This document shows, in pieces, positions 1 to 64,000 of a stretch of DNA of 64,000 nt. The notes beneath the pieces were generated by a model, which was given only the letters and a program-made list of their open reading frames with translations, searched no databases and was not told where the DNA came from. The stretch spans positions 62,001 through 126,000 of the forward strand of contig NZ_JBGUAZ010000002.1 in the NCBI RefSeq assembly GCF_041821085.1, read 5' to 3'. How positions within the stretch are numbered: the first letter of the stretch is position 1; each line of letters opens with the position of its first letter. This DNA comes from Natrinema sp. HArc-T2. GTDB taxonomy: Archaea > Halobacteriota > Halobacteria > Halobacteriales > Natrialbaceae. Made by a program: the position numbers and the translations under genes.

Positions 1-120
1 AACGACGAGCTGGCCGGCACATTCGGGACAGACCAGGTCTTCGTCCTCGGTTTCGGTCTCCTGTTCGTTCGTTTGGGGTTCGCTACGTCGTACTCTCGTG
101 TTCGATGGTGCGTTAGTCAT
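1..120 (-). CDS. tfb: Transcription initiation factor TFB, N-terminal fragment
   Basis: Only the first 40 residues are in the window; the gene runs off the left edge. The start ATG is at 118-120. After a polar, acidic lead of about 28 residues comes LVCPECAGQLVV, the first half of the TFB zinc ribbon (CPEC pair at residues 31-34). TFB is the archaeal TFIIB homologue that bridges TBP-bound promoter DNA and RNA polymerase. The second Cys pair and the cyclin-fold repeats lie outside, so the assignment rests on the ribbon half and the typical haloarchaeal acidic N-terminus. Which of the several haloarchaeal TFB paralogues it is cannot be told. Confidence 0.75.
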   Translation of the reverse strand, partial: MTNAPSNTRVRRSEPQTNEQETETEDEDLVCPECAGQLVV

Positions 121-337
121 ACGGTGGCGAGTGCTGCCCGGCCGAACCGATCGCAAAAGCCCGGACGGATCCGTTACCTCCCACGTTCAGACACTCGAAG
201 GATAAGGGTTTCGAAATCTCAGCCAGATAAGCCTCGAAAACGGGTAATTCGGGCAAAAGAGTATGATAGATAGAAACATTAAAGCACAGTATCAGCCGAA
301 CCGGAGCCACCAACTGTCCGCCGTTCGAACGGTCGCT

Positions 338-862
338 ATGAAGCTTGCAGTCGGCAGTACAAACCCTGTCAAGGTCGACGCAGTCGAGCGAACGCTCGAG
401 CCATACGAACCGACCGTCGTCGCCGTTGACGTCGACTCCGGGGTGGGCGAACAGCCGTGGTCGATCGAGGAAACCGTCGCCGGCGCCGAGAACCGCGCCC
501 GGCGAGCGCTTGCGGCGACCGATGCCGACTATGGCGTCGGGCTCGAGGGAGGGGTGGCGCGACTCGAGGGCGTGCCGGGACTCTCGTTGATCATGTGGGG
601 AGCCGTGACCGACGGCGATCGACTGGAGCGTGGCAGTGGCCCGGCACTGCGGCTTCCCGACAGCGTCGCCGAGCGGGTTGACGCCGGTGCGGAGTTGGGG
701 CCGGTGATGGACGACCTGCTCGGAACTGACGGCCTCGCCGAATCCGAGGGTGCTGCAGGCGCGCTGACGGCTGGGCTGACCGATCGAACACGGGCACTCG
801 GTGAAGCGGTCGCGTGTTCGATCGGCCCGTTTCTCACGGCGTATTACGGCGGCGACGATTGA
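338..862 (+). CDS. DUF84 family inosine/xanthosine triphosphatase-like protein
   Basis: A 174-residue protein starting MKLAVGSTNPVKVDAV, the signature N-terminus of the DUF84/YjjX family of non-canonical NTP phosphatases that remove ITP and XTP from the nucleotide pool. Other family features are GLEGGV near residue 70 and an acidic VAVDVDSGVGEQPWS segment. An upstream in-frame ATG at 263 would add 25 residues unlike the family; I chose 338 because the conserved strand begins there. It is a single gene in the same direction as the next two. Enzymatic specificity is inferred from family membership only. Confidence 0.85.
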   Translation: MKLAVGSTNPVKVDAVERTLEPYEPTVVAVDVDSGVGEQPWSIEETVAGAENRARRALAATDADYGVGLEGGVARLEGVPGLSLIMWGAVTDGDRLERGSGPALRLPDSVAERVDAGAELGPVMDDLLGTDGLAESEGAAGALTAGLTDRTRALGEAVACSIGPFLTAYYGGDD

Positions 863-1093
863 CGCCCGTCGAACGGCTGGCGCGCTTGACGGTCGATCCA
901 CTGATCTGATCACATCGACCAGTAATCATCACGATCAGCTGAGTGTCAGAACCACGAATGGTTTAACCGGCTGTACCAACGGACCCTTTCCGACCGATTA
1001 TTCATCTCTTACTCGCGGGTAAAACCGCATGACTGGAGCCAGTTAACCGTGCGTACCAAACCCCCTAAGGTCGATCCTGTCATCCACAGATGT

Positions 1094-1327
1094 ATGAGCA
1101 CTGCAATGGCCCCCGACCTCACGAGCAAACAACAGCGGATTCTGGAGTACCTTCGGAACAACGCGGCGACGAAGACGTACTTCAAATCCCGCCTCATCGG
1201 CAAGGAACTCGGGATGACGGCGAAAGAGGTCGGGTCGAACATCACCGCCCTGCAGGAAGGCAACTACGACGTCGAAATCGAGAAATGGGGGTACTCCTCC
1301 AGTACCACCTGGAAAGTCGACGTTTAA
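1094..1327 (+). CDS. Small winged-helix-like protein (DUF7123-type)
   Basis: A 77-residue protein with a helix-turn-helix-like core (TSKQQRILEYLRNN, then SRLIGKELGMTAKEVGSNI) and a short C-terminal strand ending TWKVDV. It resembles the small haloarchaeal winged-helix proteins grouped as DUF7123, probably DNA-binding, but no function is known. ATGs at 1094 and 1109 are both possible; 1094 is used because the reading is well formed from there. An in-frame ATG-less extension to 1049 is unlikely. It stands alone between the DUF84 gene and the HAD gene. Confidence 0.7.
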   Translation: MSTAMAPDLTSKQQRILEYLRNNAATKTYFKSRLIGKELGMTAKEVGSNITALQEGNYDVEIEKWGYSSSTTWKVDV

Positions 1328-1444
1328 CGCCATCTCGGCATCCGGTGCCATTTCAGCTCGTTTTTACCGATCGTTTCGACCGTCGCCACCCAGCGACCAG
1401 CGACGCCGAACTCTCTTTTCGCTGCACGCCCTCCATCCGGATAG

Positions 1445-2107
1445 ATGACGACGGTACTGTTCGACATGGACGGGGTCCTCCTCGAGGAGCCACGCACGGA
1501 CCCGCAGGTATACGCCGACGCAGCGGACGCGGCCCTCGCCGAACTGGGAGCCGAACCGACGCCGGCCCAGCGTCGCGACTTTAGAACCCACGAGTACGAA
1601 CGGATTCGGACACACTGCGAGGAGCTCGGAATCGATCCGGCACGGTTCTGGACACTGAAGGAGACACACGCCTCGAGTGGCACGCACGACCGCCTTCGGT
1701 CGGGTGAGCGCGGCATCTACGAAGACGTTGCGGCGATCCGCGAACTGACCGATCGAACTACGACCGGTCTGGTCACCAACAATCGCCAGGAAACAGCCGA
1801 GTTCGTCACGGAATTCGTGGGAATCGATTTCGACGTCGTTCGCGGGCGCGATCCGACACTCGAGGGCTACGAACGCCGCAAGCCAGATCCGTACTACCTC
1901 GAGGAGGCACTCGCCGAGCTTGACGTCTCCGACGGGCTCTACGTCGGCGACTCCCCGAAAGATGTCGTCGCCGGACAGGCGGCTGGCCTCGAGACCGCGT
2001 TCCTCCGGCGGTCGCACAACCGCGAGCGCGAGTGTCCGCCGAACGCGACCTACGAACTCGAGTCACTGACCGAGGTGCTGTCGGTCATCGACGAACCAGT
2101 ACTGTAA
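1445..2107 (+). CDS. HAD superfamily hydrolase
   Basis: A 220-residue HAD-like phosphatase. Motif I is LFDMDGVLL near residue 5 (nucleophile Asp and the +2 Asp). Motif II is LVTNNRQ near 117. The motif III Lys is in RRKPDPYY near 145, and motif IV is YVGDSPKDV near 167. A helical cap lies between motifs I and II. HAD phosphatases hydrolyse small phosphorylated metabolites in the cytoplasm; the substrate cannot be read from sequence. Its last 62 bases and stop codon are copied exactly downstream as a 69-bp tandem repeat, so an extra stop-proximal fragment follows the gene without changing it. Confidence 0.9.
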   Translation: MTTVLFDMDGVLLEEPRTDPQVYADAADAALAELGAEPTPAQRRDFRTHEYERIRTHCEELGIDPARFWTLKETHASSGTHDRLRSGERGIYEDVAAIRELTDRTTTGLVTNNRQETAEFVTEFVGIDFDVVRGRDPTLEGYERRKPDPYYLEEALAELDVSDGLYVGDSPKDVVAGQAAGLETAFLRRSHNRERECPPNATYELESLTEVLSVIDEPVL

Positions 2108-2183
2108 GACGATCCGACCTACGAACTCGAGTCACTGACCGAGGTGCTGTCGGTCATCGACGAACCAGTACTGTAAGACGATC
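2046..2183. repeat. Perfect 69-bp tandem duplication of a gene 3' end
   Basis: Bases 2046-2114 are repeated exactly at 2115-2183, with no spacer. The unit holds the last codons of the HAD hydrolase, its TAA stop and 7 bases beyond. The second copy is out of use because the first stop codon ends translation. Zero divergence implies a recent slippage or unequal-recombination event, or an assembly artefact. Confidence 0.95.
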
Positions 2184-2204
2184 TTACCGGCTGCTAATAG
2201 TGGC

Positions 2205-2822
2205 TTAGCCGCGGTAGTCGAGTAACTGATCGGCGTTCCGGGCGAAGTTTTGTGCCCGCTCGCCGAAGGAGTCGGCGTGACCGACGACCAGTAACAACAC
2301 CGCTTCCGGGCGCTCGACGGCGTAGCCATCGTCCCGCGAGAGGAGGCCGGCCTCCTCGAGTTGGCCGGCGTACTTGCTCACCGTCGGGGCCGAGACGTCG
2401 AGCGCCTCGGCGAGGTCGCCGGCGGTGGCGTCGGGATTCGACAGGAGTTCGATCAGCATGCCGCGCGGGGTCTCCCGCCGCAGATAGCCAAGCGCCCGTT
2501 TCTCGAATTCGTCGAACCGACCGGCTGTGACGAAGCGTTTGTAGTCGCCGTCGCGATAACGCTCGATCGCACCCGCGTCCTCGAGCCGACGCAAGTGATG
2601 TTGGGTTTCGCCGGTGCCGAGCTGGAGGTCGTCACGGATCTTCGAGAAGTGCGCACCGGGCGTCGTCGAGAGATAGCCCGCGATCGCGTCGCGGGCGTCG
2701 CTTTCACCCGTTTCGGCCGCCGCCGAACTCGATCGGCCAACCAGCGGGGAGGCGGCACCGAGAGCGGCAAACCGGCGGAGGGTCGCTCGTTTCTCGTCGT
2801 CGACCCCATCGGGTGCTGTCAT
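2205..2822 (-). CDS. Tandem winged-helix transcriptional regulator
   Basis: A 205-residue protein with two winged-helix domains. The first (about residues 42-95) contains AGYLSTTPGAHFSKIRDDL and HHLRRLEDAGAIERY. The second (about 105-170) contains LLSNPDATAGDLAEALDVS and VSKYAGQLEEAGLLSR. This is the common haloarchaeal double-wHTH layout (MarR/ArsR-like). The N-terminus is odd: ATLRRFAALGAASPLVG looks like a twin-arginine signal h-region, though the rest is a cytoplasmic DNA-binding protein. It is convergent with the HAD gene. The ligand and targets are unknown. Confidence 0.8.
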   Translation of the reverse strand: MTAPDGVDDEKRATLRRFAALGAASPLVGRSSSAAAETGESDARDAIAGYLSTTPGAHFSKIRDDLQLGTGETQHHLRRLEDAGAIERYRDGDYKRFVTAGRFDEFEKRALGYLRRETPRGMLIELLSNPDATAGDLAEALDVSAPTVSKYAGQLEEAGLLSRDDGYAVERPEAVLLLVVGHADSFGERAQNFARNADQLLDYRG

Positions 2823-3043
2823 TACTATCTATCGTCCAGCACGGCGCGCCCGGTAAAACCGGTTTCGCTCCGCTTTGTTCACTGAAAACTACTAATTAGC
2901 TCTCGAATACAGTTCGAGCACGTGATACAAAACGGGGGTGACTGCGGGCCAGCGCCGTCCGATAGTAGCCATGAGTTCGAAGGCGATGGAATTTCAGCGA
3001 AAAGCGACTCAAAAGGGGCGGCGCTGACCGACCGAGTCCGTCG

Positions 3044-4225
3044 TCAGTTGTTCGTCGCAGTATCCTCCGTGTCGTCGTTCGGCACGTCAGTGCCGCCGTC
3101 GGTCTGTCCCTGGAAGTCCTGATCCATTTCCTCGATGACCTCGTCCGGATCGGAGATCTCCGCGGGATCTTTTCCTTCCTTGATCGCCTGGGCCTCCTGT
3201 TCCATCGCCTCGACGTCCATGTCCGCCTCCTGATCGATCTCGCCGATGATCTCGGCGATGTCGTCGAGCCCGATCAGCTCGCGGGTTTCCTCGTCGAACT
3301 CGCGGCTCTCGAGTTCAGCGCCGTCGGCTTCGACGTCGCTGCCCGAGAGGTGCTTGCCGTAGCGCCCGACCAGCGAGGTGAGTTCCTGGGGCATGACGAA
3401 CGTCGTCGACTCGCCCTGGCCGATGTCGGCGAGCGTCTCCATACCCTTGTCGATAACGGCGCGTTCGCCCATCGATTCGGCCGAGCGCGCCCGCAGGACC
3501 GTCGAAATCGCGTCACCCTGGGCCTCGAGGATCTGGCTCTGTTTCTCACCCTGGGCGCGGATGATCTCGCTCTGTTTGTCACCCTCCGCTTTCTCGACGG
3601 CACTGCGGCGTTCACCCTGTGCCTCGAGGATCATGGCACGGCGTTTCCGCTCGGCGGAGGTCTGTTGTTCCATCGCGCGCTGGACGTCCTTCGAGGGGTT
3701 GACCTCGCGGACTTCGACCGACTCGACGCGGATCCCCCACTCGTCGGTGGGTTCGTCGAGTTCCTGGCGGATGCGTGCGTTGATCTCTTGGCGTTTGTTC
3801 AGCGTGTCGTCGAGTTCCATGTCGCCGAGCACGGCACGCAGCGTGGTCTGGGCGAGATTCGAGACGGCGCGCTTGTAGTCGTCGACCTGGAGGAAGGCCT
3901 TCTTTGCATCCATCACCTTGATGTAGACGACGGCGTCGGCGGTCACCGGCGAGTTGTCCCGCGTGATCGCTTCCTGCCGGGGGACGTCAAGCGTCTGCGT
4001 TCGCATGTCGAACCGGTAGGTGTTCGAGACGAACGGCGGGACGAAGTTGATCCCCGGCTCCAAGAGTTTGCGGTACTCACCGAAGACTGTGAGGGCACGT
4101 TTCTCGTACGCGTCGACGATCTCGATCGCACTGAGCAACGCGGCGATGACGAGAACGAGGACGAGGGCACCGACGATTAACAGGGCACCGCCGGTAGTTT
4201 GCAGTGGAACCAATGATGTCACCAT
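3044..4225 (-). CDS. SPFH/Band 7 (stomatin-prohibitin family) protein
   Basis: 393 residues. One N-terminal membrane segment (ALLIVGALVLVLVIAALL, about residues 14-31) is followed by the Band 7 domain (about 40-210; ALTVFGEYRKLLEPGINFV, RTQTLDVPRQEAITRDN, AVVYIKVMDA). An Ala/Glu-rich coiled coil of repeated EAQGE/KAEGDKQ units runs to about 280, and the tail is acidic and Gln/Asp-rich. SPFH proteins oligomerise into ring-like membrane scaffolds that organise proteases and other membrane proteins. It is the last gene of a three-gene minus-strand set with the NfeD protein 69 bp upstream, the classic SPFH-NfeD partnership. The start at 4225 places the membrane segment at the N-terminus. Confidence 0.92.
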   Translation of the reverse strand: MVTSLVPLQTTGGALLIVGALVLVLVIAALLSAIEIVDAYEKRALTVFGEYRKLLEPGINFVPPFVSNTYRFDMRTQTLDVPRQEAITRDNSPVTADAVVYIKVMDAKKAFLQVDDYKRAVSNLAQTTLRAVLGDMELDDTLNKRQEINARIRQELDEPTDEWGIRVESVEVREVNPSKDVQRAMEQQTSAERKRRAMILEAQGERRSAVEKAEGDKQSEIIRAQGEKQSQILEAQGDAISTVLRARSAESMGERAVIDKGMETLADIGQGESTTFVMPQELTSLVGRYGKHLSGSDVEADGAELESREFDEETRELIGLDDIAEIIGEIDQEADMDVEAMEQEAQAIKEGKDPAEISDPDEVIEEMDQDFQGQTDGGTDVPNDDTEDTATNN

Positions 4226-4294
4226 ATTTCGGGGTTACGACGGCGGGGAGAAAAGCGTTCCCTTGTTTCAGCAACATATGCGCGAGAATGTCAC

Positions 4295-4912
4295 TCAGTT
4301 TCCCGATCGTTCCGTCTCGGTTTCGGTCTCCCGCTCGTCGTCGACATCGTCAGTTCGCTCGCTGTTGGGTCGGTCGGTGGAATCGGGCTCGGGCTCGGAC
4401 GACTCGTCCATGCGTGCAAGCGCCCGATCGATCTCGTCTTCGCCGAGTGCCTCAAGCGATTCGACCGTCAGTACGTTCCCGCCGCCCGGATCGAGAACGA
4501 TGATCTCTTCACCCTCCGAAATCGTGCCATCGGTCGTCCGTGCGCTATAGTAGGGCGCAAAGCCGCCGCCGTCGAGTTTGACCTCGCCGTCGCGAGTCGT
4601 GACGGTCTCGGTGACGTAGCCCGTCCGACCGGCAAGCGAATCCGAGTCCGTCGTCCGGGCGGTCCCTTTCCCGCCGTAGAAGTCGAACTCCCGGTAGACG
4701 TAGGCCGCAGCGAGCCCGATGACGAGCGTCAATGCGGCCAAGATGAACGGGCTCGCTGCGGGCGGGAAGACCATACCCACGAGGCCGGCACCGACCAGCG
4801 CGATCCCGATGACGATGAGGTGGGCACCGGGCGAGATGGCCTCGAGGACCATCAACACGAGCCCCGCAACGAGCAACAACAGCGGGATATTCCCCACGAG
4901 GGATTCGACCAT
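4295..4912 (-). CDS. NfeD family membrane protein
   Basis: 205 residues. Several hydrophobic segments fill the first half (LLLLVAGLVLMVLEAISPG; LIVIGIALVGAGLVGMVF; ILAALTLVIGLAAAYVY). The C-terminal OB-fold (about 105-165) contains LAGRTGYVTETV, GFAPYYSARTTDGTISEGE and VLTVESLEAL. The tail is Glu/Thr/Asp-rich. This is the NfeD domain arrangement without the ClpP-like protease half. NfeD proteins partner with SPFH proteins in the membrane, and that gene lies directly downstream on the same strand. The role is probably membrane-protein quality control, by analogy. Confidence 0.9.
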   Translation of the reverse strand: MVESLVGNIPLLLLVAGLVLMVLEAISPGAHLIVIGIALVGAGLVGMVFPPAASPFILAALTLVIGLAAAYVYREFDFYGGKGTARTTDSDSLAGRTGYVTETVTTRDGEVKLDGGGFAPYYSARTTDGTISEGEEIIVLDPGGGNVLTVESLEALGEDEIDRALARMDESSEPEPDSTDRPNSERTDDVDDERETETETERSGN

Positions 4913-4988
4913 ATGCGGGGTTAGGCCTTGTGCCGATTAAATGTTTACCGCACGGAAGAAGTGAGATAATCGGTCGAACGTGGACAGC

Positions 4989-5321
4989 TCACCCGAGCGG
5001 CAGCATCAGGAGGCGAGCGATGACGAGCACCATCGCAATCGCACCAAGCAAGACGAACAACGCGTTCTCGAGGTCGGGATCGCCGGGTTCGATCGGCGTC
5101 GAGCTGGCTTCGGGTGTATAGCCGTCAGACTCGGTCTCGGTCGCGTCATTGGCCCCGTCGTTCGCAGAGAGATCGAGCGGGATCCGATCGTCCTCGTCGG
5201 CTCGCTCGACGCGATCGGCCGGGCTCGAGTCGCTTGCCGGTCCGCTGTCCGGGTTCGCCGTCGACGACTCGCTCCATCGATCGTCGGCGTCGTCGCCGGG
5301 TCCGGACGGCTCGTTTGCCAT
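4989..5321 (-). CDS. DUF7312-like tail-anchored membrane protein
   Basis: 110 residues. The first 75 are low-complexity and acidic (Asp/Ser/Glu/Ala), predicted disordered. The conserved C-terminus has PIEPGDPDLENALFVLLG followed by AIAMVLVIARLLML, a single membrane helix at the very end. This matches the haloarchaeal DUF7312 pattern, with the soluble part before a tail anchor. It begins the minus-strand set with NfeD and SPFH (77 bp to the NfeD start), so a role near the SPFH scaffold is possible. Function is unknown. Confidence 0.75.
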   Translation of the reverse strand: MANEPSGPGDDADDRWSESSTANPDSGPASDSSPADRVERADEDDRIPLDLSANDGANDATETESDGYTPEASSTPIEPGDPDLENALFVLLGAIAMVLVIARLLMLPLG

Positions 5322-5406
5322 ACGCAGCTATACTGGCCCGGGCGTCAAAAACCCGCGGTCCGAACCGTGGCGGCGTGAGTAGAGGGGGCCCGGGCAGTCG
5401 CGAGTC

Positions 5407-7164
5407 TCAGGCACGCTCGTGTCGGTCCCCGATGTCGCCGCCGTAGACGACACCGTGTTCGGCGTCGAGGGTGACCGCTTCGCCCTCCGTCAGCGCCGTG
5501 ACGTCGGCATCGCTGAGCATCGGAATCCCCAACTCACGCGCGACAAGCGCCGGATAGCCGGTCATTCCTCGCTCGGCGTTGACGATGCCGCCGAGGCGGC
5601 TCGTCTCGCCGGAAAACTCCTCGTCGAAGTCGGCAGGCAGTGCGACAATAGCCCCGTCGGGCACCGCCGAGAGGTCGCCGTCCGACAGATGGACGACCGG
5701 GCCGGTCGCCCGCCCCTCGACGACGACCTGGCCGGTCGTCAGCGTGTCGGCGGCGACGTGGACTTTCAGCATGTTCGTCGTGTTCGCCCCCTCGAGTTCG
5801 GTCATCATCCCACAGAGGACGACGACGGTATCGCCGCTTTCGGCGACACCAGCATCGAGGGCGGCCTGGACGGCGTTTTCGACGACGGCGTCGGCACCCT
5901 GCCCCGAGACGTCGGCGTACAACGGGGACACGCCCCAGCTCAGCGCGAGTTGGCGACGCACTTGCTGGCTCGGTGTCGAGGCGACGACCGGCACACCGGG
6001 GCGATACTTCGCCGTCTTCAGCGCCGTATAGCCGGACTCGGTCGCAGCCACGACGGCGTCCGCATCGATGTCCCGCGCAAGGAATCGCGCCGAGCGCGCG
6101 AGGGCGTCGGTCCGCGCCTCGCCCGAGGCTGGGACCCGCTGCTCGAGTAACTCGGCGTACTCGTTGGATTCTTCGACCTGTCGGACGATGCTGTCCATCG
6201 CGTCGACGACGGCCACAGGATGGTCACCGACTGCTGTCTCGGCCGAGAGCATGACCCCGTCGGTGCCGTCGAGGACGGCGTTGGCGACGTCCGAGGCTTC
6301 CGCGCGCGTCGGTCGACGAGCCGTGACCATCGAGTCGAGCATCTCGGTTGCCGTGATAACCGGGCGTCCCGCCTCACGGCAGGTTCGGATGATCCGCTTT
6401 TGGATCATCGGCACGTCCTCCATCGGACACTCGACACCGAGGTCGCCGCGTGCGACCATCACGCCGTAGGCCGCGTCGATGATCTCGTCCATGTTCTCGA
6501 CCGCGCCGGCGCGTTCGATCTTCGCGATGATCGGGATGTCCGCCCCCAGTTCCTCGAGCACCTCGCCGACCTCGTAGACGTCTTCGGCGTCCCGGACGAA
6601 ACTCGCCGCGACGAAGTCGACGCCTTTCTCGACTGCGAGCTCGAGGTCTTTCCGGTCCGATTCCGTGACGACATCCAATCCAAGTTCGACGCCGGGGACG
6701 TTGACCCCCTTCCGGCCGCCCAGTTCGCCGCCGGTGTCGACGCGGGCACGAACCCCATCGGCGTCGGTCTCGAGGACGGTCGTCTCGATCAGGCCGTCAT
6801 CCAGCAGGACGCGATCGCCCGGCTCGACGGCGTCGATCGGCAGCGAGAGCCCGATCGTCTCCGGGGTTGCCTCGTCGCCGTCGACGAACCGGATCTCGGA
6901 GTCGGTCTCGAGCGTCACCGTCTCGCCCTCGGGCAGCGGTGCGGTCCGGATCTCCGGGCCTTTCGTGTCGAGCATGACTGCGACGGGTTCGGCTCGCTCC
7001 TCGTCGACATCGCGAACGCGGTCGATCAGGGCCGCACGATCCTCGCGAGTCCCGTGACTCGCATTCAGCCGTGCGACGGACATCCCAGCCGCGGCGAGGT
7101 CCCGAATCGTCTCCCGGTCGTTCGACGCAGGCCCTAGCGTACAGACGATCTTCGCGTTTCTCAT
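5407..7164 (-). CDS. pyk: Pyruvate kinase with C-terminal PEP-utilising-like domain
   Basis: 585 residues starting MRNAKIVCTLGPASNDRET at 7164; an ATG 21 bases upstream would add seven unlike residues. It converts PEP and ADP to pyruvate and ATP in glycolysis. The A domain has LNASHGTRED (residues 34-43), MLDTKGPEIR and AKIERAGAVENM with the catalytic Lys. The signature MVARGDLGVECP is near 240, then TATEMLDSM. The B domain has DDGLIETTV. After the normal C domain an extra segment of about 100 residues (TGQVVVEGRATGPVV to the end) resembles the mobile PEP-utilising domain appended to Bacillus-type pyruvate kinases. That segment shows GMTGYPALVARELGIPML in place of the catalytic-His motif. Confidence 0.95.
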   Translation of the reverse strand: MRNAKIVCTLGPASNDRETIRDLAAAGMSVARLNASHGTREDRAALIDRVRDVDEERAEPVAVMLDTKGPEIRTAPLPEGETVTLETDSEIRFVDGDEATPETIGLSLPIDAVEPGDRVLLDDGLIETTVLETDADGVRARVDTGGELGGRKGVNVPGVELGLDVVTESDRKDLELAVEKGVDFVAASFVRDAEDVYEVGEVLEELGADIPIIAKIERAGAVENMDEIIDAAYGVMVARGDLGVECPMEDVPMIQKRIIRTCREAGRPVITATEMLDSMVTARRPTRAEASDVANAVLDGTDGVMLSAETAVGDHPVAVVDAMDSIVRQVEESNEYAELLEQRVPASGEARTDALARSARFLARDIDADAVVAATESGYTALKTAKYRPGVPVVASTPSQQVRRQLALSWGVSPLYADVSGQGADAVVENAVQAALDAGVAESGDTVVVLCGMMTELEGANTTNMLKVHVAADTLTTGQVVVEGRATGPVVHLSDGDLSAVPDGAIVALPADFDEEFSGETSRLGGIVNAERGMTGYPALVARELGIPMLSDADVTALTEGEAVTLDAEHGVVYGGDIGDRHERA

Positions 7165-7298
7165 ATCGTGAGCTACCGCCAGCACTCCCTAAAAGATGGT
7201 CACTTACTCGCGTTCGAGTTGCTGTCTTCACCCTGTTGACCGTCGCCCCGTCGTCTGCCACGCCAACCGTTTTTTGCAGATCGCCCCTCCGACCCGAC

Positions 7299-7586
7299 AT
7301 GCCAACTTACGCTACGCTCGTCAATCTCGACGACCGCGATGTCCAGAACGCACAGGAACTCGCCTCGATCTGGGGCGAGATCAGAACGGAGTTCGAAGCG
7401 CACGGAGCGAAACTTCACGACTCCTATGCGGCCCTCGGCGGGTTCGACTTCCTCGTCGTCTTCGAGACCGACGACGACGAGGCAGCGTTCAAATCGGCGT
7501 TGACGCTCCACCGCCACGGCCTCGAGGGCGAGACGATGGAGGTCGTCCCGACCGAGGACTTCTCGCAGGTCGTCGACGAGGTGTGA
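7299..7586 (+). CDS. GYD domain-containing protein
   Basis: 95 residues, starting MPTYATLVNLDDRDVQNA. The GYD-family core is clear: a dimeric alpha/beta ferredoxin-like fold with LHDSYAALGGFDFLVVFETD, where the GGFD loop replaces the canonical GxYD, then a helix DDDEAAFKSAL. GYD proteins are small stress- or ligand-binding proteins of unknown chemistry. An in-frame ATG 228 bases upstream overlaps the pyruvate kinase promoter and is rejected. It is convergent with the next gene, with a palindromic repeat between them. Confidence 0.85.
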   Translation: MPTYATLVNLDDRDVQNAQELASIWGEIRTEFEAHGAKLHDSYAALGGFDFLVVFETDDDEAAFKSALTLHRHGLEGETMEVVPTEDFSQVVDEV

Positions 7587-7589
7587 TTC

Positions 7590-7670
7590 ATACGATCTGC
7601 TGTCAGTCAGTACCGGTGCACCCACGATCGTCCTGCGGGTGCACCAGTAACCAGTGACAGGAAACCGTAT
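7590..7670. repeat. Palindromic intergenic repeat, copy A
   Basis: About 81 bp between two convergent genes. The outer arms are ATACGATCTGCTGTCA and, inverted, TGACAGGAAACCGTAT. The inner stem is GGTGCACCC against GGGTGCACC. It belongs to the same family as elements at 24399, 29828 and 52339, sharing the ATACGG-type ends and the CCGG core. Its position at the ends of two converging genes suggests a bidirectional terminator. Confidence 0.75.
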
Positions 7671-8434
7671 CAGTCCGCCGGTCGCTCGAGCAGCCGGGTC
7701 ACGCGCTCGCCGCTGACGACTTCGGGGATGATGACCGCGTCGGCACCGGCTTCCTTCGCGACCGACTCGTACATCTCCTCACCGACGCGAACGAGGATTT
7801 CGGGTGCGTCGGTTGCCGTCCCGCTGACGACCGCGATCTGGATGTTGACGTTCGAATCGTCGATCGCGGCGACGAGTTTCGTCGCTCGCTCGACGCCCGC
7901 GGCGCGCAATGTCTGTTCCTGTCTGGCGTCGCCCTCGACGAGCAGATGACCGTCCTCTCGAACGCGTGCCGCGGTGTCTTCGTCGCGCTCGATGACGACG
8001 ACCGTTCGGCCCGCGTCGGCGAGCCGGTTGGCGATCGTTCGTCCGAACATGCCGTACCCGCAGACGATAACGTGCTCGTCGCTGTCGTCGATTCGTCGTT
8101 GCATTGTTGCTCGTGATACCTCCGTTGGAATCCGTCCGCCGAACGTCTCGGTGACGACCGTTTCGCCGATCCACAGCCCCGAGAGGACGATTCCGACCGT
8201 CACCACGATGGCGTAAGCCTTCGTCGCTCGCTCGGGGCCAGCATGGTCCTGAAAGTGCAGGTCGATACTCGTCAGATCGACCAGCCAGAACGTCGCCTCG
8301 AGGGGACCGACACTGCCGAGAGCCGAGAAGCCGACGATGCCGGCGACGACGACCGTGGCGAAGCAGCCGATCGGGACCAGTGCCCGTCGCAGGACCGGTC
8401 GCCCTGCGAGGTGGGAAACGAATCCTCGGTGCAC
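7670..8434 (-). CDS. Channel-like NAD-binding (TrkA-N) protein with non-canonical pore
   Basis: 254 residues from a GTG at 8434; a GTG at 8458 would add eight. Two membrane helices (ALVPIGCFATVVVAGIVG; KAYAIVVTVGIVLSGLWIG) flank a pore-loop region, followed by an RCK/TrkA-N domain from about residue 118 (VIVCGYGMFGRTIANRLAD, VVVIERDED, LVEGDARQEQTL). The arrangement is that of a two-helix K+ channel. Where the filter should read T-x-G-Y-G, however, it has LTSIDLHFQDH, so potassium selectivity is doubtful. A TATA-like AGAAATAT lies just upstream. It could be a degenerate or repurposed channel, or a membrane-anchored redox or nucleotide sensor. Confidence 0.82.
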   Translation of the reverse strand: MHRGFVSHLAGRPVLRRALVPIGCFATVVVAGIVGFSALGSVGPLEATFWLVDLTSIDLHFQDHAGPERATKAYAIVVTVGIVLSGLWIGETVVTETFGGRIPTEVSRATMQRRIDDSDEHVIVCGYGMFGRTIANRLADAGRTVVVIERDEDTAARVREDGHLLVEGDARQEQTLRAAGVERATKLVAAIDDSNVNIQIAVVSGTATDAPEILVRVGEEMYESVAKEAGADAVIIPEVVSGERVTRLLERPAD

Positions 8435-8553
8435 AACTGAGGCATGATAGCAGCCCACATATTTCTATCCGTTGGTGCAAACGTTAGTCGATCCGCACGG
8501 CTAACGTGACTACCAAGTCCGATATCGGCAAAAATTCGACGAACAGGACGCCG

Positions 8554-10656
8554 TTACTGGATCTTCTCGCCGAGCGCGGCGTTGCCGTGGGTCGTCAGCA
8601 GGTCCGCCTCGTCGCCCGCTGCGAGGATCATCCCGTTAGATTCGACGCCGAACAGCTCTGCGGGTTCCATGTTCGCCAGCAGCACGCACCGCGTCCCCGG
8701 CAGTTCCTCGAGGTCGTGGAGTTGCTTGATCCCCGCAACGACCTGGCGCGTCTCGAAGCCGATGTCGACCTCGAGACGCGCGAGGTCGTCGGCTCCCTCG
8801 ATCCCCTCGGCGGCGACGATTTCGCCGACGCGGATGTCCAGTTCCTGGAAGTCCTCGAATCCGATCCGGTCCTCGAGCAGCGGCTCGAGATCCTCGGTGT
8901 CTGCCATATCGCTGGTTTCGTCCCCGTCGGTGTCGTCGCTTTCGGTTTCGGCCTCGTCGTCATCGTCAGCCGCGGCGGCTTCGACGCGTTCCTCGAGTTT
9001 GGCGGTTAGTTCCTCGACGCGCTCGTCTTCGATCTTCGCGAAGAGTTCGCCGGGTTCGTCGAAGGACTGTGGTGGTGCCGCGAGTGCCTCCTCGAGTTGG
9101 GCGTCGGCGATCTGGCCGTCCTCGCCGATCTGTGTCCACAGCGCCTGAGCCTTGTCGGGGGTGATCGGCTCGAGGATGACGGCGACTGCCTTGGCGATCT
9201 GGACACAGTCACGGATAACCTGTGCGGCCTTCTCGGGGTCATCGTCGGTGAGCTTCCAGGGCTCGTTGCGCTGGATGTACTCGTTGCCGAACTGTGCGAG
9301 CTGGGTCGCGGCCTGCCCGACACCGCGCATGGAGTAGTCGTTGACGTGCTCGCGGACGTCGGCGATCGCCTCCTCGATGCGTTCTTCGACCACCTCGGAG
9401 ACTGCAGTGTCGGGGGTGCCCTCGTAGTTACGGTAGGCAAACAGCAGCGAGCGATACCAGAAGTTGCCGACGGTCCCGACGAGTTCGCCGTTGACTTTCT
9501 CCTGGAAGGCCTCCCAGGAGAAGTCGACGTCCTGCTGGAGCCCGCCGGTCGTCGTCAGGTAGTAGCGCAGCAGGTCGGGGTGGAACCCTTCCTCTAAGTA
9601 CTCCTTCGCCCAGATCGCGCGATTTCGGCTGGTCGAGAGGCCTTTCCCGTTGATCGTGATGAAGCCGGTCGCGGCGATCCCGCGCGGCTTGTTGTAGCCT
9701 GCCCCCTCGAGCATCGCTGGCCAGAAGATCGTGTGGTGCTGGATGATGTCCCGACCGATGACGTGCATGATCTCGCCGTCGCCTTTCCAGACCTGTTCCC
9801 AGTCGAAGTCGTCGGCGCGCTCGGCGTACTGCTTCGAACTCGAAATGTACTCGATCGGCGCGTCGACCCAGACGTAGAGGACGAGGTCGTCGCCCTCGGT
9901 GTCAGCCTCCCCGTTCGGGTAATCGATCCCCCAGTCCATATCGCGCGTGATACACCAGTCCTGCAGGCCGTCTTCGATCCACTGGCGGGGCTGGTTGCGC
10001 GCGTTCGAGGTCCCCTCGAGGTCGTCCAAAAAGTCGGTGAGGAAGTCAGCGAACTCCGAGACCTCGAAGAACTTGTGGGTCCGCTCGCGGTACTCCGCGG
10101 GATTGCCCGTGATCGTACTCGTCGGGTCTTCGACCTCACCTGGTTCGAGGTGGCGCTGGCAGCCTTCGTCACACTCGTCGCCGCGGGCTTTCGCGCCACA
10201 GTAGGGACAGGTACCCTCGACGTAGCGGTCGGGGAGGTACTGGTCGGCATCCGGATCGTAGGCGACCTGGATCTCCTTCTCGTAGATGTAGCCCTCGTCG
10301 TCTAACGTGCGGACGATTTCCTGGGTCGTCTCGACGTTGGTCTCGTCGTGGGTGTGGCCGTAGTTGTCGAAGTCGACGTTGAACTGCGGGAACGTCTCCT
10401 CGTACTGGTGGTGCCACTCGAGTGCGAAGTCTTCCGGATCGACGCCCTCCTGTTCGGCGTTGACGGCGACCGGCGTGCCGTGCATGTCAGATCCGCAGAC
10501 ATAGATCGAGTCCTGGCCAAGCGTCTGCAGCGCACGATTGAACGCGTCAGCACCGATGTACCCCCGCAGGTGACCGATGTGCAGGTCGCCGTTGGCGTAG
10601 GGCAACCCGCAGGTCACGACGGCGGGTTCGTCCGTCGGAAACTCGTCGTTGCTCAT
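8554..10656 (-). CDS. metG: Methionyl-tRNA synthetase
   Basis: 700 residues from ATG 10656 (MSNDEFPTDEPAVVTCGLPY); longer in-frame extension is rejected. It charges tRNA-Met. The HIGH motif is LHIGHLRGYIG near residue 25. The zinc knuckle is CPYCGAKARGDECDEGC near 146. The KMSKS loop is the haloarchaeal variant GKGLSTSRNR near 345. The C-terminal anticodon-binding domain is followed by a Glu/Asp-rich linker and an EMAPII-like tRNA-binding OB domain (about 590-700; LDIRVGEIVAAEGI, FETRQVVAGI). The acidic linker is typical of halophiles. Length matches MetG with the appended dimerisation domain. Confidence 0.97.
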   Translation of the reverse strand: MSNDEFPTDEPAVVTCGLPYANGDLHIGHLRGYIGADAFNRALQTLGQDSIYVCGSDMHGTPVAVNAEQEGVDPEDFALEWHHQYEETFPQFNVDFDNYGHTHDETNVETTQEIVRTLDDEGYIYEKEIQVAYDPDADQYLPDRYVEGTCPYCGAKARGDECDEGCQRHLEPGEVEDPTSTITGNPAEYRERTHKFFEVSEFADFLTDFLDDLEGTSNARNQPRQWIEDGLQDWCITRDMDWGIDYPNGEADTEGDDLVLYVWVDAPIEYISSSKQYAERADDFDWEQVWKGDGEIMHVIGRDIIQHHTIFWPAMLEGAGYNKPRGIAATGFITINGKGLSTSRNRAIWAKEYLEEGFHPDLLRYYLTTTGGLQQDVDFSWEAFQEKVNGELVGTVGNFWYRSLLFAYRNYEGTPDTAVSEVVEERIEEAIADVREHVNDYSMRGVGQAATQLAQFGNEYIQRNEPWKLTDDDPEKAAQVIRDCVQIAKAVAVILEPITPDKAQALWTQIGEDGQIADAQLEEALAAPPQSFDEPGELFAKIEDERVEELTAKLEERVEAAAADDDDEAETESDDTDGDETSDMADTEDLEPLLEDRIGFEDFQELDIRVGEIVAAEGIEGADDLARLEVDIGFETRQVVAGIKQLHDLEELPGTRCVLLANMEPAELFGVESNGMILAAGDEADLLTTHGNAALGEKIQ

Positions 10657-10957
10657 GGTCGTCACGTTGCGCTGCCGGGCGTAAAACCCGCCGGTTTCGA
10701 TCGCCCGACCGACGACCGCTATCGATTCGGCGAACAAGCAGACCACATGCGGTGGCGCGCACTGAAGCGCAGTGAACGACAGGTGGACTGCGCTTCGACA
10801 CTGCGTGAGGGATGAGCGAGGGAAGACTGACCGAGCGAATCGGCTGGGGTGGGTGTGGTACCTATAGGTGCCAGTCCGAGCAGAGCGCTTGCTTCGGAGC
10901 CGGACACAAGAGAGCGGTTCACAAAACAGCGCGACCAGCCTGTTCAGCCCTCCCCGC
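10657..10957. other. Intergenic stretch with no recognised gene
   Basis: About 300 bp between metG and mfnA. It carries the metG upstream region and the mfnA 3' flank. I see a GGTACCTATAGGTGCC near-palindrome around 10857-10872 and no convincing small ORF, tRNA or repeat. Confidence 0.6.
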
Positions 10958-12043
10958 TCAATCGTCACTCGCGACCGGCACGCTCGCACGAACCTCGAGC
11001 CGGTCTAAATCCCCGATAAACGACGCCAGCATCTCGCGGCTGACGTGGGGCATACAGACGACACGTAGCTCGCCCGTGGCGGTCCGCGAAATCCGCCAGC
11101 CCTTCGCGCGTAAGGCGTCGAACGTCGACCGGGGCACGTCGGCTGCGACCAGCGGCAGCGTGGGGTCGGCGACCTGGTAGCCGCGTTTCTCCAAGGCGTC
11201 GGCGAGCCACTCGGCGTTGTTCTGTGACCGGATGTACTGGCTGCGATAGCCGGTGGGCCAGAGTTCTTCGATCGCCGCAACGGCGCTTGCGACCCCGGCA
11301 CCCGAGCGGGTGCCGGTCAGCGTCGCCTGCGAAGTCGACTCGAGATAGGGCGTATCGACGGCGAGTTCATCAAGCAGTTCCGGCGAGCGCACGAGTAAGC
11401 CGCCCGAGGGCACCGCGGCCTGGCCCATCTTGTGGGGGTCGATCGTCATTGTGTCGACGGCGGCGTGGCCGAAGTGCCACTCGTAGTCAGTGAAGGGGAG
11501 GACGAACCCGCCCCAGGCGGCGTCGACGTGGAGCATGGCGTCGACCGAGTGGGCGATCTCGCCGAGGACCGGAATGGGATCGACGCGGCCGTACTCGGTC
11601 GTCCCCGCGACGCCGATCACCAGCGCCGTATCCTCATCAACGCTGGCGCGGACCGCTTCGAGGTCGGCTCGATGGCGGTCGTCGGTCGGGACGATTCTGA
11701 GTTCGACGCCGAGCAGATCGGCGGCTTTCTGGAAGCTGAAATGGCCCGACTCGGGCATGACGACGTTGGGCGTCCGACTGTCGGCTCGCTCGCGGGCGAT
11801 ACGGACGGCCTGGATGTTGGCTTCCGTCCCGCCGCTGGTAACGTATCCTGCCGGGTCGTCCAGGCCCGCGATCTCGCCCAATAGACTGATCGCGTCGTCC
11901 TCGAGCGCCGAGACGTTGGGATACGTGCCTGGATCACCGGGATTCGTCGCGAGAAACCGCTCGGCCGCGTCGCGCGCCGCCGGGTGGGGTTCCGTACACA
12001 TCGACGAAAGAACCCGGTCGAACGCTTGCGGCTCGATTTGCAT
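10958..12043 (-). CDS. mfnA: PLP-dependent tyrosine/aspartate decarboxylase MfnA
   Basis: 361 residues from ATG 12043 ([15 protein letters not shown]). A group II PLP decarboxylase: substrate loop [15 protein letters not shown] near residue 67, cofactor Asp in [14 protein letters not shown], and PLP Lys in [17 protein letters not shown] near 210. In methanogens MfnA makes tyramine for methanofuran; in haloarchaea the same family is thought to make beta-alanine from aspartate for coenzyme A. Substrate choice cannot be decided from sequence. It is a single minus-strand gene, divergent from gatD with about 250 bp between. Confidence 0.92.
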
Positions 12044-12293
12044 ATCACGTATGTAAACGGTCGTCGGTTTATTTGTTGCGTTTGACGATGTTTCTCGACA
12101 GCAGCCGGTTCGACGCCGCTGCGGACTGGACGTTCGGTGAGGAACGAGAGCCATCACGGGCCAGCACTGCACGCCCGATCGAATGACAGCACTCCGATCA
12201 ATGTCTCGCAGTTGATGTGGAACCACCCTGACGGTAGCAACTCACGCCCGTCGAAAGCGTGCCTTCAAGTCCGCCGCCGCGCAACGCCTCCCT

Positions 12294-13550
12294 ATGAACC
12301 CAGGCGACCGCGTCCGCGTCGACCGCGCGGATCGCACGTACGAAGGCGTGTTGCTCCCCTCGAGTACGGACGAGCACCTCGTGGTGAAACTCGAGGGCGG
12401 CTACAACGTCGGCGTCGATCGCGACGATGCCGACGTCGACGTCCTCGCGGAAGATGTCTACGAGATCGACGGGACGGACTCGACGGGGACCGACGAGGGC
12501 GAGAGTTCCGAAATCGAGTTCGACGACGACCTGCCGACGATCTCACTCATTTCGACCGGCGGGACGATCGCCTCGACGGTCGACTACCGCACCGGCGCAG
12601 TGACGGCGCAGTTCGACGCCGAGGACGTCCTGCGCGCCGTTCCCGACCTCGCGGGCCGGGCGAACTACCGTGGCCGCGTCGTCGCCAACATCCTCTCGGA
12701 GAACATGGAGCCGCCGCTGTGGCAGGACCTCGCCCAGGCCGTCTACGAGGAGATCGAGGCCGGTGCCGACGGCGTCGTCGTCATGCACGGCACCGACACG
12801 ATGCAGTACTCTGCATCGGCACTGTCCTTTATGCTCGAGACGCCGGTTCCGATCGTCTTCACGGGCTCGCAGCGCTCGGCCGACCGCCCCTCGTCGGACA
12901 ACGTCATGAACGCCGTTTCGGCCGTCGAGGCAGCCAAAAGCGACTGCGCGGAGGTCATGGTCTGTATGCACGCCTCCGAATCCGACGACCGCTGTGCGCT
13001 CCACCGCGGCACTCGCGTGCGAAAGAACCACACCTCGCGCCGGGACGCCTTCGAGACCGTCGGGGCGAAGCCGATCGGCGAAGTCGACTACGAGAACGAG
13101 GCGATCACGTTCCGTCGCGACTACCAGCAACGCGGCGAGGCCGACCTCGAGCTCGTCGACGACCTCGAGGACGACGTCGAACTCGTCAAGTTCACGCCCG
13201 GGATGGACCCCGCGTTCCTCGACATCGTCGAGGGAAGCGAGGGGCTGATCATCGAGGGAACCGGTCTCGGCCACGTTCACACCGACCTCATCCCACGACT
13301 CGAGGAACTGATCGACGACGGCACGACGGTCGTCATGACCAGCCAGTGTCTCGAGGGGCGGGTCTGTGACCGGGTCTACGACACGGGTCGGGACCTGCTC
13401 GAGGCGGGCGTCATCGAAGCGGGCGATACGTTGCCAGGGACGGCCAAGGTCAAGCTGATGTGGACGCTCGCGAACAGCGAGGACGTCGAAGAGGCGATGG
13501 GAACGTCGCTGACCGGCGAGCTTCAGGCGCGGTCGGTTCCCTGGGAGTAG
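12294..13550 (+). CDS. gatD: Glu-tRNA(Gln) amidotransferase subunit D
   Basis: 418 residues. An N-terminal SH3-like tRNA-binding domain (about 1-75; YEGVLLPSSTDEHLVVKLEGG) is joined to an asparaginase-like domain. That domain holds ISLISTGGTIASTVDYRTGA near 83, with the catalytic Thr, and VVMHGTDTMQYSAS near 163, with the second Thr-Asp pair. GatD releases ammonia from glutamine or asparagine, which GatE uses to convert Glu-tRNA(Gln) to Gln-tRNA(Gln). GatE is not in this window. Full length for the family; the start ATG at 12294 follows a short gap after the mfnA promoter region. Confidence 0.96.
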   Translation: MNPGDRVRVDRADRTYEGVLLPSSTDEHLVVKLEGGYNVGVDRDDADVDVLAEDVYEIDGTDSTGTDEGESSEIEFDDDLPTISLISTGGTIASTVDYRTGAVTAQFDAEDVLRAVPDLAGRANYRGRVVANILSENMEPPLWQDLAQAVYEEIEAGADGVVVMHGTDTMQYSASALSFMLETPVPIVFTGSQRSADRPSSDNVMNAVSAVEAAKSDCAEVMVCMHASESDDRCALHRGTRVRKNHTSRRDAFETVGAKPIGEVDYENEAITFRRDYQQRGEADLELVDDLEDDVELVKFTPGMDPAFLDIVEGSEGLIIEGTGLGHVHTDLIPRLEELIDDGTTVVMTSQCLEGRVCDRVYDTGRDLLEAGVIEAGDTLPGTAKVKLMWTLANSEDVEEAMGTSLTGELQARSVPWE

Positions 13551-13670
13551 ACGACTCGATCCCCCGATATTCTGAGTGCTGTCGATCGTTGGCTTTCGAA
13601 CTCGACGGGTGCCGAAGGCTGCAAAATTCTTTGCCGACCGCCCACGTGAGACGTATCTGTTCGACCGACG

Positions 13671-14621
13671 ATGCCATCTGATCCAGACGCCGACGTCTCC
13701 ATCGAGATCCGCCGCGCGACCCACGACGATTACGATGCCGTCGCCGCCTTCACCGGTGACATCTGGGCCGACCGCGGCGGCGACTACATTCCGCGGGTCT
13801 ACCACGAGTGGCTCGAGGACGAGCCCGGTCAGGGAACGAAAACCTTCCTCGCGGAAGTCGACGGCGAGGCCGCAGGGATCGTCCAGGCAGTGATGCTCTC
13901 GCCGGACGAGGCCTGGTTTCAGGGAATGCGCGTCGCAACCGACTACCGCCGGCAGGGCGTGAGTCGCCGGCTCAACGAGGCGACCTTTGAGTGGGCCCGC
14001 GAGCAAGGCGCGACCGTCGGCCGGGTCATGATCTTTTCGTGGAACGCCACCTCGCTCGGCGCGGCACGAGCCAGCGGGTTCGAACCGATCACCGAGTTCC
14101 GATTCGCCCATCCGGAACCCGACCCGGACGCCGAGGGTCCGTTCCACGTCTCCCACGATCCCACCGCGGCCTGGCGTTACTGGACCCACAGCGACGCCCG
14201 CGCACACCTGTCAGGACTCGGTCTCGCACCCGAGGAGTCGTGGGCCACCCGAGAACTCACACACGCCGATTTCGAGCGGCTGGCCGACGAGACCGCTGTC
14301 TTCGCAGTCGAGAGTGATGATGGACTCACAGGAGTGGCCTACCGATCGCGAACGTACGACAGCGCAGTCGGGACCGACGACTCGAGTGAGGCGGAGACGG
14401 AATCCAAGACGTGGGCCGAGTACGGCGTCGCCGCGTGGGACGACGTCGACGCCGCCCGCTCGCTGTTGGCCGCGATCGCCCGCGACGGCGCCGCCTGCGA
14501 TGCCGACGCCACGCGCGTCCTGATTCCCGAAACCGCCCGCCACGTCACCGACGTCCCGTTTTCAGGGGCCGATATCGCCGAGGAACCCGACTTCGTGCTC
14601 GGGATCGATCTCACGGAATAG
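13671..14621 (+). CDS. GNAT family N-acetyltransferase (two-domain)
   Basis: 316 residues. The N-terminal GNAT domain contains IEIRRATHDDYDAVAAFTGD, then acetyl-CoA-binding RVATDYRRQGVSRRLNEATF near residue 86. The C-terminal half is less typical but includes WAEYGVAAWDDVDAARSLL and ends DFVLGIDLTE, suggesting a degenerate second GNAT-like domain. It would transfer an acetyl group to an unknown amine. It follows gatD on the same strand with a 120-bp gap, so it probably has its own promoter. Confidence 0.85.
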   Translation: MPSDPDADVSIEIRRATHDDYDAVAAFTGDIWADRGGDYIPRVYHEWLEDEPGQGTKTFLAEVDGEAAGIVQAVMLSPDEAWFQGMRVATDYRRQGVSRRLNEATFEWAREQGATVGRVMIFSWNATSLGAARASGFEPITEFRFAHPEPDPDAEGPFHVSHDPTAAWRYWTHSDARAHLSGLGLAPEESWATRELTHADFERLADETAVFAVESDDGLTGVAYRSRTYDSAVGTDDSSEAETESKTWAEYGVAAWDDVDAARSLLAAIARDGAACDADATRVLIPETARHVTDVPFSGADIAEEPDFVLGIDLTE

Positions 14622-14668
14622 CGCCGACTTATGCCGATTCGAGCCGTCGTACTCGCTCGAGTCGGGCG

Positions 14669-14950
14669 TCACCCACCACTGACCGGCGGAAACAGCGCCA
14701 GTTCGTCGTCGCCCTCGAGTTCCGTTGCCAGTCCCTCTTCTTCGACAAGGACGTTCGTGCCGTTGCGAAGCACGTTGATCTGTGAGCGCAACTCGCCGTC
14801 CTCAAGGACGCGATCCTCGAGGACCGGTTTCGCCGCGAGCAGTGCATCGAAAGCGTCGCCGACGGTGTCGCCGGCTGCTACGTCGACGGTTACGTGTTTG
14901 TCCCCCGCGCGTTCCGCGAGGTCTGCGAACAGTTTCCACTCCGTTGGCAT
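14669..14950 (-). CDS. samp1: Ubiquitin-like small modifier protein (SAMP1/MoaD type)
   Basis: 93 residues from ATG 14950 (MPTEWKLFADLAERAG). Beta-grasp fold of the MoaD/SAMP family ending in the diglycine PPVSGG, the tail activated by the E1-like UbaA. SAMPs are conjugated to target lysines and can also deliver sulfur for molybdopterin. Family signatures are GDTVGDAFDALLAAKPVL and NVLRNGTNV. An in-frame ORF extending to 15058 is rejected since the family begins at MPTEWKL. It lies just downstream of the TrkA-C pair on the same strand, with a 31-bp gap. Confidence 0.88.
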   Translation of the reverse strand: MPTEWKLFADLAERAGDKHVTVDVAAGDTVGDAFDALLAAKPVLEDRVLEDGELRSQINVLRNGTNVLVEEEGLATELEGDDELALFPPVSGG

Positions 14951-14981
14951 ACGTGGCGCTATCGCTGCCGGCGGCAAGTAG

Positions 14982-16256
14982 CTACCGCTCCTCCGACTGG
15001 TCGGGCACCGAATCGCGCTCGCTGACTGCATTCGCCCCGCCAGCACGGGTCGTGGCACGGTCCTGCTCGGCTGTGTCGCCGGCTGCTGAGTCGACCAGCG
15101 TTCGGTCGGTCACCCGCCGGAGCGCGTCGGGTCGGCCGAGCACGTAGGCGACGTCACCGGCTGCGAGTCGAACGTCGTCGGTCGGCAGCGGCAGGGCTGT
15201 CTCGGCGTCGTCGCCAGCGCGCTCGAGGGCGACCACGAGAAGCGGCAACGCGCCGACTGAGTGGCCGATCAACGGATCGCCTGACGTGACGGGGATCGCC
15301 GTCACCGTCTCGTCGGCTGCCCGGAGCAGGGACACGAGTTGCCGTTCGGCATCAGGGCTCCCCGGCAGCGTCGTGAGGCGATACGCCCTGTCTGACTCGA
15401 GGTCGCGGGCGTCGGCGGCGTCGACGGCGACCGTCGCGACGTCGTCGACGGCGGCCCGCAGTTCGCCGCCGGCGATCCGTCGGACGGGGCCACCCTCACT
15501 GCGGGTCCAGATCCGAACTGCATCGCCGGGACTGGCGTCGGCTGCGGGATCTGCCTCGAGTGCGACGGCGACCGTTCCGGGCGCGAGCGTCGGACCGATC
15601 CCCGCCGGTCGGCTCCCGACCGCGAGGTAGTCGACCGTTCCGTCGCCAGCCAGTTCGACGTCGACGTGCCCGACGCCGAAATCGCGCTCGAGGCGGGCGA
15701 CCAGTCGCTCACGAAGCTGGGCGACGGAGAGCCGACGCGGGAAGAGCAAGGTCTCGCCGGCGAGCTCGTCTTTGACCGACTCGTCGACGGGGTCGTAGCC
15801 GTCGATGTCCGCGATCTCGTCGGGGAGGTCGACGGTGACGACGCGACCCGCCGACCGAACGAGTTGCGTGACGTCGGTGATCGTCCGTGGCGTGGCCGTC
15901 AGGAACACGTCTCGGGCGACGTGGTCACCGAGACGGCGACCGCCGTCGGCAGCGATTGCGCTGGCGACGAACACCGCGACGGTGTAGACGGCAGTGCCGG
16001 GTTCGGTCAAGCCGGTGTTCCCGATGATCGCCTGTTGCAGTGCGGTCTGGGTGTTGAGCCAGAGCGCAACGATCGTGACGCCGACGAGGACGGCGACGCC
16101 GTCGGGGATCCTCTCCGCGCTGTACCACCGGTAGGTCGCCGCCACCATGGCCGTCGTCCCAGCCGACAGAATGGCAAATCCGCCGATCCGGAGGATCGCC
16201 GTCAGCAGCGTCTCCGTCGGAATCGTCTGTGCAGGAACGGGAGCGATCACAGGCAC
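14982..16256 (-). CDS. Membrane protein with TrkA-C domain, paralogue 2
   Basis: About 424 residues from a GTG at 16256 (GTG 16250 also possible); no ATG fits downstream of the preceding gene's stop. Three N-terminal membrane segments (ILRIGGFAILSAGTTAMV; GVAVLVGVTIVALWL; AVYTVAVFVASAIAA) precede a soluble domain shared with the upstream paralogue (about residues 120-210; RVVTVDLPDEIADIDGYDP, LRERLVARLERDFGVGHVDV). A TrkA-C/RCK_C-like end follows (LPLPTDDVRLAAGDVAYVLG), then a charged tail. TrkA-C domains bind ligands that gate K+ transport. It lies 37 bp after the paralogue, so the two are one transcription unit. Confidence 0.8.
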   Translation of the reverse strand: MPVIAPVPAQTIPTETLLTAILRIGGFAILSAGTTAMVAATYRWYSAERIPDGVAVLVGVTIVALWLNTQTALQQAIIGNTGLTEPGTAVYTVAVFVASAIAADGGRRLGDHVARDVFLTATPRTITDVTQLVRSAGRVVTVDLPDEIADIDGYDPVDESVKDELAGETLLFPRRLSVAQLRERLVARLERDFGVGHVDVELAGDGTVDYLAVGSRPAGIGPTLAPGTVAVALEADPAADASPGDAVRIWTRSEGGPVRRIAGGELRAAVDDVATVAVDAADARDLESDRAYRLTTLPGSPDAERQLVSLLRAADETVTAIPVTSGDPLIGHSVGALPLLVVALERAGDDAETALPLPTDDVRLAAGDVAYVLGRPDALRRVTDRTLVDSAAGDTAEQDRATTRAGGANAVSERDSVPDQSEER

Positions 16257-16293
16257 GGGCAGCCACCCCCTCGAGCGTCGCCGAACACTCGGC

Positions 16294-17553
16294 TCATCGG
16301 GCGACCGCCTCCACGAACGCGTCGACCGCGGCGCCCGGGCCCGCGACGAACGCTTCGTCTCCGGCCGCGAGCCGGCGTTCGATACCGGGTGCGAACACCC
16401 AGCCGTGACGACGGTCGCCGGTTTCGCTCCCCTGGCGTCGGACGGCAAGCACCGTCACGTCCGGCGCCGAAGCGGGTTCAGTGCCGGCTTCCGGCTCGCC
16501 GTCTGCATCGACAGTCAGCCGGCGGATGGCGTAGCCCTCGCGTTTGAGCAGGGCAAAGGCCTCGAACTCCCGGCTCGTCCCTCGAGAGCGGACGACGAGG
16601 CGGACCGATTCGGCCTCGAGAATGGGTTTGACGTCCCGGCGAGCGATGGCGATGGTCACGCGACCGGGGCCGCCGGCGGTCGCCGTGGTCGGTCGCGCTG
16701 TGGCGATGAGTGACTCGCGTGCGTCAGCGTCGTCTCCATCGGTCGCCACCTCGGCTGCGGGTTCGTCGGGGGCGGGAATCGCACCGGGGTCGTCGTGGTC
16801 GGCCCGGACGCTCAGCACCATTCCGGTGATAGAGCGGTCGCCGGCGCTGACGGTGACCTCGTCGCCACGGGCAAGACCTGTCGGGACGAGCGTCGCGATC
16901 GAGACGGCGCGCTGTCCCGCCGACACTCGCCGCGAGAGGTTGCCAGAGGGCGGTGCCGCTGCGATCGTCGCCCGTGCCCGTTCGTCGATCGCGACCTCGA
17001 CGGTCGCGAGGTCGTGGTCCGTTCGGAGGCGTTCCTCGAGTCGGGTCTCGAGTTCCGAGAGGGGGAGATCGGCAGGGAGGCGCCACGAGCCGGCTTTGAG
17101 TCGCCCGCGGAGGTCGGGTGACAGCGGCGGGTATCCCTCCATGTCACGGATCTCGCCGGTCGGACGGACGGTGACCTGACCGACGGAGCCGACGAGTTCG
17201 ACCACGTCGGCTGAGAGAGTGCGCTGTCGCAGGGAGGTCAAAGAGAGTCGGCGGGGGAGTTCGGCCCCGAGTTTGTCGCCCTGATTGTGGGCGTAGAGTG
17301 CGAGCATAAGCACGACCAGAACGGCGACGAGCAGCCGCGGTGACTGCGCGATCGTCGGTTCGACGAGGCCGAGCAGACCACCCTGCACGCTGGCGATCGA
17401 TAGCGCGAGGACGACGACACCGAACCCGGGCAGCGTGACGCCGGTGAAATACCGGACGAGAAAGCCCAGCGAGCCAGCGACGAAGGCGGGGACGATGCCG
17501 GTCAGGAGCCCGAGATAGAGGCCGAGCAGGAGTTCGACCGGAAGGGATGGCAT
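16294..17553 (-). CDS. Membrane protein with TrkA-C domain, paralogue 1
   Basis: 419 residues from ATG 17553 (MPSLPVELLLGLYLGLL). N-terminal hydrophobic segments (LLLGLYLGLLTGIVPAFVAG; GFGVVVLALSIASVQGGLLG; LLVAVLVVLMLALYAH) are followed by the soluble domain shared with the downstream gene (VTVRPTGEIRDMEGYPPL, LETRLEERLRTDHDLATVEV). TrkA-C-like parts end the protein (RRLAAGDEAFVAGPG). The divergent gene at 17709 is a K+ channel, so the pair probably assists or senses K+ flux. No pore or transporter motif is visible in this protein itself. Confidence 0.8.
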   Translation of the reverse strand: MPSLPVELLLGLYLGLLTGIVPAFVAGSLGFLVRYFTGVTLPGFGVVVLALSIASVQGGLLGLVEPTIAQSPRLLVAVLVVLMLALYAHNQGDKLGAELPRRLSLTSLRQRTLSADVVELVGSVGQVTVRPTGEIRDMEGYPPLSPDLRGRLKAGSWRLPADLPLSELETRLEERLRTDHDLATVEVAIDERARATIAAAPPSGNLSRRVSAGQRAVSIATLVPTGLARGDEVTVSAGDRSITGMVLSVRADHDDPGAIPAPDEPAAEVATDGDDADARESLIATARPTTATAGGPGRVTIAIARRDVKPILEAESVRLVVRSRGTSREFEAFALLKREGYAIRRLTVDADGEPEAGTEPASAPDVTVLAVRRQGSETGDRRHGWVFAPGIERRLAAGDEAFVAGPGAAVDAFVEAVAR

Positions 17554-17708
17554 TGTGGGCTGGTGGCGCGGGACGGGTAAAGTAGCATCGGCGGACAGTG
17601 AGTATCCGTCACCGGTCAGGCTCGCCGATCGCACACCCCTGTGGCTGGCAGCCACCACCTACGATGCAGACACGAGGCGTTTAACTAACACTACCACCGA
17701 CGGTGGAT

Positions 17709-18893
17709 ATGGTCGACGACCGGTCGCTGCGAGCGCGGCTGCCGGAGAACTGGCGACGTATCCTCACAACGCGGGCAGCCGTAGTGCTCGTCTTGCTCGT
17801 TGCCTTGCTCTCGGTTGCGACTGCCGTCGTCAACATCGGGACCAACGCCGTCGGCGGCCCGCTCGAGGCGTACGTCCCCGACGCCGTCCGAAACGCCGCG
17901 GCCTTCACCGGGGCGCTCACCGGCTTTCTGATGGTCGGCAGCGCGCTGTCGCTTCGGCGCGGGCTCCGCGCCGGCTGGTGGGCGACGCTGCTGTTGCTCC
18001 CGCTGACCGCAGCACAGGGACTGCTCCAGTCGAGTCCCTATTCGTTTCCGCTGGTCGTCCTCTCGGGCGTGTCGATCCCGGTCCTCCTGCTCACCCGCAA
18101 GCGGTTCGACAACTCGCTCTCGCTGTCGACGACCCAGATCGCAGCCGGTGCCGCACTGGTCGGGGTCCAGGTGTACGGAACCATCGGCGGCTACACCCTC
18201 CGGGAGGACTTCGACGGCATCAGCACCATCCTCGACGCGTTTTATTTCACGTTGATCACCTCGAGCACGGTCGGGTACGGCGACGTGACGCCGAATCCGG
18301 CGTCGGTGCAGGCAATGTTGTTTACCATGTCCGTGCTCATCCTCGGCGTCGCGAGTTTCGGTATCGCCATCGGGGCGCTCGTCGGCCCCCTGATCCAAGA
18401 TCGTATCTCGAGAACACTCGGAAAGATGACCGACTCACAGCTTCAACTCCTCGACGAGCACCTCCTCGTGCTCGGCTACGGCGAACTGACTGAACCGATC
18501 GTCGACGAACTCGCAGACACCGGCCATGAGTTCGTCGTCGTCACCAACGACCAGGAGGCCGCAACGGCACTCACGAACCGAGACATGCCGGTCGTCACCG
18601 GCGATCCGAGTGATGAGGACCCGCTTCAGCGCGCGAAGATCGATCGTGCAGCCGCGGTCCTCGTCGCCACGAACCACGACGCCGAGGACGCACTGACCGT
18701 TCTTACTGCTCGCCAACTCGCTCCCGGGGCACGGATCGTCGCCGCGGCGACCGACCGCGAGAACGTCAAGAAACTCGAGCGCGCCGGCGCAGACGCTGTG
18801 ATCAGCCCGGCACAACTGGGCGGCCATCTGCTCGTGCGATCTGCACTCGGCAGTGACGAAAGCGGTCTGATCGACCGGATCCTCGAGAGGTGA
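17709..18893 (+). CDS. Potassium channel with cytoplasmic RCK (TrkA-N/TrkA-C) domain
   Basis: 394 residues from ATG 17709 (a GTG two codons earlier is possible). Several N-terminal membrane helices lead to a pore with the canonical filter ITSSTVGYGDVTPNP near residue 193 and the inner helix LFTMSVLILGVASFGIAIGA. A TrkA-N Rossmann domain follows (LLVLGYGELTEPIVDELAD, VVTNDQEA, VVTGDPSDEDPLQRA), ending at a hydrophobic C-terminus. It should conduct K+ across the cytoplasmic membrane under NAD(H) or nucleotide control. It is divergent from the TrkA-C pair with about 155 bp between the starts. Confidence 0.93.
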   Translation: MVDDRSLRARLPENWRRILTTRAAVVLVLLVALLSVATAVVNIGTNAVGGPLEAYVPDAVRNAAAFTGALTGFLMVGSALSLRRGLRAGWWATLLLLPLTAAQGLLQSSPYSFPLVVLSGVSIPVLLLTRKRFDNSLSLSTTQIAAGAALVGVQVYGTIGGYTLREDFDGISTILDAFYFTLITSSTVGYGDVTPNPASVQAMLFTMSVLILGVASFGIAIGALVGPLIQDRISRTLGKMTDSQLQLLDEHLLVLGYGELTEPIVDELADTGHEFVVVTNDQEAATALTNRDMPVVTGDPSDEDPLQRAKIDRAAAVLVATNHDAEDALTVLTARQLAPGARIVAAATDRENVKKLERAGADAVISPAQLGGHLLVRSALGSDESGLIDRILER

Positions 18894-18979
18894 TCACAGA
18901 CGACGGTGAGGGGTTCAGAGTTCCGTTCCCAGACCGTCGCTCTGCACTCCTGATTCGATAAGTACAGCAACCTCTTTTA

Positions 18980-19080
18980 CCGGGGGCATCGACGAGCGTC
19001 GAGGACGCTCGCCTCAACCCCCGGCAAAACCCGTTGATGCCAAAAAGCCGGCGGAGCGGGGTGAAACCCCGCGACGCCGG
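18980..19080 (+). ncRNA. Candidate structured RNA or paired hairpins
   Basis: Hairpin one: outer CCGGGGG (18980-18986) pairs with CCCCCGG (19018-19024), and inner CGAGCGTC (18993-19000) pairs with GACGCTCG across a GAG loop. Hairpin two: CCGGCG-GA-GCGGGGT, loop GAA, ACCCCGC-GA-CGCCGG (19048-19080), whose tandem G-A mismatches are symmetric. GGCATCGACG (18985) can also pair with CGTTGATGCC (19032), an alternative fold. Strand and transcription are unproven; it could equally be a DNA hairpin near the origin. Confidence 0.35.
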
Positions 19081-19239
19081 GTAACCGCTCGCTCTGCTCG
19101 CGGATGCTGGCTCGCTACCGCGGCGTTCCAGTCGCACACCTACGCATCTTCTAGTTCACTGTGAGATTATACTCACCCATGAACAGTACTTGTGAAATCC
19201 ATCTCTGTTATCCTCGTCACTGGTAGCGCGAGCCAGCCA

Positions 19240-19257
19240 CCCCTCGCACCGAGTGAG
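19240..19257 (-). repeat. ORB-like box, left of orc1/cdc6
   Basis: CCCCTCGCACCGAGTGAG, one mismatch from the three exact copies at 20735, 20975 and 21031. In minus orientation it reads CTCACTCGGTGCGAGGGG. It lies about 140 bp beyond the 3' end of the orc1/cdc6 gene. Confidence 0.7.
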
Positions 19258-19398
19258 TGAGGCGGGCTGCTGCCCCGAGTGACCGGTGCACTCGCAGGAC
19301 GGTCGCAGGTGACTGGCACTGACTGGCGGTAATCCGTCCGAGACGCTGGTTCTGTGGCTGTGGCTCCAGCAAAGGACCACTCACACTTCAGTGGAGTA

Positions 19399-20604
19399 TC
19401 AAGGATCGCGATCAGCGTTGAGGGCATTGAACACGATATCCGGATCACGCATCAGCCGATGAACGAGATAGCTCCCCTCACGATCCCCTCCTCCGGTATG
19501 CTCGCTTTCAGTAATCCCGAGGAACGCTTGTTCTTTGAGGAGCCGTCTGACTCGATCATGTGACAGGGGGTCCGATCCCTCCTGGGTCGCGATCGTCGTG
19601 TAGAGATCGTATATTTTCGCCGTCCGGAACTGTTTTTTCTCCTCTGACGCGGTCAGTGCAGCAAGCGCTCGTAAGATGAACTTCACGTGTGGTGTCTGTC
19701 CACTCACGAGGCGATGGAATCGGTTGACTTCTGCCTGGGTGATGGCTTCATCGACGTGCGCTTCAGTTACCTGTCCGTCGCCGTTCTTCTCCGCGAGACG
19801 GCCTGCTTCGTAGAACGTCTCGACGGCTTTGCGTGCATCACCGTGTTCTCGAGCAGCAAGCGCTGCCGTCTTCGGAATGACTTCGTCCGACAGCACACCC
19901 GGTTTGAACGCGTCTTTCCGGTTTTCAAGGATCGCGCGTAATTGTGTTGCACCGTATGGATCGAACACGAGCTCGTTATCCTGCAAACTCGAATCCACGC
20001 GCTCGTTCAACCGTTCTCGATACTCTATCTTATTACTGATACAGATAACACCGATGAACGTGTTTGATTTCCCGCTCTCACGCGCTCTCGACAGGCTCCG
20101 AAGCAGGTCTTCGTTCTCGAGCTTATCGATTTCGTCGAGGATGACCACGAGTGAGTCGACGTCGTACTCAGAAAGGAGGTCCCATGTGATGTCACGATAA
20201 TCCACGGCACTCAATCCCGTTTGCGGGATAGACGCATCCGCGTCGAGATTCTCGTTCAGTTCCCGGGCCAGTTCACGGCTTGCTTGCGTTTCTGTCTGAT
20301 AATCCGAGCAATCGACATATGCGTATTTAAGCGCGGCTCCGTTGGTAGCGGCTCGTCTGGACGCTTGACGCGTGACACATCTCGAGACGAGCGATTTACC
20401 GGTCCCTGTTTTCCCGTAGATGATCGTCGTTTCTGGCGGCCCACCTTCAGTTGCAGCAGCGAGCGCACTCCCAACCGATCGGATTTCCTCGTCACGACCG
20501 ACAACGCGGTCAAGCTCAGGAACATGACCGACTCGAACGAGCTCCCGGTTTGCGAAAATATCACCCGTATCGAATATGTCGGTCAATTTCCCATCCTCTG
20601 CCAT
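19399..20604 (-). CDS. orc: Orc1/Cdc6 family replication initiator
   Basis: 401 residues from ATG 20604 (MAEDGKLTDIFDTGDIFANR). AAA+ domain: Walker A IIYGKTGTGKSLVSR near residue 63, Walker B LVVILDEIDKLENED near 151, sensor-like FIGVICISNK near 183. A C-terminal winged helix follows (TAKIYDLYTTIATQEGSDPL, RRLLKEQAFLGI). Orc1/Cdc6 proteins bind origin recognition boxes and load the MCM helicase. Base composition is visibly lower in G+C than the flanking genes, suggesting acquisition from another replicon. Identical ORB-like boxes occur on its upstream side and a near copy on its downstream side, so it most likely serves the adjacent origin. Which of the many haloarchaeal Orc types it is cannot be told. 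Confidence 0.95.
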   Translation of the reverse strand: MAEDGKLTDIFDTGDIFANRELVRVGHVPELDRVVGRDEEIRSVGSALAAATEGGPPETTIIYGKTGTGKSLVSRCVTRQASRRAATNGAALKYAYVDCSDYQTETQASRELARELNENLDADASIPQTGLSAVDYRDITWDLLSEYDVDSLVVILDEIDKLENEDLLRSLSRARESGKSNTFIGVICISNKIEYRERLNERVDSSLQDNELVFDPYGATQLRAILENRKDAFKPGVLSDEVIPKTAALAAREHGDARKAVETFYEAGRLAEKNGDGQVTEAHVDEAITQAEVNRFHRLVSGQTPHVKFILRALAALTASEEKKQFRTAKIYDLYTTIATQEGSDPLSHDRVRRLLKEQAFLGITESEHTGGGDREGSYLVHRLMRDPDIVFNALNADRDP

Positions 20605-20734
20605 GAGCCGATATTACGTTCCAGGGAATTAAACGCACCGAACCAGACGACGACTGAGAGTCGAAATTCGAGTGCGAGAGATCCTATTGGGGGAGTACAA
20701 CATTCCTTAATAAGGATAGCCGAGAGCAGTCCCA

Positions 20735-20752
20735 CCCCTCGTACCGAGTGAG
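20735..20752 (-). repeat. ORB-like box 1
   Basis: CCCCTCGTACCGAGTGAG, the exact reverse complement of the two boxes to the right. It sits between the orc1/cdc6 start and the AT-rich segment. The G-tract next to a semi-palindromic core matches the general form of archaeal origin recognition boxes. Confidence 0.75.
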
Positions 20753-20974
20753 CTACGGAACTACTTCGTGTCTAATTCATACGTCGTATATAAACACTCC
20801 GTAAATCGGGAGATCATATTCCAAAAAGCTGCTACCGTACTTCACTAACCAACAGTAATATCGAAAGGCATAAGAATTAATTAATAGGTTCGTATGCTCT
20901 TCGCGGGTACAGAACCGCTCTGCAGGACTCTGGTGGTCGTTCCACGGAAAGCCACGGTTCTGTTTTGAGCAGTC

Positions 20975-20992
20975 CTCACTCGGTACGAGGGG
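20975..20992 (+). repeat. ORB-like box 2
   Basis: CTCACTCGGTACGAGGGG, followed by further G residues (GGGAGGG), giving the long G-string usual for haloarchaeal ORBs. Confidence 0.75.
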
Positions 20993-21030
20993 GGAGGGAG
21001 TGTCCAGAGAGAATAGTATCACGACACACA

Positions 21031-21048
21031 CTCACTCGGTACGAGGGG
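21031..21048 (+). repeat. ORB-like box 3
   Basis: CTCACTCGGTACGAGGGG, identical to box 2 and starting 56 bp after it, in the same orientation. It is followed by TC. Confidence 0.75.
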
Positions 21049-21145
21049 TCACAGCAATGACTGTCGATCAGACAGCTGCGGCACAGAACGCCCACCATTT
21101 CTGTCACTACAAGTCGTTCCAGAACTTTACTCGAGTTTTTGCTCC

Positions 21146-21166
21146 GGGCGCGACGGCGTCGCGCCC
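21146..21166. terminator. Strong hairpin at the right edge of the origin
   Basis: GGGCGCGAC, loop GGC, GTCGCGCCC: a perfect 9-bp stem with a T-run (GAGTTTTT) on its left side. It lies 40 bp past the end of the HPP/Usp gene (minus strand). It may separate that transcript from the origin, or be a DNA structure of the origin. Confidence 0.4.
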
Positions 21167-21205
21167 ACAGCGAAAGCGGTCGATCGGCAGGTACAACCGG
21201 CAGGA

Positions 21206-22615
21206 TCAGCGATGCCGTCCCCGGTGGACGATCGCCACGTCAGCCTCGAGGTCGCTGAGTTTGCGAAACGTCGGTGGCGAGACGAACCGCGAGGCGGCAG
21301 ACCGGTCGGTACTCGAGCCGACGAAGCAGACGTCGTACCGGGGTGTAACGCGGGAGAGATAGATCTCGACCGACGCGGTCACGACGTGCGTTTCGAATCG
21401 GCCCGAGAACGCGTCGACGAGATCGGCGAGCGTGCCCTCGGCGGATCGACGATCCGATTCGCTGTCGATACAGGTGCTGACGGTCACCGGTCGACCGGAT
21501 TCCGTGACGCGGATCGCGAAGTCGACCATCGCGCGAGCGGTGTCGCCGGCACCCCGAACCGCGACCAAGCTACTTCGCCAGCGTCGCCGGCGAGTGCCGT
21601 TCGACCGGAACGCGATGACGTCGATCTCGCTGTCGAACAAGCCCTTGAGAAACGACGAGAGCCCGCCGCTCTCGTGTTCGGCATACGGCGCGACGACGAG
21701 ATCACAGTTTTGCTGGCGGGCGGTCCGGAGGACGAGACCCGCGGACTGGTCGGGTGCGGCTGCGACGACCGCCTCACAGGAGACGTCGTAGGCAGTCTCG
21801 AGATCGGAAGACAGCGACTCGAGTTGGCGGGCTACGTCCCCGGCTGCGCGTTCGACCGGCGTCGACTCGCCGTGGCCGTCGTCACGCTGCTCGGCGTCGG
21901 TTTCGTCGACGACGTCGAAAAGCACGATCTTGCCGGCGTCGTGGGCTCCGGCGACCGCCGCGGCAAAGCGGGCGACGGTCTCGTCGGCATCACCCATCGG
22001 AACGAGCACGTGATCGTCGCCGGTGGTCGTCCCGTAGAGATAGCGAGCGCGCTGCTGGTAGAAGTGTCGCCGCCAGACCACGAACGAGACCGCGACGAAC
22101 GTACTCGAGACGACGATTCCGAGGACGTACACCAACTGCGCGCTGCCGGTCAAGAGGACGAGGAGCGCAGTCGAGAACGCTGCTGGCTCCTCGAGATCGA
22201 GCGCCCACGTGCAGACGCCGGTAAAGAACACGCTCAGCGCAGCACCCGAGGCGCTGACGGTTCCCCCGTCGAACCCGGCGGCTGACACCAGTGCGAGTGC
22301 AAGCCAGCCACAGAGCGCACCGGCGGTCATCCCGCCGATGAATTTCGACGGCGTGGCGTAGGCCCCCTCGGGATCGGCAAACAGCGTGTACGTCCCCGAG
22401 GCAAGCGGTGGGAACAGTAGGAACGAGACCGCTGCAGTCGCGTTCGACAGCCACGTCACCGCTGCGATCAACAGCGGGACGAACACCAGCACCGAGAGAT
22501 GTAAGAGGTTCCCCGTGCGCTCGACCCAACGCAAGAAGGCGTCGAGTTCGCGTCGCTCGAGCCGGCGCAGTCGTCTCACGAGCGCCCACAGCCACGCTCG
22601 AACGCCCTCGCGCAT
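21206..22615 (-). CDS. HPP-type membrane domain fused to universal stress protein domains
   Basis: 469 residues. The N-terminal third is an HPP-family membrane domain (LHLSVLVFVPLLIAAVTWLS, then the HPP-like LLFPPLASGTYTLFADP and SKFIGGMTAGALCGWLALAL). The rest is soluble with two Usp-like regions (DHVLVPMGDADETVARFAA; SSLVAVRGAGDTARAMVDFA). The HPP family includes chloroplast and cyanobacterial nitrite transporters; Usp domains bind nucleotides. Transport of an anion regulated by the Usp part is plausible but unproven. It points toward the origin region; downstream of it is only the origin. Confidence 0.85.
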   Translation of the reverse strand: MREGVRAWLWALVRRLRRLERRELDAFLRWVERTGNLLHLSVLVFVPLLIAAVTWLSNATAAVSFLLFPPLASGTYTLFADPEGAYATPSKFIGGMTAGALCGWLALALVSAAGFDGGTVSASGAALSVFFTGVCTWALDLEEPAAFSTALLVLLTGSAQLVYVLGIVVSSTFVAVSFVVWRRHFYQQRARYLYGTTTGDDHVLVPMGDADETVARFAAAVAGAHDAGKIVLFDVVDETDAEQRDDGHGESTPVERAAGDVARQLESLSSDLETAYDVSCEAVVAAAPDQSAGLVLRTARQQNCDLVVAPYAEHESGGLSSFLKGLFDSEIDVIAFRSNGTRRRRWRSSLVAVRGAGDTARAMVDFAIRVTESGRPVTVSTCIDSESDRRSAEGTLADLVDAFSGRFETHVVTASVEIYLSRVTPRYDVCFVGSSTDRSAASRFVSPPTFRKLSDLEADVAIVHRGRHR

Positions 22616-22653
22616 AGCGTTCCGTTGATTCGGGCACGACCAAAACTGTTTGG

Positions 22654-23295
22654 CTAGCCGTTCGTCGGCGCACCCTCGAGAATCGCCACGCCGCTCGAGG
22701 CCCCGATGCGGTCGGCACCGGCCTCGAGCATCGCGACGGCTTCGTCGTAGCTGCCGATGCCGCCGCTTGCCTTGACGGGGAGATACTCACTCATGAGCGC
22801 GACGTCGTCGGTCGTGGCACCACCAGCGGCGAAGCCAGTCGAGGTTTTGACCATCGCCGCGTCGGCCGCTCGGGCGGCCTCGCAGGCCCGGTGTTTCTCG
22901 GCGTCGGTCAGGAGTGCGGTTTCGATGATCACCTTCACGGGAATCGGGACAGCGGCGACCAGTTCCGCGAGTTCGTCGCTGACCGCGTCGTCGTCGCCGG
23001 CTTTCAGCCGACCGATATTAAGAACGACGTCGAGTTCGTCGGCACCGGCCCGCCACGCCGTCACGCCTTCCTCTCGTTTCACGTCGGGATCGTGGTGGCC
23101 GTGGGGGAAGCCAACGACCGTCGCAAGCGTCACGTCGGGGGCGTACTCGGCGGCCAGTTCGACCGCGTACGGCGGGGTGCAGGCGTTCATTCCGTACTCC
23201 TGTGCATCATCGAGAACCGTCCGTACGTCGTCGGGCGTCGTCTCGGGACCAAGGACGGTGTGATCGATCAGGGGCGCGAGATCGCTACGATCCAT
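22654..23295 (-). CDS. deoC: Deoxyribose-phosphate aldolase
   Basis: 213 residues from ATG 23295 ([19 protein letters not shown]). A TIM-barrel class I aldolase: [15 protein letters not shown] near residue 88 and [17 protein letters not shown] near 117. The Schiff-base Lys is in [14 protein letters not shown] near 146, and [13 protein letters not shown] follows near 172. It cleaves 2-deoxyribose-5-phosphate to acetaldehyde and glyceraldehyde-3-phosphate. It is divergent from the ribose-1,5-bisphosphate isomerase gene with a 72-bp gap. Both serve degradation of nucleoside sugars, so shared control is likely. Confidence 0.95.
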
Positions 23296-23367
23296 ACCGG
23301 TCTGGACTCGCCGGACGGGCAAAAACCCGCCCGGTCACTTTTTACTGCAGCTGTGCAACCCCTTCAC

Positions 23368-24399
23368 ATGGAAGGTGCCGAATCCGGCGTCGTGCCGGCC
23401 GTCGAGTCCACCGCCGACGACATCACCGCGATGCGAATTCGCGGTGCCGCGTCGATCGCCGACGCAGCCGCCGGGGCGCTCGCAACGCAGGCCGAACGCT
23501 CGACAGCCGACAGCCCGGCAGCGTTCGAACAGGAACTCCGGGCAGCGGCGGCAATGCTGTACGAGACGCGACCGACCGCGGTCAGCCTCCCGAACGCCCT
23601 TCGCTACGTCCTTCGCGGGATGGACGGCGAGACCGTCGCCGACCTTCGATCGTCGACGATCGCTCGCGCCGAGCGCTTCCAGCGCGACCTCGAACAGGCC
23701 CAGGATCGGCTCGGCGAGATCGGCGCACACCGGCTTCAGGACGGCGACACCGTGATGACACACTGTCACTCGACGGACGCGCTCGCGTGTCTCGAGGCCG
23801 CCCTCGAGGCGGGCAAAGACCTCGAGGCGATCGTCAAGGAGACCCGCCCGCGAAAGCAGGGCCACATCACAGCTCGACAGTTGCGCGAGTGGGACGTGCC
23901 GGTGACGCTGATCGCGGACAACGCGGCCCGACGGTATCTCGACCGTGCGGATCACGTCCTCGTCGGGGCCGACAGCATCGCCGCCGACGGCAGCGTGATC
24001 AACAAGATCGGCACGAGCGGGCTGGCGGTCAACGCCCGTGAACGGGGCGTGCCGGTGATGGTCGCAGCTCAGACTATCAAACTGCATCCGGACACGATGA
24101 CGGGTCACACTGTCGAGATCGAAATGCGAGCGGAGCGCGAACTGCTGTCCGACGAGGAGCGAGCGGCGATCATCGGCGACGCGGCGGGCGAGAACGCCGA
24201 GACAGAGGTGACCGAAGACGCCGACAGCCAGCCCCCGACCGACAGCGGGCTGACCGTCGAGAACCCCGCCTTCGACGTCACGCCGCCGCGGTACGTCGAC
24301 GCGATCGTGACCGAACGCGGCCAGTTCCCGCCTGAAAGCATCGTGACGCTCATGCGGGAACTGTTCGGCGAGCCGACGGACGATCCGTGGGAGAACTGA
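23368..24399 (+). CDS. Ribose-1,5-bisphosphate isomerase
   Basis: 343 residues from ATG 23368 (MEGAESGVVPAVESTADD); an ORF running from 22891 is a longer open frame that overlaps deoC and is rejected. It belongs to the eIF-2B/MtnA-like isomerase family of R15P isomerase. Visible motifs are MRIRGAASIADAAAGAL, DTVMTHCHSTDALACLEAA with the catalytic Cys, ETRPRKQGHITARQL, DHVLVGADSIAADGSVINKI and KLHPDTMTG. It converts ribose-1,5-bisphosphate to ribulose-1,5-bisphosphate. No Rubisco is in the window, matching haloarchaea that use a non-carboxylating route. An acidic insert (about residues 275-300) is a halophile feature. Confidence 0.9.
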   Translation: MEGAESGVVPAVESTADDITAMRIRGAASIADAAAGALATQAERSTADSPAAFEQELRAAAAMLYETRPTAVSLPNALRYVLRGMDGETVADLRSSTIARAERFQRDLEQAQDRLGEIGAHRLQDGDTVMTHCHSTDALACLEAALEAGKDLEAIVKETRPRKQGHITARQLREWDVPVTLIADNAARRYLDRADHVLVGADSIAADGSVINKIGTSGLAVNARERGVPVMVAAQTIKLHPDTMTGHTVEIEMRAERELLSDEERAAIIGDAAGENAETEVTEDADSQPPTDSGLTVENPAFDVTPPRYVDAIVTERGQFPPESIVTLMRELFGEPTDDPWEN

Positions 24400-24480
24400 T
24401 ACGGTTTGCTGTACCGATGTCCCGGCCCGACCGCAGGGCAGTCGGGGTTACACCGGAACCGACTGCCAGGAGTCCGTACG
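24399..24480. repeat. Palindromic intergenic repeat, copy B
   Basis: Starts on the last base of the R15P isomerase stop codon (TGATACGG) and ends at GGAGTCCGTACG. It aligns with copy D: the shared CGATGT, CCGG, CCGC and CACCGGAA blocks occur in the same order with the same spacing. It probably forms an imperfect stem-loop at the transcript end. Confidence 0.75.
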
Positions 24481-24625
24481 AGGCTGTCGACCTCCTCTCC
24501 GAGAGCAGCCTCACGGCGACCTGCAATCGGGTGTACCGCGGCGGGCAGTGGCGACGGGAACTGTTCCTTTCGTGGATATTCGGCAATCGGAAAGTGTTAG
24601 TTACTGGTGTGAGCAACACCTCGCT

Positions 24626-25447
24626 ATGGTAGTCCCCGAGGGGTTTGTCGTCCCACCATGGTACTTGCTTGTCCCAGTCGTCGTGATACTGGGGGGTGTC
24701 ATCGCGCTGCTGTGGGCGCTCGAGCCGCCGGTGACCGATCGCACGGTGATCGCGTTTGCGCCCTGGATGATGTTCGGCTCGAGTCTGCACGTCCTCTACA
24801 AGCTGGATGCGTTTCCGGCGACCATCGAGCCCCTGTTCAGCGCGCCGATGGTCTATGCGGTAACTGCGGTCGTCGCGGGGTTGGTCTGGATCGTCGCGAT
24901 CTTCCTCCACGTTGGAGGCCTCCAGCCGACGATCGCGCGGTTCGTCGGGATCGCCGGCACGGCGTTTTTCACCGTCTTTGCGATGTTTGCTATCTTCCAG
25001 AGCATCGAGTTGGGGACCTTCGCGCCGTTCTGGCCCGTCGTCGCCGTCATCGTCGCCGGCATCGTCACCGCCCTCGCGTGGCTCGTCCTCGGGCTCTGGT
25101 TTACCGACGTCGCGGCGACGACGGGCATGACCGGGGCGCTCGTCGTCTTCGGGCACACGTTAGACGGTGTCACGACAGCGGTCGGCTACGACGTCCTCGG
25201 GGCCAGCGAGAACGTCCCCCTCTCGTTGCTGATTCTGGAGGCCGGAGACTCGCTCCCGACCGCCGACGCGATCGGTGCCGGCTGGCTGTTCGTCCTCGTC
25301 AAGGTCAGCCTCGCGATGGTCATCCTCGGACTGTTCCGGGAGTACATCGCGGAACGGCCCTCCCAGGCGCGGACGATCCTCGCGCTGGTCGCCGCGGTCG
25401 GGCTCGGGCCGGCCGTTCACAACACGCTGCTGTTCATGGTGGGTTAA
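24626..25447 (+). CDS. DUF63 family membrane protein
   Basis: 273 residues from ATG 24626. About seven membrane helices, with family-typical segments such as FAPWMMFGSSLHVLYKLDAF near residue 50, VFGHTLDGVTTAVGYDVLG near 175 (a membrane His-Asp pair, reminiscent of a buried catalytic or metal-binding site) and AVGLGPAVHNTLLFMVG at the end. The family is widespread in archaea and of unknown function. It lies between the R15P isomerase and the PfkB kinase on the same strand but with gaps of 226 and 87 bp, so membership in that unit is uncertain. Confidence 0.88.
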   Translation: MVVPEGFVVPPWYLLVPVVVILGGVIALLWALEPPVTDRTVIAFAPWMMFGSSLHVLYKLDAFPATIEPLFSAPMVYAVTAVVAGLVWIVAIFLHVGGLQPTIARFVGIAGTAFFTVFAMFAIFQSIELGTFAPFWPVVAVIVAGIVTALAWLVLGLWFTDVAATTGMTGALVVFGHTLDGVTTAVGYDVLGASENVPLSLLILEAGDSLPTADAIGAGWLFVLVKVSLAMVILGLFREYIAERPSQARTILALVAAVGLGPAVHNTLLFMVG

Positions 25448-25534
25448 CACTACCGGGGGCGGTCCGGTCTGACAGAATGACGGTCACCGCCACTAGATTT
25501 TTATCAGCGACTCTCGTGCACCTACTATCATTGA

Positions 25535-26416
25535 ATGGCTTCAGTATCGGTTCTCGTGGCCGGCCACGTCAACTGGGACGTGACCCTTCGGGTCGACAGA
25601 CTTCCCGAACCTGACGGCGAGGCCTCGATCCGCTCACAGCGCCAGTCCGGAGGGGGCAGCGCTGCCAACGTCGCCGCTGCACTCGCCGGGCTGGGCGTCG
25701 AAGCCGAACTCATCGGTAGCGTCGGCGACGACGACCACGGCCTGCTCGCCCGCCGCGAACTCGAGACCGCGGGTGTCTCGCTGTCGGGTGTTCGCGTGAT
25801 CGAAGACGCAGACACTGCCGTCAAATACCTGCTTGTCGACGACGACGGCGAGGTCGCGATTCTGGGCAACGACGGTGTCAACGAGGCTGTCACGCCCGCC
25901 GACCTCGAGCCGGCCCGGATCCGTGCGACCGACCACGTCCATCTGACCGGCCAGCGACCCGACACCGCCGCAGCGATCGCACAGCTCGCAGACGACGCCG
26001 GGATTTCCGTCAGTTTCGATCCCGGTCGTCGACTCGCCGACCGCGACTACGACGATGCGCTCGCGCTCGCCGACATCGTCTTCGTGACCGATCGAGAAGC
26101 GACGGCGCTGCTCACGGACGAGTCGCCAGCGCCGATGGTCGACGACCGGATCATCGTCGTCACCTGTGGTGCTGACGGCGCGGAAGCGTACACTCCGGAC
26201 GGCTCGCTCGCACATTCGGGGTTCGACGTCGAGCCGGTCGACACAGCCGGCGCAGGCGATGCCTTCGCCGCGGGCTTTCTGTCGACCTGGCTCGAGGACG
26301 GGTCGGTCGATCGTGCACTCGCGTACGGGAACGCCTGCGGGTCGCTGACTGCCAGTCGTGATGGCGCGCGGAGTGCGCCGGCGGCTGCGACCGTCGAGGA
26401 CGTGCTCACGCAGTGA
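25535..26416 (+). CDS. PfkB family carbohydrate kinase (candidate ribose-1-phosphate kinase)
   Basis: 293 residues. A ribokinase fold with the PfkB signatures SGGGSAANVAAALAGLGV near residue 38 and the C-terminal anion-hole motif DTAGAGDAFAAGFLSTW near 237, which supplies the catalytic Asp; the ATP site is near VVTCGADGAEAY. It phosphorylates a sugar or sugar phosphate using ATP. Its place near an R15P isomerase and a nucleoside phosphorylase makes ATP-dependent ribose-1-phosphate kinase the best guess. PfkB specificity cannot be read from motifs, and a general ribokinase or nucleoside kinase is possible. Confidence 0.85.
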   Translation: MASVSVLVAGHVNWDVTLRVDRLPEPDGEASIRSQRQSGGGSAANVAAALAGLGVEAELIGSVGDDDHGLLARRELETAGVSLSGVRVIEDADTAVKYLLVDDDGEVAILGNDGVNEAVTPADLEPARIRATDHVHLTGQRPDTAAAIAQLADDAGISVSFDPGRRLADRDYDDALALADIVFVTDREATALLTDESPAPMVDDRIIVVTCGADGAEAYTPDGSLAHSGFDVEPVDTAGAGDAFAAGFLSTWLEDGSVDRALAYGNACGSLTASRDGARSAPAAATVEDVLTQ

Positions 26417-26563
26417 GTGGAATAGTTGGTTTTTTAACACCCTCGCTATCGTCGAGCACCGCTACAGTCGGGCGATCTTCACCCGATGGAGTCTGACGGT
26501 AATTATATACGAAGCGACGTTGGCCACTCGAGTGAGACGGTCACGCTATCGTGACTGAGAGAC

Positions 26564-26866
26564 ATGACGAAAGGAAGGGTAACCGAGTCCAACGGATGTA
26601 GCCCCAGACGGCGCATCCAGTACGAACGAGACGCCGACGAGTCGCCGAGCATCGCCGCTGCCATGGCACTGGCCCAGTATTTCGGTGACGATATCACTGC
26701 GACCAGTACGCGGCTGTACGACTACATCGACCCGGATGCACTCGATAGCCTCTTTGCGGACACGAATCGTGGAAAGAGGCGGACAGCCGGAACGGTCGAG
26801 TTCGAAGTCGACGACGCCCTCGTCACGATCCGATCCGACCGTATCGACGTGCGCCCGACTCGGTAA
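26564..26866 (+). CDS. HalOD1 output-domain protein
   Basis: 100 residues. The central part shows the halobacterial output domain 1 pattern: SPSIAAAMALAQYFGDDITA, LYDYIDPDALDSLF, then a two-strand end GTVEFEVDDALVTIRSDRIDV. HalOD1 is common in haloarchaea, alone or fused to response-regulator domains; its role is thought to be signalling, with no defined biochemistry. It is a stand-alone protein between the kinase and the phosphorylase genes. It follows the kinase by 147 bp, so it probably has its own promoter. Confidence 0.8.
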   Translation: MTKGRVTESNGCSPRRRIQYERDADESPSIAAAMALAQYFGDDITATSTRLYDYIDPDALDSLFADTNRGKRRTAGTVEFEVDDALVTIRSDRIDVRPTR

Positions 26867-26961
26867 GCGATCCGCCGGGCGCACATCGACGTGGGATTGC
26901 GGGTGGTATCGAGAACCGACGCGACGAACCTTTTTTCTCAATACCGACGGAAGCAACCGGT

Positions 26962-27687
26962 ATGACACAGCCCCATCTACTGGTCGACGAGGGAGAGTTG
27001 ACGGACATCGCGCTCATCCCGGGTGATCCCGGACGGGTCGACCGCATCGCCGACCACTGTGACGAGGCCGAAACGATCACGGAAAACCGCGAGTACAAGA
27101 TCGTCAACGCCACCTACAAGGGACGAGAACTGACGATCTGTTCGACGGGGATCGGCTGTCCCTCGGCCGCAATCGCCATCGAAGAACTGGCCGCCGTCGG
27201 CGTCGAGACGTTCCTCCGGGTCGGTACCACGGGGGCGCTCCAGTCGGACATCGAGATCGGCGACATGGTCGTCGCGACCGGCGCGGCGAAAAACGAGGGG
27301 ACCACCAAACGGTACGAGGCCGTCGAGTACCCCGCCGTGCCGGACTACGAGGCGCTGTCGGCGCTGGTCGACGCCGCCGAAGCGAACGACGAGGACGTCC
27401 ACGTCGGCCCCATCGCCTCCGACGACGCCTTCTACGCCGAAACCGATGAGGCCGTCGCCGACTGGGAGGACGCCGGCCTCCTCTGTGTCGAGATGGAAGC
27501 CGCCGCCGTCTTCTCGCTGGCTCGCCGAAAGGGGCTGCGCGCTGGCGCGATCTGTACCGTCGACGGCAATCTCGTCGAAGGCACGCAGAAAGGAACCGAC
27601 ACCGACGACGACGAACTCCCCGACAAAGCCAAGAACAACGTCGGTCGTGCGATCGACATCACGCTCGAGGCAGCGACCACCCTGTAA
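26962..27687 (+). CDS. Nucleoside phosphorylase (uridine/guanosine phosphorylase type)
   Basis: 241 residues. An NP-I family hexameric phosphorylase: PGDPGRVDRIADHCD near residue 20, STGIGCPSAAIAIEELAA near 57, RVGTTGALQSDIEIGD near 82, and the late VEMEAAAVFSLARRKGLRAG near 174. It splits a nucleoside with phosphate to a base and ribose-1-phosphate. The family mixes uridine and purine phosphorylases. In haloarchaea a related enzyme uses guanosine and feeds ribose-1-phosphate into the pentose bisphosphate route, which fits the nearby R15P isomerase. Substrate is inferred from context. Confidence 0.92.
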   Translation: MTQPHLLVDEGELTDIALIPGDPGRVDRIADHCDEAETITENREYKIVNATYKGRELTICSTGIGCPSAAIAIEELAAVGVETFLRVGTTGALQSDIEIGDMVVATGAAKNEGTTKRYEAVEYPAVPDYEALSALVDAAEANDEDVHVGPIASDDAFYAETDEAVADWEDAGLLCVEMEAAAVFSLARRKGLRAGAICTVDGNLVEGTQKGTDTDDDELPDKAKNNVGRAIDITLEAATTL

Positions 27688-27706
27688 CTGGCGACGGTTC
27701 GTCTCG

Positions 27707-28153
27707 TTACGTCTCCTGGTCGGATCGCGGCAGCACCACGAGCGGTCGGTCGGCCTGCGAGAGGAGTTTTCGTTCGACGTCGCCGGAGAGCAGCTTCAGC
27801 CACCGGCTTGCGCCACGCGGTGTAAAGACGATCGCCGTCGCGTCGAGTTCTCGAGCGCGGTCTAAAACCGTTGCTGCGACATCGGTGCCGTACAGGAGCT
27901 CCGTCTCGAGGGTCACCGATTCGTCGGCCAGGAAGGCGCCGACGCGGTCGAAGATGCGCGCAGCGCGCTCTTCGCGCTGTTCGACGCCTGCCTTGTCGGG
28001 TGCGCCACCGGCCTTCTCGATCACGTGGACGGCGTGGATCGTCGGGTGCTCGTCTTCGTCGTCGATCGTGTCGAGAATCGCCTGGCACGTCTCGTCGGCG
28101 TCGTCTTCGCTCGCGATCGGAACCACGATCGTCTCGAGGAGGGGTCTAGCCAT
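27707..28153 (-). CDS. Universal stress protein (UspA family)
   Basis: 148 residues from ATG 28153 (MARPLLETIVVPIASEDDA). Classic Usp fold with LLYGTDVAATVLDRARELDA, then AIVFTPRGASRWLKLLSGDV and the C-terminal ADRPLVVLP strand. The usual ATP-binding G-x2-G-x9-GS loop is altered (FTPRGASRWLKLLSGDVERK), so nucleotide binding is uncertain. Usps help cells through stress by unknown direct means. It converges with the nucleoside phosphorylase with 19 bp between stops. Confidence 0.88.
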   Translation of the reverse strand: MARPLLETIVVPIASEDDADETCQAILDTIDDEDEHPTIHAVHVIEKAGGAPDKAGVEQREERAARIFDRVGAFLADESVTLETELLYGTDVAATVLDRARELDATAIVFTPRGASRWLKLLSGDVERKLLSQADRPLVVLPRSDQET

Positions 28154-28395
28154 CGGTCCGCCTCCCGGTGTGGCCGTGTTCGGACCGTCTCGTGTCGTCT
28201 CGCAGCGCGATCCCGGCTGGGTTCGCTGTCTGCTGTTCGCTGAAAGACCCGGTCATCGTCCTGGTGTTCCGCCGGAACACGTATAAATCTCCTCGAGACG
28301 ATCACTGATCGTGTCGGTTCGGACCCTGCTTTCGGTTCTATTTCCGGTTCCGTTTCTGTTTCTCGAGGGGTCCACTGGTTACTGCAGGACAGCTA

Positions 28396-29184
28396 TCACG
28401 TCGTGAGCTGCGCTGCGAGCGCTGTCGTCCGGTCGGTCAGCGTGTCGGTCGTCTCAGCGGCGTCCTGTAACGTCTCGTTGATCGTGGCGAAAAGCTGGTC
28501 GAACGCGATCGACCCACCGATGTCGTGCCAGTCAGCCGTTTCGCGGGCCTCGAGTCCACAGGTCGAACACGTCTCTTCTTCGAGCGGGGCGAAGCAGCCG
28601 TGACAGCGCTCGAGCGCCGACACGACCGTCTCGCTCAGTTCGACGGCCTCGATGAGCGTCGACTGGAGGGCCGTCGCCGTCTCGGTGAACGCCAGAAGTG
28701 ATGGCCGAACGTCGGAGTCGACAGCCGATTCGAGGGCAGCGAGTTCCTCGAGGCGGGCGTCGACGAGCGCGATCGCAAGCAGAACGTCGCGCCGGGTGTG
28801 CTGGTACTCCGACACCGCGTCGTCGCTGTCGACCTCGGTCCCATCGTCGCGGGCGGACTCGAGGGTCGCAGGCAGCGATGTCGACAGCGACGCGAAGGCA
28901 GCGAGATCCGAAATCGTCTCACCCTGCAGCCGGGTCGCGTCGCGAACGCGGTGAAACAGCGCGTCGGACTCGATGGAGGCCGCCGCGAGAGATGGCTCGA
29001 GCGCATTGAAACAGACCTCACAGACGGTGACGAGGGCGCTTTCGTGAACGGCATCCTCGAGTGGCACGTCACCGATAGGATAGGGATGAAGCGTCGCCGG
29101 TTCATCGTCACCACACTGTTGACACGTGAACGCATCGCGGTCGAACACGGCCTCTCTGTCGGCGATCCAGTCGCGTGAAGTCAT
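28396..29184 (-). CDS. HNH-like zinc protein with C-terminal zinc ribbon
   Basis: 262 residues from ATG 29184 (MTSRDWIADREAVFDRDAF). The N-terminus has an HNH-like zinc layout (FTCQQCGDDEPATLHPYPIG, then LVTVCEVCFNAL near residue 55). A long helical middle rich in Ala, Glu and Asp is followed by a second CxxC pair of pairs (RCHGCFAPLEEETCSTCGLE) near 215 and more helices. The canonical HNH catalytic His-Asn pair is not clear, so nuclease activity is unproven. It is similar to haloarchaeal proteins called HNH endonucleases. No partner gene is obvious. Confidence 0.65.
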   Translation of the reverse strand: MTSRDWIADREAVFDRDAFTCQQCGDDEPATLHPYPIGDVPLEDAVHESALVTVCEVCFNALEPSLAAASIESDALFHRVRDATRLQGETISDLAAFASLSTSLPATLESARDDGTEVDSDDAVSEYQHTRRDVLLAIALVDARLEELAALESAVDSDVRPSLLAFTETATALQSTLIEAVELSETVVSALERCHGCFAPLEEETCSTCGLEARETADWHDIGGSIAFDQLFATINETLQDAAETTDTLTDRTTALAAQLTT

Positions 29185-29290
29185 GGACAAGCGAAGACAG
29201 CGCGGCGACAAAAACACACTGGCAGCAGCGACGATCGGGACACCGGCGGCGAGAACCAACCACTAACACACAGCGCCACGAAGCCCCGCT

Positions 29291-29827
29291 ATGACCGACA
29301 CACCGGACGAAACCGATCGACCGACCGACTCGGACACAGGTGATCGCTTCTCCCTCGAGCGTGCAGGCGACCGCACGGACGTCGCCGAACTCTTCCGCGA
29401 GTTGACGGCCGCTGTCGAGTCGGGACGACCGGTTACCTTCTCCGACGACGGCCAGACGGTCAGCATCACGGTTCCGGACCGCGTCGTCGCCGGACTCGAA
29501 GCAACGAGCGAGCCAACTGCCGACCACCCAGTCGCCGAACTGGCCCTCACACTCGAGTGGGACGACCCCGACGGCTCGAGTGTTCGGGTCACCGATCGTG
29601 ACGAGGACGACGCGACGGACGCCGAGCCGACCGACGGCGATGGCCGAACCAGCCGCTTCGAGGTCTACGAGGATGCGGCGGGCGAGTGGCGCTGGCGACT
29701 CGTCCACTGGAACGGCAACATCATCGCCGACAGCGGCGAAGGGTACGCCTCACGGTTCAACGCCGAACGGGCGGCTCGCGGCGTCATGCGAAACGCGCCG
29801 ACGGCGAGCATCCAGCGACGCGATTGA
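29291..29827 (+). CDS. Amphi-Trp plus DUF1508 (HVO_2922-like) protein
   Basis: 178 residues. The N-terminal amphi-Trp domain has VAELFRELTAAVESGRPVTF and TVSITVPDRVVAGLEATSE, ending in LALTLEWDDP. The C-terminal DUF1508 repeat has SRFEVYEDAAGEWRWRLVHW followed by NIIADSGEGYASRFNAERAA. Both are small haloarchaeal fold families of unknown function that often occur together. The gene begins 107 bp after the start of the divergent HNH-like gene. Its stop codon abuts a palindromic repeat. Confidence 0.85.
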   Translation: MTDTPDETDRPTDSDTGDRFSLERAGDRTDVAELFRELTAAVESGRPVTFSDDGQTVSITVPDRVVAGLEATSEPTADHPVAELALTLEWDDPDGSSVRVTDRDEDDATDAEPTDGDGRTSRFEVYEDAAGEWRWRLVHWNGNIIADSGEGYASRFNAERAARGVMRNAPTASIQRRD

Positions 29828-29908
29828 GACGGACTCCTGTCAGTCAGTGCCGGTGGGACCGTGACCCGCACTGCGGTCCCACCGGGAACTCGGGACAGCA
29901 GACCGTAT
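29828..29908. repeat. Palindromic intergenic repeat, copy C
   Basis: Starts right after the amphi-Trp gene stop. A perfect 12-bp inner stem, CCGGTGGGACCG (29850-29861) with CGGTCCCACCGG (29874-29885), is enclosed by imperfect outer arms GACGGACTCCTGTCAG and GACAGCAGACCGTAT. Confidence 0.8.
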
Positions 29909-29916
29909 GAGACGGA

Positions 29917-30654
29917 CTACCGCCGAACGTCGCCGTCGAGCTCGAGATCGAGGTCGGCCGACCAGTCGATACGCTCGTACTCGAGCGACGGGGTCGAATC
30001 GACCGGGACGGCGTTGTACTCCCGGAGGAACGCGACGATCCCGCTCGTTCCGCCGAAGTCGCCTCGATACTGCCGGAACAGGCGTGGGACCGTCGCTTTG
30101 GCAGCGTCGTGATCGTAGGAGACGTTTTCCTCCAAAAACCACTCGATGGCGATGTCCAGTTCCTCGTCGACATCGCGAGGTGAGTAGACCGCGATCGGCG
30201 GACAGTGGTCGGCCCCGTGACTCAGCGCGAAGTGGATCCGTGGATCACACGACTCGAGGCGGAACTGCCGTTCGAACGACGAGGGAAATAGGCGTGGCAG
30301 ATAGCCCATCCCCCACGGCAGTTTCGAACTCCGAAGCAGTCCGTGCTCGATGTCGTTGAGACTCAGCCAGACCCCACTGATCGGGATCTGATCGCGTGCG
30401 AAGAACTTCCACTCGTCGAGCAGCCCGCCCTCGAATAAGTCGTCGTCGGCCTCCTCTTCGAGCAAAAGCTGGGCGTACGCGTTATAACAGTTGAGCCAGA
30501 ACGCGAGCTTTCCCTTGCGACCGGACAGCGCTCGATCCAAGTGCGACCGCTCGAGCGTCGCGAGACGTTCCCGCAACGGGTCCGCATCGCCCTCGGTCTT
30601 GACAGTATAGAGGAGATCAGCCGAGAGCGAGAGCGGATCGAGCTGCGTCGACAT
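29917..30654 (-). CDS. DUF547 domain-containing protein
   Basis: 245 residues. DUF547 signatures: KLAFWLNCYNAYAQLLLEEE near residue 48 (WxNxYN), DDLFEGGLLDEWKFFARDQI and LNDIEHGLLRSSK near 98 (the ExxxLR region), then RIHFALSHGADHCPPIAVYS near 138 with the conserved N/S-x-G-x-x-x-C-P pattern. The family has a papain-like fold hypothesis but no confirmed activity. It ends next to palindromic repeat C. Confidence 0.85.
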   Translation of the reverse strand: MSTQLDPLSLSADLLYTVKTEGDADPLRERLATLERSHLDRALSGRKGKLAFWLNCYNAYAQLLLEEEADDDLFEGGLLDEWKFFARDQIPISGVWLSLNDIEHGLLRSSKLPWGMGYLPRLFPSSFERQFRLESCDPRIHFALSHGADHCPPIAVYSPRDVDEELDIAIEWFLEENVSYDHDAAKATVPRLFRQYRGDFGGTSGIVAFLREYNAVPVDSTPSLEYERIDWSADLDLELDGDVRR

Positions 30655-30771
30655 TCGGGTATGACTTCACGAACCAAGCCCTTGAAGCCGTGTGACGGTT
30701 CACTACGACAGTCCTGACTGACGATACGTTCAGGCCGTGGTTTTATCTCGGTAACCCTGGAAATAACACCC

Positions 30772-31797
30772 GTGAACCTCAGCAAGGGCTTTCTACTGGT
30801 TGTCGTTGCCCTCTTTGCGTATCTCTCGTTGCTGCTCGTACTCCCGTTTTCCCAGTACGTTCTCGGCGCCATTCTTGTGGCATACATCCTCTCTCCGATC
30901 CAGACCGGACTCGAGAGACGGGGCGGGATTTCACCGTCGATCGCCGCCTTCGCCCTCGTCGCCGCGACGGTTGCGGGTGTCGTCGTGCCGCTGGTCATCG
31001 TCATCGCACTGGTCGCAAGCGACGCCCGACGGCTCGTCGAAAACACCGAGACGGGATCGATCGGAACCACCGACCTCGAGCGATACATCGAGGAACAGAC
31101 CGGCATGAGCGTCGATCTGACAGCCACACTCGCCGACTCCGCACAGGGAATCGGCAGCACGGTCCTCGAGCAGTCGACGGCGTGGTTTAGCGCACTGACC
31201 CATACCGCCGTCGGGCTGGGGGTTGCGATCTTTCTGCTCTATTACCTGCTCAAAGACGGGGACGCACTGTTGGCCTGGATCAGGGAGTTGACGCCGCTGC
31301 CGGACGACGTTCAGGACGAGTTCTACCGGGAACTGGACGCGGTGATGTGGGCGGTCCTCGTTGGCCACGTCCTGATCGCAATCATCCAAGGAACCCTCGC
31401 CGGGCTCGGGCTGGTCGCGACAGGGGTTCCAAACGCCGCGTTCTGGACGGTCGTCATGATTGTCCTCTCGTTGATCCCGCTGATCGGCTCGTTTCTCGTG
31501 TGGGGGCCGGCCGTGGGCTTTCTGTTCCTGACGAATGAACCGGTGCTTGCGGTTGGACTTCTCGGCTACAGTACGATCATTGTCGGCCTCTCCGACGACT
31601 ACCTCCGGCCCCTCCTCGTCGATCGCTACGCCGATCTCAATCCCGCCGTGATCATCCTCGGTGTCCTCGGCGGCGTCTATGCGTTCGGCGTCATGGGACT
31701 GTTCTACGGCCCCGTCGTCCTCGGCGCGCTGATCGCGACGCTGAACGTGATGAACGATCACTACAACCGACTCGAGAGAACCCCCGGAATGCAGTAG
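30772..31797 (+). CDS. AI-2E family membrane transporter
   Basis: 341 residues from a GTG at 30772 (reads NLSKGFLLVVVALFAYLSLL). Eight or so membrane segments in the AI-2E/UPF0118 arrangement, with family motifs GVAIFLLYYLLKDGDALLAW near residue 155, AVLVGHVLIAIIQGTLAGLG near 197 and a GxxxGxF-like LIGSFLVWGPAVGFLF near 238. The family includes autoinducer-2 exporters and Na+/H+ antiporters, so the substrate is uncertain. It is a single gene in plus orientation with the wHTH regulator gene converging on it. Confidence 0.88.
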   Translation: MNLSKGFLLVVVALFAYLSLLLVLPFSQYVLGAILVAYILSPIQTGLERRGGISPSIAAFALVAATVAGVVVPLVIVIALVASDARRLVENTETGSIGTTDLERYIEEQTGMSVDLTATLADSAQGIGSTVLEQSTAWFSALTHTAVGLGVAIFLLYYLLKDGDALLAWIRELTPLPDDVQDEFYRELDAVMWAVLVGHVLIAIIQGTLAGLGLVATGVPNAAFWTVVMIVLSLIPLIGSFLVWGPAVGFLFLTNEPVLAVGLLGYSTIIVGLSDDYLRPLLVDRYADLNPAVIILGVLGGVYAFGVMGLFYGPVVLGALIATLNVMNDHYNRLERTPGMQ

Positions 31798-31828
31798 GAA
31801 AACAGCGGTCCCGACGGCCAGACGACCG

Positions 31829-32356
31829 TTACTGTGACTCGGGCGTGCCCGAGAGCAACTCGTCGACGAGCCGCGTGAACCGGTCGACGAGCCGATCGGG
31901 GACCGTCGGTGTCACCGTCGTCAACAGCCGGCCAGTCGCGTCGGGGTTTGCAAGCTCGAGGACGACGCGGTTGTGTTCGTCGTAGCGCTTGTCGACGATC
32001 TCGTGCTCGACCAGTCGGTCAAGGTGGTACTCGAGCGTGCTCCGGGCGATTCCGAGCTCGTCGGCGATGTCGTCGGGTGCAGCCGGCTCGTGTTCGATCA
32101 GATGCGTGACGATCTCGCGGGCGGTTTCGCGACGGAACAGCGCCAGCGCACTCCGCTCCCACGCGTCGTACTCCGGCGGATAGTAATGTGTCCGGCCGTA
32201 CCACTCTTCCCGGACGAGGCGATCGTCCTCGAGCAGTCGACGGATATGATACTGGACCTGTCCCGGCGCGAACGCCGACTCCCTGACGAGTTCGTTGAAG
32301 TGAACACCGGCGTTGGCCTGAACATGGGCGTGGATCTTATCTCGCGTGTCGGTCAT
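31829..32356 (-). CDS. Tandem winged-helix transcriptional regulator
   Basis: 175 residues. Two winged helices: residues 5-60 (DKIHAHVQANAGVHFNELVR, QVQYHIRRLLEDDRLVREEW) and about 80-140 (AREIVTHLIEHEPAAPDDIA, STLEYHLDRLVEHEIVDKRY). This is the haloarchaeal ArsR-like double-wHTH family. It is divergent from a small membrane-protein gene at 32591, a recurrent pairing of regulator and membrane protein in haloarchaea. The signal is unknown. Confidence 0.85.
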   Translation of the reverse strand: MTDTRDKIHAHVQANAGVHFNELVRESAFAPGQVQYHIRRLLEDDRLVREEWYGRTHYYPPEYDAWERSALALFRRETAREIVTHLIEHEPAAPDDIADELGIARSTLEYHLDRLVEHEIVDKRYDEHNRVVLELANPDATGRLLTTVTPTVPDRLVDRFTRLVDELLSGTPESQ

Positions 32357-32590
32357 ATCGCTGTCTCCCCTCGTGGGTCGTGTCGTCGCCTAGTGGTGGG
32401 GGCCATATAACGGGTTCACCGCGTTCTCACTCGCCGAGAACCGCCCAGTTACGGCGTGTAAGCTCGGAGACGGCCAGAAGGGCCGTCGGTCAGGTACTCC
32501 GGCAGCCAACTGTATCACAGCCACACGAGCTTTTCACGGACGGACCAAAGCGAATAGGTAGCTGCCCTTCTCAGTACAGATGTCGATCAC

Positions 32591-32938
32591 ATGGTGCTCG
32601 CGCTGTCGTTTGTCGACGAGTGGCTTGATCCACAACTCGCACCCATCCTCGTCGCCGTTATCATCCTCGCCGTCCTCGGAACGACGGCGCTGTTCATCAT
32701 CGGCCTCGTCGCATACTCTCGCCGTCGAACAGCCCGTTACGTACTGATAACGACCGTGTTAGGCATACTCGTTGTCCGGTCGGTGATCGGGCTGGGCACT
32801 GTCCTCGGACTCACCCCGATGACGGTCCATCACCTCATGGAACACGGCTTCGACTTCCTCATCGCGGTGTTGCTCCTCTATGCGGTCTATCGAAGTGGCT
32901 CCTCGAGCCAGAGCCCGCCGCGGGGCTTCAACGAGTGA
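32591..32938 (+). CDS. Small membrane protein (DUF7471-like)
   Basis: 115 residues with three membrane helices (LAPILVAVIILAVLGTTALF; YVLITTVLGILVVRSVIGLG; FDFLIAVLLLYAVY) and a short polar tail. A conserved-looking MTVHHLMEHGFD motif sits before the last helix. It resembles the haloarchaeal DUF7471 group, usually next to a wHTH regulator gene, which is the case here (divergent, 234 bp). The tail before the stop is Ser/Pro-rich. Function is unknown; regulation by the neighbour is an inference. Confidence 0.7.
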   Translation: MVLALSFVDEWLDPQLAPILVAVIILAVLGTTALFIIGLVAYSRRRTARYVLITTVLGILVVRSVIGLGTVLGLTPMTVHHLMEHGFDFLIAVLLLYAVYRSGSSSQSPPRGFNE

Positions 32939-33127
32939 CCGGCGAAGTCATACTGTCGGACAGCAGTCAATACGACGTCGGTCACGAATTCGCGATCGTC
33001 TCCACCGGCGACGACCGCAGCAGAGCGACCGACCTTCACGTCGTTCTGTCCGGCAGTATCAGCAACAGCAAGCGATCGGGATCCGTCGGGCTTTTGCCGG
33101 CCGACCCCTGACGATGGAACGAGACGG

Positions 33128-34381
33128 ATGGCCCGGTATCACATCGAAACGTATGGGTGTACGTCGAATCGCGGAGAGAGCCGTGAGATCGAGCGACGGC
33201 TCCGCGATGCGGGCCACTACCGGGTCGACGGACCGGACGAGGCCGACGTCGCGATCCTCAACACCTGCACCGTCGTCGAGAAGACCGAGCGCAACATGCT
33301 CCGGCGGGCCGAGGAACTGGCCGACGAGACGGCGGATCTCTTTATTACCGGCTGTATGGCCTTAGCCCAGGGCGAGGAGTTCGCCCAAGCCGACATCGAC
33401 GGTCAGGTCCTCCACTGGGACGAGGTCCCCGAAGCCGTCACCAACGGCGAGTGTCCGACGACGACCCCCGACGCCGAACCGATCTTAGACGGCGTCGTCG
33501 GTATCCTCCCGATTGCACGCGGCTGTATGTCCGACTGCTCGTACTGTATCACCAAACACGCGACCGGCAAGATCGACTCCCCGTCGATCGAGGAAAACGT
33601 CGAAAAGGCCCGCGCACTGATTCACGCCGGCGCGAAAGAGATCCGCATCACGGGCCAGGACACCGGCGTCTACGGCTGGGACGAAGGCGAGCGCAAGCTT
33701 CACCGCTTGCTCGAGGAGATTTGTGCCATCGACGGCGACTTCCGGGTCCGCGTGGGGATGGCTAACCCGAAAGGCGTCCACGGCATCCGTGAGGAACTCG
33801 CCGCGGTCTTCGCCGAACACGACGAACTCTACGACTTCCTGCACGCGCCGGTCCAGTCCGGCAGCGACGACGTTCTCGGCGATATGCGCCGCCAGCATCA
33901 GGTCGAAGAGTATCTCGAGGTCGTCGACACCTTCGACGCAACACTCGACTACTGGACGCTGTCGACGGACTTCATCGTCGGCTTCCCCACCGAGACCGAC
34001 CACGACCACGCACAGTCGATGGCCCTGCTGCGGGAGACCCGCCCGGAGAAAATCAATGTGACGCGCTTCTCGAAGCGACCGGGCACCGATGCCGCCGACA
34101 TGAAGGGGCTGGGCGGCACGGTCAAGAAGGAACGCTCGAAGGAGATGAGCGAGGTCAAGCGCGAGCTCGTCGCCGACGCCTACGCGAACATGGTCGGCAA
34201 GCGTCGCGAAGACTGTCTCGTCGTCGAGGAGGGGACCGCCGACTCCGTCAAGTGCCGCGACTCCGCCTATCGCCAGATCATCATCCAGAACGCGAGCGAG
34301 TACGGCCTCGAGCCCGGCGACTTCGTCGACCTCGGGATCACGGCCCACGAGACGATGTACGCGTTCGGAACGCCGGTATAG
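33128..34381 (+). CDS. tRNA (t6A37) methylthiotransferase, MtaB/MiaB type
   Basis: 417 residues. The N-terminal UPF0004 domain has three Fe-S cysteines (YHIETYGCTSNRGESREI, ILNTCTVVEKTERNM, TGCMALAQGEEF). The radical-SAM core has the CxxxCxxC motif CMSDCSYCITKHATG near residue 133, and a C-terminal TRAM-like RNA-binding domain follows. It adds a methylthio group to t6A at position 37 of tRNAs that read ANN codons, using two Fe-S clusters and SAM. Family length is normal. It sits alone on the plus strand with a 67-bp gap to the converging HIT gene. Confidence 0.93.
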   Translation: MARYHIETYGCTSNRGESREIERRLRDAGHYRVDGPDEADVAILNTCTVVEKTERNMLRRAEELADETADLFITGCMALAQGEEFAQADIDGQVLHWDEVPEAVTNGECPTTTPDAEPILDGVVGILPIARGCMSDCSYCITKHATGKIDSPSIEENVEKARALIHAGAKEIRITGQDTGVYGWDEGERKLHRLLEEICAIDGDFRVRVGMANPKGVHGIREELAAVFAEHDELYDFLHAPVQSGSDDVLGDMRRQHQVEEYLEVVDTFDATLDYWTLSTDFIVGFPTETDHDHAQSMALLRETRPEKINVTRFSKRPGTDAADMKGLGGTVKKERSKEMSEVKRELVADAYANMVGKRREDCLVVEEGTADSVKCRDSAYRQIIIQNASEYGLEPGDFVDLGITAHETMYAFGTPV

Positions 34382-34448
34382 CGTTCACACCCAGTGGGCC
34401 GTCCACCGGACATCGATTTCTTGCCGCAAGCGGCCCGTACGACTCGTG

Positions 34449-35003
34449 TTATTTATCCTCTCCCGACTCGACGACGACAGCGCTGTCCGCGTCGGGGACG
34501 GTCGTCCCCTCCTGTGTGGCGAACGCCTCGTGGACGTGCTCGTAGGTTGCCTCGAGTGCTTCGACGATCACCGTGGTATCGCTCAACACCGGCATGAAGT
34601 TGGTGTCGCCCTGCCAGCGTGGGACGACGTGGGTGTGTAGATGGTCGTCGATCGAGCCACCTGCCCCATTTCCGAGGTTCAAGCCGGCGTTGAACCCGTC
34701 TGGCTCGAGTGCATCCTCGAGCGCATCGAAGGTTCGCTGTTTCAAGCGGGCATGATCGAGGAGAATCTCGTCTTCAAGCGCCGCATACTCGCCGGTGTGT
34801 GCGTATGGAATTACCATGGTGTGACCCGGGTTGTACGGATAGTTGTTCAGCATGACGAACGCGTGATCGCTTCGCGCGACGATCAGGTTCTCCCGGTCGG
34901 TCTCCTGCTCGGGGAGTTCACAGAAAACACAGTCCTCGATCTCCGTGTTCTTGTTCTCGCGTCTGATCCACTCGATACGCCACGGTGCGAACACCTGCTC
35001 CAT
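34449..35003 (-). CDS. HIT family hydrolase
   Basis: 184 residues from ATG 35003 (MEQVFAPWRIEWIRRENKN). The HIT signature is IDDHLHTHVVPRWQGDTNFM near residue 118 (H-x-H-x-H). CVFCELPEQETDRENLIVA near 25 carries a zinc Cys pair, and YNPGHTMVIPYAHTGEYAAL near 57 completes the nucleotide-binding pocket. HIT enzymes hydrolyse dinucleoside polyphosphates or AMP-linked compounds. The acidic C-terminus is typical of halophiles. It converges with the methylthiotransferase gene. Confidence 0.92.
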   Translation of the reverse strand: MEQVFAPWRIEWIRRENKNTEIEDCVFCELPEQETDRENLIVARSDHAFVMLNNYPYNPGHTMVIPYAHTGEYAALEDEILLDHARLKQRTFDALEDALEPDGFNAGLNLGNGAGGSIDDHLHTHVVPRWQGDTNFMPVLSDTTVIVEALEATYEHVHEAFATQEGTTVPDADSAVVVESGEDK

Positions 35004-35245
35004 ACAGGTGGTCTCTCGAGGCGTGGTTAAAGGGTTTCAGCTCCGACACCCGCGTCAATCAGTCCGATACACCAAGATAGGAGTCATAGTAGATTACAAT
35101 TATGTCTTGAAGGGGTATGAGTTACCCGTAAACAGTCGCGAACGCTCTGTGTCGTTTTTTCGACGAAGTTAACGCTGTCTTGCGATTTTGGAGTTGCACG
35201 CTGCAAAATGAAGCAGGGGTTTAAGGTAATGCTACGACAGGTAAT

Positions 35246-35452
35246 ATGACAATGGCAACGACTGACGATTCCTTTAACGGGATGACCGAGCACTGCGATG
35301 AATGCGATCTCGAAACTCTCCACGAGGTGTCCGTTCAGATCCGTACCGAGAGCCTCAAGAAAGAGAACGCACAGTTCTCTCGCGAGCCCTACCGTGTGGC
35401 GGAATGTCAACGGTGTGGCAATCGCACGAGTCAGCGGATGAACAACGCCTGA
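35246..35452 (+). CDS. Small zinc beta-ribbon protein (DUF7835-like)
   Basis: 68 residues with two Cys pairs, EHCDECDLETLHEVSVQIRT and RVAECQRCGNRTSQRMNN, arranged as a zinc ribbon. It matches the DUF7835 group of small haloarchaeal zinc proteins. A TATA-like TTTAAGGT at 35218-35225 lies about 24 bases before the start, implying a leaderless transcript. Such zinc microproteins are often regulatory, but no target is known. It is an isolated gene. Confidence 0.8.
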   Translation: MTMATTDDSFNGMTEHCDECDLETLHEVSVQIRTESLKKENAQFSREPYRVAECQRCGNRTSQRMNNA

Positions 35453-35571
35453 CTGACCCCCACGGTTCGATCAACACCGTCCGTTGCTCGGTCTCCCGTG
35501 GTCGTCATTTCCTCCACGATTTCTCCCGGTCCGATTCTGCGGTTGCCGATGTCGATCGCCGGTGACTGTCG

Positions 35572-36471
35572 TTATCGCGCCGTCGTCACTTCGCAGCCGT
35601 CCTCGGTGACGATGATCGTATGCTCTTTCTGGCTAACGAGATACCCGTCATCCTCTTTGAGAACGGGGTACCCGTGGACGATGTCGTTTCGCTTGAGTCG
35701 ACGCAGCGCCATCTCCGGGCGATCCGTCTCGAGCCAGCGCGTCGCAAACGGCAGCGTCCGGAACTCCTCGGTGATCTGCTCGAGCGCGTCGCGGGCCTGC
35801 CGGTTGCGAACCGTTCCCTCACGCTGGAGCGAAAAGATCTCCTCGCTTGCGCCCTCGGTTACCTTGCCACCGCCGTCGGTTGCGAACGGCTCGATCGCGA
35901 CGACGTCGCCGACCTCGAGCGTCGTGCCCTGCGAGACGGCTCGGTTGGGAATGTTCGGACTGGTGTGTTGTTCCCAGTGGCCCAGGCCGTGGCCCGTGAG
36001 GTTGACAACGGGGTTGTAGCCGTAGCCGTCGATCACGTCCTCGATTTCAGCACCGATGTCGCCGGTGTTAACGCCCGGCTCGACGATTTCGAGCGCGGCC
36101 TCGAGCGCCTGTTCGGAAGCCTCCGCGAGTTCGGGAGTGCCCGACAGGTCGACGGTGATGGCGGTGTCGGCCAGCCAGCCGTCGACGTGGACGCCGATAT
36201 CTAAGTTGACCATCTCTTCACCGAAGGTCGTCTCGTCACCGATCGATGGCGTCGCGTGGGCAGCCTCCTCGTCGACGGAGATGTTGACGGGAAAGGCGGG
36301 CTGGCCGCCGAGTTCCCGAATCCGGTCTTCGGCCCACTCGGCGACCTCGAGTTGGCTCGCGCCAACCTCGACGCGGTCGGCTGCTTCCTCGCGTACCTGG
36401 GCGAGGATCTCGCCCGCCTCGCGGTGTTTCTCGTACTGCTCTGACTCGAGGTCGACCTCGGATTCGGCCAT
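35572..36471 (-). CDS. map: Methionine aminopeptidase, type II
   Basis: 299 residues from ATG 36471 (MAESEVDLESEQYEKHREAG). Pita-bread fold with the metal ligands spread as usual: NLDIGVHVDGWLADTAITVD near residue 93, the NLTGHGLGHWEQHTSPNIP His region near 160, the VVAIEPFATDGGGKVTEG Glu region near 193, and the C-terminal Glu in SQKEHTIIVTEDG. An additional helical subdomain of about 60 residues marks type II. It removes the initiator Met. A longer ORF to 36693 lacks family similarity and is rejected. Confidence 0.95.
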   Translation of the reverse strand: MAESEVDLESEQYEKHREAGEILAQVREEAADRVEVGASQLEVAEWAEDRIRELGGQPAFPVNISVDEEAAHATPSIGDETTFGEEMVNLDIGVHVDGWLADTAITVDLSGTPELAEASEQALEAALEIVEPGVNTGDIGAEIEDVIDGYGYNPVVNLTGHGLGHWEQHTSPNIPNRAVSQGTTLEVGDVVAIEPFATDGGGKVTEGASEEIFSLQREGTVRNRQARDALEQITEEFRTLPFATRWLETDRPEMALRRLKRNDIVHGYPVLKEDDGYLVSQKEHTIIVTEDGCEVTTAR

Positions 36472-37249
36472 GCACCGGGGTTGGTCCGGTCGACAAAAAG
36501 AGGTTCCGTCTCCTCGTCGGTCGACGCCAGCGATCGGTGTTCGTACAGGCCGCGACGAGGGCGCTGTCGGCGGGACACTCGGCAGCGTGGCTAACGCGAG
36601 AAGAGTACGAGCCGGGAGAGAACATTTCCGCACGACGACCGTTACGGAAGAAATACAGCATAGTTCGCCGTCATCTCCTGAAACGGTCGCCACGGGTTAT
36701 GTCGGATGCACGCGTCGAATACGATGGCGTGAGAGACGCCACGAACCGAGTGGGTTGTGAGACCGGCTCGAGCAGACGGCTGTCGTGACGAGACCGCGGG
36801 CACGAACGGTCCCGGCGGGTGGAACCACTGGTCTCGAAGCGGCGGTCAGCAATGCGGTTTCTCGCTTGCACGCGAAGCAGTTGATGAACGGTGGCACCGA
36901 TGTACTCACTGCCTATCAACAGGTATCGATCGCCGATCCTCATCCGACAAGCGGAGACGGACGATCAGTTTGCATCGTACAGCCGACAGTAAACGACGTT
37001 CGCCGACGGAACACGGCTTGGCATCTCCCCAAATCCTATTTATTGTCGGAGAATAAAATTTTCCACTATTTGTCTTTATACAACCATATCCTACATGATT
37101 TACCATCCTATTTTCGCAACCTTGGGCGCTCAAACGCCCGTTTTCGGCAGTTTCACAGAACCGGCACCGAACAAGAATCGGGCAGCTTTTGCCAGTGCGA
37201 GACGGAAATGGTAGACCTTTTACCCCCGTCGGCGAACCGTACAGACGAG
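36472..37249. other. 778-bp intergenic region upstream of icd
   Basis: No supported gene. Two long open frames on either strand are judged accidental: their residue composition is not haloarchaeal. From about 37020 to 37130 it is unusually AT-rich, with TATA-like CTTTATAC at 37073-37080 and AATAAAAT at 37053-37060. It then has a hairpin GGGCG-CTCAAA-CGCCC (37134-37149) followed by GTTTT. Confidence 0.6.
37134..37154 (+). terminator. Hairpin plus T-run before icd
   Basis: GGGCG, loop CTCAAA, CGCCC, then GTTTT. It lies about 100 bp before the icd start, in the AT-rich stretch, so it would end a short transcript upstream or act as an attenuator of icd. Location and T-run are seen; function is inferred. 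Confidence 0.4.
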
Positions 37250-38512
37250 ATGAGCTACGACAAGATCGAGGTCCCCGAGGACGGGGAACAGATCACGCTG
37301 AAGGAAGGAACCGAGGACGAGCTCGAGGTGCCGGACAACCCGATCATCCCGATCATCTACGGTGACGGTGTCGGAAGCGACGTCGGCCCCGCCGCACAGA
37401 AAGTGCTCGAGGCTGCCGCAGAGGCGACCGGTCGCGACATCAACTGGATGCGACTGTACGCCGGCGAGTCCGCTCGCGAGAAATACGACGAGAACCTGCC
37501 CGCCGAGACCGTCGAGGCGATCAAGGAACACCGCGTCGCCATCAAAGGCCCACTGACGACGCCCGTCGGTGCCGGCTTCCGCTCGCTGAACGTCGGCCTG
37601 CGCAAGAAACTCGACCTCTACGCGAACGTCCGCCCGACCTATCACCTCGACGGCGTCCCGTCGCCCGTCAAGGAGCCAGGTCAGATGGACATGATCACCT
37701 TCCGTGAGAACACCGAAGACGTCTACGCCGGCATCGAGTGGGAAGCCGGGACCGACGAAGTCCAGGAAGTCAAGGAGTTCGTCGAAGACGAGATGGGCGC
37801 AACGGGCGTCATCCACGACGGCCCCGTCGGCATCGGTGTCAAGCCGATCACGGAGTTCGGAACGAAGCGACTCGTCCGTGAGGCTATCGACTACGCTCTC
37901 GAGAACGACCGCGACTCCGTTACCCTCGTCCACAAGGGTAACATCATGAAGTTCACCGAGGGGCAGTTCCGCGACTGGGGCTACGAAGTCGCAGAAGAGG
38001 AATACGGTGACGAGGTCATCACCGAGGACACTCTCTGGGAGGAGAAAGACGGCGAAGCGCCCGACGACGCCGTCGTCGTCAACGACCGCATCGCCGACAA
38101 CATGCTCCAGCAGATCCTCACCCGCACCGACGAGTACGACGTCGTCGCGACGATGAACCTGAACGGGGACTACATGTCCGACGCCTGTGGTGCCCAGATC
38201 GGTGGCCTCGGCATCGCGCCCGGCGCCAACTTCGGTGAGGGCCTGATGCTCGCCGAGCCCGTCCACGGCTCCGCACCCAAGTACGAGGGTCAGGACAAGG
38301 TCAACCCGACCGCGATGATCCTCTCGGGCCGCATGATGCTCGAGTACATGGGCTGGGACGACGCCGCCGACCTCGTCCGCGACGCCGTCGAGGAGACCAT
38401 CTCCTCGGGCAAGGTCACCTACGACCTCGAGCGCCAGCTCGAGGACGCCGAGAAGCTCGCCACCAGCGAGTTCGCTGAGGAAGTCGTCAACAACATCGAG
38501 AAACTGGCATAA
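37250..38512 (+). CDS. icd: Isocitrate dehydrogenase (NADP type)
   Basis: 420 residues from ATG 37250 (MSYDKIEVPEDGEQITLKEG). Family features: IPIIYGDGVGSDVGPAAQ near residue 35, FRENTEDVYAGIEWEAG near 151 with substrate-binding residues, LVHKGNIMKFTEGQFRDWGY near 225 with the conserved Lys, and VVATMNLNGDYMSDACGAQI near 300. A late HGSAPKYEGQDKVNPTAMIL contributes to NADP selectivity. It converts isocitrate to 2-oxoglutarate in the TCA cycle. An in-frame extension of 155 codons upstream is not supported. Two hairpins follow the gene. Confidence 0.95.
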   Translation: MSYDKIEVPEDGEQITLKEGTEDELEVPDNPIIPIIYGDGVGSDVGPAAQKVLEAAAEATGRDINWMRLYAGESAREKYDENLPAETVEAIKEHRVAIKGPLTTPVGAGFRSLNVGLRKKLDLYANVRPTYHLDGVPSPVKEPGQMDMITFRENTEDVYAGIEWEAGTDEVQEVKEFVEDEMGATGVIHDGPVGIGVKPITEFGTKRLVREAIDYALENDRDSVTLVHKGNIMKFTEGQFRDWGYEVAEEEYGDEVITEDTLWEEKDGEAPDDAVVVNDRIADNMLQQILTRTDEYDVVATMNLNGDYMSDACGAQIGGLGIAPGANFGEGLMLAEPVHGSAPKYEGQDKVNPTAMILSGRMMLEYMGWDDAADLVRDAVEETISSGKVTYDLERQLEDAEKLATSEFAEEVVNNIEKLA

Positions 38513-38527
38513 GCCAGTTTTCGAGCA

Positions 38528-38609
38528 ATCAGACACAACGGTGTCTGATGACATCGAAAAGATCGCATAAAGCGAGCGTTTGAGGAGGCAGAACGCATCT
38601 CGTTCTGCC
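38528..38609 (+). terminator. Two terminator-like hairpins after icd
   Basis: Hairpin 1 is ATCAGACAC-AACG-GTGTCTGAT (38528-38549). Hairpin 2 is GGCAGAACG-CATCT-CGTTCTGCC (38587-38609), followed by GTTTTCTTTG. Between and around them, 38550-38585 is an imperfect copy of the icd tail and following bases (38483-38520). Confidence 0.7.
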
Positions 38610-38709
38610 GCTCTCGAAGCCGCGATTTCCGTTTTCTTTGTCTCTACATCGGGAGGCCCACGCGCTGTTCCCGTAACGCTCTCAGCGCCGGCAGGCGTAG
38701 CCGCTCGCG

Positions 38710-39147
38710 ATGGACGAACTCGAGGCACAGATCGCTGACACCGAACAGGAACGCGAAGACGCCTTCGCGGTTCGTCACGAAGTATTCGTCAAGGAACAGG
38801 GCGTCGACGACACACTGGAGTACGACGCACACGACGCGACGGCGACCCACTTCGTCGCGTACGACGGCGATGAGCCGATCGGCGCAGCACGGCTGCGCGA
38901 GTACGAAGATGGGGTCGGGAAGGTCGAACGCGTTGCGGTCCGCGCGTCACGACGCGAAGCCGGCGTCGGTCGGGCACTGATGGAACGACTCGAGCAACAC
39001 GCAGCGGCAGTCGGGTTCGACACACTGACGCTCCACTCACAGACGCAGGCAGCCGACTTCTATCGCACTCTGGGCTACGAGCGCCGCGGCGCGACGTTCG
39101 AGGAGGCCGGCATTCCACACGTCGAGATGCGGAAGTCTCTCGAATAG
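38710..39147 (+). CDS. GNAT family N-acetyltransferase (ElaA-like)
   Basis: 145 residues. The acetyl-CoA-binding core is clear: IADTEQEREDAFAVRHEVFV near residue 8, KVERVAVRASRREAGVGRAL near 75, and LHSQTQAADFYRTLGYERRG near 108. This is the ElaA/YjcF-type small GNAT family with an unknown acceptor. It lies 100 bp after the icd terminators, and upstream it is separated from icd. Confidence 0.9.
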   Translation: MDELEAQIADTEQEREDAFAVRHEVFVKEQGVDDTLEYDAHDATATHFVAYDGDEPIGAARLREYEDGVGKVERVAVRASRREAGVGRALMERLEQHAAAVGFDTLTLHSQTQAADFYRTLGYERRGATFEEAGIPHVEMRKSLE

Positions 39148-39237
39148 GGTACGTGACGCTCGAGCGGCGCTGGGACGTGGCGTCTGTCACCCGTCTGACT
39201 GAGTTTCAAGTTCTCGTACGTGGCCATCGCTATTGTA

Positions 39238-39390
39238 ATGCCAGTCATTCACACACCAACGAAGGCAGTCGCGGCCACAGTCGCTGCGATGTGGAAAGTC
39301 GGTCGGATACTCGTTCCGCTCGGGATCGCGGCCCTCGTCACTGGGCTTGGCCTGCTCGTCTTCTTCGGCGTGGTTGCAACACTGCCATGA
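39238..39390 (+). CDS. 50-residue single-pass membrane protein
   Basis: A short ORF, easily missed by gene callers: MPVIHTPTKAVAATVAAMWK followed by a hydrophobic helix (RILVPLGIAALVTGLGLLVF) and a short tail FGVVATLP before TGA. The helix-plus-short-charged-end layout is typical of haloarchaeal small membrane proteins. It sits between the GNAT gene and the converging Nramp gene. It has no recognisable family, and expression is unproven. Confidence 0.55.
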   Translation: MPVIHTPTKAVAATVAAMWKVGRILVPLGIAALVTGLGLLVFFGVVATLP

Positions 39391-39426
39391 CGGACCACGC
39401 TCGGCCCGACAGTGACGGCGTCCGGG

Positions 39427-40794
39427 TCAAGCAGTGCTGACGCGGTCCCGAACGTACCGTCCGGCCAGGCCAAGCAGTGCCAGGGCCATTGCGACCGCAA
39501 AGGCAACGACGAACGCCGAGAGCGGGTCGGTGATCGTCTCGAGTTCCCCGCGGACGAACTCGCCCGCGAGGACGGCGGCGACGGCAAAGAGCACGAGGCC
39601 GCCAAGGTTTGCCACGGTCGAGTTCGTCGTCGGGACGACATCGGGGTCGTTCAGGAGCACGAGGATGACGGCGATAGCGAAGGGGGTGCCGACGAGGCCA
39701 AAGGCCAGCGTGAGCACGAGTAACTGGAAGAACGCACCGCCAACGAACGCTCCGACGGCGGAGATGAGCGCAACGGCGGCGACGGCGGCGCGATACCGGC
39801 TGTCGTCGGTCGATCGCTCCCAGCCGAGTTTGTCGGCGAGCAGGTACGGCGGGACGATCGTATTCCCACCGAGCGTCGAGACCGCGGCACCGAGCAGGCC
39901 CGCGAGGAACACCCAGGTGGCATATTCGCCGGCGACCGGGCCGAGGGTCTGGGCGGCGCTGATGCCGTCGATGGTCGCGGGATCGACGCCGGCTGCCGGG
40001 AGCACGCTCGCCGCGACCAGAAAGACCGCGAGGCTGAAAACGCCGAACGCACCCAGCATCGAACTCACGATATCGACGACCGCGGTGTCGGCGTCACGGA
40101 CGGTCCAGCCGCGGGCGCGCATCGTGTAGCTTTGCATCGTCAACAGCGTGATGTGGACCGCACCGCCAAGGATGCCCGCGGCAACGAGCGCACCATTGAC
40201 ACCTGCAGGAATCGCCGGGACCAGTCCCCCCGCCGCCGCAGCGGGGTCGATCGGGACGACGAACGCGGCTGCAACGAACGTGACGACGACCATCGAGACG
40301 AGCACCTTGGCGCCGATCTCCGCGACGCGGTAGCCCCCGCCGGCGAGTCCGAGCGCGAGGATCACGGCCCACGTAATTCCCCAGAAACGCGGATCGGCTA
40401 GGACGGCGACCCCGATACCCGCACTCGCGACGATCGTCGCGCTGACCTCGGCTAGCGTCTTCATGATGATCACCTGCGCCAAGCCGGCGGCCAACACGAC
40501 ATCGACCACGAGCACCCAGGCCCAGGTCGATCCCAGATGGCGGTCGACGACCGAGACGATTCCGTCCTCCGTGAGCAGCCCCAGCCGCATGGCGAGATAC
40601 TGGCCGAGAGCACCCAACACCGCCGAGCAGACGACGACCCACAGCAGGGCGTAGCCAAAGCTCGCGCCCGCGACCAGCAGGCTGCCCATCGTCGCCGGGC
40701 CCGCCGCGATCGCACCGGCGAGCCACGTCGGGCCGAGTCGCTCGAGCGCCGTTCCGATCCGTCCACGCTCTACAGACCGCTGTTCGGTTGCCAT
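39427..40794 (-). CDS. Nramp-family divalent metal transporter
   Basis: 455 residues with about eleven membrane helices. Helix 1 has GAIAAGPATMGSLLVAGASFG rather than the strict D-P-G-N motif of classical Nramp; helix 6 has ILGGAVHITLLTMQSYTMRAR. The spacing and the mid-protein TLGGNTIVPPYLLADKL are family-like. It probably imports Mn2+ or Fe2+, or, since the metal-coordinating DPGN is altered, another divalent cation. It is a single gene on the minus strand, and its start faces the converging cupin gene's 3' end. Confidence 0.8.
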   Translation of the reverse strand: MATEQRSVERGRIGTALERLGPTWLAGAIAAGPATMGSLLVAGASFGYALLWVVVCSAVLGALGQYLAMRLGLLTEDGIVSVVDRHLGSTWAWVLVVDVVLAAGLAQVIIMKTLAEVSATIVASAGIGVAVLADPRFWGITWAVILALGLAGGGYRVAEIGAKVLVSMVVVTFVAAAFVVPIDPAAAAGGLVPAIPAGVNGALVAAGILGGAVHITLLTMQSYTMRARGWTVRDADTAVVDIVSSMLGAFGVFSLAVFLVAASVLPAAGVDPATIDGISAAQTLGPVAGEYATWVFLAGLLGAAVSTLGGNTIVPPYLLADKLGWERSTDDSRYRAAVAAVALISAVGAFVGGAFFQLLVLTLAFGLVGTPFAIAVILVLLNDPDVVPTTNSTVANLGGLVLFAVAAVLAGEFVRGELETITDPLSAFVVAFAVAMALALLGLAGRYVRDRVSTA

Positions 40795-40872
40795 GCAGGT
40801 ATCTTACGAACCGGATAGTATAACTCCGTGGTATTCGATAGTGGTGGCGGATAGACACGACGGTTAGCGGGG

Positions 40873-41211
40873 CTACTCCTGCCAGTTCGGGTTCTCCCGT
40901 GGTGGGCTGAAAATGTCGACACCGCGAACAGTCTCGTCACCGCGGTTTTCGGCTGCATGGGGCTGATCACCGGGAATCGCATACGAATCCCCGGGCCCAC
41001 AGACGAGTTCCTCGTTCTGGACGACGAACACGAGTTCGCCCTCGCAAATGAATCCGGTCTGTTCGTGGGGATGACTGTGTTCCTCGACGACCGCGCCGGG
41101 TTCGATCTCGAAATGCTGGACGTTCATCGACTCGGTGCCGGCAAGCAGCGCCAGATGGACGCCATCGGCGGCTTCCGAGGGGTCACTGTCGGTTAGGGAA
41201 ACGCGTTCCAT
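40873..41211 (-). CDS. Cupin domain protein
   Basis: 112 residues from ATG 41211. Cupin motif 1 appears as HFEIEPGAVVEEHSHPHEQT and GFICEGELVFVV (His-His-Glu metal-type ligands), and motif 2 as GPGDSYAIPGDQPHAAENRG near residue 75. Small single-domain cupins bind metals and act as isomerases, dioxygenases or sensors; no substrate can be assigned. It is read in the same direction as Nramp, 79 bp upstream of it, so it could be co-transcribed with that gene. Confidence 0.85.
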   Translation of the reverse strand: MERVSLTDSDPSEAADGVHLALLAGTESMNVQHFEIEPGAVVEEHSHPHEQTGFICEGELVFVVQNEELVCGPGDSYAIPGDQPHAAENRGDETVRGVDIFSPPRENPNWQE

Positions 41212-41313
41212 ACGCCTCGAGACGGTGGCAACCGCCTAAAATCCCCACTGGTAGCATTTCACTTCCGCTCCGGTTGCCGAATGTTAAACTGCCGGGACGG
41301 CCCATTACCAGCT

Positions 41314-41838
41314 ATGTACGCCGTCGTCGGTTGCAGCGAGTGTTCGAACCTCTGGATCATCGAGGGCCGATCGGAGACGACCCAGTGTCCCCGCTGTGGC
41401 GCGCGCAAGGCCTACGAAAAGCGCAAGAAGTTCGTCGAGACCGACGACGCGGCCCACGCTCGCGACGTGCGCGCGTCGATGCTCGCAAACCGGCAGGGAG
41501 AGGGTGAAGCGTTCGCTAAACTGGATTCCTTTGCCGAACTCGAGGCCGACGTGGCCGACGGCGTCGTCGACGAGACGGAGTACCTCGAGGAATCCGGGCT
41601 GAACGTCGACGAGGTCGAAGCAGCTGGCGACCGCGATCCACGCGGACCGAGTCCGAGCGGCAGCAAACAGGATATCGTAAAGCGGGCGCTCAAGGCCCTC
41701 GAGGAACCGACCGAAGACGAGGTCGTCGCGTACGCGGGCGAGCGCGGGGTGTCTGCGGGATACGTTCAGAAGGCGCTCGAGAAACTCATGCGACGCGGGG
41801 TCGTCAGCGAAAGTCGCGGGCAGTATCGGCTCCTCTGA
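41314..41838 (+). CDS. DUF5817 zinc-ribbon protein
   Basis: 174 residues from ATG 41314 (MYAVVGCSECSNLWIIEGRS). The N-terminal Cys pairs VGCSECSNLW and TQCPRCGARKAYEKRKKF form a rubredoxin-like ribbon. An acidic helical middle is followed by a winged-helix-like C-terminus (KQDIVKRALKALEEPTEDEV, ALEKLMRRGVVSESRGQYRL). This is the haloarchaeal DUF5817 layout. The ribbon plus winged-helix end suggests a nucleic-acid-binding role; no function is known. A 33-base upstream in-frame ATG is not favoured. Confidence 0.82.
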   Translation: MYAVVGCSECSNLWIIEGRSETTQCPRCGARKAYEKRKKFVETDDAAHARDVRASMLANRQGEGEAFAKLDSFAELEADVADGVVDETEYLEESGLNVDEVEAAGDRDPRGPSPSGSKQDIVKRALKALEEPTEDEVVAYAGERGVSAGYVQKALEKLMRRGVVSESRGQYRLL

Positions 41839-41885
41839 GAACGTCGGCTGCTATTCGAGACAGACCCAAGAGAGCAGGAACTCGC

Positions 41886-43112
41886 TTAGCGACCCAGATC
41901 CTCGTGGGCACTCGCGAGATGTCGCGAGGACAGCGCGCCGAGCAGGGAGAGTTCACCTGCGAGCGCGCCGACGGCGATGATCTCGGCGAGCGCGTCGGCG
42001 TTCGAGCCCGGTGGGTCGCCACCGCCACGCAGTCCGAGAACCTCGAGCGCTTCGGCCTGTGTGGGCAGTTTCGTTCCGCCGCCGACGGTGCCAACCTCGA
42101 GCGAGGCCAGCGAGACGCTGGCGTAGAGGTCGGTAGTGCCGTCCTCGCGCTCGCGGGTGTTCATGGTGGTGATGGTGTTCGCGCCTTCGACGACCTGGGC
42201 CTCGTCCTGGCCGGTCGCGAGGAAGGCCGCGCCGACGACGTTTGCGGCGTGGGCGTTGAATCCAAGGCTGCCCGCTTTGGCGCTGCCGATCAGGTTCTTG
42301 CGGGTGTTAGCCTCGGCGATCGCGTCGGCGGTGGTATGCAGACGGTCCTCGACGAGTTCGCCGGGGATCACAACGTCGGCGGTCACGGAGCGGCCCCGTC
42401 CCTCGACGGCATTGATGGCAGCGGGTTTCTTGTCCGAACAGAGGTTTCCGGAGAGTGCCACGAGCGAGGCAGGGGTTTCGGCCTCGACGACCTCGCAGGC
42501 CTCGCCGGTGGCGATCGTGGCCATGTTCATCCCCATCGCATCTTTGGTGTCGTAGGCAAAGCGCAGGTAGACGGAGTCGCCGACGACGTAGGGTTCGACG
42601 TCGAGCAGTTCGCCGTGGCTCGTCGTCGACTCGGCGGCGTCGCGTAGCGTCTCGAGGTTGTCCTCGACCCATTCGACTGTTTCTGCGGCCTCGGCGACGC
42701 CGTCGACCCGGAAGACCGGCGCGCGGGTCATCCCGTTTTTCGTCACACGCGCGTCCGCGCCGCCCGCCGCGCGGATCACGGCGAGCCCGCGATTGACCGA
42801 CGCCAGCAACGCGCCCTCGGTCGTCGCCAGCGGCAGGTAGTGGTCGCCGTTGGCCGCACCGCCGTGGACGGAGACAGGGCCGACGACACCCATCGGCACC
42901 TGTGCCGCACCGATCATGTTCTCGATGTTCGGCTCCGCCTGCTCGGCGGGGAAGGCGTACTCGCCGACGGTCTCGAGGTCGGCATTGGTCTCGCGTTCGA
43001 CGAACAATCGACGTGCTTCGGCAGCGGTGTCGTCGTCGGCGTGGTCCTCGAGTTCGTGAATGCGAACGTCGCCGTCGCGGACGCGCTCGGCGAGTTCCTC
43101 GGGATCGGTCAT
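41886..43112 (-). CDS. hmgA: HMG-CoA reductase (class I)
   Basis: 408 residues from ATG 43112 (MTDPEELAERVRDGDVRIHE). Class I signatures: ENMIGAAQVPMGVVGPVSV near residue 65, DTKDAMGMNMATIATGEACE near 208, the DKKPAAINAVEGRGRSV Lys region near 243, and GTVGGGTKLPTQAEALEVLG near 355. It reduces HMG-CoA to mevalonate with NADPH, the committed step of archaeal isoprenoid lipid synthesis. Longer open frames upstream are rejected, as the family begins at the ATG used. Confidence 0.96.
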   Translation of the reverse strand: MTDPEELAERVRDGDVRIHELEDHADDDTAAEARRLFVERETNADLETVGEYAFPAEQAEPNIENMIGAAQVPMGVVGPVSVHGGAANGDHYLPLATTEGALLASVNRGLAVIRAAGGADARVTKNGMTRAPVFRVDGVAEAAETVEWVEDNLETLRDAAESTTSHGELLDVEPYVVGDSVYLRFAYDTKDAMGMNMATIATGEACEVVEAETPASLVALSGNLCSDKKPAAINAVEGRGRSVTADVVIPGELVEDRLHTTADAIAEANTRKNLIGSAKAGSLGFNAHAANVVGAAFLATGQDEAQVVEGANTITTMNTREREDGTTDLYASVSLASLEVGTVGGGTKLPTQAEALEVLGLRGGGDPPGSNADALAEIIAVGALAGELSLLGALSSRHLASAHEDLGR

Positions 43113-43168
43113 GGATGGGTCGAGACGGTCGGCTACCCTAACAGTTGCTGATTCCCCTGAGTTGGGGG

Positions 43169-43561
43169 TCACCGATCCTGAAAGTCGAACGAGACATCGT
43201 CGCTGACGGCGCGATAGCCCGACAGCGCCTCGTAACAAAGGAGAGAGAGCAACGCGCCGGTACCGATCGCCGCAAGCAGCAGATAGCGCGCACCCGCTGC
43301 GTCGTCTGCAAGCGCGACCGCGAACGCGGCTGTGGTGACAGCCACAAATCGGAGTCGCGTCCGCGAATGTGTCCCCGCCCCCGTATACGCCAGATACAGC
43401 TGTGGAAAGGCGACAGCAACACCACCAGCCAGCAGGAAGGCCACCAGTGGCCCCCCGCCGAGCGCGATCCCAGTCTGTCGCTCGACGACGACCGAGCACG
43501 CAACGAGGAGCACGAACGCCAGAAACGAGCCGAAGACGACACGACCCTCCCGATCGATCAT
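43169..43561 (-). CDS. Four-helix membrane protein, function unknown
   Basis: 130 residues with four hydrophobic segments (VVFGSFLAFVLLVACSVVVE; GGPLVAFLLAGGVAVAFPQL; LRFVAVTTAAFAVALA; AARYLLLAAIGTGALLSLLC). It starts MIDREGRVVFGS. No recognised domain. The gene sits between hmgA (same strand, 57 bp after this gene's stop) and the DUF5814 gene, also same strand. Codon usage looks normal for this genome. Confidence 0.7.
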   Translation of the reverse strand: MIDREGRVVFGSFLAFVLLVACSVVVERQTGIALGGGPLVAFLLAGGVAVAFPQLYLAYTGAGTHSRTRLRFVAVTTAAFAVALADDAAGARYLLLAAIGTGALLSLLCYEALSGYRAVSDDVSFDFQDR

Positions 43562-43653
43562 AGTGACCGATCACCAGCCGAACAGGTCAAGCTTGTGCTC
43601 AGTTGCAGTTTTGGTGGGCCGCCGCCCCGTCAACAGGGAGAGCACGCGGCGAC

Positions 43654-44109
43654 TCAGCGCGCGAGATCCTGCTTCGCCTGCCGAATCTCGTCGTGAGCCT
43701 CGCCCGCGCCATCGACGCGGGCAAGCCCCTCGGCGGCCTCGAGCGTGCGGACGGCGTTGTCGAGAAACGAGAGCACGTCGCCCGGATAGGCATACACCAT
43801 GTATTCGTCCGTCATCACGTCGACGATCGCATCCGGACCTAACCCCTGTGCGCGCAACTCGAGGAGATACTGGATAAACTTCCGCTCTGGGCAGCCACAG
43901 TAGGGGTTGTTATCGCAGTCACAATCGAGGAAGTCCTGCGTAAAATCGAGAACCCGATCGCGGGTCGCGTCGTCGAGTTTCTCGAGGCCCTCGCCCTGAA
44001 AGAGCATATCGAGCGTCGCCCCTTTGAACGCCCCCTTGGGGATGTTCGTCTCGAGCTGGGAGCTGAGCTGGCGGTGGTTCTTGATGTAGATCTTGTCGGT
44101 GATGGCCAC
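43654..44109 (-). CDS. DUF5814-like protein
   Basis: 151 residues from a GTG at 44109 (reads AITDKIYIKNHRQLSSQL). The conserved block QETNIPKGAFKGATLDMLFQ is followed by a Cys cluster DCDCDNNPYCGCPERKFIQY near residue 82 (CDC-x5-CGC), probably a metal site, and then helices ending QAKQDLAR. It resembles a group of haloarchaeal proteins called DUF5814, some of which sit next to, or are fused to, DEAD-box helicases. No helicase is in this window. The start codon GTG is chosen because no ATG precedes the conserved N-terminus. Confidence 0.75.
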   Translation of the reverse strand: MAITDKIYIKNHRQLSSQLETNIPKGAFKGATLDMLFQGEGLEKLDDATRDRVLDFTQDFLDCDCDNNPYCGCPERKFIQYLLELRAQGLGPDAIVDVMTDEYMVYAYPGDVLSFLDNAVRTLEAAEGLARVDGAGEAHDEIRQAKQDLAR

Positions 44110-44275
44110 GCGTTACCGGTGGTACCGGGTGTGTGCCGAAAAACGTCTCGGTCGTGAGTCACGCGCTCGTGGCCGGTCACCCGCGATCGAAATCGTGCGA
44201 TACGGAGTCGCACACTCCGATCCCGGAGTCGTAACGTATTTCAGGCCAACCGCGTGTAGAATATGATGTAAGCGC

Positions 44276-44348
44276 GTCCGGGTTGGGGTAGTGGTTATCC
44301 TTCAGCCTTGTGGAGGCTGAGACGCGGGTTCGATTCTCGCACCCGGAC
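44276..44348 (+). tRNA. tRNA-His (GTG)
   Basis: A full cloverleaf. Acceptor TCCGGGT pairs with ACCCGGA; the G before it (44276) faces C73 (44348), the extra G-1 typical of tRNA-His. The anticodon stem CAGCC/GGCTG holds loop TTGTGGA with anticodon GTG. The T-arm TTCGATT is normal. No CCA is encoded. Confidence 0.93.
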
Positions 44349-44524
44349 TTTCTATTGCGTACCGATCTTCGAGCGGCAGAACTCGTCAGGTGGGAGTCTA
44401 CAGGCGGTTCGACTTCCACCCGATCTGTTCGGACCGACTCCCGTTCTGGGGCGCTTGGAAACAACCGTAACCCACCCATCTCCGGACAGTATCACCCATA
44501 CGTGTGGACACGCTATCTCACCCG

Positions 44525-44692
44525 ATGGTCGAGACGAGTGATCCACTCGAATGTGATTCCTGTGATGCGACGGTCCCTGTCGACGAGGCGCGCCGGACGA
44601 AGACGATGGGCGGACTGGATCCAACGAAGTGGCAGACACTGTGCTGTCCGTCCTGTGGCTCGCGGCTGCAGACGATCTACGTCGGCGAGTGA
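44525..44692 (+). CDS. Small CPxCG zinc-finger protein
   Basis: 55 residues from ATG 44525 (MVETSDPLECDSCDATVPVD); a GTG at 44504 would add seven residues. Two Cys pairs, LECDSCDATVPVD and LCCPSCGSRLQTI, with WQTLCCP before the second, form a treble-clef or ribbon zinc site. Such tiny zinc proteins are numerous in haloarchaea and mostly uncharacterised. It lies between tRNA-His and the converging aldo/keto reductase. Confidence 0.65.
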   Translation: MVETSDPLECDSCDATVPVDEARRTKTMGGLDPTKWQTLCCPSCGSRLQTIYVGE

Positions 44693-44717
44693 TAGCTGCC
44701 GACTAGTCGCAGGCCGG

Positions 44718-45578
44718 TCACTCCGCAGCGTCGGTCAGTCGCTGGATTTCCGCATCTGACAGCGACAGTTGCGAGGCAGCAACGTTCGACGAGAGATGCT
44801 CGAGATCGGACGTGCCCGGAATCGGGAGCATGACGTCGGCACGCTCGAGCAGCCACGCCAGCGCGACCTGCCGCCGTGTCGCGTCGTAATCTGCAGCGAT
44901 GTCGTCAAGGAGATCGCCGTGTGCGGCCAGATCATCGCCATCGATCGGTGCCCACGGGATGAAGCCGATGCCGTCGTCGGCACAGATCTCGAGGACCTCC
45001 CGACTCCCGCGATCGTTCAGATTGTACCGGTTCTGGACGGTCGCGATTTCGACCTGCTCGCGCGCACGGTCGAGGAGTTCGGCAGAGACGTTACTGACAC
45101 CGACCTCGTCGACGAGCCCGTCGTCTTTGAGTTCTGCGAACGCCGCGATCGAGTCCTCGAATGGCGTGTCGTCGTCGGGTCGGTGAAACTGGTAGAGGTC
45201 GATCGTGTCGGTTTGCAACCGGTCGAGCGAGGTGAGTGCCTGATTGCGAATGTAGTCCGGATCGCCGTGCGCGATCCAGTCGCCCGCGTCGTTGCGCAGC
45301 AGCCCCGCCTTGGTCGCGACAACCACGTCGTCTCGGTCGCCGATCGCCTCGCCGATCAACCGTTCGCTGACGGCAGGGCCGTAGGAGTCTGCCGTATCGA
45401 TGAAGTCGACGCCGCAGTCGACGGCATGGCGGACCACCTCGCGTGCAGCCGTCTCGTCGTTGGGCGCGCCGATAATGTCGTCGCCACAGAGTCGCATCGC
45501 ACCGAAGCCGAGGCGGTGGACGGTCGTCTCGCCGATTTCGAACGTCTCGCTCTCGTTTGTGATCGAGTCGTGGCTCAC
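44718..45578 (-). CDS. Aldo/keto reductase
   Basis: 286 residues from a GTG at 45578 (reads SHDSITNESETFEIG); an ATG at 45644 would add 22 unlike residues. The (beta/alpha)8 barrel has the catalytic tetrad regions: FIDTADSYGPAVSERLIGEA with the Asp and Tyr, VVVATKAGLLRNDAGDW with the Lys, and DLYQFHRPDDDTPF with the His. A substrate loop EVGVSNVSAELLDRAREQVE and NADPH-contacting VMLPIPGTSDLEHL follow. It reduces carbonyls using NADPH; the substrate is unknown. It converges with the zinc-finger gene. Confidence 0.93.
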   Translation of the reverse strand: MSHDSITNESETFEIGETTVHRLGFGAMRLCGDDIIGAPNDETAAREVVRHAVDCGVDFIDTADSYGPAVSERLIGEAIGDRDDVVVATKAGLLRNDAGDWIAHGDPDYIRNQALTSLDRLQTDTIDLYQFHRPDDDTPFEDSIAAFAELKDDGLVDEVGVSNVSAELLDRAREQVEIATVQNRYNLNDRGSREVLEICADDGIGFIPWAPIDGDDLAAHGDLLDDIAADYDATRRQVALAWLLERADVMLPIPGTSDLEHLSSNVAASQLSLSDAEIQRLTDAAE

Positions 45579-45700
45579 AGTTTGAGTACCGGGACATAAC
45601 GGGAAAGTCGTTGGCGGTTGCGAGCGTCGTCCCGGAACCGCCACTGTTTGGCACTGTGACCAGTGGACAGCACTAAACAGCCAGCGACCGTAACACCCCT

Positions 45701-45976
45701 ATGACCACTCCCGAACAACTCTACGCCGCAGTGGTCATCGGGCTCTTACTCGCTGCGATCGGGATCAGTATCCCGGTGCTCAAAGGGATTTATCGGGACG
45801 GCCTCGAGCGACAGTCCGAGAGGCGAAGCAACGATGTCGAGGCGGAGACGGCGATATCAGAGCCAACGGTGTCCGACGACGCCACGGCAGACCGAAGGCG
45901 ACTCCCGTGTCAGCAGTGCGGCATGGAAAACGATTCCGCGTTTACGTACTGCCGAAATTGTCTCACACCGCTGTGA
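45701..45976 (+). CDS. Membrane-anchored zinc-ribbon protein
   Basis: 91 residues. One N-terminal membrane helix (LYAAVVIGLLLAAIGISIPV) is followed by an acidic linker and a C-terminal zinc ribbon (LPCQQCGMENDSAFTYCRNC). It resembles the haloarchaeal DUF7577 group. A cytoplasmic zinc domain held at the membrane suggests a regulatory or assembly role. It is the last normal-GC gene before the degraded island. Confidence 0.65.
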   Translation: MTTPEQLYAAVVIGLLLAAIGISIPVLKGIYRDGLERQSERRSNDVEAETAISEPTVSDDATADRRRLPCQQCGMENDSAFTYCRNCLTPL

Positions 45977-45984
45977 CGTAAGCC

Positions 45985-46175
45985 AGTAGGAATACGACCC
46001 GCTTTGGCGTACCCTCGCACTTCTCATTCCCGTCTACGATTTGCTCGTCCTGTGGCGAATCTCTGACACCGCCGCCGAACACGTAGTGGAAGAGCAGTCC
46101 GGTCCAGTTATCGTCCCTCTCTGGATTATTTTCTTCCCCGGTGCGATGTATCTGATCCAGGCTTTCATCCCATCA
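45985..46175 (+). pseudogene. Remnant of a DUF4234-like membrane protein
   Basis: Plus-strand frame without a usable start. It reads EYDPLWRTLALLIPVYDLLV, then LWRISDTAAEHV, GPVIVPLWIIFFPGAMYLI: two membrane helices of the DUF4234-like type. The frame is open for 60 residues but begins just after the stop of the zinc-ribbon gene and runs into unrelated sequence around 46175, where it opposes the ribbon-helix-helix gene. It is a 3' piece of a lost gene. Confidence 0.5.
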
Positions 46176-46339
46176 GTGCCGACGACATCATCCGTCAAGT
46201 CCTCGAGTTGTGAATGCGACTCGATGTACTCCTGCATCGCTTCACGGACTGCCCGTGACCGATTGGCAAGTCCCTCGTCTTGCCAGACCTGGTCGAACTC
46301 TTCGACGACTGCATCTGGAATATTGAAGCTCGTTCGCAT
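46034..46339 (-). pseudogene. Truncated ribbon-helix-helix (CopG/NikR-like) regulator
   Basis: From ATG 46339 the first 52 residues are a good RHH domain (MRTSFNIPDAVVEEFDQVWQ, LANRSRAVREAMQEYIESHS). Beyond QLEDLTDDVVG the reading (GTDGMKAWIRYI...) is antisense to the membrane-protein remnant, so the C-terminal ligand-binding part expected for the family is gone. An upstream ATG adds nine unlike residues. The junction at about 46170-46190 marks a deletion or recombination event. Low-GC surroundings support an acquired, decayed segment. Confidence 0.55.
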
Positions 46340-46398
46340 AGATTTCTGTTCGTCACCCTTGTACAAGAGTTCTGAGTAGAGCGATCTCCGGTTCGGTA

Positions 46399-47628
46399 CT
46401 AACTCGGTCCTCGTTCGATAGGTGTCTCCCAGAGCAAGATTCCTGTAGAACTAATGATGAGGATGACACCAGCCACAGCGAGAGCGAACAATGGAGTGAC
46501 GATGTCGGAGATGATGCCACTCCCGAGTTGGAAGGGGACAACTGCGAGTCCGCTGACCATCGCCATGGCGCTGAGAACAGTCGCACGTCCCATCGTCTCA
46601 ATACGATCGTTGATATACTGGCTAGCGAACGACCGCGTCACATCAGAAAGCCCGCGAACCAGCAGGAACGTCGGCAAGGCAAGAGCCGGGACGAAATACA
46701 TCCCCACCAGTGCCCCGCCGACGACGAAGGGCAGCCCCAGAAACCACATTCGCAGTCCGAGACGGTCGCGAATCGCACCAGTGTAGTAGCTCAATCCTGC
46801 GCCGAAGAGACTATACGCCGCGTAGAACCATCCGAGCAGTGATTTAACCTGCGTCTGCGACACACCAAAGTCGAGAACGACTGTCTCGAAAATCGGTTGG
46901 AGAAACACGAACACGAGGTACGTCACCGCCGCATAGAGAACGTAATAATACAGAACGAACGCCCGTATGTTACGCTGTGAGACCGTCCGACGGATCATCG
47001 AGAGTGTCCGCCGAAAACTCAGTCCCGTGGTGTCGGCTTGTTCATACGTTTCAGGTTCGTCGATCGTCAGGAGGACGAACACGCCGATTGCCGTCACTGT
47101 GGCAGCCACGAACCACGGATACGACAGGTCAATACTCCCGAGATAGCCACCGATGATCGCCGCACCTGCGCCAATCGCCAGTGAAACGGACTCTCCCCGC
47201 CCACGGACGTGCGCAAACTCGTCTTCCGAGAGGTCATCGGTGAGCGTATCGTACAGCCAGGCATCTTCGCTTCCCGAGCGGAAGTTGTAACCTGTCGACC
47301 AGCACACGTACAGGGCCGTGAGTGCCCAGAAGGAACTAGATAGCCCGATTCCGAGCAGTGTGAGTGAGATGAGGACGGTTCCAATGAGGAGACTGTTGCG
47401 CCGACCAACACGGTCACCGATATAGCCTGTCGGAATCTCTCCCAGCAGCGTCGTCAGATTGTATACCGCTTCGAGGATGGCGATCTGTGTAAAGGTGAGC
47501 CCTTGGGCGAGAAAGAAGAGATACATAATTGGCCGGTAAAACTCGACCGCTTTTGTCGATTTGTAGAGATAATATTTCAGGATGCTCGGAGAGGGAAGAG
47601 CAGAAGAATTCCGGGACGGAACAGCCAT
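46399..47628 (-). CDS. MFS transporter
   Basis: 409 residues with about twelve membrane helices, a standard major facilitator length. Features include LLGEIPTGYIGDRVGRRNSL near residue 60 (the loop 2-3 A motif G-x-x-x-D-R-x-G-R-R) and an acidic-lined YNFRSGSEDAWLYDTLTDDL. Base composition is lower in G+C than neighbouring genes, and the segment is flanked by gene remnants, so recent transfer is likely. The substrate is unknown; drug or metabolite efflux is the usual role. Short tracts of Phe, Tyr and Leu codons differ from the surrounding style. Confidence 0.85.
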   Translation of the reverse strand: MAVPSRNSSALPSPSILKYYLYKSTKAVEFYRPIMYLFFLAQGLTFTQIAILEAVYNLTTLLGEIPTGYIGDRVGRRNSLLIGTVLISLTLLGIGLSSSFWALTALYVCWSTGYNFRSGSEDAWLYDTLTDDLSEDEFAHVRGRGESVSLAIGAGAAIIGGYLGSIDLSYPWFVAATVTAIGVFVLLTIDEPETYEQADTTGLSFRRTLSMIRRTVSQRNIRAFVLYYYVLYAAVTYLVFVFLQPIFETVVLDFGVSQTQVKSLLGWFYAAYSLFGAGLSYYTGAIRDRLGLRMWFLGLPFVVGGALVGMYFVPALALPTFLLVRGLSDVTRSFASQYINDRIETMGRATVLSAMAMVSGLAVVPFQLGSGIISDIVTPLFALAVAGVILIISSTGILLWETPIERGPS

Positions 47629-47720
47629 ATCGGATATGGATACCCCTGAAAAATGGTTGTTGTGTTATGATCAGCCTGGTGTTTCGTAATACTGCTGGAC
47701 CGAACAGGAAGAGCTGTTCG

Positions 47721-48419
47721 TCAGTGTCCAAGAGTGAGAGTCGATTTGAAGCAGTTCCCGCTTACTAAGCGGTCCAAACTACGCCTAATTCTTTTTAAAT
47801 AGTCATTCTTGTCCGCTACATACTCGAGTTCCATTGGAACGTTTTCACGGAGATGTTTGGTAATAGTGACGTCGTTAGCGGACTTCAATCGATTCAGGAT
47901 TGAGTGAGGCATCAAGAACTGTCGAGAACTCGTGTAGCTCATCGAAGTAGCGACTGTTGATGCCGACCGCGCGCGCCGCACGTTGATCAACGATTGATAG
48001 CGCTCGAATTCGATGTTCGATCCTTGGACGTGTAGATTCACACCTTCCTCGAGATCGTCGGGTACGGAGATCGTGCTACCGCCCTTGCTCCGCATTCCCT
48101 GCCAGCGCGGCGCGATGTGAGTGCGGAACGACCGTTCACCGACGATATCGTCACCACTCTCTACGTTGAGTTCGAATTCGCGCCTCTCTGCGAGACGGAA
48201 CTCGGTTCCAGTCGGGAGCTGGTCTCCCGGATGCTCGAGACCGGAGTCTCGATAGGACAGCGTCACCTGCCACGGCTCGCCCTTGAATGCGAACTCGGCG
48301 TGCTGACTTCCGTCACCGTCCTTGATCCGACGGTCGCACGCGAAGAACGGATCGAGACCGTGCTCTGCGAAGAGGAAGTGAGCCGCGAACTCGTGGGGCG
48401 CGGTCTCGATCAGTTGCAC
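47721..48419 (-). pseudogene. Frameshifted DUF7845-like gene (degraded provirus/plasmid gene)
   Basis: Open frame from a GTG at 48419: MQLIETAPHEFAAHFLFAEH then DDLEEGVNLHVQGSNIEFER, a conserved start of a haloarchaeal element-borne family (DUF7845-like). After FERYQSLINV the reading changes to low-likeness sequence, whereas the next frame reads AARAVGINSRYFDELHEFST and continues the expected family sequence. The shift occurs at a GC-repeat tract near 47966-47977. Both frames later stop early. A gene that should be longer is thus broken by a slippage mutation. Confidence 0.6.
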
Positions 48420-48503
48420 CCGCGCTCACCCCCCTTGCAAGCAACGGCATAGAGACTACTGAGTAGGGGGTTTGTCGTTCCGGCATGTAAACCGAGAAGG
48501 GAG

Positions 48504-48525
48504 TGCCGCCTTCCGGATTGTGAAC
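48504..48525 (-). other. Imperfect copy of the tRNA-Phe 3' end (att scar)
   Basis: TGCCGCCTTCCGGATTGTGAAC resembles the tRNA-Phe 3' end at 48616-48636 (TGCCGCCTCCCGGATTTGAAC), with one substitution and one extra base. It lies 112 bp from it. Duplicated tRNA 3' ends are the expected mark left by site-specific integration into the tRNA gene. Confidence 0.65.
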
Positions 48526-48615
48526 CTCGCCGAGACGTGCTCGCTTCGCTGCGCACGACTCGTCTGGTTCAAATCCTCGCAAGCAGTTTCACTGCTCACG
48601 TTGTTCGCAGGAAAA

Positions 48616-48689
48616 TGCCGCCTCCCGGATTTGAACCGGGGACAGCTCGATCTTCAGTCGAGTGCTCTCCCAGTCTGAGCTAAGGCGGC
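48616..48689 (-). tRNA. tRNA-Phe (GAA)
   Basis: 74 bases on the minus strand. Acceptor GCCGCCT pairs with AGGCGGC. The anticodon stem-loop CTCGA-CTGAAGA-TCGAG has anticodon GAA. The T-arm is GGTTCAAATCC. The discriminator base is A and no CCA is encoded. Its 3' end is duplicated at 48504. Confidence 0.94.
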
Positions 48690-48705
48690 TTACCTCTATC
48701 TCCGT

Positions 48706-48724
48706 CCATGATATAAAAAAGGAT
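48706..48724 (-). promoter_or_regulatory. tRNA-Phe promoter (TATA/BRE)
   Basis: On the minus strand ATCCTTTTTTATATCATG precedes tRNA-Phe; the TATA box TTTTTTATAT (48711-48720) lies about 22-31 bases before the 5' end at 48689. Typical archaeal box A spacing. Confidence 0.7.
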
Positions 48725-48910
48725 TTCGAATCGCGATCGTCGTTCCACGCTGCTTACAGGAGACTGCAGCGGGGCGCAATATATTGAGTATGGTATTGAA
48801 AAACCAGTAACGGAGACAATACGCCGCACTCTATGTGAGATTACCGTCCGTCTGTTGGATTATCGGATATTCAAGACACCCTTTTCCGCCCTGGGAGGTA
48901 ATACCGTGTT

Positions 48911-49357
48911 ATGGAGCCCCTTACCTCGAGTCAAGAGCCCACCGAACTCGACGCCGACACGATCCTCGAGTTACTGGCGAACCGCCGACGGCGCTATCTC
49001 CTCTATGCGCTCCGGGGACAGGACGACCCGATCGAACTGTCGACACTGGCCGAAACGGTCGCCGGCTGGGAACACGACGTGCCGCCGGACGAGGTGGCAA
49101 AAAACGAGTACAAAAGTGTCTACGTCTCATCTGTCCAGTGTCACGTCCCGAAACTGGACGATGCAGGTGTTGTCGAGCACAACGAAGACAATCACACCGT
49201 CGTCCTCGCGGACAATTTCGAGCAACTCGAGCCGTATCTCCGCGTCGTCGTCGAGGACGAACCGGAGAACTCGACGTTGTATGCAGCCCTCGAGCCCGGG
49301 TCGGGGGACGGCCTCCTCGGCCAGATTCGAGAAAACGTTGCGCGACTCAAGCACTGA
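48911..49357 (+). CDS. DUF7344 winged-helix domain protein
   Basis: 148 residues from ATG 48911 (MEPLTSSQEPTELDADTILE). The core is LLANRRRRYLLYALRGQDDP, a helix with Arg cluster, then IELSTLAETVAGWEHDVPPD and SVYVSSVQCHVPKLDDAGVV, the wHTH layout of DUF7344. It then reads EHNEDNHTVVLADNFEQLEP. DUF7344 proteins are abundant in haloarchaea, probably transcriptional regulators with unknown signals. It lies between tRNA-Phe and tRNA-Val in the island's right half, but its codon style is the genome's own. Confidence 0.85.
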   Translation: MEPLTSSQEPTELDADTILELLANRRRRYLLYALRGQDDPIELSTLAETVAGWEHDVPPDEVAKNEYKSVYVSSVQCHVPKLDDAGVVEHNEDNHTVVLADNFEQLEPYLRVVVEDEPENSTLYAALEPGSGDGLLGQIRENVARLKH

Positions 49358-49493
49358 CTACGTCGGCCCGATCCCGTTCGAACTCGAAAGCTGACTCGAG
49401 GACGGCATCGAAACCGATCGCAGGGGGACCGAAGCACTGTTGTTTGCTGTCGCCATCGGACGTCTCGGCCTCGAGGTGTGTCGCAGACACATC

Positions 49494-49515
49494 GGCTCGG
49501 ACGGGTTCGAACCAC
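49494..49515 (-). other. Imperfect copy of the tRNA-Val 3' end (att scar)
   Basis: GGCTCGGACGGGTTCGAACCAC differs by one base from GGCTCGGGCGGGTTCGAACCAC in tRNA-Val (49602-49623). Separation is 108 bp, nearly the same as for the tRNA-Phe copy. Confidence 0.7.
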
Positions 49516-49566
49516 GGCGTTGCTGCGCGCGTCTCGTCTCCGTCGAACCCGCCCTCGTTCCACATA

Positions 49567-49596
49567 CCTGCTGCTCGCGGAGTTGCTCGCAGCAGG
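49567..49596. terminator. Hairpin downstream of tRNA-Val
   Basis: CCTGCTGC (49567-49574) pairs with GCAGCAGG (49589-49596) through a 14-base loop. It sits just past the tRNA-Val 3' end, suggesting an RNA-end or integration-scar structure. Confidence 0.35.
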
Positions 49597-49599
49597 AAG

Positions 49600-49673
49600 T
49601 GGGCTCGGGCGGGTTCGAACCACCGACCTCGGCCTTGTAAAGGCCGCGTCATGACCAGCTAGACCACGAGCCC
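49600..49673 (-). tRNA. tRNA-Val (TAC)
   Basis: 74 bases on the minus strand. Acceptor GGGCTCG pairs with CGAGCCC. The anticodon stem-loop CGGCC-TTTACAA-GGCCG has anticodon TAC. The T-arm is GGTTCGAACC. A TATA-like AAAGGTTATTC lies upstream near 49699-49709. No CCA is encoded. Confidence 0.93.
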
Positions 49674-49735
49674 GCATCCGAGACGAGTAGGTCCGTCCGA
49701 ATAACCTTTACTCTCTGGCGGTGCAGCTATCACGT

Positions 49736-50278
49736 ATGGCATTCGGGCGCATGGGAAAGACACTGCTCGCCATTGCGATCCTCTCGATCGCCGGTGTCGT
49801 CCTCCTACAGGCCGGACTCGTCTCGACGCCGTGGGGGCCCGACAGCGGAGAGGTACGGGTGGTCGACGACGCCGACAGCGACGAGCCGAAAGCAGTCATC
49901 GACGTCGAGGTTGCGGACTCTGTCGATGAACGCTACACCGGGCTGAGCAACCACGACTCGCTCGAGCCGGGTAATGGAATGTTGTTCGTCCACGGAAGCG
50001 AACAAGACCTGACCTACGTGATGCGCGAGATGGACTTCGATATCGACATCATCTTCATCGGTGCGGACGGCGAGATCACGACGATTCACCACGCCCGCGC
50101 GCCCGGCCCGAACGAAGATGGCAACGATCTCGAGTACTCCGGTCGCGGGAAATGGGTGCTTGAAGTGCCACGCGGCTACACGAACGAGACCGGAATCGAG
50201 GTCGGCGACGAGATCGACATCGACCTCGAGTCGAATCAGACGACCATCACCAGCCTCGGTACCGGTGACCGCGCGTAA
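49736..50278 (+). CDS. DUF192 family protein, membrane-anchored
   Basis: 180 residues from ATG 49736; a GTG at 49721 could add five. The N-terminal helix LLAIAILSIAGVVLLQAGLV acts as a signal anchor, followed by a DUF192 beta-barrel (KAVIDVEVADSVDERYTGLS, GNGMLFVHGSEQDLTYVM, DFDIDIIFIGADGEITTIHH, KWVLEVPRGYTNETGIEVGD). The family is found in bacteria and archaea and is thought to be extracellular, of unknown function. The domain would face the outside of the cell membrane. Its promoter overlaps the tRNA-Val upstream region, in divergent orientation. Confidence 0.88.
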   Translation: MAFGRMGKTLLAIAILSIAGVVLLQAGLVSTPWGPDSGEVRVVDDADSDEPKAVIDVEVADSVDERYTGLSNHDSLEPGNGMLFVHGSEQDLTYVMREMDFDIDIIFIGADGEITTIHHARAPGPNEDGNDLEYSGRGKWVLEVPRGYTNETGIEVGDEIDIDLESNQTTITSLGTGDRA

Positions 50279-50375
50279 GTCACAGCGAGAACGAGCGTGA
50301 ACCGCAGCCGTCGACGCCGGATATCGTTCGGTTGGTCGGCAATTCTTATTGCTGGCGATCCCTGAGCCCCGTGCA

Positions 50376-52340
50376 ATGAATCGCTCCGGCGGAGACGAGG
50401 ACGATCCATTCGAGGAACAACGGGCAGAGGTCGAGAACCCGATGAAGCGGCTGTTCCTCGAGTACGGGAACGACTACGTCGGTGCGGCGATTATCGGCGT
50501 GGTCGCAAGCGTCGTCGCTCGCGTCCTCGATCTGTTGCCACCGCTGATGCTCGGGATCGCGATCGACGCCGTGATCCGTCAAGAGATCGCGTACGCGGCG
50601 GCGTTCCCGGTGGGTGGTGGCCTCATCGCACCGTACGTCCCCGACGGTCGGCTCGCCCAGTTCTGGCTGACGATCGGGATCATCGCGGGAGCGTTTCTCT
50701 GTTCGGCGATCTTCCACTGGACCCGAAACTGGGGGTTCAACACGTTCGCCCAGAACGTCCAACACGACATCCGGACCGACACCTACGACGAGATGCAGCG
50801 CCTGGACATGGGCTTCTTCGCCGATAAGCAGACTGGCGAGATGATGTCGATCCTCTCGAACGACGTTAATCGCCTCGAGAAATTCCTCAACGACGGGATG
50901 AACTCTCTGTTTCGGCTGCTCGTGATGGTGGTGGGGATCGGCGGCTTACTGCTGGCGATCAACTGGCAGCTCGCGCTGGTCGCCTTGCTGCCGGTGCCGC
51001 TGATCGCCGGTTTCACGTATCTGTTCATCAAGACCATCCAGCCGAAGTACGCACAGGTGCGCTCGACCGTCGGCACGGTCAACTCCCGGCTCGAGAACAA
51101 CCTCGGCGGGATTCAGGTCATCAAGTCGAGTACGACCGAGTCCTACGAATCCGACCGCGTCGAAGACGTCTCTCAGGAGTACTTCGACGCCAACTGGGGT
51201 GCAATCCGGACGCGGATCAAGTTCTTCCCCGGGCTGCGCGTGCTCGCGGGGATCGGCTTCGTCGTCACCTTCCTCGTCGGCGGTCTCTGGGTCATCTCGG
51301 GTCCGCCGGGGCCATTCTCGGGCGAACTCAGTACCGGGATGTTCGTCGTCTTCATTCTCTATACCCAGCGATTTATTTGGCCGATGGCCCAGTTCGGACA
51401 GATCATCAATATGTACCAGCGCGCGCGAGCCTCGAGCGCGCGCATCTTCGGACTGATGGACGAACCGAACCGGGTCGGCGAAGACCCGGACGCACCCGAC
51501 CTCGACGTTACCGACGGGTGCGTCGAGTACGATGATGTGGCGTTTAGCTACGAAGACCGTGAGACACAGGAGTCAACGACCACAGAGCCGATTCTCGAGA
51601 ACATCGACTTCACCGTCGAAGGTGGGGAGACGCTCGCGCTGGTCGGGCCGACCGGTGCCGGCAAGTCGACGGTCCTCAAGCTCCTCTTGCGAATGTACGA
51701 TGTCGACGAGGGTGCGATCCGGATCGACGGTCAGGACATCCAGGATATCACGCTCCAGAGCCTTCGCGACTCGATCGGCTACGTCAGCCAGGACACCTTC
51801 CTCTTCTACGGCAGCGTCGAAGAGAACATCAAATACGGCACCTTCGACGCCGATCGTGAAGCCGTGATCGAGGCCGCGAAGATGGCCGAAGCCCACGAGT
51901 TCGTTCAGAACCTGCCCGATGGCTACGACACCGAGGTCGGCGAACGCGGCGTCAAACTCTCCGGCGGGCAACGCCAGCGTCTCTCGATCGCCCGTGCGAT
52001 CCTGCGAGATCCGGCGATCCTCGTCTTAGACGAGGCGACCAGCGACGTCGACACCGAGACCGAGATGCTCATCCAGCGGTCGATCGACGAGCTCGCGGCG
52101 GATCGAACCACGTTCGCTATCGCACACCGACTCTCGACGATCAAGGACGCAGACGGGATCCTCGTCCTCGAGGACGGCGAGATCGTCGAACGGGGAACAC
52201 ACGCGGAGTTGCTCGCAAACGACGGACTCTACTCGCATCTCTGGGGTGTGCAAGCCGGCGAGATCGACGAACTTCCCGAGGAGTTCATCGAACGCGCCCA
52301 GCGCCGCCAGGCACAGACGGAAGTCGGCGACGACGACTGA
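50376..52340 (+). CDS. ABC exporter (fused membrane and ATPase domains)
   Basis: 654 residues from ATG 50376 (MNRSGGDEDDPFEEQRAEVE). A type IV ABC exporter. Six membrane helices lie in the first 340 residues (including RLLVMVVGIGGLLLAINWQL). The ATPase domain begins about 385: Walker A LVGPTGAGKSTVLKLLLRMY near 425, Q-loop SIGYVSQDTFLFYG near 475, signature LSGGQRQRLSIARAIL near 528, Walker B AILVLDEATSDVDTETEM, and H-loop FAIAHRLSTIK. It works as a homodimer or heterodimer pumping lipids or drugs. Pro/Asp-rich ends are halophile-like. It ends at repeat copy D. Confidence 0.95.
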   Translation: MNRSGGDEDDPFEEQRAEVENPMKRLFLEYGNDYVGAAIIGVVASVVARVLDLLPPLMLGIAIDAVIRQEIAYAAAFPVGGGLIAPYVPDGRLAQFWLTIGIIAGAFLCSAIFHWTRNWGFNTFAQNVQHDIRTDTYDEMQRLDMGFFADKQTGEMMSILSNDVNRLEKFLNDGMNSLFRLLVMVVGIGGLLLAINWQLALVALLPVPLIAGFTYLFIKTIQPKYAQVRSTVGTVNSRLENNLGGIQVIKSSTTESYESDRVEDVSQEYFDANWGAIRTRIKFFPGLRVLAGIGFVVTFLVGGLWVISGPPGPFSGELSTGMFVVFILYTQRFIWPMAQFGQIINMYQRARASSARIFGLMDEPNRVGEDPDAPDLDVTDGCVEYDDVAFSYEDRETQESTTTEPILENIDFTVEGGETLALVGPTGAGKSTVLKLLLRMYDVDEGAIRIDGQDIQDITLQSLRDSIGYVSQDTFLFYGSVEENIKYGTFDADREAVIEAAKMAEAHEFVQNLPDGYDTEVGERGVKLSGGQRQRLSIARAILRDPAILVLDEATSDVDTETEMLIQRSIDELAADRTTFAIAHRLSTIKDADGILVLEDGEIVERGTHAELLANDGLYSHLWGVQAGEIDELPEEFIERAQRRQAQTEVGDDD

Positions 52341-52422
52341 GACGGTCTGCTATAACGATGTACCGGTGCAACCGCGACCCGAGCGGCGGTTGCACCGGAA
52401 ATGACCTGCAGTAGTCCGTATG
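52339..52422. repeat. Palindromic intergenic repeat, copy D
   Basis: Starts at the ABC exporter stop codon. Inner stem CCGGTGCAACCGC (52363-52375) pairs with GCGGTTGCACCGG (52386-52398), 13 bp perfect. The outer arms are GACGGTCTGCT and AGTAGTCCGTAT. It aligns with copy B. Confidence 0.8.
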
Positions 52423-52443
52423 TGGTGGTCGGTCGCCACTGTC

Positions 52444-52788
52444 TTAGAACGACTCCTGCTCGCTCTGGTCGTCCTGATCCGGGGCTCCTTCGTCCTGTCT
52501 GTCCTCGCCTACCGCAGGCGGCGTGCGATCGCTGTAGTTTTTCCGACCGATGGCCTCGTCGCCGACCATGTTCATGATCGCGCCCTCGACCTCGTCGTAG
52601 TCCCGATACTCGTCTTCGTTCAACGGCCCGATGAGGTCCTCGAGCGTCGTCGTGTTGCCGCTCATTTCGATCTCCTCGTCGCCGTGTGCGTCGAGTAACT
52701 CGTCGTGACCGATCGGGTACTCCACGTTCGTGAGCGTCGCCTGTACGTCGCCGAGTTCGACGCCGCGTTCGCGGTTCTCGTCGGACAT
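52444..52788 (-). CDS. DUF5789 family protein
   Basis: 114 residues from ATG 52788 (MSDENRERGVELGDVQATLT). Conserved blocks: NVEYPIGHDELLDAHGDEEI and TTTLEDLIGPLNEDEYRDYD, then EVEGAIMNMVGDEAIGRKNY and an acidic Gln/Asp/Glu-rich tail. The layout matches the haloarchaeal DUF5789 family and recalls DUF2795, with no known activity. It is divergent from the creatininase-family gene with about 110 bp between. The start is set by the conserved N-terminus; a longer version with ATG 52815 is less likely. Confidence 0.82.
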   Translation of the reverse strand: MSDENRERGVELGDVQATLTNVEYPIGHDELLDAHGDEEIEMSGNTTTLEDLIGPLNEDEYRDYDEVEGAIMNMVGDEAIGRKNYSDRTPPAVGEDRQDEGAPDQDDQSEQESF

Positions 52789-52898
52789 ACGTGACGGAAC
52801 GCAATCGGACCGCAAACGGATTGGGCCTGCGTTCGCCGTGGCCGTCGACGCGATCGAATACGTATCGACTTTTGTCCGACAGCAACGTACCGTCGAAC

Positions 52899-53636
52899 AT
52901 GGATCTCACAGCGGCGACGTGGACGGATGTGGGTGATCTCGAGACGGATCTCGCGGTCGTTCCGGTCGGCAGCACGGAACAACACGGCCCGCACGCACCC
53001 CTCGGGACGGACGTGCTCACTGCGGAAGCGGTCGCCGACGCGGGAATCGAGCGAGTCGAGCGCGAGGTCGCCCGCGCGCCGGCGATTCCGGTCGGGGTCG
53101 CCGCGGAACACCGCCAGTTCCCCGGGACGATGTGGGTCTCCGAAGACACGTTCCGCGACTACGTCGGCGAGGCCGTCGAAAGCCTCTCTTACCACGGCTT
53201 CGACCGCGTCATTATAGTCAACGGTCACGGCGGCAACGTCGACGCCCTCCGGGAGGTCGGTGGCCGGCTGACGCGAACCGGCGACGCCTACGTCGTTCCC
53301 TTCACCTGGTTCGAGGCCGTTGGCGAGCACAGCGATGATATGGGCCACGGCGGCCCGCTCGAGACCGCACTGCTTCGCCACTGCGAGCCAGACCTTGTTC
53401 GGGAGGATCGAATCGACGAGGCTCGAACCGGCGCAGCCGACGGCTGGGGCGACTGGACGAGTCACGTCAATCTGGCCTACGACTCGGCGGAGTTCGCGGA
53501 AAACGGCGTCGTCGGCGATCCTGCCGATGGCGACGCCCAGCGCGGGGAGACACTGCTCGAGTTAGCTGCCGACTCGCTGGCCCGGCTGCTCGAGACGGTC
53601 GCCGAGCGTGACGTGGCGCGGCCCGACCACCGGTAA
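52899..53636 (+). CDS. Creatininase family amidohydrolase (ArfB-like)
   Basis: 245 residues from ATG 52899 (MDLTAATWTDVGDLETDLAV). The metal-binding signatures are present: PVGSTEQHGPHAPLGTD near residue 27 (Glu, His and Asp ligands), HRQFPGTMWVSEDTFRDYVG near 71, the central VNGHGGNVDALREVGGRL near 108, and SDDMGHGGPLETALLRHCE near 147 (His-Gly-Gly). Archaeal members deformylate an early intermediate of F420 and riboflavin synthesis (ArfB), so that role is likely. General creatininase activity is less likely. It is a single gene. Confidence 0.85.
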   Translation: MDLTAATWTDVGDLETDLAVVPVGSTEQHGPHAPLGTDVLTAEAVADAGIERVEREVARAPAIPVGVAAEHRQFPGTMWVSEDTFRDYVGEAVESLSYHGFDRVIIVNGHGGNVDALREVGGRLTRTGDAYVVPFTWFEAVGEHSDDMGHGGPLETALLRHCEPDLVREDRIDEARTGAADGWGDWTSHVNLAYDSAEFAENGVVGDPADGDAQRGETLLELAADSLARLLETVAERDVARPDHR

Positions 53637-53698
53637 GGATCGGCTAGTGAGTCGGCTAATTGTCGGTGCGATTCGGCCCTTCGACCGAAGGAGATCGA

Positions 53699-54154
53699 TT
53701 ACTCCTCGGCTTCGTCCTCGTCACCCGCATCATCGTCGGCTGCGTCGGCTGCATCGTCTGCGGGCCCGGCGTCCTCGAGCGTGCCGCGAAGCGCCGGAAT
53801 CGTCGACGTGAGTTCGCCGACCTGCTCGCTTGCCGCCGAGATGTCCGTGATTGCCTCGTCGAGGTCGGCGATCTCCGCTTCGAGGTCGTCGGCGTCGTCG
53901 AAGGCGTCGGCACGCTGGCCCATCGTGAACCACTTTTTCGCATCGCGAAGGTGATCCTCGGCGTCGCCGACCTCGAGCGCCGAATTGAGTCCGTTGAGGG
54001 CACCCAGCACGTTGTTGGCATCGGTCTCCCAGATATCATCGGCGTCGGGGAGTGCCGCCCAGGCGTCCGCGAGCGAGGACTCGACGTCCGCGCGCATCTC
54101 GGTGGCCGCTTCTCCGAACAGTTCCTCGTCGTCGCCGAGCGTCGCTTGGCTCAT
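53699..54154 (-). CDS. DUF5790 family protein
   Basis: 151 residues from ATG 54154 (MSQATLGDDEELFGEAATEM). Helical: RADVESSLADAWAALPDADD, WETDANNVLGALNGLNSALE, VGDAEDHLRDAKKWFTMGQR, then a coiled-coil-like DDLEAEIADLDEAITDIS and an acidic Asp/Ala tail. These are conserved DUF5790 blocks in haloarchaea; no function is known. It sits 62 bp after the creatininase-family stop, convergent with it. Confidence 0.85.
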   Translation of the reverse strand: MSQATLGDDEELFGEAATEMRADVESSLADAWAALPDADDIWETDANNVLGALNGLNSALEVGDAEDHLRDAKKWFTMGQRADAFDDADDLEAEIADLDEAITDISAASEQVGELTSTIPALRGTLEDAGPADDAADAADDDAGDEDEAEE

Positions 54155-54275
54155 GCCACCGTGTTCACGGGGACCAAGGTTAAAAGGTAGCCCGAAAGTG
54201 AAAGTGAAATCGGCCCGGAGCGGCGCAGTACCGGTAGAACAGCGAGCAGATTCCGAAAGGGAGGTCTTCCAGCGA

Positions 54276-54746
54276 TTAGAGTTCCTCGATCGACCGTAAT
54301 TTCTGCTCGACGTCCGGCGGCGCGGCGCTTGGACCGTCACGGACCCGATGGTCCGGGATGAGAATCGGCGTCGGGTTCTCGGAAAGTGCAGTCCGAACGC
54401 GGATGATGTCGTCGTCGTCTTCGTGATCGAGTCCCGATGTCATCCGGGCGAGCGTGTCGACGGTGACCTGGTCGCCGTAGGGAATCTCCTGGACGCTCTC
54501 GAGGACCGCTCGCTGGTCAGTGGGCATGGTCATCGCGACCTGCACGTCGTCGAACGTGATCGGCTCGAGGCCGTCTAAGTACTCGAAGATGCGATCGAGA
54601 ACGGGGTGGTCCGCCTCGGCGTCGTCGTCGGGCACGTCTGGAAACGAAACGCTGAGGACCCGTCCACTGGCAGCCCCCACTTGCACGTACCGGTCGAGAT
54701 ACGACGATTCCCGCGCGTAGATTCCGGCGTCCGTAACGTCCTCCAT
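54276..54746 (-). CDS. MGMT-like (alkyltransferase-like) protein without catalytic Cys
   Basis: 156 residues. The C-terminal part keeps the DNA-binding helix pattern of O6-alkylguanine transferases (IPYGDQVTVDTLARMTSGLD) and the active-site strand PTPILIPDHRVRDGPS. The canonical P-C-H-R motif reads P-D-H-R, so the alkyl-accepting Cys is replaced by Asp. Alkyltransferase-like proteins with a substituted Cys bind damaged bases and recruit nucleotide excision repair; that role is possible here. The N-terminal 70 residues are a family-specific lead domain. It is 121 bp before the DUF5790 start on the same strand. Confidence 0.8.
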   Translation of the reverse strand: MEDVTDAGIYARESSYLDRYVQVGAASGRVLSVSFPDVPDDDAEADHPVLDRIFEYLDGLEPITFDDVQVAMTMPTDQRAVLESVQEIPYGDQVTVDTLARMTSGLDHEDDDDIIRVRTALSENPTPILIPDHRVRDGPSAAPPDVEQKLRSIEEL

Positions 54747-54816
54747 GCGGTTCTGTAGGCAAGCCGGACTTGAATAGCCGCCGGTCCCGGTCGCGTTTCG
54801 ACCGACCAGCCGTTGC

Positions 54817-55887
54817 TCACTCGAGGGAAACCTGCCGCCCCGTCTCGGCAGCCTCGTAGGCGGCCTCGATCGCGCGCAAGTCGGCCAGTCCGTCCTCGCC
54901 GTCGGGTTCGGGATCGGCCCCCGTCAGCACACAGTAACCGAAGTAGTCGAACTCCTCGCGGACCTCGTCGACTCGTGGACCGGTGTACTCCATGCGAACG
55001 TCACCACTCTCGACGACCATCTCCTGGGGGACGACGCCGCCGAACGGTGACTCGATGTCGATCATCCCGTCGGTGCCGACCAACTCGAGCGCGCTGCGAG
55101 CGTGGGCGTCGAAACTCGCCGTACAGGAGGCCGTCGCACCGGTCTCGTACTCGAGTTGAATGGCGACGTGTTCGTCGACGTTTGCAAACGGAGGGTCCTC
55201 CGAGCGAGTGGTAGCGTACACTCCGGTGGGCTCGCACGCGAGGACGAACCGAATCGTATTGAGCGGGTAGATCCCGAGATCGACCAGCGCGCCGCCGCCA
55301 GCAACGTCGGGATCGAGCCGCCACGTGTCCGGGTCGGCCTCCTCGAGCAGCGGATGTGAGAAGCCGCCGTGGACCTGGACGACATCGCCGATCACGCCAT
55401 CCTGGACGAGTTCGCGCGTACGACGCACCGTCGGTTCGGCCTGCAACCGATAGGCCGTCATCAGCGTCACGCCGGCATCGGCACAGGCGTCGACGACAGC
55501 TCGTGCGCGCTCGACAGTCGTCTCGAGGGGCTTCTCACAGAGGACGTGCTTCTCGAAGTCGGCTGCCGCGGTCGCGTACTGGCCGTGGACGGCGTTCGGT
55601 GCCGCGATGTAGACCGCGTCGTAGGCGTCGACGCAGGCCCCCTCGAGGAAGGGATCGTAGTCGACGACGTGGTCGACGCCGTACGTTTCGGCGACGTCGG
55701 CCACGCTCTCAGGCGGGCTGGCGACGAGTACCGTCGTCTCACAGCGCGCGCTGTCGGCGATCGCGGGGAGCGCACGCTGGCGTGCGAAGTGGCCGACCCC
55801 GATGACGGCGAGTCGGACCGTGCCCGTGGTCGTCTCAGCCTCCCAATCTCGTCGCATAAAATCCGAAAAGGCGTCCTCGAGTGCCAT
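54817..55887 (-). CDS. gfo6: Gfo/Idh/MocA-family dehydrogenase (Gfo6-like D-xylose 1-dehydrogenase)
   Basis: 356 residues from ATG 55887 (MALEDAFSDFMRRDWEAETT). The Rossmann domain has RLAVIGVGHFARQRALPAIA near residue 25, VYIAAPNAVHGQYATAAA near 90, and the catalytic Lys motif VLCEKPLETTVERARAVVDA near 112. The substrate domain has VHGGFSHPLLEEADPDTWRL, VAGGGALVDLGIYPLNTIRF, and later FDAHARSALELVGTDGMIDI. Its N-terminus resembles the haloarchaeal D-xylose 1-dehydrogenase Gfo6, which oxidises xylose with NADP. Specificity within the family varies, so myo-inositol or another sugar is possible. No other pentose-oxidation genes are adjacent. Confidence 0.78.
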   Translation of the reverse strand: MALEDAFSDFMRRDWEAETTTGTVRLAVIGVGHFARQRALPAIADSARCETTVLVASPPESVADVAETYGVDHVVDYDPFLEGACVDAYDAVYIAAPNAVHGQYATAAADFEKHVLCEKPLETTVERARAVVDACADAGVTLMTAYRLQAEPTVRRTRELVQDGVIGDVVQVHGGFSHPLLEEADPDTWRLDPDVAGGGALVDLGIYPLNTIRFVLACEPTGVYATTRSEDPPFANVDEHVAIQLEYETGATASCTASFDAHARSALELVGTDGMIDIESPFGGVVPQEMVVESGDVRMEYTGPRVDEVREEFDYFGYCVLTGADPEPDGEDGLADLRAIEAAYEAAETGRQVSLE

Positions 55888-56042
55888 ACGCCGCCTACGA
55901 GCGCCAGCAACAAGGACCACAGCGACTCATGCAGTGACTTTCACGTCAGAGAGATGTTCACAACGCTGAGTTCCCGCCGATCGGTTTCAGTCGCCGTATT
56001 CACCGATGGTATTCGACCGGACTCGACTTTCGAAGGAAAAAG

Positions 56043-56050
56043 TTATTCAA
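56043..56050 (+). promoter_or_regulatory. Likely nadA promoter TATA box
   Basis: TTATTCAA preceded by A-rich GGAAAAAG, about 24 bases before a likely start of transcription near 56074 and 41 bases before the nadA ATG at 56091. Spacing suits an archaeal box A; the regulator is unknown. Confidence 0.45.
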
Positions 56051-56090
56051 TACTCGCGTGTGATGTGGTGTTACCCATAGGTGACGTGAA

Positions 56091-57224
56091 ATGGCCAATA
56101 TGGAAACGGCGGAGTTCGAAACCGATCTCAGTTTGTTCAAATACGACAATCTCGAACAACTCCCGCCACGATACCGCAATCTCGAAGAAAACGAGCGGAC
56201 AGAACGCATCGAGGCGGCGCTCGCCGAACTCGGCGATGACGTCGTCATTTTGGGCCACAACTACCAGCGCCGGGAAATCGTCGAGCACGCGGACTTCATC
56301 GGCGACTCCTATCAGCTCTCGAAGCAGGCCGCCGAGGCCGACGCGGAGTACGTGATCTTCGGCGGCGTGACGTTCATGGCCGAGAGCGCCGACATCATCA
56401 CAGACGACGACCAGTCGGTGATCCTCCCGAGCATGGAGGCGTCGTGTCCGATGGCCGGGATGGCCGAAGCGCTCCAGGTCGACAGTGCGTGGGCCGAAAT
56501 CACCGACGCAGCGCCCGACGCCAACATCATCCCGATCACGTACATGAACTCCTACGCGGACCTCAAAGCCTTCTGTGCGAGTCAGGGGGGACTCGTCTGT
56601 ACCTCCTCGAACGCGCACAAGGCCTTCGAGTACGCCTTCGAGAAGGGCGACAAGGTGCTGTTCCTGCCCGATAAACACCTCGGAGAGAACACTGCCCACC
56701 GACTCGGCATGGAAGACGAAATCGCCCAGTGGGACCCCTGGGATCCAGAGGGCAAAGACGCCGCGGAGGTCGCCGAGAGCGATATTATCCTCTGGGACGG
56801 CTACTGTCAGGTCCACGAACGGTTCCGCGTCGAGCACATCGATCGGGTTCGCGAAGCGAACCCCGGTGCAAAGGTCATCGTTCACCCCGAGTGTCGCCGC
56901 GAGGTCGTCGAAGCTGCTGACAAGGCCGGCTCGACGGCGACGATCTGTGAGACGGTCGAGAACGCTGACCCCGGCGACACCTGGGCGATCGGCACCGAGG
57001 TCCACCTCACGAACCACCTCCAGCGCTGGCATCCCGAGGTCGACGTCGTCCCGCTCTGTGGCGACGCCTGCATGGACTGTAACGCCATGCGACAGATCGA
57101 CCCCAACTATCTGACCTGGGTGCTCGAGGAACTCGCCGAAGGCCGCGAACACAACGTGATCGAGGTCGCACCCGAGGAGAAAGAACTCGCGGGCGTCGCG
57201 CTCGATCGGATGCTCGAGATCTAA
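56091..57224 (+). CDS. nadA: Quinolinate synthase
   Basis: 377 residues. Fe-S enzyme that condenses iminoaspartate with dihydroxyacetone phosphate to quinolinate. Visible: VVILGHNYQRREIVEHADFI near residue 52, VIFGGVTFMAESADIITDD, the first Fe-S Cys in MEASCPMAGMAEALQ near 117, VTYMNSYADLKAF-like TYMNSYADLKAFCASQGG with VCTSSNA near 155, later VHPECRREVVEAADKAGSTA, and the last Cys region CGDACMDCNAMRQIDPNYL near 328. It is followed by nadB after one base, an operon. Confidence 0.95.
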   Translation: MANMETAEFETDLSLFKYDNLEQLPPRYRNLEENERTERIEAALAELGDDVVILGHNYQRREIVEHADFIGDSYQLSKQAAEADAEYVIFGGVTFMAESADIITDDDQSVILPSMEASCPMAGMAEALQVDSAWAEITDAAPDANIIPITYMNSYADLKAFCASQGGLVCTSSNAHKAFEYAFEKGDKVLFLPDKHLGENTAHRLGMEDEIAQWDPWDPEGKDAAEVAESDIILWDGYCQVHERFRVEHIDRVREANPGAKVIVHPECRREVVEAADKAGSTATICETVENADPGDTWAIGTEVHLTNHLQRWHPEVDVVPLCGDACMDCNAMRQIDPNYLTWVLEELAEGREHNVIEVAPEEKELAGVALDRMLEI

Positions 57225-57225
57225 G

Positions 57226-58743
57226 ATGACTGAAACAGACACCAGCACGGCGACGACGACAGACGGTGAAACGACCGACGTGCTCGTCGTCGGCAGCGGA
57301 ATCGCAGGCTGTGCAGCCGCTCTGTCGGCCGCACGAGAGGGCGCAGAGGTCCTCCTGCTGACGAAAGCGACGAAACCCGACGATGCCAGTACCGACTGGG
57401 CGCAGGGCGGGATCTCGACGACGCGAGGGGACCCAGAGAGCCTCAAACAGGACATCATCGACGCCAGCGACGGTACCGCCGATCCCGCGGTCGTCGACAC
57501 CCTCGTCAACCACGCCGACGACGCCGTTGAGGACGTTCTCATCGACACTATCGGGGTCGACTTCGACGAGACCGCCGAGGGGGACCTCGATTATACGCGC
57601 GAGGCCGCGCACTCCGCGTTCCGCATTCTCCACGTCGACGCCGCGACCGGCACCCACATCCTTCGACCGTTCCTGAACCACATCGACGACCACGACCGCA
57701 TCGAGGTTCGTCAGGATACGGCTGCGCTCGAGCTGATCACCGCCGAGGGGCGCGTTCACGGCGTCGTCAGCGATGAGGAGCCCACCGGCCACCCGATCTA
57801 CGCCGGCGCGACCGTCCTCGCGACCGGCGGGGTCGGCGCGCTCTACAGCCGGTCGACCAACCCCGACGACGCCACCGGCGACGGCATCGCCATGGCCGCG
57901 CTCGCGGGCGCGGACGTCACGGACATGGAGTATATCCAGTTCCATCCGACCGCCTACGCCGGCGAGGACCCGTTCCTCCTCTCCGAGGCGCTGCGCGGCG
58001 AGGGGGCCGTCCTCCGCAACGGCGACGGCGAGCGATTCATGGATGACTACCACCCGCAGGGCGACCTCGCACCGCGGGATGTCGTCGCCCGCGCGGTTAA
58101 GGCCGAACGCGAGGCAACCGGCGAGGTCGTCCTCGACGTGGGTCCGCTCGAGTTCGAATCCGACTACCCCGCCATCGCCGAGAAATGTCGCGACCGCGGG
58201 ATCGACGGCGACGAGATTCCGGTCGCACCGTCCGAACACTTCCTGTGTGGCGGCATCGACGTCGACGACCGCGGCCGCACCTCGCTCGATCGGCTCTACG
58301 CCGTCGGCGAGTGTGCCCGCACCGGCGTCCACGGTGCGAACCGACTGGCGAGTACGAGCCTGCTCGAGGGCCTCGTCTGGGGCCTGCGCGCGGGCGAGGA
58401 CGCAACCGGGTTCGACTCCGAGGTCGTCGAGGCACCCGAACTCCTGAATCGGGATCCCGACCTGCCTGCGCGCTTCGCCGCCGAGAAGTTCACGCGGCTC
58501 CAGCAGACGATGGACGAGTATCTGGGCCTCGAGCGCGGTCCCGACGAAATCACCCGCGCGAGTGCCGTCCTCCGGCGGCTGAAAGGCGAGGTCGACGCCT
58601 ACATTCGAACCCGAACGGCACGTGACCTCTACGAACTCCGGAACGCGAGCGTCGTCGCGCTGTTGATCGCGCGTGCGGCCGGAGAAAACACCGAATCGGT
58701 TGGCTGTCACCACGTCGATGACGAGCCACGTGCTAGCCACTGA
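57226..58743 (+). CDS. nadB: L-aspartate oxidase
   Basis: 505 residues. It oxidises aspartate to iminoaspartate, the substrate for NadA. FAD domain: DVLVVGSGIAGCAAALSAA near residue 19, STDWAQGGISTTRGDPESL near 56, VLATGGVGALYSRSTNPDDA near 196, and SEHFLCGGIDVDDRGRTSLD near 330 with RLYAVGECARTGVHGANRLA near 351. The substrate region HPTAYAGEDPFLLSEALRGE is near 246. Stop and start of nadA/nadB are one base apart, so translation is coupled. A short 20-bp relative of the palindromic repeats starts on its stop codon. Confidence 0.95.
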   Translation: MTETDTSTATTTDGETTDVLVVGSGIAGCAAALSAAREGAEVLLLTKATKPDDASTDWAQGGISTTRGDPESLKQDIIDASDGTADPAVVDTLVNHADDAVEDVLIDTIGVDFDETAEGDLDYTREAAHSAFRILHVDAATGTHILRPFLNHIDDHDRIEVRQDTAALELITAEGRVHGVVSDEEPTGHPIYAGATVLATGGVGALYSRSTNPDDATGDGIAMAALAGADVTDMEYIQFHPTAYAGEDPFLLSEALRGEGAVLRNGDGERFMDDYHPQGDLAPRDVVARAVKAEREATGEVVLDVGPLEFESDYPAIAEKCRDRGIDGDEIPVAPSEHFLCGGIDVDDRGRTSLDRLYAVGECARTGVHGANRLASTSLLEGLVWGLRAGEDATGFDSEVVEAPELLNRDPDLPARFAAEKFTRLQQTMDEYLGLERGPDEITRASAVLRRLKGEVDAYIRTRTARDLYELRNASVVALLIARAAGENTESVGCHHVDDEPRASH

Positions 58744-58762
58744 TACGGTTTCCTGGCCGTAT
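58743..58762. repeat. Minimal palindromic repeat, copy E
   Basis: ATACGG-TTTCCTGG-CCGTAT starting on the last base of the nadB stop codon, TGATACGG like copy B. It looks like a copy of the same family with the middle deleted, or an early form. Confidence 0.5.
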
Positions 58763-58781
58763 GACAAACGCAGTGTGACGG

Positions 58782-59393
58782 CTACGTCCGTCGCCAGCCC
58801 GCGAGCAGGCCGCCGATCGCACCACAGATTAACGCCAGAAGCGCCGCACTGAACAACGCGGAAAGTGGTTTTCCGACGAGGGAGAGCGTCTCCTCGCGAC
58901 TGACGAGCGTGTATTCGAACTGCGAGGCTCGCCAGGCGACCGTTAGCGCGAACGGGACGGCGATAGACGCGCCGAACGTCGCGTACCGCCTGATCCCGCC
59001 GTCACCGATCCGCGCGGCGAGGACGTAACTCGCAACGATAAGAAACGGACCGGCGACGACCACAGCGATAATGATTCCGAACAGGGCCAACTCCTGAGCG
59101 TCGCCGACGCCCTCGAATTGTATGCCGTTCAGCGCCGACAAAAAGAGGAGCTCAAAGCCCTGTCCAGTACTCTCGAATGGCTCCGGATCGATCGGGACGC
59201 GTCCAGCGAGAACGTATATGAGCGCGTACACGCCGACTCCCGTCCCCACGAGCCAGCTGACCGATCTCCTATCCCACGTGTCGCGATCGAACACCGACTG
59301 CGGTTCTTGTCTATTGTCTTCCAATTCCGCGTCCCCCTGAGTTGGTACTCGTTCCTCGTGTTGCTTCCCCTGATCCATGCGATATACATTCAA
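58782..59393 (-). CDS. Four-helix membrane protein between nadB and nadC
   Basis: 203 residues from ATG 59393; an internal ATG at 59378 is also possible. A polar N-terminus of about 45 residues is followed by four hydrophobic segments (SWLVGTGVGVYALIYVLAGR; LALFGIIIAVVVAGPFLIVA; GASIAVPFALTVAW; ALFSAALLALICGAIGGLLA). No known domain. It is read opposite to nadB and nadC and splits that gene set, so its insertion is unusual. It resembles haloarchaeal hypothetical proteins (DUF7978-like layout). Function is unknown. Confidence 0.7.
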   Translation of the reverse strand: MNVYRMDQGKQHEERVPTQGDAELEDNRQEPQSVFDRDTWDRRSVSWLVGTGVGVYALIYVLAGRVPIDPEPFESTGQGFELLFLSALNGIQFEGVGDAQELALFGIIIAVVVAGPFLIVASYVLAARIGDGGIRRYATFGASIAVPFALTVAWRASQFEYTLVSREETLSLVGKPLSALFSAALLALICGAIGGLLAGWRRT

Positions 59394-59519
59394 TTTAGCA
59401 ATGAAAAAGACATTGGCCGTGACAGGTTTTTATCGCCGTCCCGCCCTCTCGTTGACGATGGTTCAAGCGCAGTCGAAAACACGCCGTTTATCGTAAGTCG
59501 GTCGCCAACGTGGCACAAC

Positions 59520-60335
59520 GTGATCACCGACGCACAGATCGACGGCTGGCTCCGCGAGGACGTCGGCCACCACGACGTGACCAATCAGGTTCCCGGCGAG
59601 ACGACCGGCCGGCTCGTCGCCAAAGAATCGGGCGTCGCAGCCGGTCTCGAGGCCGCGGCGGCCGTCTTCGAGTACCTCGACGTACCCGTGACCGATCGGC
59701 TCGCGGACGGCACCGCGGTCGAACCCGGTGACGAACTGCTCCGGGTCGTCGGCTCGGCCCGTGAAGTGCTGCGCGGCGAGCGCGTCGCCGTCAACATTGC
59801 GGGCCACGCCTCTGGGATCGCGACGCGGACCCGCGAGGCGGTCGACCAGGCGCGAGCCGAGTCCGAGGACGTCGCGATCGCCGCGACCCGCAAGACCACG
59901 CCCGGCCTGCGCGGCATCGAGAAGCGCGCGGTCGTCGCGGGCGGCGGCGACACCCACCGGCTCGATCTTTCCCATATGGTGATGGTCAAGGACAACCACG
60001 TCGCCGAGTTGGGGCTCGAGGAGGCGATCGAACACTTCGACGAACGGACCTCGTTCGCGACGAAAGTCGAGGTCGAGGTCGAAACTGTCGCCGACGCCCC
60101 GCGGGCAGCCGCGGCGGGTGCGGACATCGTCTTGCTCGACAACATGACACCCGAGCAGACGGCGGCGGCTGTCGGCGAACTCACAGACTACGAGAGCGTG
60201 CTGGCCGAAGCTAGCGGCGGCATCACCCTTGCGGACGTGCCCGACTATGCCGCGACGGGTGTCGACGTGATCTCGATGGGATCGCTCACGCACTCCGCAC
60301 CGTCGCTCGATCTGTCGTTTCGAACCGGGGACTAA
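59520..60335 (+). CDS. nadC: Nicotinate-nucleotide pyrophosphorylase
   Basis: 271 residues from a GTG at 59520 (reads ITDAQIDGWLREDVGHHDVT); no ATG fits and the longer open frame from 59118 overlaps the opposite gene. It converts quinolinate and PRPP to nicotinate mononucleotide. Motifs: GRLVAKESGVAAGLEAAAAV near residue 30, RVAVNIAGHASGIATRTREA near 88, IAATRKTTPGLRGIEKRAVV near 120, the LSHMVMVKDNHVAELGLEEA Lys/His region near 152, and IVLLDNMTPEQTAAAVGELT near 205. It is the last step of the de novo branch with nadA and nadB, but separated from them by the opposite membrane-protein gene. Confidence 0.93.
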   Translation: MITDAQIDGWLREDVGHHDVTNQVPGETTGRLVAKESGVAAGLEAAAAVFEYLDVPVTDRLADGTAVEPGDELLRVVGSAREVLRGERVAVNIAGHASGIATRTREAVDQARAESEDVAIAATRKTTPGLRGIEKRAVVAGGGDTHRLDLSHMVMVKDNHVAELGLEEAIEHFDERTSFATKVEVEVETVADAPRAAAAGADIVLLDNMTPEQTAAAVGELTDYESVLAEASGGITLADVPDYAATGVDVISMGSLTHSAPSLDLSFRTGD

Positions 60336-60341
60336 GTCGAC

Positions 60342-60866
60342 TTACTCCGCGTCCCAGGCACGAACGTCCGACTTCTCGAGAAACAGCGACGGATCGTCGT
60401 GGGAGAAACTGACCCAGCCGTCGTCCGGCGCGGCCAGTACGTGCACCAGCAGTTGCTCCTCGAGCAGCGCCGTTTCGAAGGCGGGACGAACAGCCGTGAT
60501 ATCGTAGGCAAGCGGGACGAAAATCGCCGTCTCGCTGGCATCGTCGCGCTCGACTGCGAGGGCGACTCGCTGGTCGGTCTCCTCGGCGGCGAGCGGTCGG
60601 TAGTATACGTCAGCCGCAGTGATCGTCACATCTCCGTCGTCGATGAGTCCCGCGACGACATCGTACTCGTCGGCGCTGACCGTCACGTCGAGGCCGACTC
60701 GCTCCTCGCTGTCGACCGGTGCGATGTCGGTCGGCTCGAGGACGATGGCGTCCCAGCCGTCCTCGCGGTACTCCTCGGCAAGATCTCGTGTGTCTTCGAG
60801 GAGATCGGTCCACAGAGCGTCAGCCAGTGCAGACTCGTCGTCGGTCGTCGATTCGTCCGCTGTCAT
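60342..60866 (-). CDS. DUF7529-like protein
   Basis: 174 residues from ATG 60866 (MTADESTTDDESALADALWT). Acidic, alpha/beta. Blocks: DLAEEYREDGWDAIVLEPTD, VTVSADEYDVVAGLIDDGDV, RVALAVERDDASETAIFVPL and VHVLAAPDDGWVSFSHDDPS near the end. It matches the haloarchaeal DUF7529 group of unknown function. It is convergent with nadC with only 6 bases between stops. Confidence 0.8.
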   Translation of the reverse strand: MTADESTTDDESALADALWTDLLEDTRDLAEEYREDGWDAIVLEPTDIAPVDSEERVGLDVTVSADEYDVVAGLIDDGDVTITAADVYYRPLAAEETDQRVALAVERDDASETAIFVPLAYDITAVRPAFETALLEEQLLVHVLAAPDDGWVSFSHDDPSLFLEKSDVRAWDAE

Positions 60867-60943
60867 CGCTTGCCCTCCAGCCGTACTAGGGTCGTCATAT
60901 GCGAGTCAGACACCACGAAGCGAAAAAATAGTATCTCAGTCTC

Positions 60944-61636
60944 TCACAGTGATTCGATCGAAACGGTCGTCGCGTCGCCGACCAGCGCGTCCTCGACCGC
61001 TGCGCGAACGGGCTCGGGCTCGGCTGGGCCGCCCGCAGCTGCGATACTCCCTACTGACGCCGGCGCGAGCGCCACGCCGAGCGCACCGTAGACCGCCTCG
61101 AGCACGTCAGAGAGGTCCCCGCGATCCGCTACGAGGACGATGCCGGCGACGAGGGCGGCCTCGCTTCGGACACGCTGGGCGATGCCGACGACCTTGCGCT
61201 CGCCTGCGTGCGCATCGATAGAGAGCGAGTGCGTGCCGGGACAAAACGAGTCTGCAGGCTCGCCGCGATTCGGCTCGAGGCCGAGCGTCCGCAACGCCTG
61301 CTCGAGGGCAGCCGTGGTGCGTTCGTATCGGGCGGTTGTGCCGGTTCTGCCGTCTGTAACCGGTTCGGCACGGGCAAACGCCAGCGTCGTCGCGCCGTCG
61401 TAGGCCACCGCGCGACCGCCGACATCGCGCTCGATCGGCGGGAACCCACGCTCGGTAGCGGCCACACGGGCGCGCTCGTATCCCTCGAGACGGGCGTCTC
61501 GACGACCGAAGGCGACCTGTCGGTGGGGAGTCCAGACGCGGACGGCGGGCTCGCCGTCGGCAGCGATCGAAAGTAGCCGCCGACTCACGTCGCGATCAGC
61601 CGCGATGGATGCCGCCCGGCCGCGAAAGACGCGCAT
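60944..61636 (-). CDS. Lipoate-protein ligase A family protein
   Basis: 230 residues. The family core is visible: WTPHRQVAFGRRDARLEGYE near residue 36, ERDVGGRAVAYDGATTLAFA near 66 (the G-G-R/G-A lipoyl-AMP loop), then SFCPGTHSLSIDAHAGERKV near 130 (with the SIDAHAGERKVVGIAQRVR Lys segment). It may activate and transfer lipoate or octanoate to the lipoyl domains of 2-oxoacid dehydrogenases, or act on a related cofactor. It lies downstream of the DUF7529 gene on the same strand, transcribed before it, with 77 bp between. Confidence 0.8.
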   Translation of the reverse strand: MRVFRGRAASIAADRDVSRRLLSIAADGEPAVRVWTPHRQVAFGRRDARLEGYERARVAATERGFPPIERDVGGRAVAYDGATTLAFARAEPVTDGRTGTTARYERTTAALEQALRTLGLEPNRGEPADSFCPGTHSLSIDAHAGERKVVGIAQRVRSEAALVAGIVLVADRGDLSDVLEAVYGALGVALAPASVGSIAAAGGPAEPEPVRAAVEDALVGDATTVSIESL

Positions 61637-61692
61637 ACCATGGGTTAGACCCGGTGGGTCTAAACGCTCCCGCCGCCCAGCGTTGGTATCCG

Positions 61693-62565
61693 ATGGCCGT
61701 CACGCTCCCCGAACCCGTGCTGGCGCAGTACGAGCGCTTCTCGCTGTACAACTCGCCGTATCCCGCCCACGACGGTGGCTGTGCGATCGATCTCTATCCC
61801 GGAACGCTGGTCGACGGTCGGACGACCGCCGCACCGAGCCCCGTCGCTGGTACCGTCCGCGAGACCCGCACCGTCCGCGCGCCGCCGAAACCCTACGCGC
61901 CAGAACACGATCACTTGATCCTGCTCGAGCCCGCCGACTCGAGTCCGCTCGCGGGATTGGCGGTCAGAATCCTCCACGTCGAGCCATCAGTCGCGGCTGG
62001 CGACGTCGTCGAACGAGGGGAGTCGCTCGGTCGACTCGTCCGGGCCGGCTTTTTCGCTCCCTGGGTCGACAACCACCTCCACGTGGGAGTTCGCGGCCCC
62101 GAGCAGAACCCCTATCGTGCGTCGGGCTCGCTCCCGCTCGAACTCGGCGTCTCGGTCCGGCCACTCGCGTGGGACGGCACCGGTCAGGTCGTCGCGACCG
62201 GCGACACCTATGCGGTCCTCGACGCACCCGCACACCCCGATCCCGGCACTGGCTTCGTCGGCGTGCGCGCTGACGGAGGTGGCGTCTTGGATGGCGGGCT
62301 GCCACACTACGACGGCGGTGGGGTCCTCGAGCGCGGCGACGAGGAAACAGTGGTCTCGCTGAATGGCGATCGGCTCGGCGTCGCCGACGGTCGCACGATC
62401 ACGTGGGACGACGTGACGGTGACGGCAAACGACGAGCCGATCACCGGCTTATCGCTGTTCTGTGCGCAGGACGGCGATTTCGGCGCGAAACTAATCTGTC
62501 CAGAGCGGTCGTTCGCGGTGGGCGAGCGGGTTCGGGTGCGGGTTCGCTCGAGCGAGCAGGCCTGA
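61693..62565 (+). CDS. M23/LytM-like fold protein, haloarchaeal
   Basis: 290 residues from ATG 61693 (MAVTLPEPVLAQYERFSLYN). The first half looks like an M23/biotinyl-hybrid barrel: SPVAGTVRETRTVRAPP, LAVRILHVEPSVAAGDVVER, ESLGRLVRAGFFAPWVDNHL followed by HVGVRGPEQNP (a His-x-His-like end). Catalytic metal ligands are incomplete, so peptidase activity is doubtful; haloarchaea lack peptidoglycan. The second half has two beta-rich stretches (VSLNGDRLGVADGRTITWDD, FGAKLICPERSFAVGERVRV). Function is unknown. It is divergent from the lipoate ligase-like gene. Confidence 0.6.
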   Translation: MAVTLPEPVLAQYERFSLYNSPYPAHDGGCAIDLYPGTLVDGRTTAAPSPVAGTVRETRTVRAPPKPYAPEHDHLILLEPADSSPLAGLAVRILHVEPSVAAGDVVERGESLGRLVRAGFFAPWVDNHLHVGVRGPEQNPYRASGSLPLELGVSVRPLAWDGTGQVVATGDTYAVLDAPAHPDPGTGFVGVRADGGGVLDGGLPHYDGGGVLERGDEETVVSLNGDRLGVADGRTITWDDVTVTANDEPITGLSLFCAQDGDFGAKLICPERSFAVGERVRVRVRSSEQA

Positions 62566-62635
62566 GGCTGTCCGCTGACACGGCGTGACATCGAGAAACG
62601 CAGCCGTCAAGACCGTCGCTCACAGACGAGAGGCT

Positions 62636-63127
62636 ATGACCGAGGAGACGCCACCGGCGGACATGTTCGACGAGTTCGACGACCTCGAGAGTCTGCTCCA
62701 GTACTCTCTCGAGGAGGATCACGAGTTCCTCGCGTGGCTCGAGACGAGCGTCGACAACGTCGGCGACGGGACGATGACGATGTCGATTCCCTACGACGAG
62801 AAGCTGACGAACACGCGGCCAACCGCAGCCCCCGACGAGCGAGCGGACCTCCACGGTGGCGTCGCGGCGACACTCATCGACACCGTCGGCGGGCTCTCGC
62901 TGCAGACCGCGGTCGACAACCCCTTCGAGACGAAAATCGCGACGATCAATCTGAACGTCAACTACCTCCGCCCGGCGACGGGAGACCTCGTCGCGACCGC
63001 AGACGTGATCCGGGCCGGTAGCAGCGTCGGCGTCAGTGAGGTCACCGTCGAAAGCACGACGCCCGACGGGGAGACGAAGATCGTCGCCATCGGACAGGGC
63101 GCCTATCGGATCCTCCGACCACAGTAA
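62636..63127 (+). CDS. PaaI family hotdog thioesterase
   Basis: 163 residues from ATG 62636 (MTEETPPADMFDEFDDLESL). The hotdog core: VGDGTMTMSIPYDEKLTNTR, then ADLHGGVAATLIDTVGGLSL near residue 80 (the His-Gly-Gly and Asp of the PaaI active site), TINLNVNYLRPATGDLVATA near 113, and VIRAGSSVGVSEVTVES. It hydrolyses acyl-CoA thioesters of unknown chain. It starts 70 bp after the M23-like gene on the same strand. Confidence 0.92.
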   Translation: MTEETPPADMFDEFDDLESLLQYSLEEDHEFLAWLETSVDNVGDGTMTMSIPYDEKLTNTRPTAAPDERADLHGGVAATLIDTVGGLSLQTAVDNPFETKIATINLNVNYLRPATGDLVATADVIRAGSSVGVSEVTVESTTPDGETKIVAIGQGAYRILRPQ

Positions 63128-63229
63128 GAGCGAGTCCACACCCCCGTCTCAGACCGGCTGCTGTCCCGCTGTTCCGATGGCCCCCAGCGCGGTCGCGGAC
63201 CCGCCGGCACCCACTGCCAGAAGGTCGTC

Positions 63230-63394
63230 TCAGGAGTCAGCGGTCAGTTTTCGAAGCCGTACCACGAGAACCACCGTCACGAGTCCGAACGCGATCGCGT
63301 ACAGATTCGAGCCAGCCGTGGCGAAATACCAGAGTGCGTATGCGCTGGCCGCAACGCCGAGCAGATACAGCGGTCGCAGCTGTTGTTGGTTCAT
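63230..63394 (-). CDS. 54-residue two-helix membrane protein
   Basis: Read from ATG 63394: MNQQQLRPLYLLGVAASAYA, LWYFATAGSNLYAIAFGLVT, then VVLVVRLRKLTADS. Two hydrophobic segments and a basic end. The gene is convergent with the thioesterase and is short enough to be overlooked. No family is recognised, and expression is unproven. Confidence 0.55.
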   Translation of the reverse strand: MNQQQLRPLYLLGVAASAYALWYFATAGSNLYAIAFGLVTVVLVVRLRKLTADS

Positions 63395-63523
63395 CGCGTC
63401 TCACCGACCGACCGCGGCTCGAGGCTCACGTGGCTTGTCGCGTTCGCACGACGTGGCTGCAAGCTGTTCATACTGCACGTTGGATCGGCGGCGACGAAAA
63501 AGACGGTGGGACGGCTGTTGCGA

Positions 63524-64000
63524 TTACGCGAACTCGAGGTCGGCGCTCTGCTCGACCTCGCCGAACAGCCAGTCGGCGTGCTCTAAGGCGTACTCGTGGT
63601 GGTCGTCCTCGATCGCACCGATGCAATCTTCGACCAGGATCGGGCGGAAGTCCCGCACCCCCGCACTGCCGCCGGTGTGGAGCACGCAGACGTTCGCGAG
63701 GGTGCCACAGATCACCAGATCGTGGATGTCGCGGGCCGTCAACCACCCCTCGAGTTCGGTGTTGTAGAAGGCGTCGTAGGTGTGTTTCTCGACGACGTGG
63801 TCGCCTGCCTCGACGGGGAGTTCGTCGACGATCTCGGCCTCCCAGGAGTTCTCGAGGACGTGTTCGCCCCACTGGTCGAACTCGTCGTAGTAGTGGGCGT
63901 CGTCGAACTGGTCCGGTGGGTGGACGTCGCGGGTGAAGATCACCTGGACGCCGGCCTCGCGAGCACGCTCGACTAACTCGGCGATCGGCTCGATAACGGC
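63524..64000 (-). CDS. Isochorismatase-family cysteine hydrolase, partial
   Basis: The gene runs off the right edge; its start is outside. The visible part has VIFTRDVHPPDQFDDAHYYD, DHVVEKHTYDAFYNTELEGW, the catalytic region DLVICGTLANVCVLHTGGSA with the nucleophile Cys (ANVCV), and FRPILVEDCIGAIEDDHHEY. This is the nicotinamidase/isochorismatase fold. With nadABC nearby, nicotinamidase (nicotinamide to nicotinate) is a reasonable guess, but biuret- and ureidoacrylate-type hydrolases share the fold. Confidence 0.8.
   Translation of the reverse strand, partial: AVIEPIAELVERAREAGVQVIFTRDVHPPDQFDDAHYYDEFDQWGEHVLENSWEAEIVDELPVEAGDHVVEKHTYDAFYNTELEGWLTARDIHDLVICGTLANVCVLHTGGSAGVRDFRPILVEDCIGAIEDDHHEYALEHADWLFGEVEQSADLEFA

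Follow-up and report, generated by a model that had tools for sequence, protein, structure and literature searches.

The orc1/cdc6 gene of Natrinema sp. HArc-T2 described here is accompanied by four copies of an 18-bp box and lies between two conserved genes, raising the questions of whether it marks an origin of replication and how such a locus came to stand in this chromosome. We addressed these questions in a 64,000-nucleotide stretch of the genome (hereafter, the window, to which unlabelled coordinates refer; Table 1), in the rest of the genome, and in related haloarchaeal genomes. We consider it highly likely that the locus is an accessory chromosomal orc/cdc6-linked origin that the ancestor of the Natrinema hispanicum group acquired as a compact module.

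Table 1 Coordinates of the predicted origin module, its boxes and its flanking genes in the window
Feature	Position	Strand	Remarks
TrkA_N/ion-channel protein, flanking gene	17703-18893	+	
Acquired module: orc, predicted origin, downstream box	18894-21206	.	flanking genes conserved and convergent, their 3′ ends facing the module
Downstream box, 3′ of orc gene	19240-19257	- (orientation as gene)	1 mismatch
orc1/cdc6 initiator gene, 401 aa	19399-20604	-	TIGR02928, 7.8e-110
Degraded intragenic ORB, Walker A codons (GKSLVSRCV)	20372-20395	-	window score 5.2 bits
TATA-like TTTAATT	20627-20633	-	22 nt before orc start codon
ORB, orc side of AT-rich core	20735-20752	-	exact 18-mer; conserved island among carriers
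AT-rich core, predicted duplex-unwinding element	20751-20900	.	37.3% GC, lowest 150-bp stretch of window
ORB, far side of AT-rich core	20975-20992	+	exact 18-mer; conserved island among carriers
Outermost ORB	21031-21048	+	exact 18-mer; conserved island among carriers
TM_HPP protein, flanking gene	21206-22615	-	

The encoded protein scores 367 bits against the TIGR02928 model (curated cut-off, 181), which places it in the orc1/cdc6 family. Its Pfam domains are AAA_16 (AAA+ ATPase), Cdc6_lid and Cdc6_C (C-terminal winged helix), its Walker A motif can be read directly in the sequence as GKTGTGKS, and the closest solved structures, 2v1u and 2qby, are archaeal Cdc6/Orc1 proteins. The lower G+C content that a preliminary description of this DNA had ascribed to the gene is borne out: orc has 54.6% and the whole insertion (18894-21205) 55.0%, compared with 63.4% for the window. 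A second low-GC stretch (52-54% over 1.2 kb) at 46399-48419 lies around a frame resembling a membrane transporter and the 232-aa frame next to it. Upstream of orc, the block GGTTCGGTGCGTTTAAT is conserved among the five Natrinema genomes that carry the module (hereafter, carriers), and its TTTAATT points to a promoter of the leaderless type.

With up to three mismatches allowed, the box pattern CTCACTCGGTACGAGGGG has four sites within the 64-kb window, where 0.07 would be expected by chance, and no shuffle reached four. Three of these copies beside orc1/cdc6 are exact and one has a single mismatch, as first described. A genome search for further copies, which the preliminary description had proposed, returned these four alone with 0-2 mismatches in the 3.73-Mb genome, so the many copies away from orc genes that it had named as counting against an origin are absent. 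Sites with three mismatches number seven elsewhere in the genome, compared with three for a reversed-pattern control, and one of the seven (C1:359327) adjoins another orc gene (C1:359489-360658). The one-mismatch box downstream of orc is also present, likewise 3′ of the gene, in all four of the other carriers and is a candidate site for initiator titration or regulation.

In the published plan of haloarchaeal origins, an AT-rich element by orc/cdc6 is flanked by inverted ORBs that have G-strings, and the gene itself sometimes has boxes on either side. The earlier suggestion that the locus follows this plan agrees with what we found. The core origin spans 20735-21048, where one box is opposed to two inverted boxes (20735 on the minus strand versus 20975 and 21031 on the plus strand) across a 37%-GC segment, and the G-strings of the boxes flanking the core all point outward. 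The marks of a haloarchaeal orc/cdc6-adjacent origin are thus present in the repeated box with a G-string beside the gene, in the inverted boxes around a predicted unwinding segment, and in a box class that is conserved with its Orc family in other species. The 100-bp stretch at 20787 is the second least stable in the window. When the carriers are aligned, most of the intergenic spacer diverges, whereas the boxes, the promoter block and GTTTATATA form islands of conservation. The preliminary description had envisaged two boxes facing two; the inversion and the AT-rich core stand, but the core is one box against two, because the box at 19240 lies 3′ of the gene. The origin also contains a palindrome, TTCCACGGAAA, at 20940-20950, which resembles the core of the canonical ORB. 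It occurs in the window and in Natrinema hispanicum DSM 18328, and we rejected it as a canonical ORB core because it is not common to the wider family.

The box follows the ORB frame customary in haloarchaea, with TTCAC, five variable bases, AC and GAGGGG (the G-string). The genome holds about a dozen orc1/cdc6 genes (loci L033-L044), and we searched for flanking repeats at ten others. Most of the examined genes have repeats of their own, many ending G-rich, among them TTCACTCTGAACGAGGGG at C1:359489, TTTCACCGGAAAC at C3, TTACAAACGCGAGGGGGG at C1:819877, and TAACAGCGGAAGCAGTGGGGTGGGG on C12, which is near to a published ORB. The box of an Orc 51% identical to that of the window is TTCACTCTGGACGAGGGG. 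At loci L063-L070, which represent an Orc family ~51% identical with several members on plasmids, the box is TTTCACTCTGGACGAGGGGTGTG, present in many direct upstream copies, and it reads as a sister class to the window's box. Set in register, the closest repeats have TTCAC, five variable bases, AC and the G-string in common at the sites listed, so the window's box can be read as an Orc-specific version of the ordinary ORB, the usual frame with a centre specific to its own Orc. The preliminary description had proposed a less-described box class. The letters do differ from the TTCCA...GAAAC form, but the frame is normal, and Orc-specific ORBs, with one initiator per box class under a linkage-specificity model, are published, as the main text of PMC3528665 describes. 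A text search with the box sequence gave no haloarchaeal paper among the matches listed.

Orthologs of this Orc have a sporadic distribution over many haloarchaeal genera, including Haloarcula, Halosimplex, Halorubrum, Haloferax, Halobellus, Halocatena and Natronolimnohabitans, with ~58-77% identity beyond the Natrinema group, and they are also borne on plasmids such as pHTUR04 of Haloterrigena turkmenica (73.7% identity). The flanks of the orthologs have the same box class, TTCACTCG[G/T]T[A/G][C/T]GAGGTGTG. We scanned the ortholog loci with a motif built on intergenic sites only; 193 box sites with the consensus TTCACTCGGTACGAGGTGTGTCTC were found over 35 non-redundant loci, with upstream boxes in both orientations at ~30 of the 35. 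Conservation in dozens of genomes thus lends good support to the predicted Orc-linked origin with its Orc-specific box, as first proposed. In the protein tree, the Natrinema group forms a well supported clade set among sequences from several other families. As for a viral source, phage records contained no Orc relative, and none of the exact peptide patterns of the Orc query was found in viral contigs.

The channel gene that flanks the module is present in all 29 Natrinema genomes, while an ortholog of orc at high identity is found in five of them, at the same site each time. This distribution led us to reject the canonical oriC1, with its TTCCA...GAAAC ORB and universal archaeal Orc; across the class, a match to the window's Orc at E <= 1e-135 is present in 48 of 391 genomes, not universally as for oriC1. 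The module is absent from the other 24 Natrinema genomes, and in 23 of these the two flanking genes are neighbours. Aligned gaps between them are at most 42 bp in 15 genomes and 321-428 bp in eight, the longer gaps having no similarity to the module, and no ORB was found in any of the 24 non-carrier loci. The simplest reading is that the module was inserted once, in an ancestor shared by the five carriers. In Natrinema limicola, ~2 kb of extra DNA lies between the module (orc) and the channel gene, and the intergenic site has therefore taken more than one insertion.

The 2.3-kb insert of the window holds only orc, the boxes and two dispersed repeats, with no partition, integrase or other plasmid genes of the kind that would mark an integrated plasmid. 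One repeat (19258-19345) adjoins the downstream box and has ~25 further copies in the genome at 75-87% identity, which include the hairpin-like CCGGTGCACC...GGTTGCACCGGC; it has no Rfam match, and Rfam gave nothing in the region. At 18956-19108 there is a ~150-bp MITE-like element with internal inverted repeats and three other genome copies at 77-79% identity. The clean neighbour genes in 23 non-carriers, together with the lack of other replicon genes, argue for an acquired origin-initiator module and not a whole replicon. The captured replicon of the preliminary description is therefore better put as a captured origin-initiator module.

By analogy with known families, the Orc encoded from 20604 to 19399 would bind boxes of its own class that flank the AT-rich segment in opposite orientations; bound Orc, with the G-strings outward, would melt this segment and then load MCM, and the single downstream box may take up Orc or regulate it. 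Such ORB/cdc6 pairs have been published as origins that depend on the adjacent cdc6. Of comparable pairs, some are active, some dormant and others without function, H. volcanii orc4 and H. hispanica oriC3-cdc6D being dormant or inactive examples, and we rate a dormant or weak origin here about as probable as an active one. A decayed or dormant locus, at which the boxes only autoregulate orc and bind surplus Orc while no replication starts in growing cells, has a chance that falls somewhat short of even. Besides the published precedents, it is favoured by the cumulative GC skew, which over 400 kb of the contig does not turn at the locus as it would at an origin (weak evidence where a genome has several origins), and by an IS element that interrupts the AT-rich core in the carrier Haloterrigena sp. 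H1 (L015, 4104-4739; IS-type transposase with a weak DDE_Tnp_IS240 match), which indicates that at least one carrier tolerates interruption of the core. The other four of the five carriers, however, keep the boxes, promoter, reading frame and an uninterrupted core while the spacer diverges, suggesting retained function.

The remaining alternatives appear less probable than dormancy. A larger integrated plasmid that has since shed its other genes, leaving this locus as a remnant, would fit the lower G+C of the insert and the 74% identical Orc on pHTUR04, but the direct adjacency of the flanking genes in 23 non-carriers and the lack of any plasmid gene in the window's insert make it unlikely. 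We hold it improbable that the boxes are operators of an Orc-like transcription factor unconnected with replication: most relatives do have one box 60-90 bp before the orc start, near the promoter region, and many have another within the gene, but the nearest upstream box in the window, at -131, stands off the promoter, and inverted boxes with an AT-rich core and outward G-strings are the published plan of an origin. Very little speaks for the boxes being dispersed intergenic repeats that lie near orc by accident. A dispersed repeat does start directly beside the downstream box, but the genome holds neither the box at any other place nor another copy of the origin region, so that for the three upstream boxes this explanation is refuted.

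Beyond the predicted accessory origin itself, alignment of the orthologs revealed boxes inside the initiator gene. Full-strength ORBs occur within the orc coding sequence of orthologs, always in the same frame and on the same strand, over the codons of the Walker A motif (G K S L V T R C V; typically GGA AAG TCA CTC GTT ACG AGG TGT GTC). Coding matches of at least 20 bits are present in 21 of the 35 non-redundant orthologs, where synonymous shuffling gave a mean of 0.36 and a maximum of 3 in 200 shuffles; the median for intergenic boxes is 31 bits. Scored with the intergenic-only motif, 22 of the 35 genes exceed synonymous-codon shuffles at the Walker A site (p<0.01). A codon test also made this site the most codon-conserved stretch of the gene, but its serine z-scores come out too high because serine has two codon blocks, and we therefore relied on the synonymous-shuffle tests. 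Among genes with the intragenic box, the box codons are 89% identical compared with 40% elsewhere, a descriptive figure for a set chosen for having the box. The genes, being related, are not independent, but the intragenic box is present in several deep clades of the tree. Other orc genes of the HArc-T2 genome have no coding match to their own repeats, and paralog families use other codons at the Walker A site, one of them having TCA CTC GTT in common.

On this evidence we lean towards the view that the P-loop box (TCA CTC GTT ACG AGG TGT GTC) has been kept by synonymous-site selection across several deep clades, that Orc binds its own coding sequence, limiting its expression or being titrated there, and that the box has been lost in the Natrinema lineage, to which the window belongs. 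No description of an intragenic initiator-binding site was found within the part of the literature searched. The intragenic box appears to be new at the family level and is the part that a specialist may not expect.

Among known systems, the haloarchaeal orc/cdc6-adjacent origins of Wu et al. 2012 (PMC3528665) are the general model: as their main text presents them, they share with the locus an orc gene, inverted G-string repeats and an AT-rich segment, as well as a box class linked to the Orc family and a sporadic distribution by transfer. The main texts searched contain neither this Natrinema group member nor the exact box, and the window's module differs from the origins they describe in standing alone between two core genes. 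H. amylolytica and H. argentinensis, both listed for the oriC3-cdc6D of Haloarcula (PMC4441112), have orthologs of the window's Orc, and the two loci may be equivalent, as judged from species distribution and not from the H. hispanica sequence. Variability is common to the two kinds of locus, as is a transposase insertion in a relative, but the H. hispanica origin is reported to be non-functional (PMC4441112). The oriC2-cdc6E of Haloarcula hispanica likewise has boxes on both sides of the initiator gene, and there the downstream cluster controls the origin negatively (PMC3936714). That cluster has 11 boxes compared with one in the window, where titration is a candidate role. We rejected cdc6E as the identity of the family because, instead of 11 boxes in an interval of 722 bp, a single strong box stands immediately 3′ of the gene in the Haloarcula orthologs; the H. 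argentinensis ortholog has two weaker boxes further downstream as well. The oriC4-cdc6H of Haloferax mediterranei is, like the window's module, a recently acquired chromosomal ORB/cdc6 pair (PMC4595724). It is dormant, and its activity was demonstrated once the main origins had been deleted, whereas the window's origin is predicted from sequence.

If the proposed role of the intragenic box is correct, it would constitute a new layer of initiator self-control, written in synonymous codons. The predicted accessory origin suggests that chromosomes can gain origins in the form of bare origin-initiator modules. With 24 Natrinema genomes lacking the module and five carrying it at one place, the genus offers a clean natural experiment, in which presence and absence at a single site allow a direct comparison of what an added origin does to an archaeal chromosome.
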